This document shows, in pieces, positions 1 to 64,000 of a DNA stretch of 64,000 bases. This DNA comes from Owenia fusiformis. Its lineage: Eukaryota > Annelida > Polychaeta > Sabellida > Oweniidae. The notes under the pieces were generated by a model that had not been told where the DNA came from, did not search any database, and worked only from the letters and a program-made list of their open reading frames with translations. The DNA lies in the NCBI GenBank assembly GCA_903813345.2, contig CAIIXF020000004.1, positions 1,280,513 through 1,344,512 of the forward strand. The letters run 5' to 3'. Both the position numbers and the translations under genes were made by a program. Each line of letters opens with the position of its first letter. The stretch's first letter is position 1.

Positions 1-105
1 TTCTAAGTTTTACCGTGCTACATTTAAAATTGGCACACACATTTCATCAATGTTGCTTTCCAGAGTTTTTGGACCCATAAAATGTCAAATGTTTGAGAAT
101 TTTAC

Positions 106-291
106 CTTTGATCCAACTCCTAACAAACTGCCCCCATAGTTGCGCATTATGCTCCGGCTCTTTGTCATTGAGTTCTTGAATGATTGTATGTAAGATGCGT
201 TGAACCGTATGATGATCATTGCACCTTTGGAGGAGCGGGGAGAGCTGAAAGGTGAGGTGTCCTTTCCAGGGGTTTTGGTACGAGGTGACTG
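106..291 (-). CDS. Candidate internal exon of an unidentified minus-strand gene
   Basis: On the minus strand a strong pyrimidine tract ending in CAG lies just before 291, and a donor (AAG|GTAAAA) follows 106. The 186-bp interval is open, 62 codons in phase 0. That frame gives a Ser/Pro/Thr-rich start (SPRTKTPGKDTSPFSSPRSS) and then a basic stretch ending GSLLGVGSK. A second minus-strand frame is also open across the whole interval, so the frame is uncertain. Base composition is richer in G+C than the flanks. I do not recognise the protein. The remaining exons would lie left of the window or be too short to see. Confidence 0.45.
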
Positions 292-534
292 CTGGAAAGG
301 AAAAAAGACACTGCACTTTTGCCAATCATCCATACAGTCACTTGATAATAAGAAGCCAGCATTGGGAGTAAGTCACCCCTCCCTCTTACATTCTGTAGCC
401 TATATAGGGAATATTAGAGAGTGGGTGACGTACTCCCTGTGATAGCCAGTTATAGTTGCAATCCTTTTTGTTGAAGCACAACATCTAAATAAGGCAGTTG
501 ACTAGGGCTAATTAGCTTAAGACTGAATTCGTTA

Positions 535-674
535 TGCCTTGGTCACATTTGCTCCGATTTTCACAACTGCACCCGGGCGACTGAGTATTTTGTTCAAAAT
601 TGAATACAATATTGAACAAAACACTCAATCCGCCTGGCGCCGGCTGATGGATCGGAGCAAATGTGACGAGGGCA
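535..674. mobile_element. Palindromic MITE, Harbinger-like, copy 1
   Basis: A 140-bp near-perfect fold-back. The ends read TGCCTTGGTCACATTTGC and its inverted partner (one or two mismatches), the middle contains an inverted pair around GAGTATTTTGTTCAA, and the element is flanked by TTA on both sides. Two relatives occur at 49062-49204 (flanked by TAA) and 49383-49493. A 3-bp TWA target duplication is characteristic of PIF/Harbinger elements. No coding capacity. Confidence 0.75.
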
Positions 675-675
675 T

Positions 676-2950
676 TACTGCAGTGTAAATGGTGTAAATG
701 AAGGTGCATGATAATATTGGTTACTTTACCTGTGGGGTATGCCCCCTGCTGTTAGCTGCACTTCCCCTGGGGGTAGTCTGGGTGGCGCATGTGTGGTTAA
801 CATGGTGGGATACCTGTGCAAAAGACATCTCGCTACAATAGTAAAATATCCATTATTAAAAAATAGAACATTCCATCAATAAGCCCTCATAAAAGAACAG
901 TTTTTTATTTTTCTAAAAATGTATTGTAGTAGTGGTGGGAAAAAACTCCAAATGACATCTTGCATGAAAATAAGAAATAAATATCTTGTGACGAAATGTT
1001 GCTAAGTCAGATTTCAAGTTTTTTGTGGAGGAGGAGTGCGGAAGGCCTGTTTGAAATGGAAAACTTGAGGGAAAATGAAAATATTTTCATAGAATTTTAC
1101 CTTATTGACTTTACCATGGAAACATGAAGAGAACTAAGGTTAAAAGGATGGATGAATGTTTATATACAATTAAACAAATATTGGTATTCCTTGTAAAAGT
1201 ATTTTCATAAGCCTTGTGTATAAATACATGATTGTATACTTCAAACTTTACATGTTATACACTGAGTACATTCGGACATCAATAAATTAGTGAATCCCCC
1301 CCCCCCCATTATCATCACCAAACTAATGAAGACTTTTCAACAAATTAATGGATTGTGAATTTTTCAGATTTTGGAAAGTGACTTGTTAACTGAGCTTTAA
1401 AATAACTTGACAGGTGAATGTTTCCATAAAGGATTATCTCAATCAGTAGCATACATAAATGTGCTTGTATTTTGCAAAGTAAAAGTAGCTTTCCCTGTTG
1501 ATTTACCAAATTACTTTGATCCAATTCTTGTTATATCTAGAGGGTATGAAACATCCTAAGGTAGTTCCGCATGATGTGAAGTTTCATGTAATTTTCACAA
1601 TTATAATTAACAAAAATTGATGAAATGTTCAATATATTCTCAATTTAAAAGCATATTTCCACATTATTAAAGGAATTGAAATGACATTTCCTCACACATT
1701 TCCTCACACCATGTTTTTGACTTTTTGTAATCATGTAGAACTACCTTAATTAAAACAATAGTGTTTTTGTATTTGTATTGGGAGACAAGTCATATTTCAT
1801 CCCTAGGAGGTAGATTAAATTCAAATGCAGCCCATATCAGAAAAAAACAAAATGCACGCATAGTTATCATGAGGACTATATGAGGTGTTTTTTAAGATTA
1901 ATAAAATGATGAATGAAAGCTGAGACTAACATAAAATAACATGGAGAAATATCACATATCTTAACTCTGACCTTGTAATACAATCACATAGTAGTAATGA
2001 ACATGCATAGATATCTCAACACCAAAATAATTTAGATAAAAATATATGTACATTGGTAACCATAAACAAACTAAAGGTCATTTCAAGGTTTCTAAAAAAA
2101 CATGTGTAAAATACCTCTAAAACAGGATACCATTAAATCACCATACATCCCATGTCAGATAAATACATAAAAATACAATATAAACTTACATTTTTCAAGA
2201 ATTAATTTAACGCTGTGTTAAAATCCTAAAATGTCGCAAGTCGATTTATGCTAGGCCTATTTGTTGTTGCTATTGAATCTATAATGCAAATATATTAAGG
2301 TGAAGGTCCTTTAAACGTACCTGCCTGACATCTTTGAATAGAACCAATCAATAATCCTTTTTTATCCCATTAGGCTGTTTTTCAATCTTCCATGTTTATT
2401 TCACTGAATTTCTCTCTAAAATTTGAATGAACTAACCGATTTTTTGAGATTTTTGTACAATTTAGAGTATCTTGTTTATGTATGTGTAATTTATCATTTG
2501 ATTATTTCTCACTTTTCCACTCTATTTTGCATTTAAAAACATGACCAATTGACCACTGTATTACATTATCCCATTAGGGTGCTATTTATGTGGAGTTCTA
2601 TTACTAATATTGGAAAATCAATGAAGAATTTTTCCTGGGAATAAAGTGTACTAAAGTCATGCTTTTCCCCTTAAAATAAAGTGAAAAAATTGAATAAGGA
2701 AGAAATAAAATCTATGTATTTTAGTGTGTAATGAAGAAATTGGGGTAGTTCATGAACATTTCGTAAGATAAAGTTGCATTAAAATGGTGTGAGCCGTGAG
2801 GTGATTTTATTTGTAAAAACATAATCCATTTATCCAAGAGAAATCTTGTCTCATCTGATCTGTTGCTTGAACAAATATTATTAGATTATTGAAGTACTGT
2901 CCCGTTAACATTATGTTATGATAAATTATATATAATTGATACATTGCACA
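676..2950. other. AT-rich noncoding stretch
   Basis: No open frame with coding character, no RNA gene and no clear repeat array. Contains a short poly-C run near 1298-1308. Confidence 0.5.
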
Positions 2951-3171
2951 CTATACACTCTACTATACCTTGCATTGGGTGTTCATGAGCAACTATTTTG
3001 GCTTATTAGTAATGATTATGTTGTTTGTTTTCATTTGTCTGTTCCTTGTGAATGGTTTATCGGATGACGTTAGATGTTAATAAGATACTTTCAAAAATAT
3101 ACTAAACAATACAATTGGACAAACAGAGTACCTTATGCATTTCTAGGGGTTAGGTATAGTAGAGTGTATAG
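2951..3171. mobile_element. MITE with ACTCTACTATACC ends, copy 1
   Basis: About 220 bp with terminal inverted repeats around CTATACACTCTACTATACCT. A second copy lies in the opposite orientation at 52829-53042 and shares the interior (for example the region containing GCATTTCTAGG and GTTTAGTATATTTTTGAAAG when oriented alike). Noncoding. Confidence 0.7.
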
Positions 3172-3668
3172 GTACAATTATCGATAATCAATACAATAAT
3201 TTACAATACATTTATTGATACAATATTGTGTTGTGCATAGAACTTAACTGCTCATGGAATTATTTTCTAGAATGGTCATAAATGTAACTGGTTAATATTG
3301 AAGATTAATTTATACAAAGTAAAGTGCTCATTTTAAGAAATCTATTTTGCTAAAAATGTTAATCTCAATGTTTTGAATACCTGTTCAGTTTAGCTGCATG
3401 GAGAATTAACAAAAAAATATTCAAAAATATTTTATCTCTTCTAAAGTGTTTATAGGGCTATTACTATTGTGATATTGTGGATCAAAACGGTTCAGTTGCT
3501 ATAGCAGCGAACTAAATATGTCACAACACAAACTGCATGTTCCAAAGTATGAGTACAATAAACTCATTTGTGGACAGGGTACACTCAAGGGGTCTGAAGA
3601 TGTACAGAACATTTATCTAATTTGAACACCAATGGGACTGGTTGAAAGTGTCTGATTTAGCAGTGTAC

Positions 3669-4108
3669 AGTTCTAAGTTTTCTTACGATGTAAACCAATG
3701 GGAGAAATAGTTCTAAGTTTTCTTACTATGTGAACCAATGGGAGAAACAGTTCTAAGTTTTCTTACTATGTGAACCAATGGGAGAAATAGTTCTAAGTTT
3801 TCTTACTATGTGAACCAATGGGAGAAATAGTTCTAAGTTTTCTTACTATGTGAACCAATGGGAGAAATAGTTCTAAGTTTTCTTACTATGTGAACCAATG
3901 GGAGAAATAGTTCTAAGTTTTCTTACTAAGTGAACCAATGGGAGAAATAGTTCTAAGTTTTCTTACTAAGTGAACCAATGGGAGAAATAGTTCTAAGTTT
4001 TCTTACTAAGTGAACCAATGGGAGAAATAGTTCTAAGTTTTCTTACTATGTGAACCAATGGGAGAAATAGTTCTAAGTTTTCTTACTATGTAAACCAATG
4101 GGAGAAAT
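3669..4108. repeat. 40-bp minisatellite, 11 copies
   Basis: The motif starting AGTTCTAAGTTTTCTTACTA and ending GAACCAATGGGAGAAAT recurs every 40 bp exactly from 3669 to 4108. The only changes are single substitutions (TATG/TAAG/CGATG variants). Confidence 0.95.
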
Positions 4109-5960
4109 TCTTAAACGGAGAAATTTTGGGATTAGAGTAGGTTGTCAGATATGCAGATTTTACAGCATAACACAAAGAACATACCCCTAGTCTTGCATCA
4201 AGCCCTTGAGTAACCCCCTCCCAAAAACTATAATAAAAACCTGTTACACTGCGATTTACTTGGAATGGGGGGGGGGGGGGGCAACATAAACTTGATATAA
4301 GACTAACTACCTTCAAAAAATCATCAAACAGAATTTTTAATGTAACAATCAACTATTTTATACACATATATTGCAGCATAAATACAGTACTTAAATATAT
4401 ATAATTTACAAATACATCTATACAAATATGTTACATCGTTATTACAATATTGTACATGTGTTTATCTGAAAATAATTTCTCTATGATTGACCAACCAATT
4501 GATATGTACATATGAGGTACATTGCATAGAAAATCACAAGAATTCAATATGTCCTTTATTAGAGAGGTTTCGGGCAACCTTACTGGCCACACAAATCTTA
4601 CCTTGAGACCCTGGACCCCCCCCTCATTATCTACTTCAACAATAGTTATCGAAGTAAGGGGGGGGGGGGTCTTGAAGTAAGACTATAGCCCAACTACCGG
4701 TATATCCATAATTGAAAATAATGCAAACATGCACTTTCAAATTTTACATCAATTCATGGGAAAAGCTAGCTATTAGTGTGTGAAGAAATTGCATCATCAA
4801 AATGATACAGAAAAGTATGCCTTCATGTTCTTTCCACTAAAATGGTGAAAAGTATTTATGATAGAAATATAACATTTATCAATTCCTATAAAAGCATGAT
4901 TTTTAATAATCCACTTTCTTTTTAACATATATTTTTATACGAAAGACCTTAACGTCACATTCACTCATTAAATTAACTCCTGTTCAAACATTGAATGAGG
5001 AATGAACAACTTGGGAAGCAAAGCCCCAATGGGCAATACTAACTCTCCTGTCACACTATAAATTGAGAACATAGGGAGGGGCATATTGTCTCAAAATACA
5101 TTAAATTTGAAATACTGAGGATGGAATTTCTTAAAAAATCCAATAGATAATTGTTGGAAAATTAATATTCATTATGCATCAAGACATTATGAATTATCAT
5201 TGAGAGGAACAATCTTTATGTACAAGGGAGTTTGGAACTGTGATTGGGTTTCACATACAAATATATATACTTTATATAGTATTTTAAAATCATATCTACT
5301 TATGCACATGTACAATACGAGCATATTTTAGAACATCAAAATATGCCACATTTAAACAAATCATACTTTTCAAATTGACTTTGGTATGTTGTATGTTCAT
5401 TAGTCAATCTACATACCATTTAACATATTGTGTTAATACTAAAATTTCAATCCATAAAATCCACATATGATGAAATTACCGATTTGATGAATAATTGAAT
5501 AAAAAATACTTCCCAAACATTTCATCATTCTTGCAACTGGTCTCTAAAATCAAATGTGTATATCAGTTAAAGGCTCCATGTAGAGTTTAAACCCCTGTTG
5601 CTTATTGCACAGGGCCTTTAACAATTAAAGTCATCTAACTCATGGTATGCATGACCACAGACAGATGGCAGCACTGGAGATATATTGCTTTAAAAGAGAT
5701 CTAGCACAAACATTGATATATACAAAGATAAACCAATCATATACTGAATCTTGAGTGTCTTAAATAGTTTTAAATGTCTCTTGCTGTACAAAAATGACTC
5801 ATACAACTGTATTGATAAATAAATAAAATTGACTAGATTTCTAAAAGAATACTAAATATATGCACGATAGGGGTGGTATTAAAAATTGATGTTTTACAAC
5901 CCCCAAATACTATGCATATTTTATTAGCTGTCAAAGCACCTAGTACTAAATAGTGTAGTA
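4109..5960. other. AT-rich noncoding stretch with poly-G/poly-C hairpin
   Basis: No gene seen. It holds a 16-nt G run near 4266-4281 and an inverted repeat at about 4590-4685, where GAGACCCTGGACCCCCCC pairs with GGGGGGGGGGTCTTGAAG. A related inverted repeat lies at about 7585-7670. Confidence 0.5.
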
Positions 5961-6625
5961 GTTCAATTATTTATGCATAAGCAGGCCCGTAGCCAAGGGT
6001 TTTTGAGGGGGCTAAAGCCCCCCCCCCCCCCACTGGAAAAAGCATGATTGACAGTTTTTTAAAATTGTCATATTATACCCTCAAATACTGTACATGATTT
6101 ACTAGCTGCCCAAGCTTGTACTAAAACATAGCAATAGTTTAGTATATGAAGCAGGCCCGTAGCCTGGGGGTTTTAAGGGGGTTAAAGCCCCCCCCCCTGG
6201 AAAAAGCATGAGTGAGGTTTTTTAAAATTTTCATATTACACCCTCAAATACTGTACATGATTTACTAGCTGCCCAAGCTTGTACTAAAACATAGCAATAG
6301 TTTAGTATATGAAGCAGGCCCGTAGCCTGGGGGTTTTAAGGGGGTTAAAGCCCCTCTGGAAAAAGCATGAGTGAGGTTTTTTAAAATAGTCATATTACAC
6401 CCTCAAATACTGTACATGATTTACTAGCTGCCCAAGCTTGTACTAAAAAATTGCAATACATGTAGTTTAATATATATGTATAATCAGGCCCATAGCCCGG
6501 GGGTTTTGAGGGGCCTCAACACCCCCCCCCCCTGGAAAAAGCTGATTAGGGACCTGCATGAGTTAGAGTTTTTTGAAATTGTCATATTACACCCTCCAAT
6601 ACTGTATATGTTTTACTAGCAGCCC
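5960..6625. repeat. Tandem repeat of ~165 bp, four diverged copies
   Basis: The segment beginning GCAGGCCCGTAGCC, followed by a G-rich and then a C-rich run (GGGGGTTTTAAGGGGG ... CCCCCCCC) and then ACACCCTCAAATACTGTA, recurs at about 5982, 6151, 6313 and 6484. The run lengths differ between copies. Related GTAGCCAGGG sequences occur singly near 12520 and 16232, so the unit belongs to a dispersed family. Confidence 0.85.
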
Positions 6626-6963
6626 AAGCAGCTATTGGGTTATTTTCACAAGTTCCATGTAATGATAGGCCCCTATAAGATAATTGTTTAGTGGAATCCA
6701 TCTTTTGAAAATGAAACCAGAAAATAGCTACAACAAGGGGACCGGGGGGGGGGGGGGGGTGGAATAACTTGGTATGCAATTACTTTTAAAGTCTTATGGC
6801 CTAAATGTTCAACTAAAACTCATCCTCCGACCAAACTGCAGCCTCTATACCAGCACTCATGCAATTTGGGATCTTGAGACTCTTCGAACAAATAAATAAA
6901 AAATACATATATACATATACCCTCTACATAAATAAATACAAACTGATATTTACCTCTATAAAT

Positions 6964-7550
6964 GCCCATGTACATGATTAGACACAAGGCTGCCAATTGT
7001 ATTACAGAACATGTACATGTACATGATTAGACACAAGGCTGCCAATTGTATAACAGAACATGTACATGATTAGACACAAGGCTGCCAATTGTATAACAGA
7101 ACATGTACATGATTAGACACAAGGCTGCCAATTGTATTACAGAACATGTACCTGATTAGACACTAGGCTGCCAATTGTATTACAGAACATGTACATGATT
7201 AGACACAAGGCTGCCAATTGTATTACAGAACATGTACATGTACATGATTAGACCCAAGGCTGCCAATTGTATTACAGAACATGTACATGATTAGACACAA
7301 GGCTGCCAATTGTATTACAGAACATGTACATGATTAGACACTAGGCTGCCAATTGTATTACAGAACATGTACATGATTAGACACAAGGCTGCCAATTGTA
7401 TTACAGAACATGTACATGTACATGATTAGACCCAAGGCTGCCAATTGTATTACAGAACATGTACATGTACATGATTAGACACAAGGCTGCCAATTGTATT
7501 ACAGAACATGTACATGTACATGATTAGACACAAGGCTGCCAATTGTATTT
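6964..7550. repeat. 43-bp minisatellite, ~13 copies
   Basis: The unit CATGATTAGACACAAGGCTG + CCAATTGTATTACAGAACATGTA repeats about 13 times. Some units carry an extra 6-bp ACATGT, giving 49 bp. Copies are nearly identical. Confidence 0.95.
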
Positions 7551-7910
7551 TGTGCACATTTTGTTTCTTCTAAACTCTCAATGTTAGTCTTGCTTTAAGA
7601 CCCCCCCCCCCAACTTCAACAGCAGGTAGCAGATAAGATGGGGGGTCTAGGGTCTTGAAGCAAGGCGACCCAATGTGCATTTTACACAATACTGATCTAA
7701 CAAACAGTGTATTTCCTAAGCATCAGTCCATTGGACAAATCTGGTGATGTTGACTCTGGACAGACGAGTTATTTCAACCAGCCAGTCCACAAGACCGATG
7801 GTTAAGGTATGCACCAAATTCTTAACTCAAACATTGGTCCGATCTATATACTTCATTTCCTCAAGATTGTTTTCATCATCGTATTGAAACTCTTGAAAAC
7901 AACACAATTT

Positions 7911-9640
7911 CACACCCGGTGATCGTGAAAATGGGACGGAGGGGGGAGCAAGCAATTTCTGGTAGAAAAATGAACAAATCTGCAAAAATTATTTTTTCAA
8001 GAAAAGGTTTATGATTTAATTGCTAAATGAATAGGCGCACGGTATGGTAAAATATGTCGTGTATTCTACGAATTTTTTTTAGCCGATTCTCTTCTTAGGT
8101 ATAAGATCTATTAAAAAAGGCGCAATGCCACCAACGTGCAAAAGTCAATGTTTTTGCTTTAAATCAAGCATCAATGGTCTACACAACCTGCAATAAATAT
8201 TTGTAAGTGACATTATCATCATAAAATTAATGACCTTAATGACTTTGCAAAATACGTTTCCATACGTTGTATAAAAAATAATCGAAAATAATTAGAATGG
8301 GACGGAGGGGGGGAGGGGACGGAGGGGGGGGGGGAGCAAAATGTCTATACGACATGATGAGAGATGTTACTTCACTTCCCATTTTCTCCTCAATTACATT
8401 GAGTTAGGAATTGATAACAAGTTGTATTTGTAGTTAGATTTATTTAGGATTATCAAAATCTTGGAGGAGAGCGTTTATCTTTATATGTGTATAATAGTTT
8501 TTATTTTTTGAAGACTTATCATAAAAATGTAGACATCGCATCATATTTCTATTTGGACATGCACGTTTTCGAGTAAGCAGTTACTAAAGTTGTTTCATTA
8601 TTAACCTCGCTACCAGATATCTAGTATATGTTAATATTTTTGATTATTTTGGGTTTCAGCAGATGTAGAATTTAGACTAAATAATCTGCCAGGAAGTTTC
8701 CCAATTAGTGTACCCAATCATACCATGGGCACATTGCCTATTACGCCAAATACTGTACTGTACTTTGCACATATTTTCTCACATAAAGTGTAATATATGT
8801 ATTTATTATGCAATATGCATCTCACATTTAGTGCAATATAGGTCGTGAGTTGGAGACGCGTGAGCTTCTTGTATTTATTCAATTCTGCATAATTAAAATA
8901 TATCGCATAATTAATAACAAGTAGATTGTTACTTCGCTGTGAATAACTTACATTTTCGCTGAAACTTACATGTCCAAAGTGTGATGTGCTGTGTATGATA
9001 TGCCTACAAATCAGCAAGTAAAAACGTTAAGACAGGTAAACATTTATAGATAAACAGTCTCCTGGAATGTTTTGCCAACCTTAATTTGACCCCTCTAACT
9101 AAACCTAACAAGTACAACATGTTATCAATTCCTGACCCTTTGTAATTGAGGAGATAATGGGAAAATCTGGATATAAAGTATCAAGTAACATCTCATATCA
9201 TATCTTATAGACATATTGCTCCCCCCCTCCGTCCCCTCCCCCCTCCGTCCCATTTTAATTATTTTCGATTATTTTTTATACAACGTATGGAAACATATTT
9301 TGTAAAGTCATTAAGGTCATTTATTTTATGATGATAATGTCACTTACAAATATTTATTGCAGGTTGTGTAGACCGTTGATGCTTGATTTAAAGCAAAAAC
9401 ATTGACTTTTGCACGTTGGTGGCGTTGCGCCTTTTTTAATAGATCTTATACCTAAGAAGAGAATCGGCTAAAAAAAATTTGTAGAATACGCGACATATTT
9501 TACCATACCGTGCGCCTATTCGTTTAGCAATTTAATCATAAACCTTTTCTTGAAAAAATAATTTTTGCAGATTTGTTCATTTTTCTACCAGAAATTGCTT
9601 GCTCCCCCCCTCCGTCCCATTTTCACGATCACCGAGTGTG
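7911..9640. mobile_element. Fold-back transposon with ~510-bp inverted arms
   Basis: The left arm (7911 to about 8425) and right arm (about 9120 to 9640) are inverted copies with high identity. They share ends CACACCCGGTGATCG / CACACTCGGTGATCG, G-rich GGGACGGAGGGGGG motifs at two places per arm and long unique stretches. The direct repeat AATTT flanks both ends (7906-7910 and 9641-9645), consistent with a 5-bp target-site duplication. The ~700-bp centre contains no recognisable transposase; its longest open frame (8718-9017, minus) has no recognisable motif. Superfamily not assigned. Confidence 0.85.
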
Positions 9641-9645
9641 AATTT

Positions 9646-11155
9646 TAAAAATGATGGGATTAAATAGTAGTATAAACAATCCCAGGTGAAGAAACTGAAT
9701 TTATTTTCATCTAGTATATTCAAAGTAAGTTCCGATTTTTTTTGCTAGAAAATGGTACTGGTACTGAAGTAGGTGAAAATGAGTATAACAACAGGGCTAC
9801 GAAAAACAAGACATGACAAGGAACGTAAAAATAGGGCTAGTAGGCCTAATAGTCACGGTAATTTTAAGGACTGGTACAAAGTTACAGGTCCAGGTGACAG
9901 ATGATGCTTAAGCCTGGACTGGCTGAAATTATGATTTTGCCGGTCTGTTGGTCCTGTGAGTTATACTCGCTTAGGAAAAACACTGCTTACATATCATGTA
10001 ACTACTAATCTAACATATCATATAACTTTTCATGATATATAGTTCATATAATATATCATATCATGCATGATATATCATATCATTTGTTTCAATATCATAT
10101 CATATACAACACTGCACTAAGAAGACCATATAAGGCCTGATAAATACAACAACACACAAACCGAACAATTTACTGATCATTGGAGAACCAATGCAAGATT
10201 TCAGTCCTACCGAAAAACATTATTACTTTTTGAGGTTGATCTCTCTCTCCCCCAAAAATTGAATTGTGCGTTTATTGATTTTTCCTAACTTAAATCCCTT
10301 TCTTGTAAATCTACGCAGGAAGGAGTATAGACAGGATTCAAATATAGGTGAGGTGAATATGAATATACATTAATATTCATATTTGCCTCATATTCATATT
10401 TGCCTCGATCATATTCATATTTGCCTCATATTCATATTTGCCTCATATTCATATTTGCCTCACCTGTTTTGGGATCATGGCTCTGCCTCAGACAGATCTG
10501 AATGTGGAGATTCAGAAAAGCTTAAAAGAAAATAAACTTTTAAGCTTTAAGGTTGATTTTAAATTTAGCAGAAATAAATTTGGAAAAAAGACCAGGTGAA
10601 CAGACTTTTTTTCACAATATTAATACTACTAATAATATATGCAAAGAGGGTTCATCAGAACTGCTCATGAACATGTGAATCAATTTGACTCGGTTCTTTC
10701 GTATTCACTGTTCCATGTAGACAGGTGTTACTTATAGAGAGATGTTTCCCCATGACAGCTTGTACTATCCCCATGCCCCAGGACTGATGCTTATATAGTA
10801 CCCTGCTAATGTAATTCATTCTGTACAAATAGAAGTAGTATTTATGCAAACATGATTATAAATGATATGAGAAATTTTGTATTATTGTTGTGAAAATGTA
10901 AGGTTGAATATTCTTTGATTATTTTCAAATTAAGTAATTCTTGATATTTTTGTCAAAATTTCAACTTACACCTTTAAATATATTTCCAATCTGACTTGTT
11001 ATTTCTGTTGTAGTACATCACGTGATGTATATATTTCATTGTACATTTCATGTAGTACAGAACATGTGTACTACTAGAAGTACTAGAGGTATGTACACTA
11101 CATACAACACTAACCTTTACAGGAAGTACAGCATGCTTCATGCACAATACATGTA
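9646..11155. other. Noncoding stretch downstream of the PPM1L-like gene
   Basis: No gene recognised. Contains an AT-rich ATATCATATCAT-type patch near 10000-10110 and a short tandem repeat of ATATTCATATTTGCCTC (17-18 bp, about five copies) at 10368-10462. Confidence 0.5.
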
Positions 11156-11159
11156 GTAT

Positions 11160-11505
11160 AGGAAATTTTGACATATGTAGTACAGTACATTTGCAGTATA
11201 GTACATATGCAACATGTACATATATATGTAGTACAGTACATTTGCAGCATAATAAATATGCAACATGTACATATATATGTAGTACAGTACATTTACAACA
11301 TAGTACATATGCAACATGTACATATATATGTAGTACAGTACATTTGCAGCATAATAAATATGCAACATGTACATATATATGTAGTACAGTACATTTACAG
11401 CATAGTACATATGCAACATGTACATATATATGTAGTACAGTACATCTATAGCATAGTACATATGCAACATGTACATATATATGTAGTACAGTACATTTAC
11501 AGCAC
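11160..11505. repeat. 51-bp palindromic minisatellite in the presumed PPM1L 3' region
   Basis: The unit containing GCAACATGTACATATATATG and TAGTACAGTACATTTGCAGC repeats every 51 bp, about 6.5 times. Most of each unit is self-complementary (ACATGTACATATATATGTAGTAC-like), so single strands can fold into hairpins. It begins about 60 bp past the phosphatase stop codon (11563, minus strand) and may be transcribed as 3' UTR. Long open frames on both strands are by-products of the repeat. Confidence 0.93.
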
Positions 11506-11562
11506 ATGGAGTAGATTAGTTCATGTGCATTTACAATATTTCTCAGTTGTTAAAATATTATT

Positions 11563-14500
11563 TTACGCTGACATTCCATTTCGGACAGTCACAATTTTTT
11601 GCGCCTTAAAATTCACTATCATCACTGAAATGTTATCAAGAGAGCCTCTGTAATAAGCTTGAAATACGAGACTTTTTGCGCCAAAATGAGGCTCATCCAG
11701 CCTCTCTTTGACATACATTACTGCTTCCTCATTACTGAAAGCATCCCATAAACCATCAGTAGCGAGAATCATAAAGTCTGGTTTTACTTCATTCAGATCG
11801 AAAGTTAATACATCTGGCTCGGCTATGACAAAGTTTTTTTCTTTGAGGGGGTAATCCCCCATTGCACGTGATGTCGCGAGGACCCCAACAACTCGCCATA
11901 CTCCATTAAAACTTATGAATCCTCCCGCCTTTTTTATTCGTTTCCTCTCTTTTAACTGAAAATATATACATATAATAAATGTTAAGCTTCTGTTAAAAAG
12001 TAGACTGATGTACATAAGAAAATCCCATAATGTACAAAAAGTGGCCCCTTTACAAAAATTTGTGATAGATTAACTATTAACATGCAGACAAATCGCTTAG
12101 TTCTCAAAATCCAGATCTGAATAAAGATGTATAGTTTCACATTTTCCCAAAAACCAGTTGAACACAATAACAGTATACTGTAGGACACTGTAGGACAGTG
12201 GCAGAAGGTCCTCTTAGAGATGGGCCAGACAGTAGAATGGTCATTTAAGTGGCTATATATGCATTGTAGAGAGATGGTCATATCAGTGAATGAGATATGA
12301 TTATACCACACTATGTAATCCATCTGAGTTTGTATGCAGACTATGCACTTTAACAAGGAGAATGAAACTCAGGCCTGTAACAAGCTTTTTTCAAAGGGGA
12401 TTTCAATTTACAAAAAAAGTCAGAGGGGTTCACATTTGACAATTTTCGCCCAATTTCACTGAAAAAGTGCTCAAAATGGTGAAAAATGGCATAATTTTGA
12501 AAGATTTCTGGCCAACCACCAACCCTGGCTACAGGCCGAGAACTCACATGGTCACTAAAATAACTCACCAATTGAGGTTTATGATCGATAGATAGCGCTA
12601 CTGCCTTCCCATTGCAGTCACATAAGACACCTCTGCTATCTCCCACATTTGCCACTGTCAATATATTGTCTTTAACCATTGCTATGAGTGCTGTTGTACC
12701 TAAAAATGTGAAACAGTCAGATGATATGAGAAGCAAGATAAAATGTGAAACATGATATGTGAAGCAAAATGTACATAATTGAAACTTGAAATTTCACATG
12801 TGTATGCATTTATCATAAAATGCATTGAAATACTGTTGACAAATTCAATCTGAAATATTCAGATTCAAAATGGTATGATGTCTACTGCAAATTCATACTT
12901 ACAAGAATAACAAAATATTGCAGTCTAAATACCTGAGACTTCATTTGTTGCCTTTTCTATGGCTAAAAGTTGTTTATCAACATATAGGAACTCTTCTGTG
13001 AGGAGGGCAGAAAGGTCCTCCGTGCTGCCTGCTAGTGCTGCCTTCAGAAGACGAACCATTATTGTTTTAAATAAGGTTTTCTCTGTGAAATCAGCCGCGA
13101 ACTGAAAAATTAAGAATACTATTCAACAAAAACAGAAATTTTCCATTAACAGATTTTGACAGTTTCTCAAGAAGTTGATAGTGTCTGTTGTCGTATTGAT
13201 ATTTTCCAAATGTTAAGACAATATTTATGTGTATGGTAAAATGTAACCAATGCAGTTCAAAATCAAAATGTGTTGTTAATTTAAAATGAAATTGTTTATT
13301 TCTAATTTTTTCTGAATGTTCAAAATTACCAGAACGTCCCCAATCAAATCTATGGACTTTTGTGAAATGGTAGAAGTCCCTAAAACCAAACATACACCAA
13401 TGGGGGATGTTTTTGACTTCGCCCCATGGAGTCACAACATGCTTCATCAAGTCCCGAGGAAATTATGTAATTTTGATCCCAAGTCACCTGACATGTCACA
13501 TGATCAAAAGTCTCACAGTGCCCCATGGACAGAATGAACATGTTCATTCTCGATGGGGCTTCGTGGGACTTTGGCCCATCTTGATCAACTGGTCCAATCC
13601 AGTACCTCATAGGACTTGATGGGGCAAAGACTGATTGAGTCCAACAGGGAAAAATCTCATGAACTTAAAGGAGGTGTTGAGGTCCCATGCAATGTTAAGC
13701 ATATGGAGGTCCCTACACGCCACATTGGTGTATGTTGGGCTTAACCAATTAATTGAATATCAAACAAGGTACAAGTATTTGATCCTGAGATAGGCCCATT
13801 CTCTAAAGCTGGTCGATACTCCACTCCCAGTGCACCCCTAACACTAGAATAGATAGTAGTTAGCTCAAAACGAAGGAATATACAATATATTCTTCCTGTA
13901 ATCACATATAATCAGGTTAGGGTACCCCCATATTAACTAGACTATATCCTATTTAGTCTGAATATATTCAGACTATAAGCAACCTATCGGTATGTTAAGA
14001 TCTGGTAATTCAAAATATTTGTTTACATAAGAAGTGCTATTCAAAATGGAGTGAATTAATTTGCATATTTTTTACTTCAACTAGCTTTATTTCCACTTGA
14101 CAATATGCTGTGTTACTTTTTATTGCATTTAATCATACCTTAGGGGAGGCATCAAAAGTTCGATGTTGGATTGAAAACTAAATAAATCTAGTAGGGGGGA
14201 GGGGGTTCAAACCCATTTCAGTTTGCTATCCGACAAATTTCAACATTTCAAATTTTTGGCAATTTCAAGTCAGAATGCCTTGGAATGGTTTAAAAATAAA
14301 GATTTTACCTGACGCTTTCTTGGTCAAGATCATTCCAATGGATTCTATTCTATCAATAGTGGTTAAAAGCCGCAAATTACGATAGGAATTAACAAAAACT
14401 AGATTGTGTTTAGCAATAATTTTTCAAATTCTCAAACTGGAAGTAAGCAATCAACTTTCACAGTTTTGGGGGAGGGGGGGGTCTGAGTCAAAACTAGACT

Positions 14501-15337
14501 TATTTAGTTTCCGATCCGACATCGAACTTTTGATGCCTCCCCTTACCATTTAATTGAAGTGTTATAATGTTTATTTTTGTGAACTAAAGCTTCCTCAAAC
14601 TGATAATTTTCTGCCGAAAATTTCCTGTTTTTTCCCAGAGGAGGGACATAATGATTTTGAATTCAACAGGATGGTAGTGCATAATAATAGCTTGACCTCC
14701 TATTTTTTGTTTGTATCCAGTTTTATGTATTTACTCAAGAGTTTTACCACAAATAATGTGACAAAAATGTAAAATTAGACTACGGAAAAACACTTTAGAC
14801 TCCGGAAAAGCTATTAGACTCTGGAGCAAAAGGGTCTAGAGACATTACACTCCTGAGAATCTCCGGAGTCTAAAAGCCAAGTGAGAACCCTGGGTAGGTT
14901 AGGGCATCAAGTATTTTACATTTTCATACAATATGCCTTTGTATGAAGTGATCTAATTAGTATAAACATACCTCTCCACCGTGACCATCAAAGATCCCAT
15001 ATATAGATGTCCCTGTATGTTCCAAATCCAGAACCACATTGAACCTATCTTCCATGTGATTGCGACGTCCTTGTATTGCGTAAACTCCAACATTTCCTTT
15101 TCTTAATTCCCACGATGCTTTGACCTTTTCATTCGTTAGTTCTTTATCACAGTTAGAAGTGTAACAACCTTTCCACCAAATCTGGAATCTGATTTTGGTT
15201 TTTTGGAAAAAATTCTTCATAGAAGTTCGGTGAAACACAAGTAAATATACAAATATACACAGAAATGCCGTCAGCCATCCCTCAATACTCAAGCAATGTC
15301 TTCTCATTAACCGAGATATCCATTTCCCGTACGACAT
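11563..15337 (-). CDS. PPM1L: PPM1L-like membrane-anchored PP2C Ser/Thr phosphatase
   Basis: Four exons: 14972-15337, 12933-13101, 12569-12699, 11563-11955. All introns are GT-AG and phases match, giving 352 aa (human PPM1L is about 360). Residues about 21-35 form a membrane segment (WLTAFLCIFVYLLVF), as in PPM1L, an ER-anchored enzyme known to act on stress-kinase and ceramide-transport signalling. PP2C metal-site motifs are intact: HMEDRF (94-99), GIFDGHGGE (114-122), ANVGDSRG (195-202), TDGLWDAFSNEEA (from 288, Asp289) and DNISVMIV (Asp329). The block ERLDEPHFGAKS is typical of PPM1L. The start codon precedes the membrane segment and is the only in-frame Met upstream. Exon 2 is the least conserved part. 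The gene is head-to-head with the VWA-Cache gene. Confidence 0.95.
14143..14542. mobile_element. 400-bp Harbinger-like MITE in PPM1L intron 1
   Basis: Inverted ends GGGGAGGCATCAAAAGTTCG (left) and its complement (right) extend with mismatches for about 50 bp. They are flanked by TTA at 14140-14142 and 14543-14545. A 3-bp TWA duplication points to PIF/Harbinger. No coding capacity beyond a chance open frame at 14554 outside the element. Confidence 0.85.
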
Positions 15338-15401
15338 CCTGGTGAAAACAGGCAGATATTCTTTATTATATAGATTTATCGAAAATTTTAAAAAATTTTG
15401 T

Positions 15402-15434
15402 TCGCCATGTTTTCTACTTCCGGGAAATGCGCAG
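15402..15434. promoter_or_regulatory. Candidate shared promoter elements for a divergent gene pair
   Basis: Within 65-100 bp upstream of the phosphatase start codon lie a YY1-like CGCCATGTTTT (15403-15413), an ETS-type ACTTCCGGG (15416-15424) and an NRF1-like TGCGCA (15428-15433). No TATA box is evident. Such clusters are typical of TATA-less, often bidirectional metazoan promoters. The next gene starts about 1 kb away on the other strand. Function is inferred. Confidence 0.5.
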
Positions 15435-15779
15435 TAATACCGAACGTAATTGTTCGCGAATTTTCAAAATCTTAAATTTTATATTTGTGTCATTTCTCAA
15501 TTATTAGATCATATTGGAGCGTACAACCAGTCGAACTATAATATTTTCCGAATCAATTCAATATTTATACACACAAATGACTCAAACATTAATAACAAAT
15601 CAAACCCTGTACCAAATGACTCACCTGTACGAACGAGTAACATCTTTCGTTGATTGAAATATCTAGGTCAATAAATAAAAATGAAATATTTCGCGCTTGT
15701 TTTACTTCCTTGTTTTTAAGAAAAAAACTAAGATATAATTGGATAATGTTAACCACGACGACGCCATCAGAATCATGAT

Positions 15780-16420
15780 ATCCCCAAGCATACGAGCTTG
15801 TCTCGATTGATCAAATAAAACGAAATCCAGGTAAGTTTTGGGACTTAAAATTTATGCAATTTCCATTTTCCGAAAATATTTGTTTTTTGAATTTTATTGA
15901 CTTGTAATGAGTACAGTACTACATTTAATCAATCAATATTTTAAACATTGTTTATCTTTTATATAAGATAATAGTTTTATATTCTCATCACAGAGTTATT
16001 CATATAATATTACACACCTGAAATCCAGGTAAGAAATATTTGCATTGATTACTGAATTATAAAGGGGTGTGGCTCTCTTTGCACCTTCATCAAGAAATTT
16101 GGAAGACGTTTGAGTGTAAATGTTTGTATGTTTGCATGAGACCCCTCATTTGGTGTAGACAAGAAGGACTATTGAATTTCCTGTCAATCAGATTTTGACT
16201 ACGTTTGACCTATATTTTTATTCCAACAGAATTGTAGCCAGGGGGATGGGGGGGGGGCTATTTTTGGTCCAAAGTTGTCAAAAGTGAACCCCCCTGGAAT
16301 TTTTTAAAAGTGATACATTAACTTAACACAATCTTTAGATATATAGAAAATATTTTTCAGATCATAACTAGAGAATTAGGATCAGCAATACATACTGGTC
16401 AACAACTTTCCCCTCACAAG
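15780..16420 (+). other. Candidate 5' UTR with two alternative donors, VWA-Cache gene
   Basis: Two identical donor contexts, GAAATCCAG|GTAAG, lie at 15822-15835 and 16020-16033. An acceptor-like TTTCCCCTCACAAG ends exactly before the ATG at 16421. The simplest reading is a noncoding first exon with one of two donors, spliced to an exon that starts at the initiation codon. No transcript evidence. Confidence 0.4.
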
Positions 16421-19400
16421 ATGACTGCACTTGCATTAATAAAACGTCATAGACTTACCACACTATATACATTATGGTTATCGTGTGTTGCCATGGTAAC
16501 TGGAGCATTATTAAATCCATCTTTATTAGGAACAGAACTTGATAAAATTACCAGGGAATCAGTAGGAGTAAACAGTATGCAGGTGAGTTTTTGTTTTATT
16601 AACCTCTTGAATCCCAGGCTCTAAAATCGGTTGAAACCAGAGAATTTTTCATTTTTCAAGAAAGCATTGTCATTTAAAAGAGAGTATACTATTGTCATTT
16701 AAAAGAGAGTCTTGTCATTTCAAAGAGAGTATTGTCATTTAAAAGAGTCTTGTCATTTTAAAGAGAGTATTGTCGTTTAAAAGAAAGTCTTGTCATTTCA
16801 AAGAGAGTATTGTCATTTAAAAGAAAGTCTTGTCATTTCAAAGAGAGTATTGCTATTTAAAAGAGTCTTGTCATTTCAAAGAGAGTATTATAATTTAAAA
16901 GAGTTTCTTGTCATTTCAAAGAGAGTAGATCTATTGTCATTTAAAAGGAAGTCTTTTCATTTCAAAGGGAGTATTGTCATTTTAAAGAGGGTCTTGTCAT
17001 TTCATAGAGAGTATTGTCATTTCAAAGAGAGTCTTGTCATTTCAACATTTAACATTTTATAATCAAAATCTACGTGAATACTTTCTAGAAATAAAAAGCA
17101 TGACTTGGTACATGACTCGGTACTCCTAAGAAGCACAAACATAAAAAGAACGAACGAATATTATCTGTCATAGAAGAATTATTCATTTCTTTTGCCTTTC
17201 ATGCTTTAGCTTACACGTGAACACGCTTCTATACTCTTTCAATTTACAATATAATCATTCTTTACAATAATTGAATTTTGCAAGGTCATTTTTATTCAAA
17301 TTATTTCTTTAAGTGGTCTGTTTTATTGAAATAAACATAATGTCTAACCTGTGTTATAAATGGAAGTAAACAAACCCCTCAAGTACAGTATGCTATTTTT
17401 CTTTCTTTTACAACTTTTCTCAAAGAAATGTATCAAATACAGTATCATCTTGCTATGCAGTATCACATGTTCTTGCATTTAATATGGTTTTCCAAGTTTT
17501 GCTGCTTGAACTCCTTCCTGAGTTCACCCTTAATTCCTTTATATTATTCAATATAAATATATGACGAGGATATTTTCTGGAGGGATGGAGTTATAAAGTG
17601 GAGAGTTTTATTTGGTTGACATAATAATATTTACTCTGTGTTATGATTTGATATAATTTATTTGTTTACGAATATAACTGTTGTACTCTTTACTGAACTT
17701 TTTCATTGTGAGTCATTTCTTAGTTAGAATATTGTTAGGGGTTTCACTAGAATTTCTCACAACAAGCTAAGTAAATTAAAACAACAGGCAAAATTAATGG
17801 AAATCATAAATTTTTCGTAGAAAAGTTAAAAAGTCCCTTAAAATCTTTTGGGAATGAATGAACATATAATCACATGATTTTGGGTAATTAATTGTTTAAT
17901 TTTCAATAATTCAAATTATACGTTTGTACCAGGTCGTTCAATAAGTTCTCATAATTTTGCTCTCATTTTAAGAGTTTTTTATATTTTTCCATGAAAATTT
18001 CACAGACGATGCAGAATGTATCTGTGTAACAACCCTGCAAAAATTAAGTTTTAATTCTAATGGTCGTGAAAATGGCGGTTGTTATAGTAACATGAAAAAT
18101 GGGTAGGCGGGGCAGATTATTTGACGTCATAGTGGCATATAATTCAGTTCAACATTGTGGAGAGTAACAAGTGTTTTAATGTCATGTAGTCCCATTTATC
18201 CCATGAAATAGTATGGGGTAAATGTTTCTATTCCTACTTTAAATGCTCAAAATAATGTCCATTGGATGCGACACACTTTCGATGACGTTCTACCCAATCC
18301 TGGAAGATTTTATGGAATCCATCAGGAAATCTAGCTCTGAGAGCATTTTGGACTGCATTCTGCAAATCTTCTGTCGATGCAAATCGAAAACCTCTCAGCT
18401 CATCTTTCATTCGGCCAAACACGCCAAAGTCGCATGGGGCTTCATCAGGTGAATATGGTGCCTGTGGGAGAACTTCCATTCCGAGTTCTCCTATGGTGTT
18501 CAGTACAAGTTCTGCCCGGTGACACGGGGCATTATCCTGATGAAATATTCTTGTCGCCAACTCTAGGAGGGGGCGTTTCTTTGAGAAGGCCCGTTTGAGA
18601 TGCCTCTTGAGAACCTGAAATAGTCAGTAGGATAGGATACTAATGCCTTTAACATTTGTACTTAACCATTTTTATAGTTCAAATCTGATTTTAAATTTGA
18701 TTTGATTTAATGTTTTTACTCTTATATTGATTAATTTATTAATAATGAATAAGCTTACCATTGCATAATAGTCCTTGTTTATTCTCTGACCATCAGGAAT
18801 TGCATGCGTAAGCAGCACCCCAGAGCTATCCAAAAACACAATGAACATCACCTTGCCGTCATTTTTGGTCAGTTTTGCCAGGGTTGAAATGGGAGTAGGT
18901 GAGTTCTTAGTTCTCCAACCACTTGATGCTCTCTTCCCAAGGGGCTCATAATAGCTGACGTACACCTCGTCGCATGTGATAATTCGTTGAAGAAAACTAT
19001 CCCCTTCATCTTGGTATCGTCTTAGAAATTCTTGGGAAACCTCAACTCTGCGGGCTCTCTGGTCACTAGTTAACTCCTTTGGCACCCATTTAGCACACAT
19101 GAGGTTCATTTTAAGCTTCTCTTTCAGAATGAAGTGTGTTCTACCTATACTAATGTTCACATTCTCACTAAGTTCCCGTACAGAGATGCGGCGATCATCA
19201 TCTAGAACTGTCTTAACTCTTTCAACAGCCTTTGGGTTGGTGACTTTTACCGGTCTGCCAGTCCGTTTTTCATCCATCACAGATTTTCTTCCCTCTGAAT
19301 CAAACCTTTGATACCATTGGTATATGGTAGGTGTGCTCATTAACTCCTTTCCATAAATATCCTGAACTGCTTTTATTGTTTCTCCTCTTGATTTCTTGGA

Positions 19401-22400
19401 TAACACACAAAATCTTATCACACTACGGATTTGAATTTGAATTTCATCTTGACTTTTCACAAGACCACAGTCAGCTGCCATCTTGGGTCTCTCTATTGAA
19501 ACCTTTTCTGTGATGTCATACCTTTTTATGTGATGTCACAGTAATAACTATACTCAGAAAAGTTGCATCTTTCACACTGATGTCAAAACCTGTTTCTATG
19601 GTTGCAAATCTTTCAGATAAAACATATGACATTTCAAGATGAAATCTAACTACATCCATGGATTTTACGATCAAATAAAGTTGCCCCGCCTACCGATTTT
19701 TGACGTTACTATAGCAACCGCCATTTCCACAACCATTAGAATTAATACATAATCTTTGCAGAGTTGTTACACAGATACATTCTGCATCGTCTGTGAAATT
19801 TTCATGGAAAAATATAAAAAACTCTTAAAATGAGAGCAAAATTATGAGAACTTATTGAACGACCTGGTAATATGTCATCTAAATATCAGATGGGGGAGGG
19901 TCTTTGAATACCAGAAGGGGAGGGAATTGAGGGAATCTATATACCAGAAGGGGGAGGAATCTATTAGAAGAGGGAGGGAATCTATAAACCAAAAGGGGGA
20001 ACCGAATATATATACCAGAAGGGGGAGAGAATCTATACAGTATACCAGAAGGGGAGGGGGAATCTATATACCAGAAGGGGGAGGGAATATATATACAAGA
20101 AGGGGGAGAGAATCTATACAGTATACCAGAAGGGGAGGGGAATCTATATATCAGAAGGGGGAGGGAATCTATATACCAGAAGGGGAAAGGGAATATATAT
20201 ACAAGAAGGGGGAGGGAATATATATACAAGAAGGGGGAGGAAATATATATACAAGAAGGGGGAGGGAATATATATACAAGAAGGGGGAGGAAATATATAT
20301 ACAAGAAGGGGAGGGAATTTATATACAAGAAGGGGGAGGAATCTATATATCAGAAGGGGGAGGTAATCTATATACCAGAAGGGGAGGGAATCTACAGGGT
20401 GTCTGGAAAGTAAAGATACAAATACTCTTATTTTAAGAAATTTGGTTTTTTTGAAATGAAATTGCTACAGATTGTAGAGGAACAATATTACAATATATCT
20501 ACCAACTTTCATCACATATAGTCTAAGTGTGTTCAAGTTACAGTTGTTATGGTTACGGATGTGAGAGGTATGCGGAGCAGTTCCAGAACAACGCTAAAAA
20601 GTGAAAAATTGCTAAAAGACAACCATTTGAAACAGTATTTTTTCGTTGTATTTTCTATATATGTTTTGTTTTGTTCATCATTGTATTATTGCTGCCATAG
20701 GCGTAGCGCCCGGTACGCTGGGTACGCACAGGCGTACCAGATGGTTGCAAATTCGCTCCAAATACAACCAAATCTAAATTTTCCTGGGGGAGAACCCCCA
20801 GAGACCCCCCTAAACGCTGTTTTTTGCTTCGCTCAACTCTCTTTCTCACGGTGGTGTACTACTTAGAAATATAGCGCTACACCCATGGCTGCTATAGTGT
20901 TTTCTTTTATATAATGATCTCATTGCTACATATCAGAACTATGTTATGTCACTAACCAGTATAATGAAAGAAATATTATACAAGTGCTCAAAAGAATGGT
21001 CCCTGGCCATTAGTAGGAAAGTCAATATTGCATCTCCACAATGCACCAATTCACAAAGCAAAAAACAAATCTTACAATGGAGTGTCTTGACATTAAACCT
21101 TTCTATACAATGCCCCATGTTCACCTGATAAAGCATCTTTAGACTTCTACCTTAATGACCATTTGAAAGCAATATTTGTTAAAAGTTCAACATACAAATG
21201 AGACTCAGCTGGAAGCCAATTTCATCAGCGATCTGAGAGATGGACAGCAGCGGTTTTGTCAGGTCTTTGAATCGCCGGTCAAGATGCCCCAAGAATGTAT
21301 AGATAATGGGAAAAATACTGAATATTCAATGATAGTAGTAATATGAAATGATCAGATGTTGCATTACTAATCCCTATGCTGTTGTGGTACGTACTTTGAT
21401 ATAATATAGGAATAGATGGTGGAGTGCCAAGATCATATGAGCAGGAAAGAGATTTGTAGAACCCAGTTGTGACTTTGCTCCACTTACCCTCGTCTCCCAT
21501 TACCATAACAACCATAACTTTTTCATTTTGAAACTGAAAGTCATGACAGTTGCAGGATATATTGTTATAATGTCATTCTACATTCTGGAGCAATTTCATC
21601 TCATAACAGGTAAATCTCTTGAAATTAGAGCATTTGTATCTTTACTTTCCGGACACCCTGTATATACCAGAAGGGGAATGATTTATATTCCAGAAGGGGA
21701 AGGTAATCTTTATATCAGAAGGGGGGGGGGGGTCTAGGGGGGATGGGACATTTAAATTCCAGAAGGGAGAGGACATTTGAATATCAAACAGGAGGATAAT
21801 TTGCAATTAGATATTGTATACAGAGTCATTGTAGCCTTTTTGTAAACTCCACCACTGAGTAAAATCAAATTATTTGAAATTAATAATGATCCTGTGTTTA
21901 TATTTCAGTCACATCTGGACAATATTGAATTCAATGCAGTAAACGTAGACATATCAGAAAAACTTGCACAAGTAAGTATAGCACTGTCTTGCATGATAAA
22001 AACTCAATATATAAAAAAGTTGCGCTTGAAAAAATGACCATATAAATGAGAGTCACTAAGAATATAAGTGCCAAAGTTTTTATCTAAATGAGTGAGATTA
22101 GCCTCTCTCGCTGTTAAAGGCCCCATGAAAAGTTTTAAAATCTGATATTTGTAGTATATATCTGCCATGACTTAAGAATTACTGTCCAAAAAAATTGGAA
22201 ATTTGAAAATTTGGATTTTTTTGTCTCTTGTTAATTTTTATGTCACCATCAAAAATGGTGACATATTGTTATGGTTTTTGTGACGGTGGTTGGTGATAGG
22301 AGGTTGGTGGTTGGCGTCTGTAACAATTAAATGGTGTTGACATTTTTCATGTTAATATTTTTCTGTTTTCAGCTCTCAGACTCATTAAGCCAGAAATTCC

Positions 22401-25400
22401 GTAGCAGAATTAAAATAACTGAAGATTTAACTAGGACTATTCAGGGCGAGTTTGCAAATTTGAACCCCAACAATGATGTTGAACAATGTTGTACAATTTC
22501 CATTGAGGAAAGAAATGAGCAATTCAAGCAAGGGGTAAGTGATTTGTTCAATTTGTGGATTTTTTTTTTATTCCTTTTTTTATTCATAATCGATGAAGGC
22601 CTTTGAATTTGTGCCTTGATTCTGCAGAATCTACCATAACTCTTTCTCATCTTGTTCAGTTTCATAGCTGTATAATTACAAAATGTACAAGTATTCAGGC
22701 CTGAGGGCTCTCACCAGGAAGTATTTAGGATGTGGTGGAAACATCTTCAGCATAACGGTTCAATTGTGATAAATCATATTTATGTGTTACATTTTATCAT
22801 TTTTTCATGCTATTATTGTGTATTTAATCAAGTTTATACTGGAAATATCATGATTTGCCAATAGGTTGTGGTTGGAGCTAAATAGAGTGTGGTGGTGATG
22901 CGCCACAGTCTAATAGCATAGTGAGAGCCCCGAGTCTCTGTAGAACAACATATGGAAATAAGACATTAATTTTTTGAAATATTTAATTGTAATTTCAAAA
23001 TTTTTGTTTGTTGATATACACTTTCTTTCCATCCCTGTTGTAGGTCGACTTCAATAAATTGTGTATGCGGGTCTCCGGATCAGCGGCAGCTCCAGATACC
23101 CGAACTTACCTTAATGAAGCAATTTTGAACAAAATGAAAAAAAATCTCCAGGACTATCCCACCTTAAAGTGGCAGTATTTCGGCAGTGAAAACGGAGTGT
23201 TTACAAAATATCCAGCGTCATATGATGCGGGATGTGATGAATATGATAATAGGTTCAGGTATGGAAATTATGATTAAGCGCAGATTAATGAAATTAAATG
23301 TACCTGTACAATGTATTTTCTCACATTTTTCTAATATTTGAATGAAGCTATGAATATTTAAAATAGAAAGTATTGTTTAAACTTTTTTAAGATGAAAACT
23401 GAGCAAAAATGAGACTATTTTTCTCAAAAAGTCATTGCCTTGTTAAAGACAGTCACATATTCTATTATACTTGTTTGCTTTTATATGTTAACATTGTATA
23501 TAAATCTTAATTGTATACATTATAGACTATTATAACAATATCTATGAAATGAATATGCTAACTACCGGAAGACGGTTTTCAGATATTACATATAGTGATC
23601 TCCACAGGATTTTTCTCAAGTGGGTGCAAAATTCTCATTCTAGACCAAAATTGGTCAAAATATGCCAACTTTTCCTGATTTTTCTCAAATGGAAATGGAT
23701 TATCAGGTGGGTGCAATTCTGTTATCAAAATCTCAGGTAGGCACTGCATCTATTTGTTTTAAAGCTGGGGAGATCACTGGGGCATATATGTACATGAATA
23801 TGTTGAAATTTCCAAAACAGATTGTGGCAAAATACCGATTATTACCTTGCAAGTCACGTCAGTATATTATTTTTAATTTCAATACAGGCCATGGTATGTT
23901 GAATCCGCAACGCCACAATCCAAAGACATTGTTATCGTTATTGATAAGTCTGGATCTATGGCAGGTGGATCTCCCACACGTCTCATAAACATCGCCAAAG
24001 ATGCAGCAAATAGTATTCTAGACACATTGAATCCCTCCGATAGGGTGAGAAAGCAGATGGAATTTCCCAAAAATGCCACAATGGTCATGTTTTGAAATGC
24101 AAAATACAGTATAAAAGAGTGGAATTGGTGAGGAATAAAACAAACAGATTTAAAGTGAAGACTTTAAATTGTATTGAAATACCAGAAAATGAGACGTTTT
24201 ATTCAAATTTTAGAGAGAAATGAGAGGAATTAGCAAGGAATAAATTAAACGGGCATGTAGTCAACACTCTAAATTGTATAGAAATGCAAGAAAATCAGAT
24301 ACTTCATACAAATTTTAGAGAGGAAAAGAGTGGAATAAGCAAGGAATAAAGTCAACAGACATGTAGCCAACACTCTAAATTGTATAGAAATGCAAGAAAA
24401 TCAGACATTTTATTCAAATTTTAGAGAGCAATTGAGTGGAATAAGCAATATTCAAATTTAAACTTTACCTTTTTTGAATGAGAAGACAATGTGTCAATTC
24501 AATATTTTTATCTGTAAAATAATTTGAATTGAATATTCCATTAATAAATTGGAATCAATGTACACGATCGAGTCATTTTCACACATTCCACTCCATTTTG
24601 CATTTCAATCCATCATGATTTAGTTTTATTTAGTATTTGTACAGTCCTAATTAGTAAGATACAACACCATAGGCTAACTACATAATCCAGCATTTGAGGT
24701 GAAAATTCCTGCAAATCAGCCCACATTTTACCATTGAAATGGTAACATGAAATGAAACAATGAACCCATACAGGAGAATCCATATATCTGTATGGGTTAA
24801 AATACAGGAGTCTGCACCTCTAACCCGAGACTGTAGACATGTATGTAGTGCTATAAGTTAAATAAAAATAGTTTAATCGCCCCGATGAAAATTTCCTCAG
24901 AAAACATTTGATACTGTTCTGCAATATGAGGATTCCAATTGCAGAGAATTGTATCAGTTATATTGGGCAAAGGCATTGTAATCTTGCATTTAGCTGGGCT
25001 AGCCACTGGACATAATCGGGCTAGCCACTGGACATAAATAGCTCTACATACATGATAATACTGTTTTTCGTATGATCTGTAAAATGAAGCCTTCTGATTG
25101 GTTTGTTCTTGTGCTGTACCAATCTGTAATGCTACTGAGATTGTCCCCATTGATCATCTCCGTCGCAATGCAGAAAATATTGGTACGGAGGGGACATTCT
25201 CAGTAGCAATACAGAGGATCATACGATAAAAACATTATAGAATGATTTGAAGTGCAATGCAGCATATATTCTGCTCTCGATATTCTGTATTGGCACTCGA
25301 CTTCGTCTCGTTTCAATACGGAATTTCTCAAGCAGAATATATCCTGTATTGCACTTCAAATCATTCAATAACTTATAGTATATGTGTGACTTCACTGTGA

Positions 25401-28400
25401 TAAATTCTCTGCACTCTGTTTCTCCTAATGCTCTTTGCATAGTAATACGAGGCACCTCATAAACGCCATACTCTAATCATTTTTTATACACATCTCATTA
25501 AGACAGTTCTTCTACTAACCACACAGTAAAGGAATGCATCCTTGATATGAGCCGGATCTATAGTGGGATGACATTTGACCTGTTCACCCATGATGTCATC
25601 AACAAAAACTCTGATGTAATAAAGCATGAGCTAGCTTCTTTAATCATTAGTTCTTGCTTGATGTTACTTTAGGCCATGGTATGCTGAGGCTGTCGTCCCT
25701 GCATCTAAAGATGTTATTATTGTCATTGACAAATCTGGCTCTATGGGTACAACCTTAATGGATACTGCCAAGAGAGCTGCTAACACTGTACTGGAGACAA
25801 TGAATCCTAATGACAGGGTAGGTTACAGTTTGACAGGTCCCAAAACCCCAAAATCATGTTTCTCATAAAGCATATTGGCTACAGTTGACAGGTCCCTCAA
25901 ATTATGTCTCTCTTAAAGCATATTGGCTACAGTTGACAGGTCCCTCAAATCATGTGTCTCATAAAGCATATTGGCTACAGTTGACAGGTCCCTCAATCAT
26001 GTCTCTCATAAAGCATATTGGCTACAGTTGACAGGTCCCTCAAATTATGTCTCTCTTAAAGCATATTGGCTACAGTTGACAGGTCCCTCAAATCATGTCT
26101 CTCATAAAGCATATTGGCTACAGTTGAGAGCTCCCTCAAATCATGTGTCTCATAAAGCATATTGGCTACAGTTGACGGGTCCCTCGAATTATGTCTCTCT
26201 TAAAGCATATTGGCTACAGTTGACAGGTCCCTCAAATTATGTCTATCATAAAGCATATTGGCTACAGTTGACAGGTCCCTCAAATCATGTGTCTCATAAA
26301 GCATATTGGCTACAGTTGACAGGTCCCTCAAATCATGTCTCAAAGCATATTGGCTACAGTTGACAGGTCCCTCAAATTATGTCTCTCTTAAAGCATATTG
26401 GCTACAGTTGACAGGTCCCTCAAATCATGTCTCTCATAAAGCATATTGGCTACAGTTGACAGGTCCCTCAAATCATGTGTCTCATAAAGCATATTGGCTA
26501 CAGTTGACAGGTCCCTCAAATCATGTCTCAAAGCATATTGGCTACAGTTGACAGGTCCCTCAAATTATGTCTATCATAAAGCATATTGGCTACAGTTGAC
26601 AGGTCCCTCAAATTATGTCTATCATAAAGCATATTGGCTACAGTTGACAGGTCCCTCAAATCATGTGTCTCATAAAGCATATTGGCTACAGTTGACAGGT
26701 CCCTCAAATCATGTCTCAAAGCATATTGGCTACAGTTGACAGGTCCCTCAAATTATGTCTATCATAAATCATATTGGCTACAGTTAACAGGTTCCTCAAA
26801 TCATGTGTCTCATAAAGCATATTGGCTACAGTTGACAGGTCCCTCAAATCATTTCTCTCATAAAGCATATTGGCTACAGTTGACAGGTCCCTTAAATAAT
26901 GTCTCTCATAAAGCATATTGGCTACAGTTGACAGGTCCCTCAAATAATGTCTCTCATAAAACATATTGCAGCTATACAATTGACAGATCCCCAAAGTCAC
27001 AATAGTTAACAGTTTGACTGGTTCCCAAAATCACACGTTTCCTAAAAGCATATGAGATACAGTTGACAGGTCCCCAAAATCACAAGGAATATTTCCAAGA
27101 GGGAAGGTTACAGTTATTATCATGTGTCCCCTAATCCATGTGGTTGACAGGTCTCCTAAAATCACAACGAATCCTGATAATGGGGGATTTTAAAATTCAA
27201 GGGTTCCAAAAACATAAACCTTAGAATAATAAGATTGACTGGTCCCTTGTATCATGGGTCAACATGTCCCTTCAATTGTTTATAAAGTTTGACAAATATG
27301 CATATGATAAGTTAGTCCCAATAATATAGCAATCAATGGGTTATATTTTGAATGTGTTGCAATTTGACAGGTCCCTGATTTCATAAATTACACAATAACA
27401 GATCCCCAATATAATGGGTTGCAATTTGACAGGTCCCTGATTTCCCAAATTTCATAATAACAGATCCCCAATATATTGGGTTAAAAATTGACAGGTCCCT
27501 GAAGATTTCAGTATTGATTACTCATAATTGGCAAATGACCTCCTTCTCAAATCTTTTTTTCTGTTTTTTTTCCAATATTCATGATTTTGACCATAAATCA
27601 AAGAATTTCCAATATATTAAAGTTTTAGAATAGAGTCCATGCAGTTTATATATTCCTTCATTTATTCAATATTATATATTCATGTATTCATTCACAGACC
27701 TGTCAAATTGTAGTCTATTTTGTTGTAGCAGCTAAATGTCTCTCTCTGTCTTGTTGAAAGGTCTTGTGTTATAGTCTAACATAAATTATAAAGGTTGTAT
27801 CCATAATCAGGCTTGCATATTCCATTCATATGGCCCAATGGGATCTAAAATCAACAAATATCCATGATATTCATTTATTTTGCAAATTGCCACAATTCAA
27901 ATTAGTCTTTCTGGTACAATTACAATGAATACTACAGTTACACTTAAAGGGTTCCGATTAGCATCCCGTATAAAAACAATATGGCGGCTCCAGGCAAATC
28001 AACTGGATCAGTCCACTTTTAAGAAATAAGGGGAGTTCTGTAAAATCCAGTTTATTGAAATTGTCTTTGAGATAAAGTAATCCGTTTATAATGATTTTGA
28101 AAACGTTATCCAAAGAGTGATTGCGTTCAAAGAATACATGTACAACAGCCAATATAAATCCTTGTATTAGAAACCGCTTTGTCTTGCTTTGTTTCATTTG
28201 TAGGATATTCCATATGCAAAGCTGTGTGCTATTACGTTATGGGGAAATTTAGATGCCAATTTTTCCTTATTGTACACAAATAAAAGATCCTGAAACTTCA
28301 CCCATAAATGTGGAATTGATTTGTCAAAATAGAAATCACCCTTTTATAAATGTGTGACGATCTATAATATACTTATGCTATATAACAGTTAGAGGTGTTG

Positions 28401-31400
28401 ACACAACGACCTCAAACCTGTGAACCCTTGAGTATTATTCCGGGATCGGGCCTTTTATACTAAACGGTGAGCAACACCAGAAACGAGCGTTCGATTTGCT
28501 AAACGATATGCGTCACCCTTTAATGTTCCAAAAGCATACTATCATTATTTTCCAAACATGCAAAGACATTATTTGATGCAATCTTAGCATTTTATCAACC
28601 TTAAATAGTTCTTCTGATAAAACTTAATAGTTAAATATTCAAAAGAATCATCAATAAATGTGCAAACAAATTAATGCATTTTAACACATTTTTAATTTTC
28701 ATCAAATTCAATTGGTATGCACGGGCGTACTCTGCTTAACAGGCACTACGCCCATGAAAGCAAAGAATGATGATTTACTGAAGTCAAAGGCAAATTAGCT
28801 GTTTGAATTTTGTTATATTGGGAACAGGGAGAGTGTCAAACTATGATTAAGAATTGAACTTTGTTCACAACTTTTTATGTTTTGACAGCATCCCTCAATC
28901 CATGTTTTGGGTCTCATAGGTCAATAAGGAAATATGCAAACAAAGAGTGATGCTTCCCTTTAACTTAATTTTAACATTTTTATGTAACCACCACAACTTG
29001 TGACAGTGTCTGACTTTCGATGTCTGTAACAAATGGCTGGTGGTGACATATTGCATGTTCAATGCCTTGTTTATCTTTATATTTATTAATCTCTAATGCG
29101 TACACATTTTAGTTAATTTGTTTCTTTGGCATAACACTATTTTAGAACATTGATTTAAAATTGAATAAATTAAAAATATGAAGAAAGGTTTCAAAATAAT
29201 CTGATATAAATCTTTTTTTAAATTACTGTTTGAGACTTGATACAGGATATTGTGAGATCTAACGTATGTACATGTAGTATACTAATTATCCAAATGCTTA
29301 TGATAAATAAAGATCGATTTTCCAGTATACGTTTTGTATTTCTAATCAGTTGGGTGTAATTCTGAATATTAAATGTAGTACATGTATTCCAGTTTATGTA
29401 ATATTCCACTTTATGTTTTTGTAATTACAACAATTGTTTCCAGGTGGGAGTTGTTGCTTTTTCCTCAGAAGCCACCATCTTAGATGGGAACCTCGAGAGC
29501 AAATTTTGCTTCGGCAGTCAACTGGCTCTTGCGACACCTCAGAATATAGCCATTATAACAAGAGATGTTAATGAGATAGTCGCTGATGGTGGAACATCCT
29601 ATGTTCAAGCATTAGACAAAGCGTTCTCACTGTTGCATAAGATTGACAGGGAAACAAAAGGGAATTCAACAAAAAGAGGTTTGTGTATTGCATTGGATTA
29701 TCGAGCCAACATTATGCCTTTAATTAAATTAACACATTTTTAGTTAGAATTTCAAACACATTCCTAATTTAATGTGTTTTTACAACAGCAAAAAAAATTC
29801 AAATCATAATTGTTAAAAATGTTCAAAAATTTTAGACTTATTCAAATTTAATGTGTTTTTACAAAAAATCATTCTTAATAGTATACTTATAAAATTTCTA
29901 ATGCATTTCAACTTAAATTGTATACAGTTACTCCGGGCCTCTTAAATAAGTAAAAATACAATAAATATGATAACTTTCCAGATAAAGTAATCCTATTTCT
30001 CACTGATGGAGTTCCCACTGAAGGGACTGATGCTAATGGACGAAGAATTATTCTCAATAAGATCAGAGATGAAAATGCCAAGATCAGGAATGAAGTGGTC
30101 ATCATGACCTATGGTATTGGAGGAGGTAGGATATCAAATTTATCCTATGGAATATATAGAGGTTATACCAAGGGGGAATTATATGTTTATCTTCAAGGCA
30201 GATATTGTATTGTCGCAGCTTGGGTGACTTTTTTATTTATGTTTTGACCACTATGATCAAAATAAGAAAAATCAAATAAAAAAATTAAAAATGATAATTT
30301 AATTCAAATGAAGAAATAGAAATGAAATGAAAGGATAGGGTAGGCATCAATATGGTGACCTGAATTCAACAATGTTTTTCTCTTGAGCCAATTATTGAAA
30401 ACATTCTGTAAAAAACATGATCCTTTATGTAATGTTGACTGATTGACAACAATTTAATGCGGAAATTATTTCTATATTTATTATATAACTGTTTTTTTGA
30501 ATTTTTTTGTTTTTAGTGCAATTGTTTTTTGTTCCTTTCTACCAAACCCGATCCTTGTTGGAACAAAATAGCATATACAGCATTTTCTTAGACCTCTTAA
30601 TATTTTAGTTATACAAAGGAAATTTTGGTTGATATAACAAAATGTATGCAAAAAATTAAAACAAAACCCCTAAAATGCAGGGTGTTCAAAAAAAAAAACG
30701 CAACCCAACGAAATCGCTATATCTTGAAAAATACAGGTTCAATTATGTTCATATTTTCAGAAAATAAAGAAAAGTCTGTGTATGTACAGGTCCTGTAAAT
30801 GGTTAGTTGTAAAACATGATGCCTTGGACACCTGCTCAAAAGACATTTGTACTAGGAAAATACAAAAAAACGCAGTCAGGGGTGACAGCAACCGCAAAAA
30901 AAATTCATATCTTCCTAACCATAGTGTTTTGGCTCTTAATTTTTTTCATCTTCATTCACTGTACGGTTAATCTGTAGAGTGAAATCAAAATCACTCCAGG
31001 GACTTTACAGTCATGGTTGAAATGCTTTCAAATCGCAGTCAAACGCCCTGGTTCAGTGAGACTTAAGAAGCCATTTTGACCATGACTGTAAAGTCCCTGG
31101 AGTGACTTTGGTGAAACTCCACTATTTCACCACACATTAATGAGGATAATTTGTGCCAAATCTGAAGTGCCAAAACACCATGGTTAGAAATTAATTTGGT
31201 TTTATTGCTGTGGCAGTCACCTTTGACTGCGTTTTCATATTTTCCTAGTACAACTGTCTTTTGAGCAAGTGTCCAAGATATCATGTTTTACAACTAACGA
31301 ACAACATGGGCTATACATACACAGTCTCTGCTTTCTTTCCTGAAAATAGGAACATAATTGGATTAGTATTTTCCAAGATATAGTGATTTCTTTGGGTTGC

Positions 31401-34400
31401 GTTTTTTTTACACCCTGTAGTTGAAAATTAAGATAGCCCTTTTATTTCATTAACAAGACACTTTTTTAAAATCAACCAAAGTTTCCTTTGTACAATTACA
31501 ATATTGAGAGACCTAAACACACAGTGTTTTTGTTGTTTTGTTCCAATGAGGTCCGGATAGATGTTTCATTTCATTCTGAACATAGTGATACCAAGAACAA
31601 AAGAAGTTTACTAAAACAATATAGAGAAAAGTACATATATATTTCAAATTATAATGTTACCATATAAAATATGACCATTAAATTGACGATCTGTAAAATT
31701 TTCAGAATGTTTTGATGACTAGTTTAAGAGAAATGTGTGTTCAAAAAGTTCACCATATCAATACCCGTATCCTTTATTACAGATATTATAGATTTGTAAT
31801 TGTGAATTTGACAAGCTCATTAATTTTAAAAATTGCATATATACATTAACTATATCTGCTTTCAAATTAAGCTGCTGAAAATGCTGGTGCTGAGGCAATA
31901 TTACAAGACATGGCAGAGCAGAAAAACTATGATTCAGCATATGGAGAAATTAGGGTATGAAGCATTTCAAACAACACATTCATTTATCATTTATCTATCA
32001 TGTGACTTTATGAAATCATCACATAACAATAACACATCATGTTATCAAACATTTTGACCTCAACTATGGGATAAGGGGGTGTATTCATTGATAAAAATAT
32101 CTGCATTTATTTTAAGTCACAAATATATCATTGTTTGTCTTTGCAATTGAGGGTTTCATTAAAGGATATTAAGTGAACAACAATGAGATTGTTGTTATTG
32201 CAGAAGGGACTTTCAAACTCAAACAACATTGAAATGTTTGTCTTTGCAGAAGGGGCTTTTCACTAAAGTATCAGATCCGGACACACTTCGTGGAAAGATG
32301 TCATCCTATTATGATTTCTTCAGTGATGTAGAGCACGATAATGCCATCATTACAGTGCCCTATGTAGATGCGTCTGGACTAGGTATGCGATGTTTACTGT
32401 TGCTATGGTGACATATTGTGGCTGACTTTTGTTTTGGGGGATTGCATTCAGCAATTGGTGTTTGGTTTCTGTAACTAAGTGTTTTGTTTTTTTTGTTTTG
32501 TTTTTGCAACCATTTGTTATTGCCTTGTATTGAGACAGACAGCAACTAATCAAATGTACAATTCTATAAAAACACTTTTGATATTCAACTTCATAATACT
32601 CATAAGCTAGATATTCAGCTTTTATTATATTTCTAAAAAGAGTGAAATCTTGATATGATGATGAGCCCATATTTTTTTATTTTAGTTTCCTAAGATAAAT
32701 CAATGAATGATGCCTTTTATTAGACTTATTTACAATTGCTTTAAATGAAACTGAATTAATGTTTATTTTGTCCGTTTAACTAACAGGCCTGGTGACATCA
32801 ATCTGTCTCCCTGTGTTCTACAATGCTAATCTTAAGGGCGTGGCTTGTGTTGATATCACAATGGAGGACCTCCTTGCAGACGTCATCTATTTTCGCACAG
32901 GTGAAAAATCGTACGCATTTATCATCGACAAAACTGGGCGTACAATGATGCATCCATTACTCCCAAAGCCATACTCGATTAGTGACGCACCGATTTTTGT
33001 CCCAATTGAAAGCTTAGAGAGAACGGCTGAGGAGAATGGTATTTTAACTTCAATGAAAAATGGGACAAAAGGATCTATGAAAATATCTAATACGATGGTA
33101 TTCCCCAGAGGGTCAACATCAATGGATGGAGTCTACACAGAGAGTGTGCAGTCAACTTACATGTGGCAGCCGGTATGTTGAACTTATTATGTCACCACCA
33201 GAAGTGACATATTGTTATAGTCTTTAACATTTTTGTTCATGGTGTTTGGCATTTGGTATTTCGTTATCTGTAACAAATGGCAGGTGGTATCAGATTGAGA
33301 TGATTCTTGAATGGTTGGGGGTATAAGACATTGTTTCCTTACATGTAAGTTCATAATTTGGGATATTTGGGATTTGTTTTCCTTGTGACTGGATGTAGTC
33401 CTAAATGTTTCATTTTCTTGCTCTGTTTCATAACACTTTTTACTTTTAGTATTTTCTCTTTGGCACTTATGCCAACATATTTATTTCTCTACTAGGTATC
33501 ATGGAGAACTCAAAACGTCAAAATCGTTTCATTCTAATTTAGTAAGCACCCACAACTTTAAAAGACCAGTGGTTCTATTTTCATGCATGAAAATCAAAAT
33601 GGAGTTTTTAATTCACCAATTGTGCTGTAATTCTAACATCCCCATGCTTCTTCATTTAGATTAATGAGACTGTGTGTATTGTGATTAAATTCAATCTCAT
33701 ATCACCAATTAGCTTAAATTCTTACATCACCCATGCTTTTCCATTTAGATTAATGGGACAGATTTCTCTGTGTGTATTGTGATGCCAGATGATGATGTCC
33801 AAAATGCCATGACAACGCAACCAAAGATATCCTCACAAGACTTTAAATACCATAGGATTGACAAGGTTCCTAGCTCATCCCTTTGTAAAAACATCAAAGC
33901 CCCTGCACTTAAAGGTAATTGCATCTTAATTTGGTGGGTTAAACCAAGTTGTTTTTCTGTTCATATTTTCAAACATTCAAAATAGACACATTTTTTCTGT
34001 GTATAAATTAAATTACAATAGGTTTATGAGACCATATATGAATTGTATTGCATACAGCAAAACATGACAAAAATGAATAGGTATATATCACGCTTGCCAA
34101 AACTTTCTCAGACCTTGTATCTTATATTTTACGTGTCCATAATTAATTTGGTTGTGTTTTTCAGGTTCACCAAGCATATTTTTTGCAGCCAAATCATTTA
34201 AGAAGCCGTTTGTCTACCTGGATGGAGTGGAGACACAAAATGAGATTGATCAAATTGTTGGATATATGACTGACATTACAAACAATATACCTGGTTTTAA
34301 GGTACTTCACAACCTGTCTTATTATTAGTTTTAATAACTGATATAACTGGTCATATACCTCGTCAACTCATTATTCATCCCCAAGTCAATCTATTCCCAA

Positions 34401-37400
34401 ATCAATTCATCCACAAGTCCACATGCCCTTATCCCTAATTCAATTCATCTCTTAGTCACCAATTTAACAAAATTGAAGTCAACTCATCCCTTAGTCAACT
34501 CAAAGATGTACCTGAATATAATTAATAAGTATGATATGACATTTATGTTTTATTCTTTTGCATTCAGGATGATATCAGAAATACAGTTTCTGCATTAGTT
34601 GAGACAAAGAACATTTGGACCCAGGATGTCCAGTCGATATGGCACTATGTTGGGACAGAAAACGGCATAATGAAACTTTTCCCAGGAGCCTTGAATAATA
34701 AAACTTATGACCCTACTGTGAGACCATGGTAAGTGTGATAGGGAAGTTATTGTTTTTGTGTTTTGAAAATTAATGAAAACGATTAAGAAATCCTCCTCAA
34801 TGGAATATGATAAAACTACAATCGAGATTAGCTACGGAATTTGTATTATTGTAAAAAAGAAATGCTTCTTGGAATTTGACAAATATCAGAATTACAATTC
34901 CGGATTTTCAGATTGAAAAAAAAGATCCATAATCTAATTTATTACACATCAACGTCCTATCAGGATGTTCACCAGTAATGTATAATTTTCATGTTTTATT
35001 TTCTAAACCTTTTCTTCTGTTTTTTGCATTTAGGTACAAAAGAGCAGTGAGTAATAGAGGCAAGATTACATTGAATGCACCGTATGACGATGCTCTTGGA
35101 CTGGGATATGTCATAACACTCAGTCATACACTTTAAACCTTTTCTTCTGTTTTCTGCATTTAGGTACAAAAGAGCAGTGAGTAATAGAGGCAAGATTACA
35201 TTGAATGCACCGTATGACGATGCTCTTGGACTGGGATATGTCATAACACTCAGTCATACACTTTAAACCTTTTCTTCTGTTTTCTGCATTTAGGTACAAA
35301 AGAGCAGTGAGTAATAGAGGCAAGATTACATTGAATGCACCGTATGACGATGCTCTTGGACTGGGATATGTCATAACACTCAGCCATACACTTTAAACCT
35401 TTTCTTCTGTTTTCTGCATTTAGGTACAAAAGAGCAGTGAGTAATAGAGGCAAGATTACATTGAATGCACCGTATGACGATGCTCTTGGACTGGGATATG
35501 TCATAACACTCAGTCATACACTTTAAACCTTTTCTTCTGTTTTCTGCATTTAGGTACAAAAGAGCAGTGAGTAATAGAGGCAAGATTACATTGAATGCAC
35601 CGTATGACGATGCTCTTGGACTGGGATATGTCATAACACTCAGTCATACACTTTAAACCTTTTCTTCTGTTTTCTGCATTTAGGTACAAAAGAGCAGTGA
35701 GTAATAGAGGCAAGATTACATTGAATGCACCATATGACGATGCTCTTGGACTGGGATATGTCATAACACTCAGTCATACACTTTAAACCTTTTCTTCTGT
35801 TTTTTGCATTTAGGTACAAAAGAGCAGTGAGTAATAGAGGCAAGATTACATTGAATGCACCGTATGACGATGCTCTTGGACTGGGATATGTCATAACACT
35901 CAGCCATACACTTTAAACCTTTTCTTCTGTTTTCTGCATTTAGGTACAAAAGAGCAGTGAGTAATAGAGGCAAGATTACATTGAATGCACCGTATGACGA
36001 TGCTCTTGGACTGGGATATGTCATAACACTCAGCCATACGCTCTATGATGGCAAGTAAGTCACTGAGATTGATTTTTCCGAATTTATTTGAAACATTTTA
36101 AATGTACTACATATATGTAATATCCATATTAGTTCAAGTAAAAATTCCATAGCATTGATCATTTCAGTAAATATAATAATAGCTCAGCAATCTCAGTCTT
36201 TTAAAAATGAACAAAATAAAATTTTCTGTATATATTACGCCATAAATCATAAAATCTCGGTCTTTTTATTCCTTTAATAAATACTGTAATTGTAATAGAA
36301 AATGTGTTTTGTGTAAATTTGTAAACAGATATTTTATCTTTTAGGTCGGGAGGAAATCATAATGAAAATGATCCAATATTTGGTGTGATGGGGTTTGATT
36401 TCAACTTTATGATATTCTACAATAAACTCACTGCTCTCTACCCCATATGTGCAGAGGATGACTATAGGTAAATTGCCGCTAATGTTTTTAAAATTGCCGC
36501 TAATGTTTTTGAAATTGCCGCTAATGTTTTTTATAAAATGTTGGCAATCAATTGCATGTCTATTATTGTTGACTAAAGGAATTTTATGTAATATATAGGT
36601 AAATTGATTTGGTAAATTGATCAGTGAAAATAAAGAATAATATTTAGAGGTTATGTCACTATGACGTGAAATATGCCTGAGTTCTCCCAATATAGGCCGA
36701 CCTTGGGAGGCTCTATATTTGGGCAAGAACGAAGGCATATTTCACGTCATAGTGACATAACTGATGTATTACATGCCTTTGTTCCCATGGTTACTTTGTA
36801 TTAATGACGTGACGTCATGATATTATCATGGTTATTAAAGAAATCTAATATCAAAACGAGGTAAACGGGCTATATCGGGGTAATCGGGCAATATCGGTGG
36901 ATATAGCTCGCTAACTTTCCCATTGACTTCCATACAAATGCTTCGCTAGGTATGTAATACATGTACATAGAAACTTCATTTGCCTCAGTACCCTTTGAGG
37001 TTTTGGCCTCATTTACTTACAACAGATGGCTTCACAGTTTTAGAGCCACTGTTTGGCACTGCATAGCTTTGACCAAAGATTAATGCTATTGACAAAAATT
37101 TAGTGTTGTAATTTTCTGACTTCATGTTCTAATTGTGCTACTAAAACCAATGAATTATTCGTATTTCAGAAAATTTACAGCCTTACTATTATGAATATTC
37201 CCTGAACAGCCTTACTATTATGAATATTCCCTGAACAGCCTTACTATTATGAATATTCCCTGAACAGCCTAACTATTATGAATATTCCCTGCTTGTTTTA
37301 ACACTAAAAACTTGGGATTTTGATCAGTACCAGCGAAAAAATATTGATGACTGAAAATATTTGATGTAATGTCTTGTTTTATATTTTAGCTGCTTTGTTA

Positions 37401-40400
37401 TTGATAGCAGTGGATTTGTTGTAATGCATAAAGACTTTGTGAGCTGTTCAAATGAGAACCAACAAATCGAAGGTCTACATATAACAGTGAAGGTAAGTTT
37501 GCTGTAGTACCCTATACTAGAGGTGTCAAGTATTAACCGGTTAACCGGTTAACCGCCGATAATGCCTTGACCGGTCTGAGTTTTTATGGGCGGTTAGTTG
37601 ACCGTGTATAATTCTGTTATTTCCCGCGCTTATTTTGCATGCTAATCCGTTTGGTTTTATGGTGTCAGTTTCACGTAAGCTACTCATACATGTCATAAGT
37701 CCCATAACTCCTTACAAACATCCAATCAGCAACTTTAATCCCTGCCACATTGCTTTCCCGCGCTTACTTTGCATTTTAATCTGTTTGTTTTTCAAGCGTC
37801 AGTTTCATGTGAGCTACTCATGCATACATGTGATAGGTCCGATAATTCCTTACAAACATCCAATCAGCAACTTTAATCCCTGCCACATTGCTTTCCCGCG
37901 CTTACTTACATAGAATAGCGTAAAGCTTGACGAACGTAAAAATAAACGCCGATATATCATTTTTCCAATTTTTTTCAACTTTCAAGATCGAAGATGAAGA
38001 TTTCATTTGAAATCATCAGTTCAAATTTCCCGCCGGTTAACCGACTTTAACCGGTAAAAACCCCCGGTTAACCGGTTAATGCTCAAGCGGTTAATTGACA
38101 CCACTACCCTATACACTAGTCAACGAACTAGTGGACATAGGTGGACCCCACAATATGTGAAAAAAGATTTGGGCCAAAAATGGGCCTTACTTTTGAGAAA
38201 TTGTTCCTTGCCACATACAATTAAGTATTTGCTTCTTACGTAATTTTAACATGTACTAGATAATCCTTTTTGCACCAAAAATAGGGTAGTGTCATTTGAT
38301 ATGGTTGATTTAGTCATCCATGTCAGATGTGTTATGTAAATGGCGAATAATGCTTAATTGGTCAAGAGTGTCAGTTGCTATGGTCACTATTTTATATGTT
38401 GATGGTACTGTAATTTGATTGGTCAAAAGTCGTAAATTTTGCCATTTTATAGGAGCCTTCCATAGCAACACATATGATAAACAACAATTATATGAGAAGA
38501 CAGAAGTGCATCAACTTTGAGTCGATTGAGGATCATTACACCTGGCTAATGAATAGAGGAAGCATAGGGGTGAGTTGAAGTGCTATCAATCATCATCATC
38601 ATCATTATCATCATTAGGACGTAGTGGACTAAGCCAGTGATGTCGTCCTCTCATTACTTAAGCCACCTGACTTCTCAATTCTTTTTACAAGACCAAAACA
38701 AAAGAAACCTGTAAACATTATGTGACAAATATGTAGCTGTTCTTGACTTAAATAAATATATATTAAAAAAAAAAAAAAGAAACCTATAGCATATAGTGCT
38801 CCCTCTTCAATGTCATATATGATGAAATAAATTGTTAATCTATAAAAAAAATGTCATGCTTTAATATTCAGTAACCCTGTGAGTACCTTGAATACCCAGT
38901 GTGACTGAATCAAAAATATCATAGATATTATCAAAAAATATTATTCCAGTTTTGCTGGGCCTGCTTTTTGTCACCTTGTAAATCCTGACCTTTTTGTTAT
39001 TAGTTTTTATCATAAACTTTTCATTATAATATTATTATAAAATTACTTGCCATGCTAAAATTATTATTGCATATTTATTTTTCAGAATAATGGCATTGAT
39101 ATGATTGATTCTGTACCTGCCTATGAGCTTCATGCCATAGATTCAACTAACGCATTTGTGGGAATCAAGAAAAACTCTGCATTAGGCCTTGAACAATGCA
39201 AATGCTCAGCAACGGTACGAAGAATTAAGTTTTATTTTATTATTTGGAGTTTTTGAAGTACTAAATTTATAATTTTAAATGCAGCTTTTTTTAGTTGACA
39301 GTTTGAAATATTTTAAGGGAGGTAGAGACTTGAATTAAAGTTTTCACCTCAATATAAATGGTTTCCAAAACTATAAGGATATAGTACTATTGATAAATTT
39401 TAACTTTTAACCATTAAAAACTCCAAGATGATATGTACTGAAGTGTTAAATGACTATTTTTATCAGTGAAAGATATGTTTTGTGAAATGTCTTTGTTACA
39501 CTTACAGTGTCAGTGACACCTTTGCATTTAACTACTATTTTTCTTTTAGAGTTATTCCTCCATTAGTACTACAAGCCCTATCAATGTAATTTTATTTTTA
39601 TGCTTATAAGTAACATTATAATGGTGGCCATCCTCATGTTAATTGATTCATTTAAAGGTGCAACAATTAGTGCACGATCATGGACCAGTGTCAATATATA
39701 TTAAGTTTGGATATTTTATCAAGACTTACATCTATTTTTATTATCTACAAAGAAACCCCCTAGATAAACATTATTTCAGCTGATATTCCTCTTGAAACAT
39801 AGTGGATCTTAAAATATAAAACTGGATTGCCGCTTTTTGAAGCTTTGAACTAAATTTACACTTATTAATGCTGAAATTGATAGTTTAGCCTTGATAGCTC
39901 AGAAAAAGTTAAAATTTTCCTATTTTCTCTGTACAGGCCTTGTTGCTCCTTAAAGTATTTGGAATATTTTATCAGACAGTTTTGAATAGGAACTTTGGAG
40001 AGAATGAAAATTCAATGAAAACTGAATTGTTCTGCCACGGCTAAGATATGTAACTTTTGAAGTACCAGTCACATTAGTGTTCTATATAAACCAATATTAT
40101 CTAAATAAATAAACAAAAACAATTTTGAAAATCATGTAATTGTCCATTCTGTCTATCCATGATCATTATCCAATATTTGATATAAATATGGCCACCATCA
40201 TTATTAATGCACATATTGTTTAATCAAACATAATACGTTGTTTTACCTCACGAGATCTTTCACATATAAGTCCTCAAGCCAGGTCATATACTTCTAGTTT
40301 CCTATTACTCTTTTTTATAACTCAATTCTGTTTTAATTTTCTCATTCTTGGTACAATGCAACTACCTGTGTTTAATACTTGTTGTTCAATGTTTAATCAC

Positions 40401-43400
40401 CAGGTGGCAGCACTTGTGTTGTATTTTCAGTTTCTTCTTTCCTCACTAGGTGGAGTGCTAATGTTTGTCTTGGTTTGGTTACTCTATTTGGTATTTACTG
40501 GTAGTACCCATGCCCTGATCATGCTGGGATTGACTGCTCACAGTATTATGAATTTGAGAGGGGTCTCATCATATGAAACACTTATTATGAAATACTTCCC
40601 AGTTCTCTCCCCACATTGAAATCTCTGAGGTGCAGCACCTCCATGTATTTTATAAAACCAAAATTCTCCTCAATGCAATTAGATGCACCTCTTAAAATGT
40701 TACAATTAAGAATAAGAATATTCTATATATGTTGCACACAAAAGTACAAAATCATAAAATGTTGTACAAAATACTAAACTGTTGCATTAAAAAAATAATG
40801 AAATCCTCCAAGCAAAAAATCCTGGGGAGAGCACTGCTACCCATTGTATCATATGGAGATGACTTTGGAAATGACCTTGCAAATTCATACATCTTTAGTG
40901 TGTCCATTGTATGTCTTCTTCACTCTTCAGGTACTTTGTAGATAACTGAACACTTACCTTCATACTAGGTAAACTTTATAATTGTGTAGCATGAGCATGT
41001 TGCTAGCTTTCAAAAGGATAGGTATCGATATGGTGAAATGAATTCAACAATGTTTTTCTCTTAAACCAATTATTGAAAACATTCTGTAAAAACACAGTCC
41101 TTTATGTAATGTTGACTGATAAGCAACAATTTAATGCAAAAATTATTTGTATATGTTTTATATAACTGTTTTTGTTAAAATTTTTTTGTTTTTTAGTGCA
41201 ATTGTTTTTAGTTCCTTTCTACCAATTCTTGAGAATGAAATAAAATGCTTTTCCGAACCTTGTTGGAACAAAAAAGCATATACAACATTTTCTTAAACCT
41301 CTCAATATTACAAAGGAAATTTTGGTTGATTTAACAAAAAGTATGCAAAAACTTAAAACAACCCCCCCAATAGATGAAAATTAAAATAAGCATTTTATTT
41401 CATAAACAAGATACTAAGAAATTTCCATTTCTAACTTTCGTTTGTACAATTATAAAATTGAGAGACCTAAACACATTGTGTTCATGTCGTTTTGTTTCAA
41501 TGAGGTTCGGATAGATGTTTCATTTCATTCCGAACCTATGATACCAAGAACAAAAGAACATCGGATGTGTTTTCTAAACCAATATAGAGAAAAGGATAAA
41601 TATACATTTCATTTATAATGATACCATCCACAAGATGACCAGTAAATTGACGATGTGTAAAATTTTCAGTATGTTTTGATGACTGGTTTAAGAGAAACGC
41701 ATGTTCAAAAAGTTCACGATATCGATCCCACTCCTTTCTCCGATTAGAACAACCTTATATTTGGCTTTCCTTTTTACCCTATTTTGCTCATACATATTGT
41801 ATATTTTTTTATTTACTTTTTTCAAAGCATACCCATTTTTATGAAATCATGAAACTTATCTCTTTGCATCTAGTAGATAAACTGGAAAATGTCTTTTACA
41901 AGAACATACACAAGAATACACATAGGCAATCAAATTTCAATTGTCAAGACAACTTTGAGGCAAAAAGGGTTTTGAGTGAAAGGCAATATTATAAATGTCA
42001 ACATTAAACATCATAAAAAACAAACTCACTATACATTATTGTAATTAATTGTACCATTGAATTTCTGTATCGTAAAAACCTAAATTGGAATAAACTATAT
42101 TTGAAAAAAAAAATTAAACCTCATTTTCACAGTTTCAATTGAAAATAAATTATAATTATATTTTTCTGTAAAATTCTGGCAAGGCAGTTTCCTTGTTTGC
42201 CTCATGGCTGCCTATTCATATCAACTTTATTCAAAACATACATGGAAAGTGTACCCCCATAAATGTGGAACATGTGTATAACTTAACTTAACTAATAACT
42301 TGTGTATGAAAATCTTGGGGTTGAAAATAAGCTGGATTAGTGGCTATTTAGATAAAATTCAGCTTTGTGTCAACGGCTGACAATGTTTTACAACCCCAAG
42401 TTTTCAATACACAAGTAGTTTTGGGGGTGATTTGAAAAACCAACCCCACGTTTATGGGGGTAGGAAAGTGTTAATTTCCAACTAGCATGAACAGCATGAT
42501 ATTTCTACTAATATAATAGATGTCCTCAGGTATCACTTTTAGAGCCAAGATCATTCCATGTGAAATTTTACGTTCATTATTTAAATGCATTGTGTTTTTA
42601 CTATGCAAGATTGGATTTTTATTTTCTCAATTCTCCCATCCCATACTTACTGTAGATACACTTAATTTGGCTCCCGCTTTAATTTGACAGTTTTGCGGAT
42701 TCAGAAAATCCGCCAAATTAAAAATCCGTCAAATTTCGGAATTTTTTTCCAATGCACTTCAGAAATTAAACTCCAGGGCGCGAGGGGCCCCTTTTCCTGC
42801 CAACATGTCACTAATTTTACATTATTCCAAAAGAAATACAGAAAATATCTTAAAGTAAGTAAAAACCTGTCCTAATGACATAAACATCTACAAAAATTAA
42901 ACTTCAGTCCTGAATCCGCCAAATTAAATAGCCACCAATATTTGAAATTGAGCAAATCTGTCAAATTAATTAGCGTCAAAATAAGTGTATCTATGATTAC
43001 TGTGGTGTTCAGATGTACAGTTTTTATTACTCTTCTTACAATCACGGGGGTCCAACTATGTACAAAAAATGTTAATTTTTTGAATTTTAGACCCCCGTGA
43101 CAATGTAAATCTAGACACAAATTTAGATTAAGGTTTCCCTTTTACTTAGAAATATTTTATTTTCAAGCTGTAATGTAAAACACCTTCCCAATAAAGCTCT
43201 GCCGCCTTTTGCTGTATCAAAGTAACTATGATATATCGGCAAGATTTAACCTATTACCCAGAGTGACGAGATTTCTCGTCACCTCAGAAATGACCTTGAA
43301 ACCCAGAGTGACGAGATAATCCGTCACAAAATTGTTCACTAAAATTGCTCTTATTTGAACAATTTTTATCCGATTTACACAAAAATTCTTTTAAAATGTC

Positions 43401-45576
43401 TAGAAATGATCTCCAGTGTCTAATTTTATTAAATTGAACATCATCTGTTGTGTATGTATGTAGTTAAATGTCAAAAGCAGTCAAAATGAAAAAATGATCT
43501 GGTTTCAACCTCTTTTAAAACCTGGGATTCAAGAGGTTAATGTCAGAGGTTGTATGAAGCGTCTTTTACAAAAATCTAATAAATATTTCAAAATTAGCAA
43601 TATGTTTGGAAGTACAGTACTGTACATATTTTGGAAAAGAAAAAGTAAATAAATAAATAAAATAAATGGAAATTGTTTTTTCAGAACCAAGGCCAGTCAG
43701 GAAGTGATTATTCCTGCACAAATGAAGGTGACAAATTTTGTGAGTGTCCATGCTTCGGCCAGGCTGACTTTGACTATTGCACTAATACATTTCCACTGGG
43801 AAGGTAAGTTGTTTGAAACACACTAAAAAATTAAAAGTCACGATTTATCCCCAAATGTAGTTCACTTAAGTGAATATGATTAAATTTAATAAAAGGTCTC
43901 TCACTCATTGAATAAAGACAGATCAAAGTGTCATGTATTTGCATTAAGCTGCAATCACCTTCATTAGCTTCCTTTTGGGATACAGAAAAATTAAAGTGTA
44001 GGGATGGGACAGAACGAAAAACTGATTCAATTTGTTCAAGTTCTGATACTGAAGGTAAAAACTCTCGAACTGGACTGTTTCTAACAACGTCTTCATCGCA
44101 AGAAATGAGGGAACAATGAACCTGTATTGACCGTGTTCATTATTGTAATTTTAGCGATGGATCGCCAACTTGTACCCCTGACCCTCCACCATTTGAGCTG
44201 AAAACTTTGATTGAGGAGTCTGTTGTGAATTCTCTAGATCTTTGCGTGCAGTTGTTCTCATGTGTTCAACAGTTTAGCCAAAAGTAAGTTATCCCAAGCA
44301 AAAATGATGAGATGTATTTAACTCTTTATACACAATGTCAAGACAATGATTGACCCATTAAGACAAGTGTTAGAGTGCCACTTTTATACCAAATAATAAA
44401 ATAGATTGCCACTTTTATAGCGTACATCCAAAAAATTAAAAAAATTAAATATAACTGACAAATCTTTGAACCAATCAAAGTACTCATTCTCTTGTTTTGA
44501 GTAATTGAACCACCATAGAAAAGGAATGAGATAATAGGCTTTATGTCGATGTCATTCAAGGATATGCTCAGCCTGTGTAGTTCAGATTTACAATGTATTT
44601 TCCAGAATAGAGTCAATGTTTTCAGAATATTGAGTTTAGTTGATTGATTCATTGGTAAAATGTATTTTTCCGTATTTCCAGCGATTGTCTTCAGTCTGGT
44701 ACATGCACATGGTGTAAAAACCCAAATAATGCAACCCAGGGTCTCTGCATGGAATCTAAATGCTCAGGGGGAAATGATGCCTGTTATGGCCTTTTTGCTC
44801 CCCAAGGTCCAGGGGATGGTGGCGATGGCAATGGCGATGGCGATGGTGATGGCGATGGCAATGAAGAAGGAAATAACCAGACAGGGGTGATAGTGGGAGT
44901 GGTTGTCGCTGTGATACTTATTGTAGCAGCGATTATAGTCGGTGTTTGCCTTTATCGTAGGAAACAAAGAGGGAAGAAAAATAATGCCCATGAAATGGTG
45001 GACAATACAGTTAACTCAAACAGGCAGGCCTCAAACAGGCAGGCGATGAGCCCATATCGAGCACCTAGTATACCTACAGAGGACACTCTTCCCCCTGCAT
45101 TTGGTGAAGCACCATCTAGGCCCGGAAGTGTCGCTCTAGCCCCAGGTCAAAGTACAACTAATATATACCATGAGGTTAATTTCCAGCCTCGACCGGGACA
45201 AGTCAACCCATATGGTATCACGAATCTTGCCAATGCCGATTTTGATACGTATACACCCCCAACTGAACCTGCCCCTAAACCACCGAGTTATCACGAATCA
45301 ATGCGACAGCAAGCCCCCTCATACCACCACATGGGAAACACCGGGGAAGAGGGTTATGAAAATCCATCAATGCATTATGAGCCAATGCGTGGGCCAAATA
45401 GTATTGAGCCCAGTGCGCCAAGATATGGTGCACAACCGGGTACATCAAGCTTTCACCCTCAACCGAATTCTGGCACTCCACTTAGTTCAATAGAAATGTA
45501 TGATAATCGACAACAGAGTGGATATAATCCTAATTTCAAAAATTCAATACCATCAAATGATCATGCGAGATTCTGA
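16421..45576 (+). CDS. VWFA and cache domain protein (CACHD1 / alpha2delta-like)
   Basis: Reconstructed exons: 16421-16582, 21909-21971, 22373-22534, 23044-23258, 23888-24044 (or 25673-25817), 29444-29678, 29982-30125, 31872-31954, 32250-32382, 32787-33172, 33749-33914, 34165-34301, 34568-34728, 35944-36054, 36345-36467, 37390-37492, 38453-38569, 39086-39214, 40404-40490, 43685-43803, 44155-44283, 44682-45576. All phases agree: 1338 aa. Order: signal peptide (~12-29); VWA_N (~76-204, ending RFRPWY); VWA with MIDAS DKSGSM (220-225) and LFLTDG (~341); first Cache (~408-560); second VWA_N/Cache-like part with VRPWY (~690-850); hydrophobic segment (~930-958); Cys-rich region; Asp-Gly run; transmembrane helix (~1109-1132); ~206-aa cytoplasmic tail with PPSY and Tyr motifs. 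The long tail favours a CACHD1-like type I protein over a GPI-anchored alpha2delta. Known relatives modulate voltage-gated calcium channels. Confidence 0.92.
16655..17048. repeat. ~20-bp minisatellite in intron 1
   Basis: Alternating units of the form TTGTCATTTAAAAGAGAGTA and TTGTCATTTCAAAGAGAGTC, about 20 copies with 18-20 bp spacing and small indels. The open frame across it is an artefact of the repeat. Confidence 0.9.
17929..19867 (-). mobile_element. Full-length mariner-type transposon with ~187-bp TIRs
   Basis: The 1939-bp element is flanked by TA (17927-17928 and 19868-19869), the Tc1/mariner target duplication. Both ends start CCAGGTCGTTCAATAAGTTC. The inverted repeats run to about 18115 and from about 19681, with the outer ~130 bp essentially identical. 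It lies antisense in intron 1 of the VWA-Cache gene and encodes an apparently intact transposase split by a small intron. The TIRs are much longer than the ~30 bp usual for mariners. Confidence 0.95.
18234..19481 (-). CDS. Mariner D,D34D transposase with a spliceosomal intron
   Basis: Exon 1 is 18759-19481 (241 codons) and exon 2 is 18614-18234. The donor ATG|GTAAGC and acceptor TTTCAG|GTT bound a 144-bp intron in phase 0, giving 367 aa. The N-terminal part carries helix-turn-helix domains (TIYQWYQRF region; VNISIGRTHFILKE) and a GRPV linker. Catalytic residues: first Asp in ITCDEVYVSYYEP, second in HQDNAPCHRA, third in SPDEAPCDFGVF with 34 residues between the last two, the D,D34D mariner signature. 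The linker region runs through RHLKRAFSKKRPLLELA in exon 2. Without splicing the frame stops at 18672. No frameshift or stop in the exons, so the copy looks recently active. Cut-and-paste transposition at TA sites is the family role. Confidence 0.92.
19885..20394. repeat. Purine-rich ~24-bp minisatellite, left part
   Basis: Units like GAATCTATATACCAGAAGGG + GGAG repeat about 20 times with ATATATACAAGAAGG variants. The array stops at 20394, where a TIR element begins, and resumes at 21661, so it was one array before the insertion. Open frames on both strands are repeat artefacts. Confidence 0.93.
20395..21660. mobile_element. Mariner-like element without intact transposase
   Basis: Ends CAGGGTGTCTGGAAAGTAAA (left) and the complement of CAGGGTGTCCGGAAAGTAAA (right), flanked by TA. 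Inverted similarity extends with decay about 180 bp inwards (paired GTTGTTATGG motifs near 20543 and 21508). The 1266-bp interior has no intact transposase. A minus-strand remnant around 21210-21290 reads LSISQIADEIGF, a helix-turn-helix-like piece. It split the purine-rich minisatellite. Confidence 0.85.
21661..21775. repeat. Purine-rich minisatellite, right part
   Basis: Continuation of the TATACCAGAAGGGG array found at 19885-20394, displaced by the TIR element between them. Includes a G run near 21720. Confidence 0.85.
23888..24044 (+). CDS. Exon 5a of the VWA-Cache gene (MIDAS version a)
   Basis: Acceptor ACAG|G at 23887/23888; donor AGG|GTGAGA after 24044. 157 nt, entering in phase 2 and leaving in phase 0. 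Encodes PWYVESATPQSKDIVIVID, then KSGSM, then a loop AGGSPTRLINIAKDAAN and the helix end LDTLNPSDR. It carries the DxSGS metal-ion-dependent adhesion site that in alpha2delta proteins is needed for channel trafficking. A second version lies at 25673-25817. Confidence 0.92.
24116..24447. repeat. ~105-bp tandem repeat, three copies
   Basis: Lies between exons 5a and 5b. The landmark CTAAATTGTATAGAAATGC recurs at about 105-bp spacing (24166, 24271, 24377), together with CAAATTTTAGAGAG and GGAATAAGCAAGGAATAAA. Confidence 0.85.
25060..25375. mobile_element. Compound palindromic repeat (MITE-like) between exons 5a and 5b
   Basis: An outer inverted pair around TTTTTCGTATGATC / GATCATACGATAAAAA and GCTACTGAGATTGTCCCC / GGGGACATTCTCAGTAGC spans about 25070-25235. 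An adjoining inverted pair around ATGATTTGAAGTGCAAT spans about 25240-25372. The second module recurs at 48498-48635 with the same TTTTTATCG flank. Confidence 0.7.
25673..25817 (+). CDS. Exon 5b of the VWA-Cache gene (alternative MIDAS version b)
   Basis: Acceptor TTTAG|G at 25672/25673; donor AGG|GTAGGT after 25817. 145 nt with the same entry (2) and exit (0) phases as exon 5a but 4 codons shorter. Encodes PWYAEAVVPASKDVIIVID, the same KSGSM, then a shorter loop GTTLMDTAKRAAN and LETMNPNDR. The open frame, conserved MIDAS and clean splice sites say it is functional. Including both exons, or neither, shifts the frame, so use is expected to be mutually exclusive. Confidence 0.88.
25835..26990. 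repeat. 48-bp minisatellite beginning at the exon 5b donor
   Basis: The unit containing GGCTACAGTTGACAGGTCCC, TCAAATCATG and TCTCATAAAGCATATT repeats about 23 times at 48-bp spacing, some units shortened by 5-6 bp. Degenerate TTGACAGGTCCC units continue to about 27500. The first degenerate unit (TTACAGTTTGACAGG) begins a few bases after the exon 5b donor. Long open frames on both strands are artefacts. Confidence 0.95.
27510..29443. other. Rest of intron 5 (exon 5b to exon 6)
   Basis: No coding exon recognised. Contains a copy of the dispersed CTGTAACAAATGG ... GGTGGTGACAT repeat near 28985-29075; otherwise AT-rich. Confidence 0.45.
30330..31775. mobile_element. Fold-back element, copy A, interrupted by a second palindrome
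   Basis: Same family as 41013-41737. The ends are inverted versions of AAAGGATA...TATCGATATGGTGAA, and the arms pair around TTTCTCTTAAACCA, GGTTCGGA and GAGAGACCTAAACA. Copy A is longer because a 740-bp palindrome (30678-31417) sits in its centre. Lies in intron 7. Non-autonomous; no transposase seen. Confidence 0.85.
30678..31417. mobile_element. Nested 740-bp palindromic MITE with CAGGGTGT ends
   Basis: Left end CAGGGTGTTCAAAA and right end the complement of CAGGGTGTAAAAAA. Beyond short A-runs the arms pair almost to the centre (about 31050), for example CTCCAGGGACTTTACAGTCA / TGACTGTAAAGTCCCTGGAG. TA follows the right end; the left flank reads TG where the uninterrupted relative at about 41372 has TA, so one target-site base has probably mutated. 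Mariner-type ends. Confidence 0.85.
32200..32260 (+). repeat. Duplicated acceptor at exon 9
   Basis: ATTGCAG|AAGGGACTTTCA at 32204 and TTTGCAG|AAGGGGCTTTTC at 32250 (the true exon 9 start) are near-copies 46 bp apart. Use of the first would add 46 nt, shift the frame and meet a TAA soon after. Confidence 0.6.
33590..33785 (+). repeat. Partial duplication of the intron 10/exon 11 junction
   Basis: The stretch ATCCCCATGCTTCTTCATTT-AG-ATTAATGAGAC (to about 33690) repeats about 90 bp later as ATCACCCATGCTTTTCCATT-TAG-ATTAATGGGAC at the real exon 11 acceptor (33748/33749). The upstream copy has a short deletion and loses its frame after TGTGTGTATTGTGAT, so it is a decayed partial exon with a still plausible acceptor. 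Confidence 0.7.
35004..36043 (+). repeat. 8 x 130-bp array amplifying the exon 14 splice acceptor
   Basis: Eight head-to-tail units of exactly 130 bp. Each holds an intron tail (TAAACCTTTTCTTCTG, pyrimidines, GCATTTAG) and about 100 bp of exon 14 coding sequence. Exon starts fall at 35034, 35164, 35294, 35424, 35554, 35684, 35814 and 35944. Units differ by only a few substitutions. In units 1-7 the coding part runs into the next unit's intron tail and an in-frame TAA. Only unit 8 continues to CTCTATGATGGCAA and the donor GTAAGT. Confidence 0.97.
35944..36054 (+). CDS. Exon 14 of the VWA-Cache gene (last unit of the array)
   Basis: 111 nt completing the Trp codon split after exon 13 (VRP-W) and encoding YKRAVSNRGKITLNAPYDDA, LGLGYVITLSHTLYDG. 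This is the extracellular part of the second Cache-like domain. It is the only array copy with a donor (AA|GTAAGT) matching the phase of exon 15. Using any upstream copy as a terminal exon would give a product of about 770 residues ending in HTL, without membrane anchor or tail. Confidence 0.9.
36468..36530. repeat. Short tandem repeat at the exon 15 donor
   Basis: AAATTGCCGCTAATGTTTTT repeats three times immediately after the exon 15 donor (36468). Confidence 0.85.
36650..36761. mobile_element. 112-bp hairpin MITE in intron 15
   Basis: Ends GTTATGTCACTATGACGTGA and its exact inverted partner at 36742-36761, with pairing continuing through AATATGCCT. Noncoding. Confidence 0.75.
37181..37292. 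repeat. 29-bp tandem repeat, about four copies
   Basis: AGCCTTACTATTATGAATAT + TCCCTGAAC repeats with no spacing in intron 15. The last copy diverges. Confidence 0.88.
37518..38106. mobile_element. Non-autonomous hAT element (589 bp) in intron 16
   Basis: Terminal inverted repeats TAGAGGTGTCAA / TAGTGGTGTCAA are flanked by the 8-bp direct repeat CCCTATAC (37510-37517 and 38107-38114), the hAT hallmark. Subterminal regions are crowded with AACCGGTTAACCGG motifs, likely transposase-binding repeats. The centre contains two tandem ~140-bp copies sharing CCAATCAGCAACTTTAATCC. No transposase. Confidence 0.9.
40404..40490 (+). CDS. Exon 19 of the VWA-Cache gene (hydrophobic segment)
   Basis: Acceptor ATCACCAG|GTG; donor TTG|GTATTT is weak. 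87 nt in phase 0 on both sides, joining exon 18 (CKCSAT) to exon 20 (NQGQSG). Encodes a 29-residue hydrophobic stretch starting VAALVLYFQFLLSSLGG. Alpha2delta proteins have a comparable hydrophobic region before their C-terminal Cys-rich part. Skipping it keeps the frame, so it could be alternative. Less certain than the other exons because of the donor. Confidence 0.6.
41013..41737. mobile_element. Fold-back element, copy B, uninterrupted
   Basis: About 725 bp with inverted ends (GGTATCGATATGGTGAA / TTCACGATATCGATCCC) and long paired arms. It shows the empty site (ACCCCCCCAATAGATGAAAA) that is split in copy A at 30678. In intron 19. Confidence 0.85.
42652..42995. mobile_element. MITE-like inverted repeat in intron 19
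   Basis: Ends TAGATACACTTAATTTGG and AATAAGTGTATCTA are inverted. Internal motifs CCGCCAAATTAA and GTCAAATT recur in both orientations. Noncoding. Confidence 0.6.
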
Positions 45577-46400
45577 ATTTGTATTAGTGGGGTATAACAT
45601 GTGTATTAGTGGGATATAACATGTATATTATATGAACTCATGCAAAATTATGTAGAAAATCATTAATTTTAACCCACCATATTCACGAATTATTAAATGT
45701 CAAGCCCAGTGTCTAGAATTTAGAAGTAAGATGAAATAACTCTAAAAAAACCTGTCACAATTTTATAGTTTTGCTCAAAATATTCCATATCATGATTATA
45801 CAATAAGCAACCAACAATTCTTTATATCATGAGAATCCTTTGAATTCAGTTAGCTCATTTGAAACTATATTCTCCAATTTCCATTTAGGCAACATGTGAG
45901 GATATCGTTGAGAGGTACACTTTGTCCTTTCATTTAGGCAACATGTGAGGATATCGTTGAGAGGTGCACTTTGTCCTTACAGTAAACACTTCTGAACTCT
46001 TCTGTAAAAATATGTCTTAATCTTAAACTGCATTATATTAATGCTCTCGCATATATATATTTTTTTTACATATATATAATAGGATTTATTTGTACTGATG
46101 CCCTTTTAAGGCCAAACGTACATCCAACATACAATTTTCATTAACAGTAAAAATAGCAATAAAGTAAAGAAAATAGGATTACATTCTTCAATTGACATAT
46201 ACTGAAAATGGCAGGGTGTGTGTGAAAATTAATTGTAACATATTATAACTTGAAATTTCAGTTTTAGTGTACTATAAACCTGTGAATTTTGTCTAAATTT
46301 GATATTACATATTTTTTTAAATATCAGTTTATTGGCAATATTGAAAGCATGGCATTTAGCCTTTAATATGTTTCTTTGACTGATTCACCATCCCTCAATA
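45577..46400 (+). other. Presumed 3' UTR of the VWA-Cache gene
   Basis: Follows the stop codon at 45574-45576. Candidate polyadenylation signals are ATTAAA at 45692-45697 and AATAAA at 46158-46163. Includes a two-copy ~50-bp tandem duplication at about 45885-45983 (TTTAGGCAACATGTGAGG, GATATCGTTGAGAGG). Confidence 0.5.
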
Positions 46401-49060
46401 ACTGGTTCCTTAAAAACATAATTATTCAGAATTCAAATTAACAATTACATTTGTGAGAGGCCTAAGTAAGAAGCAGATTCATATTCTGTTGTGCATCCTC
46501 AAAGTAATCAAGTTTGGGGAGGGGTATATACGTTCATTACTTTTAGGCTCATACCTGGGGGGGGGGGGGGGGGGTTGCAAAAAAACATAAAAATTTACAT
46601 TGTTTATGTTTTTTTGCAACATCTATATTTTGACCTTCTCCCTTAGGATACACTTTTGCCCCTTAGCCATTCTGAATTATGCAAATCTGTTGTTTTTATG
46701 TCACCACCACACAAATGGCATGGCAAGTGGTGACATTTTGCAAGTTAATGCCTTGTTATTATAATGTATATACTGAGACTTGAATGTGTTTATTATTGTA
46801 TCATATATAGCAAAGATTATTGTTGATATTTGTATGAATATCATATTATAGAGAAGTGAAAAAAGAGTATTTACCGTTATGTATTAACTAACATCATGTC
46901 ATTCCAGAATATAAGCTTGTTAAATATGTACATATACATGTATAGGGTTATTCCGCAATAATGTCATTCCAGAAGATAAGCTCAGTTTATACCATGATTC
47001 CTTGTTTTTTTGAAATGCATGTTGGGAGTAGACCTCCACTAAAGTTGTGACAGATCAATTTGTCCCATGATTCTTTGTTCTTTTGAAATGCATGCTGGGA
47101 GTAGATCTCCACTAAGGTTGTGACAGATCAGTTTGTGGTTATATGTATATTTAGAGCAAATAGTGACATTTGAAATTGTTCACATGAATACAACAGATTT
47201 CATTTTATAAGACTCTTGTACAGGTTGACACAAAAATGGAAGAACTTTTTGAAGTCATCAATGAATAATATTGTGTCACCCTGTGTTAGAATGACAATTC
47301 ACAAGAATTTTGATGTCTTTAAATTCAGGTATGGGACGTCACATAAATTGATAAACCTCTCAACTTATCTTGAATTATCACTTTTAATTGGCCAAAAAAA
47401 TTTTGAACCCTTAATTTGAAAGAATCAGTTTCAGTCTTATTTTTGCTGATGAGAGTGGGGGTCATATAAAGTGTGATTTATGTTTTTATCTACTTCCTAA
47501 TGATTATATGTAAGAAATGAAATGATAGAAGTTTTTGTAAAATTGTATATATATGTGTATACTGTACATTTATAAATGTGTGTTCACATGTACTTTATGT
47601 TTTCTGGTTTTATTTCTACAAATGCTATCGGAGAAGGCATTATAATCAGGAAAATGCTCAAAAAACAAATGCTTTTGCTTAATAGAAAAATGGTTTTAGT
47701 TGAACATATAAGAGTGAAAAATAACAATTACAGCTTAGATTTACCGTATATATGCATATACAGGGTGTCTACATACACTCATTAGGGGGTTTCACCTTTC
47801 TGATCACCCTGTATTTTATTCTACTCACTCAAAGGGTTGTATGAATTATTCAATTTTAAAATAAAATTCTCATATAGAGAGTGGTTGATGTGAGATAAAT
47901 TAAGTATAGTTTATAATTGTGGCAATAGAAAGAACATTCTCTGAACACAGGGCTCCAGGCAACATCTGCTACATCCAAATTCCTTGATGTACGACTTCTG
48001 GAGGCCTTTGTTCGGAGGATGTAGAATTAAGATCTGATAAAGTAATGCTTTTAAACTTTTATCGAGATTTTTTTGGCGTGAATAAATAAAATGTTTGCTC
48101 ACTGGACACATTTTGCCAGCATTTGAATGTAGAATCTCAATTTGATATGAAAGTAACTATCTGTAGCATATTTTTATATGACTTTAATGAATTTGGAAAC
48201 GCTATTTTTAATTAGTATTTTATTGATATGGAATTTTCTCAAAAATGTTTATATTGAATTCTACATGTATTCCATTTAATTAAATGAAAGACACATCATT
48301 TGAAAGTGCAAAATATGCATTGTGTATCATCTTCAAATGAACAAAAAATTCATAAAACAGCCTCTTGCCACCTGCACGGTAAATGCAAGCGATTATTTGT
48401 AAAATTCAGTGTTAACATACCACAGTTTCTAAAATATATTCTAATTGTCCATTTTAGTTTTACTAAAGGTGTCAATTTAAGACAGATATTATAAGTTATT
48501 GAATGATTTTAAGTGCAATACAGGATATATTCTGCTTGAGAAATTTCGTATTGGAACAAGACGAAGTCTAGTGCCAATACAGAATATTGAGAGCAGAATT
48601 TATCCTGTATTGCACTTCAAATCATTCTATAACATTTTTATCGTGTGATCGACATTGGATTTATAATTGAATTTGTACAATGCAAGGTTTTTAAGTAAAA
48701 TGGATATGGAATGTTGAATTGCATTCATCAAAAGTTTATCAATGTTTAAAGGTGGATTTTGGATTGTCAATTTACCTTGGGATATTCCTGATTAAATTAT
48801 AAGAAATTGGAAAAATTAATTGAATTTATCTTCAAAGTTCATCCAGCTCTACCAGTGGATTGAGATTAGGGTATCTGTATACCAATTTAATTCACCAATG
48901 TTAGTATTTTCTTGGTTAATTTTACAATGCATTGTTACAGTTGAACTACATATTGATAACTTTGTGGAGTCTTCAAATTTATCCCCCCTGAAGTCTGACA
49001 ATGTATTGTAAGCTCTAAGCATAAGCAACACATATTTTTTATACCAGATATATTTCTATA
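46400..49060. other. Intergenic repeats, no gene recognised
   Basis: Holds an 18-nt G run near 46557, a copy of the dispersed ACCACACAAATGG ... GGTGACATTTTGCAAG repeat (about 46695-46755), a two-copy ~75-bp duplication at about 46965-47115 (GAAATGCATGTTGGGAGTAG), a small palindrome with CAGGGTGTC / GATCACCCTG ends at 47760-47812, and the ATGATTTTAAGTGCAATAC palindrome at 48498-48635. Open frames here lack coding character. Confidence 0.5.
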
Positions 49061-49061
49061 A

Positions 49062-49204
49062 TGCCTTGGTCACATTTGCTCTGATTTTCACTACCAGCGC
49101 CCGGCCGATTGAGTATTTTGTTCAAAATTGAATACAATATTGAGCAAAACACTCAATATCAGCCGGGCGTCGGTCGATGGATCGGAGCATATGTGACCTA
49201 GGCA
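49062..49204. mobile_element. Palindromic MITE, Harbinger-like, copy 2
   Basis: Same family as 535-674: ends TGCCTTGGTCACATTTGC and inverse, flanked by TAA (49059-49061 and 49205-49207). Confidence 0.8.
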
Positions 49205-49382
49205 TAAGATGTTTGTAGTCTTCATGAGAAGTCTCAAAATACAACATTTGTATCAGTGAGAGATCCAACAATTTTTACATAGAAGATATTCATTTGAATT
49301 CCAGCAAGAGGTGGCGTCATACTTTTAAATTCATCATTTTTGACTTGCATCCATGGATTGTAACAATTTGCAATAACTAACG

Positions 49383-49493
49383 CCTTGGCGCTGGCTGATT
49401 GAGTATTTTGTTCAAAATTGAATACAATATTGAATAAAACACTCAATCGGCCGGTGCCCGGCCGATGGATCGGAGCAAATGTGACCCAGGCAT
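49383..49493. mobile_element. Palindromic MITE, copy 3, left end deleted
   Basis: Shares the central GAGTATTTTGTTCAAAATTG palindrome and an intact right end (GGATCGGAGCAAATGTGACC). The left terminal repeat lacks the CACATTTGCTC part. Confidence 0.7.
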
Positions 49494-49934
49494 TAGCAGG
49501 TGGTAACATTTTGCAAGTAATGCCTTGTTACTATTGCCGTAGTATATGTAGAAAATGTTGTATCTCAAGCTAGGCTACTTTTTAAAATTTAAAATAATTT
49601 TAAAATAATTCAATGATACTGAATACCTAAAAGGTGAATGACAAATTGTGATATATATATTGCAAACAAAATATATGCTAATTGTATTTTATTGTAAAAT
49701 AAATGAAAATATATATTAATTTCCTATTTTGTTGTTCTTGGGTCCATGATAAGAAAGTGAGTTATTTTATTCCACCCCTTGGTCAAAGCTTTTAAGTTTT
49801 GTGCACTTTTTGAAGAGTATCAAGCATCATACATAACTTTTTGAATTTTAAATTACAAGATTCCAAGCGTCTGTTTTATTTATCAAACTGATTATCTGTC
49901 TACCTTACATCGTGCTATAATAATGTTTGTACAG

Positions 49935-50111
49935 GCTTCAAGACGTCTTGACATCACAATGAGGAATGCCATGAGGAAACAGGAAACACACGACCACGGT
50001 TTTGCACTGATGGATCACAAATTGAATTTAGCGAACGAGCTTAGTAATATCAGAGAATATTGTCCTAGTTTGTATCGATTTCTACCTGGAGATATAAACG
50101 TTAGACATTAG
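49935..50111 (+). CDS. Unassigned terminal exon
   Basis: Acceptor TTTGTACAG|GCT at 49934/49935, then 58 codons and TAG at 50109-50111, followed 20 bp on by AATAAA (50131-50136). The translation (ASRRLDITMRNAMRKQETHD ... NELSNIREYCPSLYRFLPGD) looks like real protein and unlike the surrounding AT-rich DNA. I do not recognise the family. It could be the last exon of a separate plus-strand gene whose other exons I cannot see, or an alternative 3' end of the VWA-Cache gene. Confidence 0.5.
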   Translation, partial: ASRRLDITMRNAMRKQETHDHGFALMDHKLNLANELSNIREYCPSLYRFLPGDINVRH

Positions 50112-51189
50112 ATATGTTAGAGATAGTTTAAATAAAAAGGAAGCCGCACGTTTTACAGACAATTTTAAACTGTTGAATAGCTGCATCTATGATATCAATT
50201 TCATCACTGATTTTCAAGAGTATGATCCCTTTCTAAAAGAACATACATGATTTATATTTGGCAATACAGTTGGTATATTTATTGTTTATAACTAATTATA
50301 TATATCATACAATATACACAATTTCATATAGTAATATCAAATGCACTTTATACAGTAATGAGTAAAACTACATTTTTAATTGAGTCCATACTAAAAATTA
50401 CATAACCCAAAACAAGACAGTTGTTTTGGATAAAAATAAGAACATTTAGAATAAAGAACACTTAAAGTAATGTATAAAGATGAATGATAAGAAAAATCAA
50501 AATGTGATATATTTATAATTTTGAAAGACGGACACATATAAATATTCTAGAATTGAAAAAATTCAAATGGACAATTGTTGATATTTTTTGAAAAAGGAGG
50601 ACCTCCAATTGCACAATTTAAGGTGGGAACATGTGGGTTAATTTCTGCCAATTTGTGGTTATTATTCATTCTACTCTGGCCACCTTAAAATGTGTGTTTC
50701 ATATATTTCTTGGTTAAAGTCTAAAAAACACAAAGAACTCTTGAAATGTTACTTAATACAATACATATTGTAGATAGCATGCAAAAATATATCTCTAAAA
50801 CATATACTGAAATATAACATTTTCTATCTCCACTGTCGCGCACCCACTGGGTGTTCACAATCAAAACATGATTTAAACAATAAATATTTCAGAACCAACA
50901 TAAATCACCCTGGCTGTATATATCTTACTTCAATAATCAAAATTTTTTAGTGATCTACACTAATTTTAAAACTAATACTAAACTAACTGTTTTTTTATTT
51001 ATAATTTTATATTGATCATTTAATCCTAACTGTAGACTAATAGATACCTATATGATACTGAACATGCATGTATATCTGTGAATATCACACATATAATCGT
51101 CAAAAGTGTTAGCTTAGAATTGTACATATAGCCATTGAATTCTATACATGGACAAATCTCAAATGCATGGAGAACTGTTTAACACTAAA

Positions 51190-51368
51190 ATGTACTGTTT
51201 TGTACCACAGTACTGTGCTGTAATGCAGTACTGTACTGTACCACTGTACTGTACCACAGTACTGTACTTGTACTGCAGTACTGTACCACAGTACTGTGCT
51301 GTAATGCAGTACTGTACCGCAGTACTGTTCTGTTCCACAGTACTGTATTGTACCACAGTACTGTACAT
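51190..51368. repeat. GTACTGTACCACA low-complexity palindromic array
   Basis: CAGTACTGTACCA-type units repeat about 13 times. GTAC-centred palindromes make both strands nearly alike. Open frames in four frames are artefacts. Confidence 0.9.
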
Positions 51369-52828
51369 GCATATGTAAACCCATTTATAAAGGTGATCAT
51401 TTTTTGTTCCATTTTTGGTTGGTTCATTTGCTCATATATAATGAGACCCTCTAAAATTGAACACCTGAACATTTTTTGATTGAGTTTTACTGTAAGCATG
51501 TATCACATTCTCAGTAAAACATATAGAAATTGTCACTGCCCAAAATAGTTGAGGATAAGATAGACCAAATTCAATATGCTTGTAGGACCAAAATATTCAA
51601 CTAAAATGACACGACTATTTCGAAAGGCCTTTGTAATTCATTACTGCCTTTAATAAGTAACTTGCACAACACAAGTATCTACAAAAATAAATATATACAA
51701 AAATAATATTGTAAACAAAATACTACATAGTTACAAACTACAATGTCACCGAGAAACATTTTTGGCAATATACAATAACTAAAATATTGTCATTCCAATA
51801 TACAATAAGTACAATAACATCATCCTAAAAATTGTAAAACATGCAGTTTTCAAATATTCTGAATCATTTTGTAATTTCTTTCATGTATGAATTCAATATT
51901 TTTAGAATATAATATTATTAGCCACATCAATACCTGACATAAATGCCTGACATCAATACCTGACATAAATAGTGATTTATTAAAGTTAATTTAACAGATT
52001 TAATGAGTGCTGTAGAATTGTAAAAAATTAACATTTAAGGAACATGTTTTACAATAATTTTGTTATATTTTCAAGCCTTAAAAACATTTAGGAGAAATGT
52101 GACCTCAATGCTTTCCCTTTGTATAAATCCCTGACCTATCTTCACTTCCTCCTTGTCAACTGTCTGTAAAATTAAGTACTGTAAATTGGATTAATTTGGT
52201 GGAAACCAATTAGGCAAATTGAAAACATCAGTAGATATTTAATTAGGCAGTCGTTGTGAGGATATATGAAAAAACAACAAACTATTTGCTGACAAAGATG
52301 TTGTACAGAATTGCTGAATTGCCATTTGTAAAACAGATGCCAAATTAAGCAATTTACAGTATATGATTTTCGAGCACTCCACATACAATAAGAGCAATGA
52401 CTTGTTTAATTATTTCTTGCCATTTCCTCCATATTCCTCTATTTTGCATGTGAAAATATACCAACAAGCTCTATTTCAAGCTTTAACTCAACACTGTATG
52501 TAACCCGCTTTCCTTAATGTACACAAACTTTATAAACAAAACAATCTCACCGGTCTAAAACATACAATGATGACTATAAAATAATACAATGATGGCTAAA
52601 ATAATACAATAAGGATGACAAAATAATACAATAAAGGCAAAACAATACAATATAATGACTATAAAATTTAATACAACTAGAAAATAAAGCAGTCAATTTT
52701 TAACATTTGGAAATAAATGTAAATGAATGAATAAATATTCAAGTACACAGAGGAAAATCAAAATTTACAATTATAACATTAGAGTATTACTAATTTCAGT
52801 CACCACAAGGGGAGGGGAGTCTTAGAAG

Positions 52829-53042
52829 CCCTCTACTATACCTAACACCTAGAAATGCATAAGATACTTTGTTTGTCTAATTGTATTGTTTAGTATATTT
52901 TTGAAAGTACCTTAGTAACATCTAACAGTCATCCGATAAACCATTCATAAGCAGCAGACACATAAAAACAAATACATAATCATTACCAATAAGCCGAATG
53001 GGTTGCTTATGAACACCAAATGCAAGGTATAGTAAAGTGTAG
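52829..53042. mobile_element. MITE with ACTCTACTATACC ends, copy 2 (inverted)
   Basis: Opposite orientation to the copy at 2951-3171. Ends CTCTACTATACCTAACACC and GCAAGGTATAGTAAAGTG; interiors align when one is reverse-complemented. Confidence 0.7.
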
Positions 53043-55103
53043 AAGTAATTCCAGTGGAGTGTAAGTTGTAAGTAAAGCTGACAAACACAAAATTGGTTAA
53101 TTACAAAATTGGTTAATTACAAATGCTGTACATTTCTGGTAAAACTCCAAAGACTTCCTATAATCATTAGACCCCTTTAGATTGTTTGGTGGGAATAACA
53201 TAGACATTTTATCTTCTTATTATGTTTCTTTAATTGCCAAACTAAAATGTCTAAGTGAAAGAAAATCTTGAAATCCTAAAAAAGTAAGAAATGGTTTAAC
53301 CAATTAAATTTTTCAGATAACAAAGCGAGCACTGCTAAACCACCAGTGCTCAAGCACTGACATCCCTCTACATCCACGAATTGACAGACATTAACATTTA
53401 AAATCAGACAATTAATTTAAAGGGGTCTAACATCCATGGTTACACCACTAGGTTTAGGCATTTCTTAGGTTGGAATAATGTGAGAAAGGTACAGAACAAA
53501 TTACAAGCAAAATGATTTTACCATAAAGTTGATAATGTTCTACTTTCCAACAGACATCTTGCAGTTTATTCCTCACTTCACTGGGCTACAAGTTATAACC
53601 AGAACTGCAGTTACAGTCACCCAATATGGTGTTACATAAAAATAATAAGTATTTATGAAGAGTAATTTGAGCTAATAAGAGCTATTGAAGACATGCCAAT
53701 GTATATTTCAGAACAGAATAAAAATAAAGATAGGCCTATTAGCAAACTTCCAAAATGCTGTTTTGTGATAAATTAGCTTGTTATTTCATTACATTTTCAT
53801 TGATTTTAAATTTTTACTAAGACAGATATGAAGAAATAAAAAGCATGAATATAAAATAAAAAAAATTGTAAAAGAATGGCCATGTTGTACAACGTAACTG
53901 CAGTTCCCGTTCACATGGGTAGCCCAAGAAAAAGCATTATTTGCAATACTGTGCTACAAAAAATAATTTATATAAAAATACATTTTATCGTAACATATAT
54001 TTCTACTGCTTTAGTTATAATACTCAATATATATTAGCAAAGACCACTGAAATATGGTTTTAATGTATAACATCATTAAGTCCAACACAACAAGGCTTTT
54101 GAATATACAAAACTACTTGAATATGACTTAATGTTCAAAGCTTGTATATATGAATCTTATACAGATCTAGGTATTACTAGATAGACCTAATAGAAAGTAA
54201 ACAAGTTTTGTACAATATATTTTACTATACAAGTATATCGTTCAACAATATATGTTACACCCCCACAAGAAGTTTAGCAACTAGAAGTCTCCAGTGGATA
54301 GAGTGTTAACCTTATGTAATTTTCCCAAGAGAAATAATGATTGGAGATTTATAACAAAATGTGATTTTGTTCATATTTCTTTTTTTTTTTGGTGAAACAT
54401 TTATATTATTGTTCATATTTCTTAATGCAAACATAATGGTCAAAGAGGGACTTCCAATTTCCAACCTTTATTGGGGGAGTGTATATCTAAACTAATATTG
54501 ACCCTGACAATCTGCTTCTTAACATATTAGCTTAAAATGCCAAAATGGTCAAGTTCACATTTCCCATGTTATTTTCCCATAGGGAAAACTCATGCTATCC
54601 ATTGTTTTCAGCATGATTTTGGTCATCGAAAATTGATATCTTCAAGTCTAGACTTTCAATACCATTCTACTTTTGAAGATGTTTTTAGACCTCTTGTAAA
54701 AATAATGTTTTCATGCAATAAAAGTCAGAAAAAGAAGATCCTCTTTTAAGCAAATAAGTTCATCATTTTGAAAAAAATGTTGACGTGGGGTCCTTATTTA
54801 TAATTTTTGAAAGTGAAACACCTTGTGAATATCTAAAGAGTGGTTATTTGGTGATTTCAATTTGAAATCATGTCTTTTTAGTAGAAATTTGATGAGACAA
54901 TTCGGTCAAATCCTAGAAAAATGGGAGTAAAATAACAAGACCACTGTGACAATTTAAGCTAATTTTTCATACATCATGAAAAGAAATCCATCAATAAATT
55001 TTATAAGAATTTATGGTACATCCTTCGTAAAACTCTTTGGTACTTGATAAACAGTACATAATTCTGTACATAACAGTTACTATGTATACATTTGATAAAT
55101 GTA

Positions 55104-55325
55104 CCAGGTCATTCAAAAAGTTTTTGAATAAATAAAATTCTGTGTGATATTATTAATGCTAAATATTCACATATTGGACATTCCATTTAAAATACTGAAA
55201 ATAAAAATCTAAACCTCTGCATTACCAAAACACAAAAAAAAGCTTTCTCCACCATTTTCATCACAAAAAGATGCTAAGAAAAGTTGTCTTTAAACTTCAA
55301 TTTTCCAAAACTTTTTGAATGTCCT
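55104..55325. mobile_element. Short mariner-type MITE
   Basis: Ends CCAGGTCATTCAAAAAGTTT and (inverted) CAGGACATTCAAAAAGTTTT, about 220 bp, preceded by TA. The end resembles that of the mariner at 17929, suggesting mobilisation by a related transposase. The right flank TA is not exact. Confidence 0.6.
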
Positions 55326-56433
55326 GTTACAAATTCAACTAACTACCTACTCATAATACATTATGCGCTTTACATTTATGTATAATTTTATAATATTGTA
55401 CTGTTTTGTTTACACACACTAATAACATGCATACATCGAGGAAACAACTGTACATTATCTGTAAACATATGCCCTATAAACAATACTTATAGAGTAATTT
55501 TCATGTCTGTAAATGCAAACATGCATTATAGACCTATGCTATGCATGAAATATATCTAATACAGGGTGACACAATAAAATCAAATGATTGCATTTTTTGT
55601 ATCACCCTGTTTATAACCTATGGTTACATGTATATGTACACTGTTTACTTTACTTTTAACATATATCATGCCTCACACACTTGTGTGCATTTTTACACAA
55701 AGCCATTTTACAATCAGCCCTTACTAACTGGGCAGATTCAATACCTCTTAGTCATTCATATCCGTGTTTAGCAATATCCGTTTATTTTGCATTCCTGTCA
55801 CAATGTATCCATAATTTTGTGATCAATTTATCCAATATTTAGAAGTAGTTTATCCATAGTTTTATGTATATGTACACTCCTTGCAATAAATTGTTCAGGC
55901 AGTCAAGATATTTCCATCATATCCATAATTTGGATATGTATCCATAATTTGGAGATATCCAAAATTGGAAATGTATCCATAATTTGAAGATATCCATAAT
56001 TTGTCATTTATCCATCATTTGATGATGTGCATCCTATATTTTATGTTACATCTGCATCTATGTGTTGGATCAGATCCATTACAAAATAATTCCACTGTAC
56101 TAGCACCTAGACTACAATACTACACTATAATATGTACACTACAATACTACACTATAATACTACATGTACAAGTATATTACACTGTTCTCACTATATATTA
56201 CACCAGGATTAAGAACATTTGTAATGTTTTTCTGTGAGTACACTAGACCATGGGACACAGATGTATGACTTTGGTCCCCAACAAGTCATTTTATCAAAGG
56301 AAAACTACCAGTGTGTGCCTTTCACTTTTTAAGTTTATTCAGCAAAGACACTCCTTTGGGCCCATATCCAACAAGGGAAAACCTCCTTCAAGATGAAATG
56401 TATGTCAAGTGTGAAGAAAGTGTGTAAGAATGT

Positions 56434-59400
56434 CTAACTGGCAGCTTGCTCCTGAAATATAAGGATGATTACTTAATTTAGATTAGTGTGGCTAATTTAG
56501 ATTAGTGAGGCTAATTTAGCTTAGTGTGCCAGCTATACTCTTGCTCCAGATATTAGAAAAATAAACACATGGCATTGTTCTTGAGAGGCCTACAGACTTA
56601 GACATAGAATCAGAAAGTTCTAAACTTAACTACACCTTTAAGTTGTATGCGGTGAACTGTATCCACTAAATTAACAACCTTATCAATAAACCACAGTAAA
56701 TCCAATGAAAGATTTGGCATTAATATGAAAATTTCACCACCTGCCATTTGTTACATACACTGACCGCCAAACAACGACCACTGAACACCATCTGCCGAAC
56801 ATCCACAAAAAAAGTTGAAGACTTTATATAACAATATGTCAAAAACCTTCTCTGAAATGCTTCTAATAATAACGGGCAATAAAATCTCCGAATTTGAAAA
56901 AACAATGAGAAGCAATTTAACATGCTTACGAAGAAATGCAACACAAAAATCGAGGAAACACAAACATGATCCACAAAAAAGTTGGAGACTATAACAAGTC
57001 ACAACTTCAGGTTGTAACAAAATAGAAGACAAAAACTCCAAAATAATTCAAAATTCACAAACCTGTTTCTCCTTTCGATGAACGTTATTAACATGTTGCT
57101 TCATGTTGTGCCGGAAGTTGAACCCGCGACCACAAACCTCACATTGGAAGAGCTTGGTATCACTATGAATGGCCATGTGGCGCTTAATATCTCCCTTTGT
57201 CTTGAATGTCTTGTGACATGTAGGACACTCGTGGCTTCGTACTGCCTTATGGACGAGTCTCACGTGTGCGCTGAGTGTCATCTTTGAGGCGAAGCTTTTG
57301 AAACAGACCTGGCAGTAGAAATTGCCGTCTTGTTCCTCTTTGACAACATCCGGCTGGAAATCATGATCCAATTTTTAAATCATGACAATCATCTATAGTT
57401 TATATCTATCTGAATTGTGGTTCTGTGAATTGGTTCCATTTAGCTACATACAGTAAAACCTGTCTTAGTGAACACCTCTCTCTAGTGAACACCTGTGCTC
57501 AATGAACACCACTTCAAGACACATTTTACATTGACTCCTGTATAAAATCCCCTCTCTGTAGTGAACACATACTATCATATACTATTTTAACCACTGCCAA
57601 TAATGTTAATGCTATAAACCTGGATGGTATAACAAATGATAAACTTAACATATGAAATAAATTATTTAAAAAGAATATATAATACAGCAGATATTTGAAT
57701 AAAACTTGAGTAAGTGGAACATCTTTGGGGTGCCTCTAGTGAACCATATAAAGATTAATAATTATATATTAAGTCAACAATCTATTTTCTCTCCGCGGAA
57801 GAATACCTCATTTTAATGCCAAACAACATAGACAATTGAAACCAAGGGCCTTGCTGCCCGGCTAATAGTGCTGGTAGTTTAAGGGGAACTTGACTTAGGA
57901 AAGTGTTCTACTTATGGATATGTTCCACTTACAGAGTTCTACTTTACAGGTTTTACTGGCTACACAAAATCTATTTACCTTGATATATGGTCCCTCAGGT
58001 GTCATAAATCCTCTCTCGAAGCTTGAATTTCCATAAAAGGGAAACCTCTGGTACATATACATGGACTGCCAGGGAATATGGGGCAACCCTCCTTCCCCTA
58101 CCCCAGGCATAGACTGTGATTGACCCCCAGGTGGACCCCCTCCCACTCCCCCAGAGGGAAGTTTTACATCTTCAACAATTTGTGGTTTATGGTCTGTCTC
58201 GCCTGTGTCAATATGGAGTTCTTTTGTTTTATCGTCATCAGTCTGTGATTCATCAGATTGAGATGTGGTTGTGGTCTGATCTGTTGTCACACCATCATTG
58301 TTCTCTGCGACATCATGAACTGCATTATCTAATATGGATTCTAATTGGTCACTCAGTGATAGGACCTTTTTACCACTAGCCCCATCTACTGAATTTGGAT
58401 TTTCATTAAGTGGTTCACCTTTTGGATTTTGTGATTCATTCGGGTGTTCCTTCTGCATATGCTGGTTGAACACGTAACGATAGTTGAATCCCTTTTGACA
58501 ATGGCTACATTGGAAGAGCTTACTGTCCGAGTGGATTAATTTATGCCGTTTTACATCCCCCTTTGTTTTAAACATCTTATGACAAATGTCACACTCATTC
58601 TCATAGCCGGGTGTAGCAGGTGTTAAATGCAACTGGGAGGCAGTGGGTGTTCTTAATGAATTCAACGGCGGGTTTTTTAACACGTGAGGCGAGTTAGACA
58701 CAGGAGTGTTCTCCTGTATAGAGTGAGAGGTGCTGGTGCTAGGTGTATCTGAATCAGAATTGGTTTTAGGGGAGGACTGTTTCAGTTTTGCTTCTAAGAG
58801 TTTCCTGTAGATATCCAGGTAGTGCTGTCTCTGTGCCTTTAGATCCTTAACTTCGGGTGTTGTTCTCTCTTCTTTACTTCCTCCCTCTGAAGTAGATTCA
58901 TATGCCATTCTTTCTTCTTTACTCCCTCCCTCTGCATATGTCTCGCGTAAAGTTCTATGTGAGTCATCCTTGTCCTCAGCTCTGTTAAAACCGCCATCAT
59001 TAGATTCAACATCAGGATCATCAGGTGTTGTATCAACAGTTTCGGGGGCATCACCTTCACAGTCACTGATAATTGAGCCAGCAGATTCATATTTCACTTC
59101 AGTACAGATAATCTCAGGGAAAAGATCCGGTGTCAAACGAGATCTATCTTGAGTAAGAGGTGAATATCTGGCATCGTCACGAGATTCATTAAATTGGAGA
59201 CTGGATGTCATTTGATCCAGATTGGTTTGATTTGAAAGTGGGTGACCAACAGGGTTAGGTTGGCCTCCTGCAGCTTGGACTATTTCTGTTAACGATTTCT
59301 CGTGAAGACGGGGGTTGCTATATAAGGCAGTCACAGGGACGCCATGCTCATGTGAAAAATCATCAGATTTGTGTTCGATTTCAGCGACGCTTTGCAGATC

Positions 59401-62400
59401 ATCAATATTGACACCAGGGTGGGTGACCTCCATGTGTTTGCGTAACGTATAACGATAATTGAACCCTTGGTTACATATGGAACAACTAAACATTTTCTTC
59501 TCATCGTGAATACGGCTATGACGAGTCAGTTCACCTTTTGTTTTAAACGATTTAAAACAAACTTGACATTGATTGGCTGTGTATTTAGTGTGAACAGTTT
59601 TCATATGTTCGATCATGTCTTCCCGGCTGTTGAACAATTTAAAACAGAAATCACACTGGGAGTATTTAGCCTCGGTTGCTGCTACCTTAGGAAGTTGCTC
59701 CATAGGGTCGGGTTGACTGTACCCTCCTACCCCCTGATCTTTCTCCTGACTATACATGGACCCAGGGTCTTTTTCCTGATGACTGTATAACACCCCAGGG
59801 TCTTTGTCTTGATTATATACACCAACAACAGCGACATCTTTATCATGCTGGTTATAGATGGCGCTTGAATCAGAATCTTGAGAGCTTAACCCTCCCGTTT
59901 CCTTCTCCTGGAAGTATTTCCCTAGGTATGGGTTCTCCCTGGAGATGGCATGCCTGGGACTATAAGGGTTAACTTGTGTGTATTGGTTAAGTATGGGGGG
60001 GGTGTTAGGCTTGTTGCTGATCAAGGGTGGGGAGTTTGGTTTTGCTTGTGTGACATAGACACTAACTGCGGGAGGGGTATTAGCCTTACTTTGGGCATTG
60101 GGTGGTATATATGGGCTCATCATGGGTGGAGTATTTTCATTTGGCTTATTCTGGGTGCTTATATTATAAGGGGGAGGGCTCTTTGTTTTGATAGGGCTCA
60201 GTAAAGGGGGTGTATTTGTATCTGCTTTTGGCCTGTTTCTGTTCTCCCCACTTGAGATTTCTGCCTCAGGGTGGTTTGCATCCATGGGGGCTTCATCAAA
60301 CCCTTCTGATTTAACCTCACAGTTGGCCTATAACACAAACAAGAAACAAGACATTAACATGCAAAATGTCACTCCTATCATTTGTTACAGAGTCCAACCC
60401 ACTGGTGATCCGCTCGATTACGCTGGTTACCAAAACTGTTTGTTTTGGTAACAAAATGCCGGAACGTTGAAGGTACGATTTTTCTTTTTTCCTTATTTCA
60501 CGCGTTGTAGGTAGAATCCCTACGACGTTTCTTCTCACAAACGTGTATCAGCATCATATGTTTTAGAAAATGTACATGTTTGCGAAAAAATAGCTCAGAA
60601 GACAACAGAATCGTCGATTTAATTCCTAACTTAAGTTACATAAACGGTTTGTTTAAAGTGCAGATCTTAACCGTTTTTCGAAAAAACCATTTATGTAACT
60701 TAAGTGAGGAATTAAATCGACGATTCTGTTGTCTTCTGAACTATTTGTTCGCAAATATGTACATTTTCTTAAACATATGATACTGATACATGTTTATATT
60801 GAAAATGTTGAGGGAATTCTGCCTACGTGTGAAATAAGGCAAAAAAGAAAAATCATACCTTCGATGTTCCGACATTTTGTTACCAAAACGAACCATTTCG
60901 GTAACTGGCGTAATCGAGTGGATCACCAGTGAACCGCAGAACACCAACTGCCTAACACCAAACAACGTCTACAAATAAGTTGGAGACAATATTTCACCAC
61001 TTTTGTTGGTGGCACAATATAAACAAGACATGCCAGTAACAAAAATAAATCACTACCTGGTTAGTTATTGGAAAAAGTTACAAATAGGCTTTCTCTTGAT
61101 TTGATTTCTAAAAGGTTGATTCAAACAAAATTCAAACTACCAAATGAGGGCAGTTGACAATAACAGTTCTAATCATAACTACTATAATTTATGTACTTTG
61201 TAAAATAATTTAATGGTTTTAGAAATAGGTTATAAATGATTTTCTCCATTTGATTTTACCAAAAAGTAAAATAAAAATATTTTCAATAATTTTGCCTCTT
61301 GTTTTTAAATGTTTTAATTATAGTCTGGAATTTTATTAAACCTGTTCAGACGAAAACATACCTCAGACAAAGCGTACATACTTCAGACAAAGCGTACATA
61401 CCTCAGACAAAGCGTACATACCTCAGACAAAGCGTACATACCTCAGACAAAGCGTACATAACTCAGAGACAAAGCGTACATACCTCAGACAAAGCGTGCA
61501 TACCTCAGACAAAGCGTACATACCTCAGAGACAAAGCGTACATACCTCAGACAAAGTGTATATACCTCAGACAAAGCGTACATACCTCAGACAAAGCGTA
61601 TACTGGATTTTTAGAGGAAGATATATCTCTGTCTATCTGTTCTTCAGAGTTGTCTGCGTTACCATAGTGTGTTGTCAAATGCTGCCTGTACACATATCTA
61701 TAGTTGAAACCTATATCAGAGGGAAAATTATCATTATTACAATTTACTATATCATATCATATTATATGGTCACGTGATATAAAATGAAAGGAAATATTGC
61801 ATTTTGAAATATTGATTTGTATGCTCATGAATGATAGAAATAAATTTAAAAAAAGAAAGGATTTCCTGAAGGATTCTAAACCAGAAATACATAAAGAAAA
61901 TGATTTCTCAAAACCCCCGTGTCCCAATTAAAACAAGGCAAAAAGTCACTACCATTTGTTACAGACGCCAACCATCAACCGCCGATTGCCAACCGCCGTC
62001 ACAAAAAATCAGAGACCATAACAATATGTAAATGTACAAACAAATTTGTAATGTCTAAAAACATCATAATCACAATCAGCTTTTGCCATACCTTTGTTAC
62101 AGTGTGGACAGTTGTAGAGTTTCTGCTCAGAGTGGATCAATATATGACGCTTAAGATCTCCGTTAGTTTTGAACAGCTTCATACAGACAGGACAGCGGAA
62201 CTTTCTAGAAGTCTGATGTACCAGCTTCAAATGTGACGTGTAAGTCAAATTGTTGGCGAAGGTTTTATTACATGGGGCACAGAATGGGGCATCTGGATCC
62301 CTTGGAGGCTCCACTGGGGGTTTTGGACCTTGCAAAAGGTCGGTATTAACATGTGGTGGTTCATGGTTTGTTGTGTTGTCCCCTTTACGTTTTCGTGGTT

Positions 62401-64000
62401 TATGCTCATGTTTAAACATGACGTGTGTCTTCAGATTATGCTTGTAGTTAAATCCCTTGTTACAATGTGGACATTTGTAGAGTTTGTGATTCAGGTGAGA
62501 TTGCATGTGGCGCCACAAGTGAGAATTCGACTGAAACCCCTTTGAACATTTTGTACAATTAAATTGCTTGGACGGCTGGTGGGAAAGCTGTATATGGTTA
62601 TCGACTGCGTCTTGGGACGGAAATGTATTGCTACATACGCCACATGTGTATACAGGGGTGGGGTCGGTTGCGTTATTTGTACTTGAGGGGGTAGGCCCTG
62701 GGCCTTTGGGAAGGTGTTTAAAATTCAGTGGAGTTAACATAGGTGCATTATGGGGTGAATTTAACAGCGGCCATTGGAAGTTTGCTGGATACATGTTATT
62801 GTAAATATAAGGATTAATTGGGTTTACGCCACCTTGGGGGCTTAACTGGGGTTGCATCCCTGGGGGGATAATTGGTTGAGGAAATGGCCCAAAAGCCATT
62901 GAGATAGGTGGTAGGGTGGTTCCAGAGCCATATGCCATACCAGGAGGTCCATGAACCATTTGGAGATGTTTCATCAAACCACCCTCCGTGTCAGACTCAA
63001 CACCACAGACTGGACATTTCAAACCTGTTATGGAGGGTGAATGCTGAACAGTATTATGGTTATCGAGCTCAGATCTACTTGGGAATTCAGCATTGCACAA
63101 ACTGCATTTAAACATGCCAGGGCTAGTTGGATCATGTGTCCTAGCCACATGTTCATTAAGGGCTGGTTCAGACACAAACTCTTTATCACACACACTGCAT
63201 GAGTATAAAGTCCTTCGTTCAGGCGACAGCAGAGGGGATACATTAGTCCTTGCTACACAATGGCGCTTTTTATGCGGATAAATTGGAGGTGACATTAAAG
63301 ATGGGTTGACAGAGCCTCCGTGTGAATTAGCCCCTGTATTTGAATTGGAACCCCCATGTGAATGAGAGCCTGCACTGTGGGGTCGACTCACATGACTACA
63401 TGAATCAATCAATCTTTTCACCAGGGGCTTTCTAATCACCCCTGAAATGTCATGGTTACTGCAGTTATCAGGTTCATTACGTTGATGCGATATTGATGTT
63501 GAATTTGGTGACTTGTCATGCTCACTCTCCGTCGCATATCCTTTATCTGTTGAGTCTCTCTCAAACTTAATCCTATCTGGAAGTCCACTTTTTTCCATCG
63601 AGTCCTGCTCAAGATGCCGATCTGGGATTTTCGTTTTGTTCGAGTTTGCATCGAGGATACTGCGTGTGTAATCAAACACTTGATTCTGATATACAGAGTT
63701 ATTAGCTTCATCTGTTACATCCTTATGATGAGTATGGTCATCATTATTCTTATGATTTTCGTGTTTAACATTGAGATTTTCATCAATATGTGATTTGAGG
63801 TTATCACATTTTGGTTGTTTTTCTGCTGAATGTTGTACATTGTGCACAATGCAGTGTAACTGGTCGCGTACTTGAATACATGGTGTACCGCAAAGTATTA
63901 AACTCACACTGTCGTTGCCTTGACGCACAATCTTAACATTTGTGTCAGAATGTTCTCCCTTAAAGTTAAGAGTCTGTGTTGAGTTGCGAAACACTTCAGT
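56434..64000 (-). CDS. Multi-C2H2 zinc finger protein, 5' end outside window
   Basis: Exons on the minus strand: 64000-62092 (open to the edge), 61710-61586, 60327-57979, 57353-57063 and a proposed 18-nt last exon 56451-56434 (EQAAS, stop). Junction phases agree, giving at least 1563 residues. Seventeen C2H2 fingers: nine in exon 1 (the last, YNCPHCNKG-FNYRYV, is split by the intron), five in exon 3, three in exon 4. Fingers come in sets in which a TNGDLKRH or TKGDxKRH finger is followed, after a short HSDxKLFQC linker, by a GFNYRY finger. The regions between are Pro/Ser/Asn-rich, with NTPP repeats and a Lys-Asp-Pro-Gly (EKDPG) Tyr-Ser repeat in exon 3. Probably a nuclear DNA-binding regulator by family; targets unknown. 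The last micro-exon is the least certain part. Confidence 0.9.
60392..60935. mobile_element. Fold-back palindrome (~545 bp) in zinc finger intron 2
   Basis: Arms pair almost end to end about a centre near 60665: ACTGGTGATCCGCTCGATTA with TAATCGAGTGGATCACCAGT, and CGTCGATTTAATTCC with GGAATTAAATCGACG. It is inserted in a copy of the dispersed TTTGTTACAGA ... GAACACCAACTGCC repeat, which flanks it on both sides. Confidence 0.88.
61356..61599 (-). repeat. 20-bp x 12 array amplifying a 5' splice site
   Basis: On the minus strand the unit is ACGCTTTGTCTGAG|GTATGT, the last codons of zinc finger exon 2 plus its donor. Twelve units occur, two of them 22 bp. Eight keep a perfect GAG|GTATGT, two more have GTATGC or GTATAT, and two have lost the GT. 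The exon-proximal copy (donor at 61585) matches the phase of exon 3. Confidence 0.93.

What the first reader, a model, noticed from the sequence alone, without database searches (positions are those of the whole stretch)
35004..36043. A coding exon and its 3' splice site amplified into eight identical-length 130-bp units
Each unit repeats the intron tail, the AG acceptor and about 100 bp of exon 14. Seven of the eight end in an in-frame TAA a few codons after the duplicated segment; only the eighth has a donor. The splicing machinery faces eight near-identical acceptors and must use the last to make full-length protein. Using any earlier one as a terminal exon would give a VWA-Cache protein truncated in its second Cache-like domain and lacking membrane anchor and tail, potentially soluble. 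Near-identity means recent expansion or ongoing homogenisation, so copy number may vary among individuals.
Basis: partly seen in the sequence, partly recalled or inferred. Interest (0 to 1): 0.85.

Follow-up and report, generated by a model that had tools for sequence, protein, structure and literature searches.

The report
Splice-site minisatellite in a CACHD1-like gene
In an invertebrate cell-surface gene, a 130-letter stretch holding the end of an intron and most of the next exon has been copied eight times in a row; only the last copy can give the whole protein, so the locus is a natural test of how cells choose between almost identical splice sites, although similar repeats are already known in amphioxus.

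Summary
The array is real in the assembly: eight 130-bp units at 35004-36043, variable at only five positions. Each carries a 30-bp intron tail (branch-point-like TAAAC, pyrimidine tract, AG) and 100 of the 111 bases of one exon. Units 1-7 lack a donor and run into an in-frame TAA made by the unit junction; only unit 8 continues to the donor at 36055. The gene is a CACHD1 homologue (best solved match 8s7c). Two paralogues carry the exon once.

By anatomy this is a "mirage", a minisatellite spanning an intron-exon boundary, described in amphioxus Adh3, TnC, globin and PGBD5 genes. Globin BflGb6 has nearly the same design, with 6 and 3 copies in two haplotypes. I therefore favour a recent, probably copy-variable minisatellite that splicing tolerates by using the last acceptor. 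That choice is inferred: no transcript was available, and the rule preferring the acceptor nearest the upstream donor predicts the opposite. A soluble truncated isoform has no positive support. The genome does not look like amphioxus (about 34% GC, twelve large contigs), so mirages may extend to another phylum.

The parts
34568..34728 (+). upstream exon ('exon 13'), ends ...CCATG before donor GTAAGT
   Evidence: open frame, homology to CACHD1 and to paralogues on C2 and C5; donor scores above 39 of 42 comparison donors, a set that includes it
34729..35003 (+). single-copy part of intron 13
   Evidence: one place found in the assembly
35004..35133 (+). unit 1 (T at position 21); acceptor AG 35032-35033, exonic part 35034-35133
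35134..35263 (+). unit 2; its first three bases TAA (35134-35136) are the in-frame stop that follows unit 1
35264..35393 (+). unit 3 (C at 121); in-frame TAA 35264-35266 follows unit 2
35394..35523 (+). unit 4; in-frame TAA 35394-35396 follows unit 3
35524..35653 (+). unit 5; in-frame TAA 35524-35526 follows unit 4
35654..35783 (+). unit 6 (A at 79); in-frame TAA 35654-35656 follows unit 5
35784..35913 (+). unit 7 (T at 21, C at 121); in-frame TAA 35784-35786 follows unit 6
35914..36043 (+). unit 8, native exon end (C121, G127, C130); in-frame TAA 35914-35916 follows unit 7; acceptor AG 35942-35943
35944..36054 (+). the one complete copy of the exon (111 bases), followed by donor GTAAGT at 36055
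   Evidence: only unit with a downstream donor; open frame into the next exon
36276..36281 (+). AATAAA in intron 14 with a GT-rich stretch after it: candidate poly(A) signal for any truncated form (another AATAAA at 36215)
   Evidence: pattern only; use untested
36345..36467 (+). next exon ('exon 15'), needed for the full-length protein

Best explanation
The array is a recent intron-exon-boundary minisatellite of the kind called a 'mirage' in amphioxus. A duplication with about three bases of shared sequence (CTA) at its ends joined the exon near its 3' end to the intron tail near its branch-point region, making a 130-bp unit with a whole 3' splice site and no donor (inferred from the junction). 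Slippage or unequal exchange then raised it to eight copies and shuffled variants between units (shown: all four combinations of two variant sites; the mechanism is inferred). Splicing most likely tolerates it: exon recognition pairs the donor at 36055 with the acceptor that gives a 111-base exon, i.e. unit 8, and units 1-7 become a longer intron tail (inferred, with reported regular splicing of amphioxus mirages as precedent). Leakage to earlier acceptors would insert n x 130 bases with an in-frame TAA and most likely be degraded. Copy number probably varies between individuals (inferred).
For: Eight sharp-edged units of equal length with five variable positions. Junction reads ACACTTTAAACC against native exon ACGCTCTATG and native intron TTTTCTAAACC: shared CTA at the break. 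All four combinations at positions 21 and 121, and a mean of 1.24 differences per unit pair (0.95%) among units 1-7. Homologous exons on C2 (L017, L018) are found once each, with AG|GTA at the start. The unit acceptor is ordinary in strength: above 18 (C21 form) or 24 (T21 form) of 34 comparison acceptors. Acceptor 8 gives a 111-base exon, within the 83-386 of the other 14 exons placed; acceptors 1-5 give 1021-501 bases, acceptor 6 371 and acceptor 7 241. BflGb6 has nearly the same design, and that paper states that Adh3 data and its own globin RT-PCR suggest no interference with regular splicing (PMC3087553, section 16 read); PMC3902484 says the same of Adh and TnC (passages). Minisatellites are common here: 10.5% of the window, and 3.4% of 12 x 8 kb, one stretch on each of C1-C12.
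Against: No transcript was available. For intron-defined splicing the acceptor closest to the upstream donor (unit 1) is preferred (Reed and Maniatis as reported in PMC9225289, passages), which would stop the protein. The intron to acceptor 1 is 305 bases, only a little above the 200-250 bases at which that paper places the change to exon definition; the other introns placed are 250-1746 bases apart from one of 5399. Units 1 and 7 carry a slightly stronger acceptor (8.1) than unit 8 (7.0). Acceptors 6 and 7 also give exons of ordinary size. The amphioxus authors themselves allow that mirage signals could give aberrant transcripts. Copy-number variation was not seen: one locus, no second haplotype.
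Confidence: 0.74

Rival explanations
1. Leaky acceptor array that sets dosage: a share of transcripts uses acceptors 1-7, gains the TAA and is degraded, so the copy number tunes how much full-length protein is made.
For: Acceptors are near-identical and of average to good strength; every early choice ends at the same residue; acceptor 7 gives a 241-base exon, within the size range of the other exons, and an intron-proximity rule would favour early units.
Against: Amphioxus mirages are reported not to disturb splicing. No sign of selection can be seen in so young an array.
Confidence: 0.15
2. Functional truncated, possibly soluble isoform made by ending the transcript in or after the array.
For: Acceptors 1-7 truncate the protein in the second Cache-like region before the membrane anchor; AATAAA with GT-rich DNA lies at 36276 in the next intron.
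Against: No AATAAA or ATTAAA inside the array; the candidate signals lie beyond the donor. Reading through the donor after unit 8 would give a stop (TAA within GTAAGT) without any array, so the array is not needed for such an isoform. The Cache-like region would be cut short within its Pfam match.
Confidence: 0.04
3. Recursive splicing: each unit reads AG|GTACAA, so exon 13 could be joined to unit 1, regenerate a donor at the junction and hop unit by unit to unit 8, giving the normal mRNA.
For: Every unit has AG directly followed by GT, and each hop would remove exactly 130 bases and restore the same junction CATG|GTACAA.
Against: The donor scores 2.6, below all 42 comparison donors (lowest 5.0), though those donors were picked for likeness to a consensus. 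The GT comes from Trp-Tyr codons and is also present in the single-copy paralogue exons on C2.
Confidence: 0.03
4. Assembly artefact, or a rare broken allele of the sequenced individual.
For: Near-identical tandem copies are where assemblies err; only one haplotype is held.
Against: Six distinct unit sequences, sharp edges, and a length (1,040 bp) that a single long read would span. How this assembly was made is not known to me.
Confidence: 0.08

Closest known systems
'Mirage' minisatellite of amphioxus globin gene BflGb6 (PMC3087553; section 16 read)
   Same: [quoted passage not shown] similar unit length (150-160 against 130 bp) and copy number (6 and 3 in two haplotypes against 8); inner units homogenised while an edge unit escapes (here unit 8 differs most).
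   Different: Here all units have one length and at most 4 differences per unit pair (81-100% identity there); a different gene; a genome that does not look like amphioxus; no cDNA or second haplotype seen here.
Lancelet PGBD5 60- and 108-bp repeats over splice sites (PMC3902484; passages)
   Same: Tandem repeats containing splice sites, with copy number differing between assemblies (2 or 7, 3 or 6).
   Different: Imperfect repeats, over both 5' and 3' splice sites; gene and animal differ.
Intron gain by tandem duplication of an intron-exon segment, potato RdRp (PMC4974935; passages)
   Same: The copy brings branch site, pyrimidine tract, AG and part of the exon.
   Different: One duplication there, with a cryptic GTAAG donor recruited to make a new intron; here no strong donor was recruited and units 1-7 lead to a stop.
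Repeated AGGT-containing exon segments outside lancelets: fission yeast 24-bp repeats (told in PMC4974935) and human internal tandem repeats (PMC2812944, passages)
   Same: Intragenic tandem repeats that change or create introns, in organisms other than amphioxus.
   Different: The yeast case is exonic and short; the passages of the human paper that I saw do not describe an array of whole acceptors like this one.
Human CACHD1 (PDB 8s7c, 9eq6), as host gene
   Same: phmmer E 1.4e-103 over query residues 5-773.
   Different: The human gene structure was not compared here.

Membership tests
[quoted passage not shown]
   30 intron bases + 100 exon bases per unit, eight units
Mirage (boundary-spanning minisatellite) | repeats carry splice signals, with the authentic boundary at the cluster edge | tested here: met
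   AG|GT in all eight units; native donor after unit 8 only
Mirage (boundary-spanning minisatellite) | signs of repeat turnover (exchange or homogenisation) | tested here: met
   all four combinations at two sites, 0.95% mean divergence; only three variable sites among units 1-7, so modest evidence
Mirage (boundary-spanning minisatellite) | copy number differs between haplotypes | tested here: inconclusive
   single locus in the assembly, no second haplotype held
Mirage (boundary-spanning minisatellite) | mRNA spliced normally | not testable with these tools
   no transcript data
Mirage (boundary-spanning minisatellite) | so far described in cephalochordates | tested here: inconclusive
   12 sampled stretches have 32.6-35.5% GC; contigs C1-C12 are 31.9-62.2 Mb and sum to 477.5 of 498.3 Mb. 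Amphioxus near 41% GC with 19 chromosomes is recalled. No GFP match, but that search had no ringing control; no COX1 match. Owenia fusiformis (505.8 Mb, 12 chromosome-scale scaffolds; passages) fits in size, unproven
Tandem-duplication intron gain (Rogers model) | AGGT in the duplicated segment | tested here: met
   TTTAG|GTAC in each unit
Tandem-duplication intron gain (Rogers model) | GT of one copy used as donor and AG of the next as acceptor | tested here: inconclusive
   GTACAA scores below all 42 comparison donors; use not testable
Tandem whole-exon duplication (mutually exclusive exons) | each copy has both acceptor and donor | tested here: not met
   no donor of normal strength near the exon end in units 1-7; the one GTRAG inside a unit (GTGAGT) scores 4.8, below all 42
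Recursive splice site | strong acceptor joined to a regenerated strong donor | tested here: not met
   junction donor 2.6 against lowest comparison donor 5.0 and median 8.8

The most novel reading that the evidence does not exclude
The array works as a copy-number rheostat: its seven decoy acceptors divert a fraction of transcripts into one premature stop and decay, so individuals with different unit counts make different amounts of full-length CACHD1-like protein, and length change at this minisatellite is heritable variation in gene dosage.
Probability: 0.12. Interest if true: 0.72.

Novelty: new member of a known kind. Interest (0 to 1): 0.42.

Why it matters
Eight near-identical 3' splice sites in series, of which only the last gives a whole protein, are a natural version of the classical duplicated-splice-site experiments: cross-intron proximity predicts unit 1, cross-exon proximity predicts unit 8, and one cDNA experiment would decide. 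If the genome is not amphioxus, as composition suggests, it also shows that boundary-spanning minisatellites are not a cephalochordate peculiarity, and it captures an early stage of a possible route to new introns.

Tried and rejected
Searched for a second haplotype or other copies: none found. Looked for further exon arrays through family matches: protein kinase 145 rows, P450 108 rows, ABC transporter 25 rows, read by eye. One pair of matches to the same profile positions 178 bases apart (C10:2256896) proved to be two complete, diverged exons, not an array. These searches score only the best candidates (124 of 876, 92 of 719, 19 of 194), so they bound nothing tightly.

Asked whether boundary overlap exceeds chance: arrays cover 13.4% of the span 22373-45576 (this array included), so about 4.4 of 33 tested boundaries would be expected inside arrays; 1 of 33 is (35944). 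The overlap therefore needs no special cause. The boundary set leaves out the unplaced exons. Array density varies: 0 to 20% among the 12 sampled stretches and also among the four paralogue loci.

Tried to name the animal: COX1 no match; GFP no match and no ringing control. Owenia fusiformis fits in size and chromosome number (passages) but is unproven.

Splice scores: candidate sites were chosen near homology edges with a human-like matrix typed from recall, which favours consensus-like sites; 42 of 51 donor rows and 34 of 53 acceptor rows were kept by eye for the matrices. Dropped donors: the seven rows of units 1-7, a mis-assigned row (e6) and a duplicate. Dropped acceptors: eight array rows, a duplicate, and ten that looked mis-assigned or doubtful, mostly low-scoring. 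One of the ten is the L018 exon-14 acceptor (TTTGAG|GTA), whose position I nonetheless cite as homologous. A Pfam scan gave dCache_1 slightly below its cut-off (44.2 against 45). On the C5 paralogues the homologous exon gave only weak matches (E about 0.5; none), so the single-copy statement rests on the two C2 paralogues. In L017 a further weak match of the exon-14 peptide lies in the earlier Cache exon, not beside exon 14.

Literature searches on the kind. Their listings showed no array of this many whole acceptors outside lancelets; most subscription papers are not held, and Canestro 2002 on Adh3 was not read (known through PMC3087553 and PMC3902484).

Full report
What is there. The window lies at C4:1280513-1344512 of a 498-Mb assembly with 525 contigs. 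At 35004-36043 stand eight units of exactly 130 bases. Positions 1-30 of a unit are the intron tail TAAACCTTTTCTTCTGTTTT(C/T)TGCATTTAG; positions 31-130 are the first 100 of the 111 bases of the exon. Units vary only at positions 21, 79, 121, 127 and 130, giving six distinct sequences. Flanking DNA shows no further copy (29 and 33 of 130 positions match). Searches with two units and with the flank found no other place in the assembly.

The gene. I placed 15 exons of one chain (22373-39214) plus an alternative exon and a terminal exon that, read by eye, holds a membrane helix and tail. The joined protein has VWA and Cache-type matches and its best solved match is VWFA and cache domain-containing protein 1, E 1.4e-103 (8s7c). 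The repeated exon encodes YKRAVSNRGKITLNAPYDDALGLGYVITLSHTLYDGK in the second Cache-like region. Homologous exons occur once each in two paralogues on C2, starting AG|GTA after the Trp codon split by the intron; on C5 the matches are too weak to use. The first exon(s) and anything between 37492 and 44682 other than 39086-39214 were not placed.

Consequence of each acceptor. Acceptors 1 to 8 imply introns of 305, 435, 565, 695, 825, 955, 1085 and 1215 bases and exons of 1021, 891, 761, 631, 501, 371, 241 and 111 bases. Acceptors 1-7 all stop after the same 693 residues of the partial model, because the exonic part runs into the TAA that opens the next unit. A unit length of 130 is not a multiple of three, so retained units are not protein repeats. 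In the acceptor-7 form the stop lies 138 bases before the exon 14-15 junction (arithmetic), and further in the others, so decay is the expected fate (general rule, recalled). No AATAAA or ATTAAA lies in the array; AATAAA occurs at 36215 and 36276 in the next intron.

How it arose. The junction ACACTTTAAACC fits a join of exon ...ACGCTCTA and intron ...TTCTAAACC over the shared CTA, followed by two changes common to units 1-7 (the changes may instead have happened in unit 8). Positions 21 and 121 show all four combinations among the eight units, and units 1-7 differ by 1.24 bases on average, 0.95%. This speaks for exchange between units and for youth, though three variable sites are few and a consensus error could mimic them. 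The surroundings are rich in minisatellites: 10.5% of the window against 3.4% of 96 kb sampled at 12 other places. Given that, one of 33 boundaries inside an array is not more than chance (about 4.4 expected).

How it most likely works. The array acceptor is an ordinary one (above 18 or 24 of 34 comparison sites, by form). So the choice must come from context. Under exon definition the donor at 36055 should favour unit 8; under intron definition the upstream donor should favour unit 1 (after PMC9225289, passages: the cross-exon tests in those passages were on 5' sites, and the 3'-site statement is its report of Reed and Maniatis). The introns here are moderate (305 bases to acceptor 1; 290 bases after the exon), so anatomy alone does not decide. 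The precedent leans one way: for amphioxus mirages the Adh3 data and globin RT-PCR are said to suggest no interference with regular splicing, although the same authors allow that the repeated signals could give aberrant transcripts, and TnC is said to behave likewise. I therefore take last-acceptor use as most likely, without direct evidence. Recursive hopping through AG|GTACAA is unlikely: its donor scores 2.6 against a minimum of 5.0 among 42. Each unit also holds GCA|GTGAGT (score 4.8, likewise below all 42), which if used would leave a 13-base piece and shift the frame.

What is known. Boundary-spanning minisatellites were named 'mirages' in amphioxus, with length instability and a proposed role in making new introns (PMC3087553, section 16 read in full; PMC3902484, passages). 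The structure here meets the three structural features that I could test; copy-number variation, splicing and taxon remain open. Whether it is the first of its kind outside cephalochordates I cannot say: the animal is unnamed, though about 34% GC and twelve contigs holding 477.5 of 498.3 Mb do not fit amphioxus as I recall it. Other intragenic repeats with splice signals are known in fission yeast and human genes. My searches cover open-licence papers only.

Verdict. What remains of real interest is an unusually clean natural competition between eight near-identical acceptors, and the untested possibility that unit number tunes dosage.

Noticed in passing
window 23888-24044 and 25673-25817: Two versions of the VWA exon carrying the metal-site motif DKSGSM (58% identical where aligned), both in phase with the same upstream (ends 23258) and downstream (starts 29444) exons: probable mutually exclusive exons in the ligand-binding domain.
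   Followed up: partly
window 25851-26968: A 48-bp minisatellite of about 24 copies begins 33 bases after the donor of the second of these exons; its unit loosely resembles the sequence just after that donor (GGTTACAGTTTGACAGGTCC), so it may be a related boundary-near array.
   Followed up: partly
window, whole: Minisatellite-rich stretch: 6,746 of 64,000 bases in arrays of period 10 or more and score 100 or more, about three times the density of 12 sampled places.
   Followed up: partly
L021 2400-2711 (C10:2256899-2257210): Two complete, diverged copies of a kinase exon (GSK3-like, name recalled) about 180 bases apart, each with acceptor and donor: a tandem, probably mutually exclusive exon pair.
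   Followed up: partly
L031 2675-3248: A 126-bp repeat of 4.5 copies with a 174-residue stop-free frame; 126 is a multiple of three, so it may be coding.
   Followed up: no
window about 36645-36765: Inverted repeat around GTTATGTCACTATGACGTGAAATATGCC and its complement, in the intron after the next exon: looks like a small hairpin element (seen by eye).
   Followed up: no
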